Assembly: GCA_002718095.1 (NCBI GenBank)
Contig: PBDP01000009.1
Span: forward strand, 1-14,487
Direction: 5' to 3'
From: Chloroflexota bacterium
GTDB taxonomy: Bacteria; Chloroflexota; Dehalococcoidia; Lucifugimonadales; UBA826
Length of the DNA: 14,487 nucleotides
Both the position numbers and the translations under genes were made by a program. The notes under the pieces were generated by a model. It was not told the origin of the DNA, ran no database searches, and worked only from the letters and a program-made list of their open reading frames with translations. Below, piece by piece: positions 1 to 14,487 of the stretch (position 1 is the stretch's first letter; every line of letters starts with the position of its first letter).

Positions 1-136
1 TGATTCTAATATATGAAGAGATATTGCACAAAGAGAAAATAGGTATTTAGATTCATGATTTTGTAAAGCTTGTCTTCCTTATGGGTTTGAATTAAGATTC
101 CGATTAGTGAAACGATGTTTTAATCAATGGTTTAAT

Positions 137-835
137 ATGATGAATTTGAAGTTTTTGTCACTTTTAATAATGTCTTTATTTATTATTTCGTGCTTAGCAG
201 ATACAGAGAACACTGAAGAAACTGCAGGAAATCCTTTTGGGTTTGCAACAGGCGATATAGTAGTCTCTGATATTCAAACGGAAGATATAAGAGTTGATAA
301 TATTACTAACGATACGTCTGATTCTAGGTCTGAAACACCTGTGGCACCCAAGTTTACGGAACCGATACAAGAATATTTAGACTATCAGGTCTTTGATGGA
401 TTAGTTCAAGATTTTTACGCTGTTACGGACTGTGATCAAGATGTCATAAGGACTCCAGTAGCAAATTTAACCTGGGTACCTTCTTCTCTAACTCCAGAAA
501 ATTTGAGATTAGATGTTACACATTATGGATCTTTAGGATTTAGTAGAAATTCTTATTTGTCACTTGATGTATCCCAATCACAAGAAATTCTACGATTTAC
601 TAATATATATTCAGCAGACGAAGAATTTATAACCAATACCACCTTACCTGATTTGTCTGTTTTGGAATTTAATTCAGATGAATCTATAACTGAATTAACA
701 GTTTCTGGATTAGATCCAGGAATTATTTACAAATGGCGTTTAGTTGGATATGTAGGAGATGAAATTTTTGCTACTCCTAGTCGAAGATTAATTGGCAAAA
801 CCTGCATTGCCGACCTTATTGAAGAGGAAGAATAG
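137..835 (+). CDS. Small lipoprotein with possible FN3-like domain (copy 1)
   Basis: A family I do not recognise. From the ATG at 137 the protein is 232 residues: a short hydrophobic signal ending in a lipobox (FIISC, Cys19), so a predicted lipid-anchored exported protein, then an acidic linker rich in Asp/Thr/Ser (about 22-75). The C-terminal half has a TW strand, an RLDVTHYG strand and the ending LDPGIIYKWRLVG, which resembles a fibronectin type III-like beta-sandwich; this is fold-level inference only. Two cysteines (about 99 and 223) bracket that half and are conserved in the paralogue at 4070, so they may form a disulfide. An in-frame GTG at 107 would add ten residues before the signal peptide. 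I prefer 137 or 140 because the paralogue starts at the matching position and has GTT where this copy has GTG. No clear ribosome binding site is seen. The next gene starts 3 bp after the stop. Confidence 0.8.
   Translation: MMNLKFLSLLIMSLFIISCLADTENTEETAGNPFGFATGDIVVSDIQTEDIRVDNITNDTSDSRSETPVAPKFTEPIQEYLDYQVFDGLVQDFYAVTDCDQDVIRTPVANLTWVPSSLTPENLRLDVTHYGSLGFSRNSYLSLDVSQSQEILRFTNIYSADEEFITNTTLPDLSVLEFNSDESITELTVSGLDPGIIYKWRLVGYVGDEIFATPSRRLIGKTCIADLIEEEE
824..830 (+). promoter_or_regulatory. Ribosome binding site for the copy 1 propeller gene, inside the preceding gene
   Basis: GAGGAAG lies 8 bp before the ATG at 839 and within the last codons of the small lipoprotein gene. This suggests that translation of the two genes is coupled and supports 839 as the start. 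The same stretch encodes the acidic Glu-rich C-terminus of the small protein. Confidence 0.65.
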
Positions 836-838
836 AAT

Positions 839-3800
839 ATGAATTATTTGAATGGACTTTTCAGTAAGAACATTTTTAAGTATTTAGTCGCAATGTCAAT
901 TATAGCTTCGGCGTTCTTATTTTTTGTTTCTTGTGCATTTACAGATATTAGCCCTGACCAATCTGATTTAGGTGATGTAGAAAAAAAACACGGTGGTAGT
1001 GGAGGACGAATAAATGGACTTGGGATTTCTTCTAATGGACAGATTGCGTTTGCTGCTTCAGAGTGGGGGGGGATATTTAAGAGTTATGACGCAGGATTAA
1101 CTTGGGACCATCTGGGTTCACATGTTCCAGTTGCTACTTGGGATGTTGAGATTTCTCCTACAGACCAAGATAAAGTATATGTTTCCTCTTTTTTTGATGG
1201 GAAAATTGATTCTTTATCAGGAATAAGTGTTAGCTCAGATGGAGGTGCAACTTGGATAAATCCTCCTACAGCTACGCCGTCAGAAGAATTTTGTTCAGGC
1301 GTAATCTATCAGCAAAATAAATCCTACTCTAATAAGTTTACTAATTTATCAGGTAATCCATGGCCAGAAGGAAATTTTGGTGCTATGGGAATTTATATAA
1401 ATCCTGATAATACTAACGAAGTTTATATAGGAACCTGGTGTGGGTTAGCTATTTCAAGAGATGCAGGGTTAACGTGGGAATTCGAAGACCCTTTTGTTTT
1501 ACCTGATACTGCATCGGAAGACGTTGTTCATCAACCTGCGGCAATTTGGGATGTGGTAGTCCATAATAATGGTATTGTTGATGTGTGCGGCGCAGATGGA
1601 CACTTTAGGCGTTTGTCTGATAATGATACTTGGTCGACCAATATTCAAAATGGATTCGGGTTACCCGGTGGAAGATGCTCTATCGCAGTATCACCGCACG
1701 AACCTGATGTTTTGTTTGCTTCCGTTGGAAAATCTCTTTACCAATCATTAGATGGTGGGGCGTTCTGGTTCGACCTTGATGAACCTGCTGGCACTCAAGG
1801 AAGGATCCCATTTGTAGAAACTAACGAAAGAGATGCAAATAGTTTTGACCTTTGGTACGGAGATACACAGTTATATGCTCGTACTTGTACTACCCCAGAT
1901 GCTTTGGATGTTGATTCATTAGATAATTTTAGATGTTGGGGTTCTAATTGGATTAATCATCAAGAAGGAGCCCACTGGGATGTTGGGGCTTTAGTATTTA
2001 ATCCTACACAATCTACAAATGCATGCCCCATTTTATTTTCAAATGATGGGGGAGTGTTTTACAACACACTTACCTCTTCTGATACTTGCCATGACCCAGT
2101 TTGGGATGAACCAGATATTACTCCACATGCATTATGGCTAATGGGAATGTCAGGGTTTAAAAAACCCGGAGATGGTGAAGACTTGTATTTTGGCAGTCAA
2201 GATGTAGGTATTTTTGAAACAAATAATGCTGATTCAGATAAACCAGACTGGAGGAATTCGTCTGGAGCTGACGCATTCGATATTATAGGAGATTCAGAGA
2301 AAGTCCTTAGAATTAGAGGATCTTTCAGCCCAGGCCCTCAGTGGCGCATACAATTTAAAGACCCTCAAGGAGTAGACCTTTCATTCCCTTCTACTGCAGG
2401 ATCTTTCGGCGTGGGGCTGGGTAATGGCTCTTGGTTGAAAACTTCTAATTACCCTCCTTTTGGAGCTCTAATTGGGTTTAAGCCACAGGATACAATTGCT
2501 CAGTACGGTCCTAATTCTTACGCTCTCCTTACTACAGCTAATCTAAATATAACTCCAGATATTACTGTGGATCCTGTCCAATGGCTCAGTTTGGGTAATC
2601 CTGGATCTGGAGGTGAATGTGGACTTAAAGTTTCAAAAGATATTAAAACTCTTGAGTTTGCAGATAATATTTTGACTGGCAATAATATTCCTATATTAAT
2701 TGAGCAATATTCATTTTTCATACAGACGACACCAGAGATGACGTCAAATGGATGTTGGGGACATTCAATAGATAGTATTTGGAGGTTTGATGGTATTGAT
2801 CCTAATATAGGGAATTGGACACAAATTCATCCACCAGGCGATCAAATGACTAAAAGGGGAGTTTACGCAGCTAAACCAGGATACGGCGGATTTAGCTTGT
2901 ATGATGTCGATCCGAATAATCCTAACAGGATAATAGCATCACAAATAATTCCAATTGATAAAAGTGGAAACGTCATAGAAAATAATGACAAGATGCTTGA
3001 ATTGCTACAGGCGTATTACGATAGTAATTTAGACGATTCTCTTGGAGAATTTGAAACTCGAATGGTGATGACAGAAGACGGTGGAGCTACTTGGGAAATC
3101 CTTTCAGGTTTAGATCAGAAAATGTCTGGAGACGGTCAATTTAAACCCTATACAGGATTGGGGGGACCTACAAAATTTAGCGAATTCGCTCCAGGATATT
3201 TTCAACCTTCTTTGCTCGAATTTGATCCTTATGATGATGACATTATTATAGCTGGAGCTGCGGATGCAGGAGTATTTGTTAGTACTGATTCAGGTGAAAA
3301 ATGGACTTTATTAACTGATCCTTATACTCCATCTGATGACCATCCTCATATTCCTAGACCAAGATTTGCTCATTTTGAGCACGATGTAGAAGGTTTTTCT
3401 GAAGAAGTTATAAATGTATATATTGGGACTCAAGGAAGAGGAGTCTGGAAGCTTACAGCGTTAGTAGATTTTGAAATAAAAATTACATCTACTGAAACTG
3501 CATCACCTGGTGACGATATAACTAAAAAAGTAAATCTTGTGCTTAAAAATGCTGGAGCAGTAAAAACTCAAAATGTTGACATTACCATTTATCTTTCAGC
3601 AGATGATAGGATTTCCGACCGAGACCTTGTTTTAGATAGAATTTATTTGAAAAATGATCCCAATATGATCCCATTGGCTGCAGGAGAGCAACATAATTAT
3701 TCTAAATTATTAGATAATATCAAAATTCCAAGTAGACTTAGGTCTGGCAATTATTATATTTGCGCTATTGTTGATCAACGAAATGAAGTCTCTGAATATA

Positions 3801-3862
3801 GGGATGATAATAACTCTTCATGTTCTCCTATTCAAATAAGGTCTTCGGAATCTAGAAGGTAA
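839..3862 (+). CDS. Asp-box (BNR) beta-propeller lipoprotein with C-terminal CARDB-like domain (copy 1)
   Basis: Large exported protein of 1,007 residues. The N-terminus has a hydrophobic segment (about 15-31) ending in a lipobox FVSC (Cys32), so it is predicted to be lipid-anchored. Asp-box motifs (S-x-D-x-G-x-T-W type) are seen at residues 82-89, 132-139, 206-213, 303-310, 745-752 and 815-822, with a variant SNDGGVFY at 401-408. These mark beta-propeller blades as in sialidase, GH74 and sortilin-like proteins; the opening GGRINGLGIS and the EWGGIFKS strand fit that class. The middle (about 420-740) has no clear Asp boxes. Residues about 876-1000 look like a CARDB domain (N-A-G turn, YLSADD, IPSRLRSGNYYI, EVSEYRDDNN). 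The tail ends SSESRR. I see no conserved hydrolase active site, so a surface-binding role is as likely as glycan hydrolysis. The gene follows the small lipoprotein by 3 bp and has a close paralogue at 4780-7920. Confidence 0.88.
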   Translation: MNYLNGLFSKNIFKYLVAMSIIASAFLFFVSCAFTDISPDQSDLGDVEKKHGGSGGRINGLGISSNGQIAFAASEWGGIFKSYDAGLTWDHLGSHVPVATWDVEISPTDQDKVYVSSFFDGKIDSLSGISVSSDGGATWINPPTATPSEEFCSGVIYQQNKSYSNKFTNLSGNPWPEGNFGAMGIYINPDNTNEVYIGTWCGLAISRDAGLTWEFEDPFVLPDTASEDVVHQPAAIWDVVVHNNGIVDVCGADGHFRRLSDNDTWSTNIQNGFGLPGGRCSIAVSPHEPDVLFASVGKSLYQSLDGGAFWFDLDEPAGTQGRIPFVETNERDANSFDLWYGDTQLYARTCTTPDALDVDSLDNFRCWGSNWINHQEGAHWDVGALVFNPTQSTNACPILFSNDGGVFYNTLTSSDTCHDPVWDEPDITPHALWLMGMSGFKKPGDGEDLYFGSQDVGIFETNNADSDKPDWRNSSGADAFDIIGDSEKVLRIRGSFSPGPQWRIQFKDPQGVDLSFPSTAGSFGVGLGNGSWLKTSNYPPFGALIGFKPQDTIAQYGPNSYALLTTANLNITPDITVDPVQWLSLGNPGSGGECGLKVSKDIKTLEFADNILTGNNIPILIEQYSFFIQTTPEMTSNGCWGHSIDSIWRFDGIDPNIGNWTQIHPPGDQMTKRGVYAAKPGYGGFSLYDVDPNNPNRIIASQIIPIDKSGNVIENNDKMLELLQAYYDSNLDDSLGEFETRMVMTEDGGATWEILSGLDQKMSGDGQFKPYTGLGGPTKFSEFAPGYFQPSLLEFDPYDDDIIIAGAADAGVFVSTDSGEKWTLLTDPYTPSDDHPHIPRPRFAHFEHDVEGFSEEVINVYIGTQGRGVWKLTALVDFEIKITSTETASPGDDITKKVNLVLKNAGAVKTQNVDITIYLSADDRISDRDLVLDRIYLKNDPNMIPLAAGEQHNYSKLLDNIKIPSRLRSGNYYICAIVDQRNEVSEYRDDNNSSCSPIQIRSSESRR

Positions 3863-4069
3863 TTATCAGAATATTTAAGTACACAATTTTTTTAGATTTT
3901 ATAAATTAAATTCCATCCGCATTTCTACAGATATTAATGGTATTGCGACTGATTTTATTTTTTAAACAATGAAACCATAATCCTCATAAGAGTAGCTTCA
4001 GTCACGGAAACTTGTCTTGATTATTGTTTTCGATTAAAATTTCGAGTAGTTAAGCGATGGTTTACACGT
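3863..4069 (+). other. Intergenic leader between the two duplicated units
   Basis: About 207 bp without a gene. The last 60 bp are homologous to the leader of the first copy (about 69-139). There is a T7 run at about 3888-3894, but I find no GC-rich stem before it, so no canonical terminator can be called and read-through from copy 1 into copy 2 is possible. No convincing -35/-10 pair is seen; TTGCGA at 3943 is a weak candidate only. Confidence 0.5.
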
Positions 4070-4774
4070 ATGAATCTTAAGTTTTTATTACTTTTAATAA
4101 CATCTCTTTTCATTATTTCTTGTGTATCTGTTACCGAGAATACTGAAGAAGATTCTGAAGATCCTTTTGAACTAGCAACAGGAGATATATCCGATCGTTC
4201 AATTGGGGATGGGCTTATAAGTATACGTGATCGTGACATTTCTACGTCAACAAAAGGTATGTCAGATTGGGTTGCACCTCCTAGGCCTTCAGATGAAGTT
4301 CAAGAGTACCCTGATTTCAACGTCTCAAACGATTTGGTTGAAAATTTAAATATAATCCAGACATGTAATCCAAATGTGATACGCACACCACAAGCTAATA
4401 TAAGCTGGGTATCTAATTCCATGACTCCAAGTCAAATGAGATTAGATGTTACCCATTACGGATCTAGAATAGGCTTTATACCAAAATCGTTCGTTTCACT
4501 GGATATTTCTCGTAACTCTAGAGCCCTATTTGAAAGTATACATTTAGATGACCCTGACCTATTACGTAATAGTACTTTGCCGAATTTAGATGTTACTTGG
4601 TTTGATGTATCTGAAAATGAAGAATCAGTCAGGAATTTAATTATTGTAGAAGGTATTGAAGCTGGTATAAATTACCGATGGAGATTGGTTGGCCCAATAG
4701 ATGGACGGGTTGTGGCAACTCCAAGTCAAATGATTACAGCTACAGTATGCGTAGCTGATCTTAAAGATGAGTGA
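4070..4774 (+). CDS. Small lipoprotein with possible FN3-like domain (copy 2)
   Basis: Paralogue of the gene at 137-835, of unknown function. The 234-residue protein starts MNLKFLLLLITSLFIISC, a compact lipoprotein signal with lipobox Cys18. An acidic, low-complexity linker follows (about 20-80), then a beta-rich half with ISW, MRLDVTHYG and an ending GIEAGINYRWRLVG that is FN3-like in pattern. Cys99 and Cys227 match the two cysteines of copy 1. The upstream codons (Lys-Arg-Trp-Phe) resemble the ten-residue extension possible in copy 1 but offer no start codon here, which makes this ATG the natural start. No strong ribosome binding site precedes it. The propeller gene starts 5 bp after the stop, so the pair is probably one transcript and may act together at the cell surface. 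Confidence 0.82.
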   Translation: MNLKFLLLLITSLFIISCVSVTENTEEDSEDPFELATGDISDRSIGDGLISIRDRDISTSTKGMSDWVAPPRPSDEVQEYPDFNVSNDLVENLNIIQTCNPNVIRTPQANISWVSNSMTPSQMRLDVTHYGSRIGFIPKSFVSLDISRNSRALFESIHLDDPDLLRNSTLPNLDVTWFDVSENEESVRNLIIVEGIEAGINYRWRLVGPIDGRVVATPSQMITATVCVADLKDE

Positions 4775-4779
4775 TATAG

Positions 4780-7700
4780 ATGAATTATTTTAATTTAAAT
4801 ACTAATAAAGATATTTTTAAATATTTATTTGCTTCGCTTTTAGCGGCTTCTTTGTTTTTATTGCTGTCTTCTGTGATCTCATCTGACGATATAAGTCCTG
4901 ATCAATCTGATTTAGGTAGCTCTAGTGGGGCAAGTGGAGGCAGAATAAACGGGTTGGGGATTTCATCTGATGGTTCAGTAACTTTTGCTGCCTCGGAATG
5001 GGGTGGCTTATTTAAAAGTAATGATGTTGGGTTAACTTGGTCTCATGTAGATTCACATGTTCCAGTTGCGACTTGGGATGTTGAAGTTTCTCCGGATGAT
5101 CCTAATAAAATTTATGCCACTTCATTTTATGATGGTAAAGTAGATTCTTTGTCAGGGATCAGTGTCAGTAGCGATGGAGGAGTAACTTGGGTTAATCCCC
5201 TTTCTTCAAGACCAGACATGGATTTCTGTCCAAGTATCGCTAGTACATATTCTAATAATTTTGAGAGCGAATCAACTAATTGGACTAATGAAGATAGTAA
5301 ATTTGACGAATCAGATGATGGAAGTATTATTGAAAATCAATATGTTTGGGGGCAAGGGAATTTTGCAGCAATGGGGATTAGTATAAATCCTGCTAATTCC
5401 GATGAAGTTTATATCGGCACTGCGTGTGGTTTGGCAGTTACAAAAGATGCGGGGATTACATGGGAATTCATAGACCCTCCCGCAGATCATGTTAATAAAC
5501 TTCTTGATAAAAATATACCTTGGATGAGTACTCCATTATTAAAATCAATGCATCAACCTACTAAAATATGGGATGTTGTAGTACATGATAACGGAATAGT
5601 TGATGTTTGCGGTGAAGAAGGCCATTTTAGGAAAATTCCTAATAGTTTTTCTTGGAGCACAAGTATTGACCCATCTTTGGGATTGCCGGGAGGGGTTTGT
5701 TCAATCGCAGTATCTCCTCATGAGCCTAACGTTTTATTTTCAGTTGTGGGAACTAGCATTTATACATCGATTGATGGGGGTGCCAGTTGGTTTGATTCTC
5801 CTATAGGTGAACCCGACCCAGTTCCACAAGGAAGAGTTCCATTTATTGAGACTAATGAAATAGATAATAATACTTTTGATTTATGGTACGGTGATGTACG
5901 CCTATATAGTAAATCTTGTACAACTCCGTTACCGACTGATATTAATTACGATGATTTAGTTGACAACTTCAGGTGTAATGATACTGGAATTAATAACTCT
6001 ATTTGGGTGGATCAACAGGCAGGCTCACATGCTGATGCTGGATCCATACTGTTTGATCCCACAGTATCTATTAATTCATGTCCTATATTGTATTCGAATG
6101 ACGGAGGAGTTTATTACAATACAAATAGTCCAGGTGTTTCATTTGGGAATGCAGCTACTGTAAATTGTCACACGCCGATTTGGGATCAACCTTTTGTTTC
6201 TCCTCATGCTTTGTGGCTCACGGGAATGTCTGGATTTAAGAATCCTGGAGATTCTCAAAATTTGTATTTTTCAAATCAAGATAATGGTAATTTTGTATCC
6301 TTCAATGCAGGTTCTGATAATCCAGATTGGGATAATGTAATAGGCGCGGATGGAGTAACAGTTATTGGGGACTCAAATTACATATTAGGAATAAACGGAA
6401 TTTATTCTAATCCCGACCCATGGAGGATCACTTTTTACGATGCTGAAACTGCGCAACCATTATCAGGTTCTAAATCATTTCCTTCTACTGATCTTATCGG
6501 AATGTTCAAATCATCAAATTATCCACCTGGAAGGATAGTAGGATTTAAGCCTGCTTCACCTTTAGCTCAATATGGTGTTAATTCATATGCGTTATTAATG
6601 ACGACAGGCCTTTATTTAACTAGTGATATTACCGCAGATCCAACTATATGGACACCTTTGGGTGATCCGTCTCCAACTGACCCTACCACTTTTAACGATA
6701 AGGCTTGTGGGGTGAAAGTTGTTAGAGAAGAAGTTGATATTGAATTTAATGAATTAGTGAATATGTCTGTAAATCCAAAAATTTACAATCACTCATTTTT
6801 TGTTCAGACCGGAAATCCCGAATATCTCTCACGCTGTTGGGGAGATTCATTAGATCGTGTCTGGCGGTATGATGGCCGTGGTTCAGGTGGAGCATGGACA
6901 GAAATTCTACCTCCTGGTGATGAGGTGTTAGCTAATGGATTAATTAAATCTAAAAAAGGTTATGGGGCATTTAGTCTGTATGATGTCGATCCCAATAATC
7001 CGGATAGGATTATTGCATCACACGTCATACCGATGGATGAAAATGGTCAAGTTATATTAGATGAATATGTTATACAAGATTTTATTCGTGGGGAACACGG
7101 ATTCAGTTATTTTGATATTCGAATGGTGATGTCAGAAGATGGGGGAGATTCTTGGAAACTTCTACCTAATTTGGATAACATGATGACAGGATATGGAAAC
7201 TTTAAATATTTTACAGGGCCAGGCGGAGTTGCTAAATTTACTCGATTAGTTCCAGGCTATTTCCAACCTTCTCTTTTGGCTTTTGATCCTTATGATGAAA
7301 ATTTAATTCTAGCCGGAGGAGCTGATTCTGGAGTATTTTTAAGTAAGAATTCTGGAGATAATTGGGCACTGTTAACAGACCCTTATACTCCAACTGCAGA
7401 GCATCCTCACATACCTAGACCTAGATTTGCACTATTTGATCATGAACCTTCAGGTAAACCTTCAGGTTCAATCGATTTATATATAGGAACTCAGGGTAGG
7501 GGAGTTTGGAAACTTTCACCTTTACCTGATTTGTCTGTGAAATTTCTTGTCACAAAACGTGCTTCACAAGGTGAAGATATAACTAAAAAATTAAAGCTTA
7601 CTGTTTCTAATGATGGTGCAGTAGAAGTTAGTGATGTGTCGATACAACTTTACCTTTCACTTGATCAGTCTGTGTCTGAACGGGATCTTTTATTAGAATC

Positions 7701-7920
7701 TATTACGCTTGATTCTCGTACTATGAGACCAATATATCCGAGTGAGTCGCATAATTATTCTAAATTATTACGAAATGTAGAAATCCCTAGCAGAATTAAA
7801 TCGGGTGATTATTATATTTGTGCTGTAGTTGATCGTGCAAATGAGATTTCTGAGTATAGAGAAAATAATAATGCTTCTTGTGCTCCTATTGAAGTACAGT
7901 CATCAAGATCAAGAAGATAA
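4780..7920 (+). CDS. Asp-box (BNR) beta-propeller exported protein with CARDB-like domain (copy 2)
   Basis: Paralogue of the gene at 839-3862, 1,046 residues. Asp boxes are at 80-87, 130-137, 221-228, 330-337 and 785-792, with degenerate ones at 439-446 (SNDGGVYY) and 855-862 (SKNSGDNW). Blocks shared with copy 1 include LYDVDPNNP, HPHIPRPRF and YIGTQGRGVWKL. A CARDB-like domain spans about 916-1038. Unlike copy 1, the hydrophobic N-terminus (about 15-33) has no cysteine: the lipobox region reads LLLSSVISS. The protein is therefore either released by signal peptidase I, for which no clear A-x-A site is seen, or held by an uncleaved helix. The last codons (SSRSRR) form one arm of a 14-bp hairpin shared with the convergent gene, whose stop lies 1 bp away. 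The substrate or partner cannot be told from sequence. Confidence 0.88.
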   Translation: MNYFNLNTNKDIFKYLFASLLAASLFLLLSSVISSDDISPDQSDLGSSSGASGGRINGLGISSDGSVTFAASEWGGLFKSNDVGLTWSHVDSHVPVATWDVEVSPDDPNKIYATSFYDGKVDSLSGISVSSDGGVTWVNPLSSRPDMDFCPSIASTYSNNFESESTNWTNEDSKFDESDDGSIIENQYVWGQGNFAAMGISINPANSDEVYIGTACGLAVTKDAGITWEFIDPPADHVNKLLDKNIPWMSTPLLKSMHQPTKIWDVVVHDNGIVDVCGEEGHFRKIPNSFSWSTSIDPSLGLPGGVCSIAVSPHEPNVLFSVVGTSIYTSIDGGASWFDSPIGEPDPVPQGRVPFIETNEIDNNTFDLWYGDVRLYSKSCTTPLPTDINYDDLVDNFRCNDTGINNSIWVDQQAGSHADAGSILFDPTVSINSCPILYSNDGGVYYNTNSPGVSFGNAATVNCHTPIWDQPFVSPHALWLTGMSGFKNPGDSQNLYFSNQDNGNFVSFNAGSDNPDWDNVIGADGVTVIGDSNYILGINGIYSNPDPWRITFYDAETAQPLSGSKSFPSTDLIGMFKSSNYPPGRIVGFKPASPLAQYGVNSYALLMTTGLYLTSDITADPTIWTPLGDPSPTDPTTFNDKACGVKVVREEVDIEFNELVNMSVNPKIYNHSFFVQTGNPEYLSRCWGDSLDRVWRYDGRGSGGAWTEILPPGDEVLANGLIKSKKGYGAFSLYDVDPNNPDRIIASHVIPMDENGQVILDEYVIQDFIRGEHGFSYFDIRMVMSEDGGDSWKLLPNLDNMMTGYGNFKYFTGPGGVAKFTRLVPGYFQPSLLAFDPYDENLILAGGADSGVFLSKNSGDNWALLTDPYTPTAEHPHIPRPRFALFDHEPSGKPSGSIDLYIGTQGRGVWKLSPLPDLSVKFLVTKRASQGEDITKKLKLTVSNDGAVEVSDVSIQLYLSLDQSVSERDLLLESITLDSRTMRPIYPSESHNYSKLLRNVEIPSRIKSGDYYICAVVDRANEISEYRENNNASCAPIEVQSSRSRR

Positions 7921-7945
7921 TTTAATACCTACTTCTTGATCTTGA
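7903..7945. terminator. Bidirectional hairpin overlapping the 3' ends of two convergent genes
   Basis: TCAAGATCAAGAAG (7903-7916) and CTTCTTGATCTTGA (7932-7945) are perfect reverse complements, giving a 14-bp stem and a 15-nt A/T-rich loop. The loop holds both stop codons (7918-7920 on plus, 7922-7924 on minus). There is no strong T-run on either side, so it may act as a weak terminator or as an mRNA 3'-end stabiliser for both transcripts. Confidence 0.7.
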
Positions 7946-10351
7946 ACTTCTATCTTCACTTGGAGTTTCTCTACCTCCTCGATCTGTATCAGTAGGTTCA
8001 ACTCTTTCAGCCTCTCGTGTTACTGTGGTGCTTTCTCTAGCTTCCTCTTCTATTATTGGCTCTCTATTTGTATTATCTGAATCTGGTTGAAGGTCTTGAC
8101 GTTCCTCTACGATTTCAGGGTCGTTCCTTACAGGGTCTGGGTCTGATTCAGGTTCTCTTCGTTCGGTTTCTATAATAGCCTTTTCTTCTACATTGTCTTC
8201 TGGCTTTACATACTCTTCTCTAACAGAATCCTCATTTCCGCTATCAATAGAATCCTTCACAGTTTCTTTTTCAGTTTCGACCTGACCTTCTTCAATTACT
8301 GGATCAGAATCTATAGTTACTCTGGGTGTTTGTATATCATTTAATATCTTTTCTGATATCTCAGTATTGGATGCTTCTTTTAAGGATTTTTCAGCCCTTT
8401 TAACTATATCGATCTGTTCGGAAATTTCCATTAATCTTTTAGGGTCACTTTCAATTTTATCTATTGAATTCATGGATGTTGTAATGGATATTAATTTGTC
8501 AGAAAGGGATGGAGGTAATCCTTCTATTTTAGTTATTTCTTCTCTAGATTGGATTTGAGTAATTGAATCCTCCTTTTCCTTATATATTCGGTAATCCCCT
8601 TTTGTTTTTTCTTCTATAATTATCCCGTCTGTAGTTCTATGTATGGATTCTCCAGAGCTCAATTTAATTGTTGTAGCCCCATCCGTAAAAGATCCTACTA
8701 TATTGCCTTCTGAATCTTTAATGAAGCTACTTTTGATCCCATCAGAGTATTCAACAGCATAATTTCTTTCGGATGTTTTTGATATGTCTGTGCCGTCAGG
8801 AAATTTCAGCCTCAGGGCTTGATCTTTTGACTTTATAAACTGGATTCCATCTTCGTTTTTGATGGACCGTAAGGGTACGTCTATGTCGTCCATAGAGCTA
8901 TTAAATGAATCGATAATTTCTCCTGTTTTGATATCTGTAATCTTTACCTCATTAATAATTCCGTTATTGAAATCTGACTCATATTGTTCATCTTTGTCAG
9001 ATTGATAGAGAGCGGAGGATAAACTTGTGGATTGCCTTACTTCTGTAACTGATTTCGATGCGACAACCGTTTGTATGTCACCGTTACTAGAGGATTTGAT
9101 TTTTAATATTTGCAAGTCTCTGTCTTCTTCAAAGTCGTCTTGAATTGTTATATTGGGTACAGTTCCTTTTAGGGTTGTTGTTGGGTTTCCGTTTCCGGAA
9201 TGCAGCAGTGTGAATTCATTATCTGACTTAGAGTTTGTTTCTAAAGATACTGTAAATTCTGATGTTTCAGGAGGAAGATAAATAACTTTTACTCCATGTC
9301 CAAATGTTACTCCAGGCATAATGTAGGTTTTTGCATCTTCTATACCGATATTACTGGAATCAGGTCCAAATATTATAGAATTTTCGTATTCATCAGATAC
9401 AGTAATAGTTGTCTCTTGGTTAGAATCGGTGTTAAGTATTAAAACTGATCCACTTCCTTGTAAATCGTCAGAAGTTTTTTCGCAGAAAAAACATTTGAAA
9501 TTATCATTTTGAACCGTATGGGGTATTAAAGCCATGCTACCTTTGCCGGATTCCTCCCATATTCCTGCCTGAGATTCAGGGTTTTCATGAGCTCCTTGGT
9601 AAGTCCAAGTTCCATTATTGCTTACCTCAATAGATCTTACTTGTCCTGGCCAATTACTGTCGTAAACATCAATGACGAATCCACTATTAAAGTCTTCTAT
9701 GCTTATGGGAGTGACTGAATGGGCTCCATTTGATGAATATAAATTTAAAGTTACGGGAGTAGTTAATTTACCATTATTTGGCGATAAGGTTTTTTGTAAT
9801 TCAGATACTATTTCTAAAGGATATTTTGTAATAGATTCATCGAGCTTATTTCTGAATTCTTCAGTAAATTGAAGCATATGCCAACGGGCTATTTCGTGAT
9901 CTGTTTGCTTAGATCTTTCGAGTTCAAATATTATTTCTTTGTCGATAGAGATATTTCCTGTAAATAAATTGCTAGACATTGCACTAAAGCCGTAGCAGAG
10001 GCCGTTTCCTAGAACCAAATTTAATTGATCTAAGAAATCGATTACTCCAGGATATGGATTGCATTCACTGCCACTTCCTTGTGCACAGATTCCGTTTTCT
10101 CCAAAGAAATCTATTAAATCTTTAGTTTTTATACTGGAATTATTGCTACCTCCAGAAAAATTTTTGAATCCAAAGCCGTCTTTTTCGGGATTAAATACTT
10201 GTAAAGTATGGATATCTTCATTGAGTGTTTTATCTGGCACATTAACGGATGCCACTTCAGGTAATACAGGAGATTCACTAGATGGGGAACATGCTATCGG
10301 TATAAGCACTACCAGTGACACAAATATGTAATTCAAAATCATTTTTGGCAT
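7922..10351 (-). CDS. Lipoprotein with papain-like cysteine protease-type domain and acidic repeat tail
   Basis: From the ATG at 10351 the protein is 809 residues. A signal peptide ends in lipobox IPIAC (Cys21). Residues about 80-260 carry GNGLCYGFSAMS (Cys119), NGAHSVTPI (His211) and VIDVYDSNWPG (Asp231/Asn233). This Cys, His, Asp/Asn order and spacing fits papain-fold peptidases, and the pattern G-x-C-x-G-x-S followed by YD-x-N-x-P is known from uncharacterised predicted cysteine peptidases; activity is inferred. A CxxC pair follows (287/290). Residues about 500-585 are short beta repeats with FPDGT, YSDGI and TDGAT turns, resembling TCP10/CENPJ C-terminal-type sheets. Then come a probable coiled coil (about 630-672), a long Glu/Asp/Arg-rich tail (about 680-788) and an SSRSRSRY end. 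In-frame starts also exist at 10357 (ATG) and 10381 (TTG). I prefer 10351 because the likely promoter -10 (10390-10395) would leave almost no leader before the TTG. The gene converges on the propeller genes. Confidence 0.75.
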   Translation of the reverse strand: MPKMILNYIFVSLVVLIPIACSPSSESPVLPEVASVNVPDKTLNEDIHTLQVFNPEKDGFGFKNFSGGSNNSSIKTKDLIDFFGENGICAQGSGSECNPYPGVIDFLDQLNLVLGNGLCYGFSAMSSNLFTGNISIDKEIIFELERSKQTDHEIARWHMLQFTEEFRNKLDESITKYPLEIVSELQKTLSPNNGKLTTPVTLNLYSSNGAHSVTPISIEDFNSGFVIDVYDSNWPGQVRSIEVSNNGTWTYQGAHENPESQAGIWEESGKGSMALIPHTVQNDNFKCFFCEKTSDDLQGSGSVLILNTDSNQETTITVSDEYENSIIFGPDSSNIGIEDAKTYIMPGVTFGHGVKVIYLPPETSEFTVSLETNSKSDNEFTLLHSGNGNPTTTLKGTVPNITIQDDFEEDRDLQILKIKSSSNGDIQTVVASKSVTEVRQSTSLSSALYQSDKDEQYESDFNNGIINEVKITDIKTGEIIDSFNSSMDDIDVPLRSIKNEDGIQFIKSKDQALRLKFPDGTDISKTSERNYAVEYSDGIKSSFIKDSEGNIVGSFTDGATTIKLSSGESIHRTTDGIIIEEKTKGDYRIYKEKEDSITQIQSREEITKIEGLPPSLSDKLISITTSMNSIDKIESDPKRLMEISEQIDIVKRAEKSLKEASNTEISEKILNDIQTPRVTIDSDPVIEEGQVETEKETVKDSIDSGNEDSVREEYVKPEDNVEEKAIIETERREPESDPDPVRNDPEIVEERQDLQPDSDNTNREPIIEEEARESTTVTREAERVEPTDTDRGGRETPSEDRSSRSRSRY

Positions 10352-10389
10352 TGTCATCTCATTAAAAGAAACGATTATCAATTCATCTA

Positions 10390-10421
10390 ATTATAGCCCA
10401 TTTATGATTAAAACTTGACAA
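10390..10421 (-). promoter_or_regulatory. Promoter candidate for the cysteine-protease-like lipoprotein
   Basis: On the minus strand a perfect TATAAT (10390-10395) lies about 40 bp before the chosen ATG. A TTGTCA (10416-10421) upstream has a long 20-bp spacer, so the -35 is uncertain while the -10 is good. The predicted transcript start, near 10383, gives a leader of about 30 nt. Confidence 0.5.
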
Positions 10422-10444
10422 CCCGAAAGAATAACCTTGATAAT
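10415..10444 (+). promoter_or_regulatory. Sigma-70-type promoter for the fasciclin gene
   Basis: TTGACA (10415-10420), an 18-bp spacer and GATAAT (10439-10444) form a near-consensus promoter. It puts the transcript start near 10451, about 50 bp before the ATG at 10502. Its -35 overlaps the candidate -35 of the opposite promoter. Confidence 0.6.
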
Positions 10445-10487
10445 AATATGTGTAATTAAAAACAATGATGTGTATTTTATTTAACAG

Positions 10488-10494
10488 AGAGGAG
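10488..10494 (+). promoter_or_regulatory. Strong ribosome binding site of the fasciclin gene
   Basis: AGAGGAG lies 7 bp before the ATG at 10502. It is the best Shine-Dalgarno match in the window and, with the near-consensus promoter, suggests high expression. It fixes the start codon. Confidence 0.8.
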
Positions 10495-10501
10495 AATTGA
10501 T

Positions 10502-11056
10502 ATGATTGCTAAGAAAAGGTTATTGATGGTCGGGGTTCTTATGTCCGTTATGCTGATGGCTTCATTTGCATGCGGTGATGAAGAAGAAGTAGTTCTGGAG
10601 CCGACCGCTGTTGAAGTAGTCGAAGAGGTCGCTGCAGAAGAGCCAGCACAAACAGTTGTCGATATAGCAGTAGCAGACGGTAGATTTACTACACTGGTTA
10701 CAGCGTTGGGGGCAGCAGATCTTGTCGGTGTATTAAGTGGAGAAGGTCCATTTACAGTCTTTGCACCTACAGATGATGCGTTTAACAACTTACCAGAAGG
10801 TACGCTAGATAGCCTCTTAGCTGATATCCCAGCTCTAACAGATGTGCTCTTATACCATGTTGTAAGTGGAAAAGTAATGGCTGCAGATGTAGTCGGATTA
10901 GATTCAGCTGAAACAGTACAGGGTAGCTCTGTAGGCATTTCAGTTATGGGTGAAAGCGTTATGGTTGACGACGCAAATGTCATCATAACTGACATCGAAG
11001 GATCTAACGGGGTTATACACGTAATTGATGCGGTAATAATTCCCGCTGCAGAATAG
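10502..11056 (+). CDS. Fasciclin (FAS1) domain lipoprotein
   Basis: A 184-residue predicted lipoprotein. The signal peptide ([11 protein letters not shown]...) ends in lipobox SFAC with Cys24, followed by a Glu/Val/Ala-rich acidic linker (about 26-48). A single FAS1 domain fills residues about 50-182: it has the two family signatures, [10 protein letters not shown] (85-94) and [11 protein letters not shown] (169-179), and the LLYHVV motif with the conserved Tyr-His (118-119). FAS1 domains mediate adhesion or carbohydrate/protein binding outside the cell; no enzymatic role is expected. The length is typical of bacterial single-domain FAS1 proteins. The gene stands alone, with its own promoter, a strong ribosome binding site and a strong terminator, which points to an abundant monocistronic product. 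Its codon use looks somewhat richer in GC than the propeller genes, in line with high expression. Confidence 0.95.
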
Positions 11057-11079
11057 ATATATAGAATAATATGTCTATA

Positions 11080-11125
11080 CCTCAGGGCTGGTTATTTATA
11101 AATCAGTCCTGAGGTTCACTTTTCT
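11080..11125 (+). terminator. Rho-independent terminator of the fasciclin gene
   Basis: Arms at 11080-11093 (CCTCAGGGCTGGTT) and 11101-11114 (AATCAGTCCTGAGG) pair over 14 bp with two G-U pairs around a 7-nt loop ATTTATA. A T-rich stretch (TTCACTTTTCTT) follows. It lies 24 bp after the stop codon and is the clearest terminator in the window. On the minus strand no T-run follows it, so it is less suited to stop transcription of the lipoprotein gene at 11202. Confidence 0.85.
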
Positions 11126-11201
11126 TAGATACTTTTTTTGCATTCTTAAAAATGCTGGAATCAACAAACCTGCAAATAATAAAAGACCTTCATTACAATA
11201 T

Positions 11202-12338
11202 CTATCTAGGAGTTGTTATTCCGTTTAATTCTTCGATCGATTCATAAATACAGCCAGGTCTTACCATTGCATCTTCATCGTATATGTTTGTGTTTTCATT
11301 CCATTGTTCATAGTAAAACATCAAACTTATAACACTAGTTAAAGATACTGCAGAAGTCATATCATCTAAATACAACATAGGACAATGATTCATAAAATGC
11401 CCTGATCCAATTTGCTCAAATACTGTTAATTCAGTTCTGCCATTTATCCCTGAATTATTGTAATCGTCCCAATTGCCAACATATCCTATTACCTGACCAG
11501 CTTTTACCATACTTCCTTCTGAAATTTCTTGCCCGTCAATTTTTAAAGGAAGAGGACATTTCAGTTGATAAATATTTTTTCTGTCACAATCTATACTAGT
11601 TATGTGGTCTATAGATATTCCCCAGTTTGAAGACATGGTTGGCTTGATGATAATTTCCCAATCATCTTGTGTGTATCCTTCTGTTGGTTGCCATTTGATA
11701 TATGTTATGACTCCATCAATAGGGGATACTAATACTGTGTCTGCGGGAGCTTTTATTTCAAAGTTGGGATTGTAATACTGATCTTGTTGACCTTCATTAT
11801 GTATTCTTCCAAATTCATCAAATACTAGATGAGTATGATTTTCATTAAATATTATGTCTCCAAACGTTTTTGAATAAGCATCATAGTAAGGTCCGAAATT
11901 TTTAATTAGTAAATTTTGCAAAGATATTTTTGGAGATTCTTGTTGAGTCATACTACCGCCAGGCATGATGTTTATTAGGTCTTTCATCATATTTACACTA
12001 TCGTCTGAACTCCATTCTTTTTCTTCTTCTGACCATTCACTGAATTCTTCTGACCACTCTGTAATTCCTTGAGACCATTCGGTCATTTCTTCTGCTAACT
12101 TGTTTAATTCTTCTTGCTGCTCAGGGATAGATGATGAATTAGGATCCGATGAAGATATTCTGATACTTTCTTCTAGATTGATTGTTATATCATTTCCCGG
12201 GTCATTCACTGACTGCGCAGATACAGAGTTTACAAATTGGGAATTCCCATCTTGGATTTCTATAGTATTTTTTTGATCGTTACTACAGCCCAAGATAATT
12301 AATAAAATTGAAGTAGTTAAGAGTAGATATTTATACAT
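11202..12338 (-). CDS. Lipoprotein with degenerate M23/LytM-like domain and EWS heptad repeats
   Basis: From the ATG at 12338 the protein is 378 residues. It begins MYKYLLLTTSILLIILGC with lipobox Cys18. A Ser/Asn/Glu-rich linker leads to four heptads starting EWS (residues 87-114), likely helical. Residues about 165-310 resemble the barrel of M23/LytM peptidases: HLVFD (170-174) matches the HxxxD zinc motif, VSPIDGVITYI the core strand, SIDHI (His245) a later strand and VKAGQVIGYVG (278-288) the typical turn. However, the place of the HxH motif reads LTVFE (304-308), so at least one zinc ligand is missing and the protein is probably not an active peptidase. It may bind peptidoglycan or act as a scaffold or activator, as other inactive LytM proteins do. 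A TTG at 12353 is an alternative start that would overlap xth by 11 bp; the ATG lies 4 bp after the xth stop. No obvious terminator follows the gene. Confidence 0.7.
   Translation of the reverse strand: MYKYLLLTTSILLIILGCSNDQKNTIEIQDGNSQFVNSVSAQSVNDPGNDITINLEESIRISSSDPNSSSIPEQQEELNKLAEEMTEWSQGITEWSEEFSEWSEEEKEWSSDDSVNMMKDLINIMPGGSMTQQESPKISLQNLLIKNFGPYYDAYSKTFGDIIFNENHTHLVFDEFGRIHNEGQQDQYYNPNFEIKAPADTVLVSPIDGVITYIKWQPTEGYTQDDWEIIIKPTMSSNWGISIDHITSIDCDRKNIYQLKCPLPLKIDGQEISEGSMVKAGQVIGYVGNWDDYNNSGINGRTELTVFEQIGSGHFMNHCPMLYLDDMTSAVSLTSVISLMFYYEQWNENTNIYDEDAMVRPGCIYESIEELNGITTPR
11997..12080 (-). repeat. Four tandem 21-bp units coding for EWS heptads
   Basis: The units encode EWSQGIT, EWSEEFS, EWSEEEK and EWSSDDS, one after another. 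Trp and Ser are constant at positions 2 and 3 of each heptad, and the other positions are mostly acidic. The seven-residue period puts the Trp on one face of a helix, as in a short coiled coil. Confidence 0.85.
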
Positions 12339-12342
12339 GTTA

Positions 12343-13098
12343 TTAGATATCAATTTCTATGCTTACAGGACAGTGGTCTGATCCCATAATGTCTGCATGA
12401 ATAGAGGCACTTTTTAAATTTGAAGATAATATATTTGAGATGCAGAAATAATCTATTCTCCATCCAACATTTCTATCTCTTGATCTTCCCATATAACTCC
12501 ACCATGTATAGTTATCACCTTCATTATTAAAATGTCTGAAAGTATCAATAAATCCATGATTGACAATATTATCGAATCCTCGTCTTTCTTCTATTGTAAA
12601 GCCGGCATTACGTTCATTCGATTTTGGGTTTTTCAGATCGATTTCTTTATGAGCAACATTTAGATCACCACAAAATATAACTGGCTTTGTTTTTTCAAGC
12701 TCAATAACATAATTTAAGAAATCTATATCCCATTCATTTTCTCTATAGCCAAGTCTAGATAGATCTCTTTTAGAATTTGGAGTGTATACAGTAACAAGGT
12801 AAAAATTTGGATATTCTAATGCTATGACTCTTCCTTCAGAATCATGCTTTTCTATACCAAGATCATTTTTTACATTTATAGGAGTATCTTTTACTAATGC
12901 TAATGTACCTGAATAGCCTTTTTTTTCTGCACTATTCCAGTATTGTGTATATCCTGGTATTTCTAGTTCAACTTGATCAGGATTGGCTTTTGTTTCTTGA
13001 ATACAAAATATGTCAGCATTTATGTCATTAAAGAAATCTAAGAATCCCTTTTTTAAACAGGCTCTTATTCCGTTTACATTCCAAGATACAAGTTTCAT
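12343..13098 (-). CDS. xth: Exodeoxyribonuclease III / AP endonuclease
   Basis: A 251-residue member of the ExoIII/APE1 family. It is an Mg2+-dependent enzyme that cuts DNA 5' of abasic sites in base excision repair and has 3'-phosphodiesterase and 3'-5' exonuclease activity. All key residues are visible: Asn7 (SWNVNG), Glu35 (QETKA), Tyr105 (VYTPNS), Asp145 and Asn147 (GDLNVAH), Asp216 (WRIDYF), and Asp241-His242 (GSDHCPV). The length is normal for the ExoA subgroup, so the gene is complete. AAGGGA, about 6 bp before the ATG, serves as ribosome binding site. The start is only 22 bp from the 3' end of tRNA-Leu, and the next lipoprotein gene follows after 4 bp, so all may share one transcript. 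Confidence 0.97.
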   Translation of the reverse strand: MKLVSWNVNGIRACLKKGFLDFFNDINADIFCIQETKANPDQVELEIPGYTQYWNSAEKKGYSGTLALVKDTPINVKNDLGIEKHDSEGRVIALEYPNFYLVTVYTPNSKRDLSRLGYRENEWDIDFLNYVIELEKTKPVIFCGDLNVAHKEIDLKNPKSNERNAGFTIEERRGFDNIVNHGFIDTFRHFNNEGDNYTWWSYMGRSRDRNVGWRIDYFCISNILSSNLKSASIHADIMGSDHCPVSIEIDI

Positions 13099-13120
13099 AA
13101 TATTCCCTTTTAATTACTTA

Positions 13121-13206
13121 TGGTGCCGAAGGAGGGATTTGAACCCACACACCCATAAGGATACTACGTCCTGAACGTAGCGCGTCTACCATTCCGCCAC
13201 TTCGGC
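13121..13206 (-). tRNA. tRNA-Leu (anticodon CAG), CCA encoded
   Basis: On the minus strand the acceptor arms GCCGAAG (13200-13206) and CTTCGGC (13125-13131) pair fully. The anticodon stem CTACG/CGTAG holds loop TTCAGGA with anticodon CAG at 13171-13173. The T-loop region reads GGTTCAAATCC, and the long variable arm is typical of a class II leucine tRNA. Discriminator A (13124) and CCA (13121-13123) are encoded. Length is 86 nt. Confidence 0.95.
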
Positions 13207-13219
13207 GTTATGAAATTTA

Positions 13220-13295
13220 TGGTGGCAACGGGTGGATTTGAACCACCGACCTAACGCTTATGAAGCGCTCGCTCTAACCCCTGAGCTACGTTGCC
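13220..13295 (-). tRNA. tRNA-Met (anticodon CAU), probably elongator, CCA encoded
   Basis: On the minus strand the acceptor arms GGCAACG (13289-13295) and CGTTGCC (13224-13230) pair fully. The D arm is GCTC/GAGC, and the anticodon loop TTCATAA places CAT at 13260-13262. A G1-C72 pair and no GGG/CCC anticodon stem argue against initiator tRNA. The acceptor closely resembles E. coli elongator Met (GGCTACG). A CAU-reading tRNA-Ile2 with modified C34 cannot be fully excluded. CCA is encoded at 13220-13222, and the tRNA lies 13 bp from tRNA-Leu. Confidence 0.88.
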
Positions 13296-13330
13296 ATTTA
13301 TGATTTCGAAATACAAATGATACAACATAA

Positions 13331-14487
<1,157 letters not shown>

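Follow-up and report, generated by a model that had tools for sequence, protein, structure and literature searches.

Introduction

Large Asp-box β-propellers are frequent among bacterial surface proteins that lack a characterised function, and are usually annotated singly as 'glycosyl hydrolase' or 'sialidase'. Among the closest described systems to the proteins considered here are the GH74 xyloglucanases (PDB 2cn2, 6p2m, 6mgj), in which two seven-bladed Asp-box propellers stand in tandem (7+7). We take the Asp of the GH74 motif R-x-D-I-G-G to be the first catalytic residue (Xgh74A), and to be the one mutated in 2cn3, whose sequence has Ala in place of this Asp relative to 2cn2; the second catalytic Asp is presumably that of G-D-x-G-G in the C-terminal propeller. 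Sortilin/Vps10 (PF15902), by comparison, is a 10-bladed Asp-box propeller. Asp-box propellers as a whole include GH33, GH58, GH74 and the non-enzymatic Vps10 receptors (PMC2716378), and since the fold spans both enzymes and receptors, it cannot by itself separate the one from the other.

In this study, we examined a stretch of 14,487 nucleotides from a Chloroflexota contig (hereafter the window), in which a first-pass annotation had proposed that a small lipoprotein gene and an Asp-box propeller gene were duplicated in tandem long ago, and that their products would work as matched surface partners. That annotation did not recognise the pair as a described system, and no earlier description of it was found in the literature searched, a body that took in few subscription papers; the two-gene unit is apparently undescribed so far.

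Results

The unit is present in the window as two head-to-tail copies on the forward strand (140-3862 and 4070-7920). Copy 1 comprises the gene for a small exported lipoprotein (140-835; 231 aa from the ATG at 140; lipobox IISC), followed after 3 nt by an Asp-box propeller gene (839-3862; 1007 aa; lipobox FVSC), and copy 2 has the same order, with a small lipoprotein gene (4070-4774; 234 aa; lipobox IISC) and, 5 nt downstream, a propeller gene (4780-7920; 1046 aa; without a lipobox). The start of the small gene in copy 1 is the ATG at 140 or that at 137; the GTG at 107 is absent from copy 2. By inspection and pattern matching, the small protein and the propeller both carry an N-terminal signal peptide or lipobox, and by pattern a lipobox is found in both small proteins of the window and, among its propellers, in that of copy 1 only. 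Both propellers end in a CARDB domain (PF07705), at 3467-3817 in copy 1 (E 2.9e-06; 27.8 bits) and at 7525-7875 in copy 2 (E 1.2e-08; 35.6 bits), above the Pfam cut-off of 22.7.

Over its entire length the unit is repeated directly, at 71-83% DNA identity and with a near constant spacing of ~3.93-4.08 kb. In front of each copy lies a leader (66-125 and 4008-4067), which matches between the copies without gaps at 45 of 60 bases, the best of 60 shuffles reaching 35; the reading frame of the leader is open in both copies, with no start codon common to both. The claims of conserved order, tight spacing and a shared leader were thus borne out. At the protein level the copies share 45% (small proteins) and 57% (propellers) identity. 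All four reading frames are intact, and comparison of the copies (NG86) gave dN/dS of 0.48/1.37 (~0.35) for the small gene and 0.36/1.34 (~0.27) for the propeller gene, with dS near saturation in each case; both genes are under purifying selection in both copies, in agreement with the proposal that they were kept despite wide divergence. There is no third copy of either gene in the genome itself (1.44 Mb, 94.6% complete), and none of the four window proteins matched the PADLOC models of anti-phage defence.

Outside the window, samples of other genomes from the same family, order, class (393 genomes) and phylum (400 genomes) contained neither a full-length propeller of this family nor a further copy of the pair, with weak Asp-box matches only, in L006-L008. 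A scan of GTDB contigs identified a family propeller in a Terriglobia MAG (L005, Acidobacteriota). Directly upstream of it lies a gene for a 203-aa exported protein, overlapping by one base (TGATG), and this protein is homologous to the small protein of the window (blastp E 3e-8; hhalign E 1.3e-7). The propeller is present in 6 of 396 genomes of this phylum, and two more full-length members came from a nearer sample. In total, the pair of small gene and propeller was found at seven Acidobacteriota loci (L005, L017, L018, L019, L021, L041 and L042). A decayed unit with the gene order of the window is carried by a plasmid of Cupriavidus taiwanensis (L010, Pseudomonadota), where what is left of the small gene is its C-terminal part, followed by a propeller gene that is interrupted by IS21 and has lost a clean reading frame at its N-terminus, while another transposase gene cuts into the small gene; we treated these fragments as separate pieces and joined none of them. 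This locus was the only real relative among the plasmids searched. A match on a Persicobacter plasmid, which covers 16% and is generic, was rejected. Two scans of viral contigs with propeller alignments recovered no relative, and a tblastn search of phages gave no match.

Eleven family propellers were available for comparison (two in the window, L005, the decayed L010, L017, L018, L019, L020, L021, L041 and L042), and in 10 of these the small gene lies directly upstream on the same strand. At six loci (L017, L018, L019, L021, L041 and L042) its stop codon overlaps the ATG of the propeller gene by 4 nt (ATGA). All matches of a small-protein profile with E 6e-12 to 4e-78 adjoin a propeller, and in the seven genomes searched whole with this profile no small gene was found away from one, a single stray match having E 0.42. 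Homologues of the small gene were thus never seen alone in these searches, and solitary homologues as a frequent finding, the outcome that the first-pass annotation had named as refuting its proposal, did not arise. The exception is on the side of the propeller: L020 (G1049) has a full-length propeller with a sensor-kinase-like gene (named by inspection) 113 nt upstream, and a search of its whole genome returned no small gene, so that the partner is not universal. Pairwise identities of small proteins and propellers are closely correlated (Mantel r 0.95, p 2e-4, nine pairs), as is expected of a co-inherited pair whether its members touch or not, shared descent alone being sufficient. Between the window and Acidobacteriota, identity is 19-27% for the small protein and 39-47% for the propeller. 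With rough gene calling at six Acidobacteriota loci, we found no further conserved neighbour, and no substrate, PUL enzyme, carbohydrate-utilisation gene or other neighbour indicative of function. The close relatives L018 and L042 have a gene of ~158 aa in common.

The conserved core of the propeller corresponds to residues ~37-912 of the copy 2 protein. Asp-boxes cluster in its first third and again towards its end, and A[AS][ST]E[WF]GG, CGxDGH-like and QDxG are invariant or nearly invariant motifs. The N-terminal half of the core shows homology with GH74 (hhalign E 6.5e-16; hmmsearch against PDB 2cn2, E 1.2e-15); the alignment begins where the propeller does, pairing GGRxNGL with GGYVxGx, and takes in several Asp-box blades. 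In this alignment R-x-D-I-G-G of GH74 faces A-A-S-E-W-G-G of the propeller family, which makes the acid a Glu throughout the family: it is Glu in all 10 propellers checked (SEWGG, SEFGG or TEWGG against RTDIGG), encoded at 1061-1063 in copy 1 and at 4996-4998 (Glu73) in copy 2. The hhalign alignment stops short of the second catalytic Asp, for which Q-D-x-G (residues 500-503 of the copy 2 propeller), kept in 10/10 propellers checked, is a candidate only. The family further differs from GH74 in that its C-terminal half aligns in short stretches only, its core is longer and has large inserts, and a small FN3-like protein accompanies it. Similarity to sortilin/Vps10 is restricted to partial matches of ~70-120 residues, which exceed the PF15902 cut-off in some Acidobacteriota members but are a fragment of the 446-position model, and the two propellers of the window, at 30.3 and 27.6, stay below the cut-off of 33. 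The best NCBIfam model, NF045728 (F510_1955 family glycosylhydrolase), matches in pieces only and, at 66-98 bits, falls far short of its cut-off of 175.

Beyond the core, the C-terminal part differs among loci: HYDIN/ASH Ig domains and an outer-membrane β-barrel in L017, L019 and L041, PKD in L020 and Tectonin repeats in L010. As judged from these domain assignments, C-terminal parts swap between lineages, and CARDB is not conserved in the wider family. The expectation that the small gene always precedes an Asp-box/CARDB gene therefore stood for the propeller, which has the small gene upstream at 10 of 11 loci, but not for CARDB, which among the loci examined is confined to the window copies; 'lipoprotein' and 'CARDB' describe the unit correctly in the window, yet are local features that do not define it.

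The small proteins share a region with a conserved Cys, RT..A.I.W, GF, LEPG.NY.WR and C.AD. In the C-terminal half of the small protein the LEPGxNYxWR pattern resembles fibronectin type III domains (PF00041) and the N-terminal Ig domain of Rha78A (PF25788), and weak fn3 matches were obtained for 4 of 7 small proteins, and a PF25788 match with E 7.5e-5 for one. All matches are under the Pfam cut-offs, however: the best for PF00041 reached 15.0 bits against a gathering score of 25, the window copies gave none, and the conserved Cys and RT..A.I.W stand in front as additional elements. No curated family in the libraries searched covers the small protein. An FN3-like sandwich is our best guess for its fold, as the fn3-type matches are consistent, if weak. 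The lipobox is present in the window and in L019, not in all relatives, and N-terminal length varies as well. A model of the small protein alone from a three-row alignment had a pLDDT of 46.3. For the pair of copy 1, modelled as one chain from 365 to 3493 through the TAG (read as Q) with two propeller rows and no small-protein rows alignable, pLDDT was 29.8 and no interface was resolved, neither model being confident enough to use.

Discussion

Our data establish a genuine two-gene unit, kept in the same order at 10 of 11 loci in three phyla, and that the small protein and the propeller form a functional pair is well supported. One tightly coupled pair recurs in bacteria as distant as Acidobacteriota and the host of a Cupriavidus plasmid, which indicates from gene arrangement that the two proteins very probably cooperate outside the cell. 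To this extent the first-pass view of surface partners holds; that each small protein is matched to its own propeller, for which the genome offers only two pairs to compare, remains a prediction. Were the two genes only inherited side by side, each with a surface function of its own, shared descent alone would produce their parallel divergence, and the solitary propeller of L020 would need no special account; yet adjacency and ATGA coupling persist in different phyla and after >50% divergence, no further neighbour being common to the six loci compared, and we regard this explanation as improbable. A closer competitor is that the small protein serves as an export or assembly chaperone of the propeller and stays outside the final surface complex. 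Its gene always comes first, is translationally coupled and has an exported product, it evolves much faster than the propeller, and its lipidation and N-terminal length vary, all of which would suit such a role. Its conserved sites, on the other hand, are gathered in a single FN3-like region, in the manner of binding modules, and one propeller exists entirely without it, which leaves a chaperone conceivable, if on the unlikely side.

It may also be asked whether the propeller is an active GH74-related glycoside hydrolase, with the small FN3-like protein as its substrate-binding accessory. The homology of the N-terminal half with GH74, an invariant Glu where the first catalytic Asp would lie and the fully kept Q-D-x-G speak for such an enzyme. 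Nevertheless, every member has exchanged Asp for Glu at the first catalytic site, the second catalytic Asp was not mappable by alignment, the F510_1955 glycosylhydrolase match is far under its cut-off, and no carbohydrate-utilisation neighbours were seen at the six loci, within the limits of rough gene calling; on these sequence comparisons we consider an active hydrolase rather unlikely. As for the origin of the tandem, the strong divergence of its copies might suggest that they were acquired separately. In both gene trees, however, the window copies are sisters with full or nearly full support (100/100 and 99/99), the long branches of uncertain placement being those of L020 and L021, and the copies have in common the leader as well as CARDB, which is absent from all other loci examined. 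Separate acquisition is thus very improbable. Given this grouping, and with the unit single in every other genome examined, the old tandem duplication of the two-gene unit that had been proposed is, on phylogenetic grounds, specific to this lineage.

The interpretation we favour, with somewhat better than even confidence, is a mobile two-gene module, tandemly duplicated here, that encodes a dedicated FN3-like partner and a surface-held, ligand-binding propeller. The data above show that the genes are linked, mostly with overlapping stop and start codons, that their products carry export signals and that both genes are under selection; what follows on contact, ligand and function is inferred. 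The product of the first gene would be small, secreted and FN3-like (lipidated in the window), made just before the propeller and probably in a fixed ratio or matched dose, and that of the second a large secreted β-propeller of the Asp-box (GH74/Vps10) type. The lineage-specific C-terminal part, fitted to the envelope, would hold the propeller at the cell surface, and the small protein would be the dedicated partner of the propeller, whether bound to it as a subunit or helping in its assembly. The complex would bind an extracellular ligand at the surface; by analogy with distantly related members of the fold, this is most likely a polysaccharide. As only one of the two duplicated propellers is lipid-anchored, the two complexes of the window may differ in location or in ligand. 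More tentatively, and with less than even confidence, the module may be a mobile two-subunit surface receptor or enzyme, in which the FN3-like subunit would cap or gate the GH74-like propeller, the anchors would be interchangeable and the two copies would be diverging into two specificities.

Conclusion

This study defines a propeller family with a fixed, translationally coupled partner that the family libraries searched do not recognise. The pair may offer a handle on propeller function, as a complex to purify and as two paralogous pairs to swap. Its sparse spread across phyla, together with its swapped C-terminal anchors, suggests a moving module that is re-fitted to different cell envelopes.

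Discussion

In both copies of the unit, the frame of the small exported FN3-like protein gene is open well before its ATG (window 59-139 and 3953-4069, + strand), and the two upstream extensions are similar, sharing the pattern xCLxYxFxLxFRxVKRxF. No start codon is common to them. Judged by eye, the differences between the extensions show no concentration at third positions, and because of this a regulatory leader is as likely as a coding extension. At the other end of the small gene, copy 1 has only a TAG stop and one codon before the propeller, which lies in the same frame (window 833-841); the small gene and the propeller occupy different frames in copy 2, as they do at the Acidobacteriota loci.

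Copy 2 is met by a convergent gene (window 7922-10381, - strand) for an exported protein of 819 aa with no convincing Pfam match, its stop one base from that of the copy-2 propeller (+ strand). The C-terminus of this protein reads SSRSRSRY and those of the window's propellers SSESRR and SSRSRR; such a Ser/Arg tail is absent from all other proteins listed for the contig. Genes for a fasciclin-domain lipoprotein (10502-11056, + strand) and an M23-peptidase-like lipoprotein (11202-12353, - strand) also adjoin the unit, and the region is therefore rich in exported proteins.

The unit is broken on a Cupriavidus taiwanensis plasmid (NZ_CP016951.1, 3131-11045), where the small gene is cut into by a transposase gene. 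The propeller there is interrupted by an IS21 element, and the frame of its N-terminal part is shifted. At one acidobacterial locus (L020, G1049:C12) the propeller is full-length and has PKD domains but lacks the small partner; the genome holds another, partial propeller match (C101:30-461). At L043 (G1381:C241), no small partner was detected on the contig, and the 947-aa Asp-box propeller there, which is more distant (E 5e-53), may mark the outer edge of the paired family.
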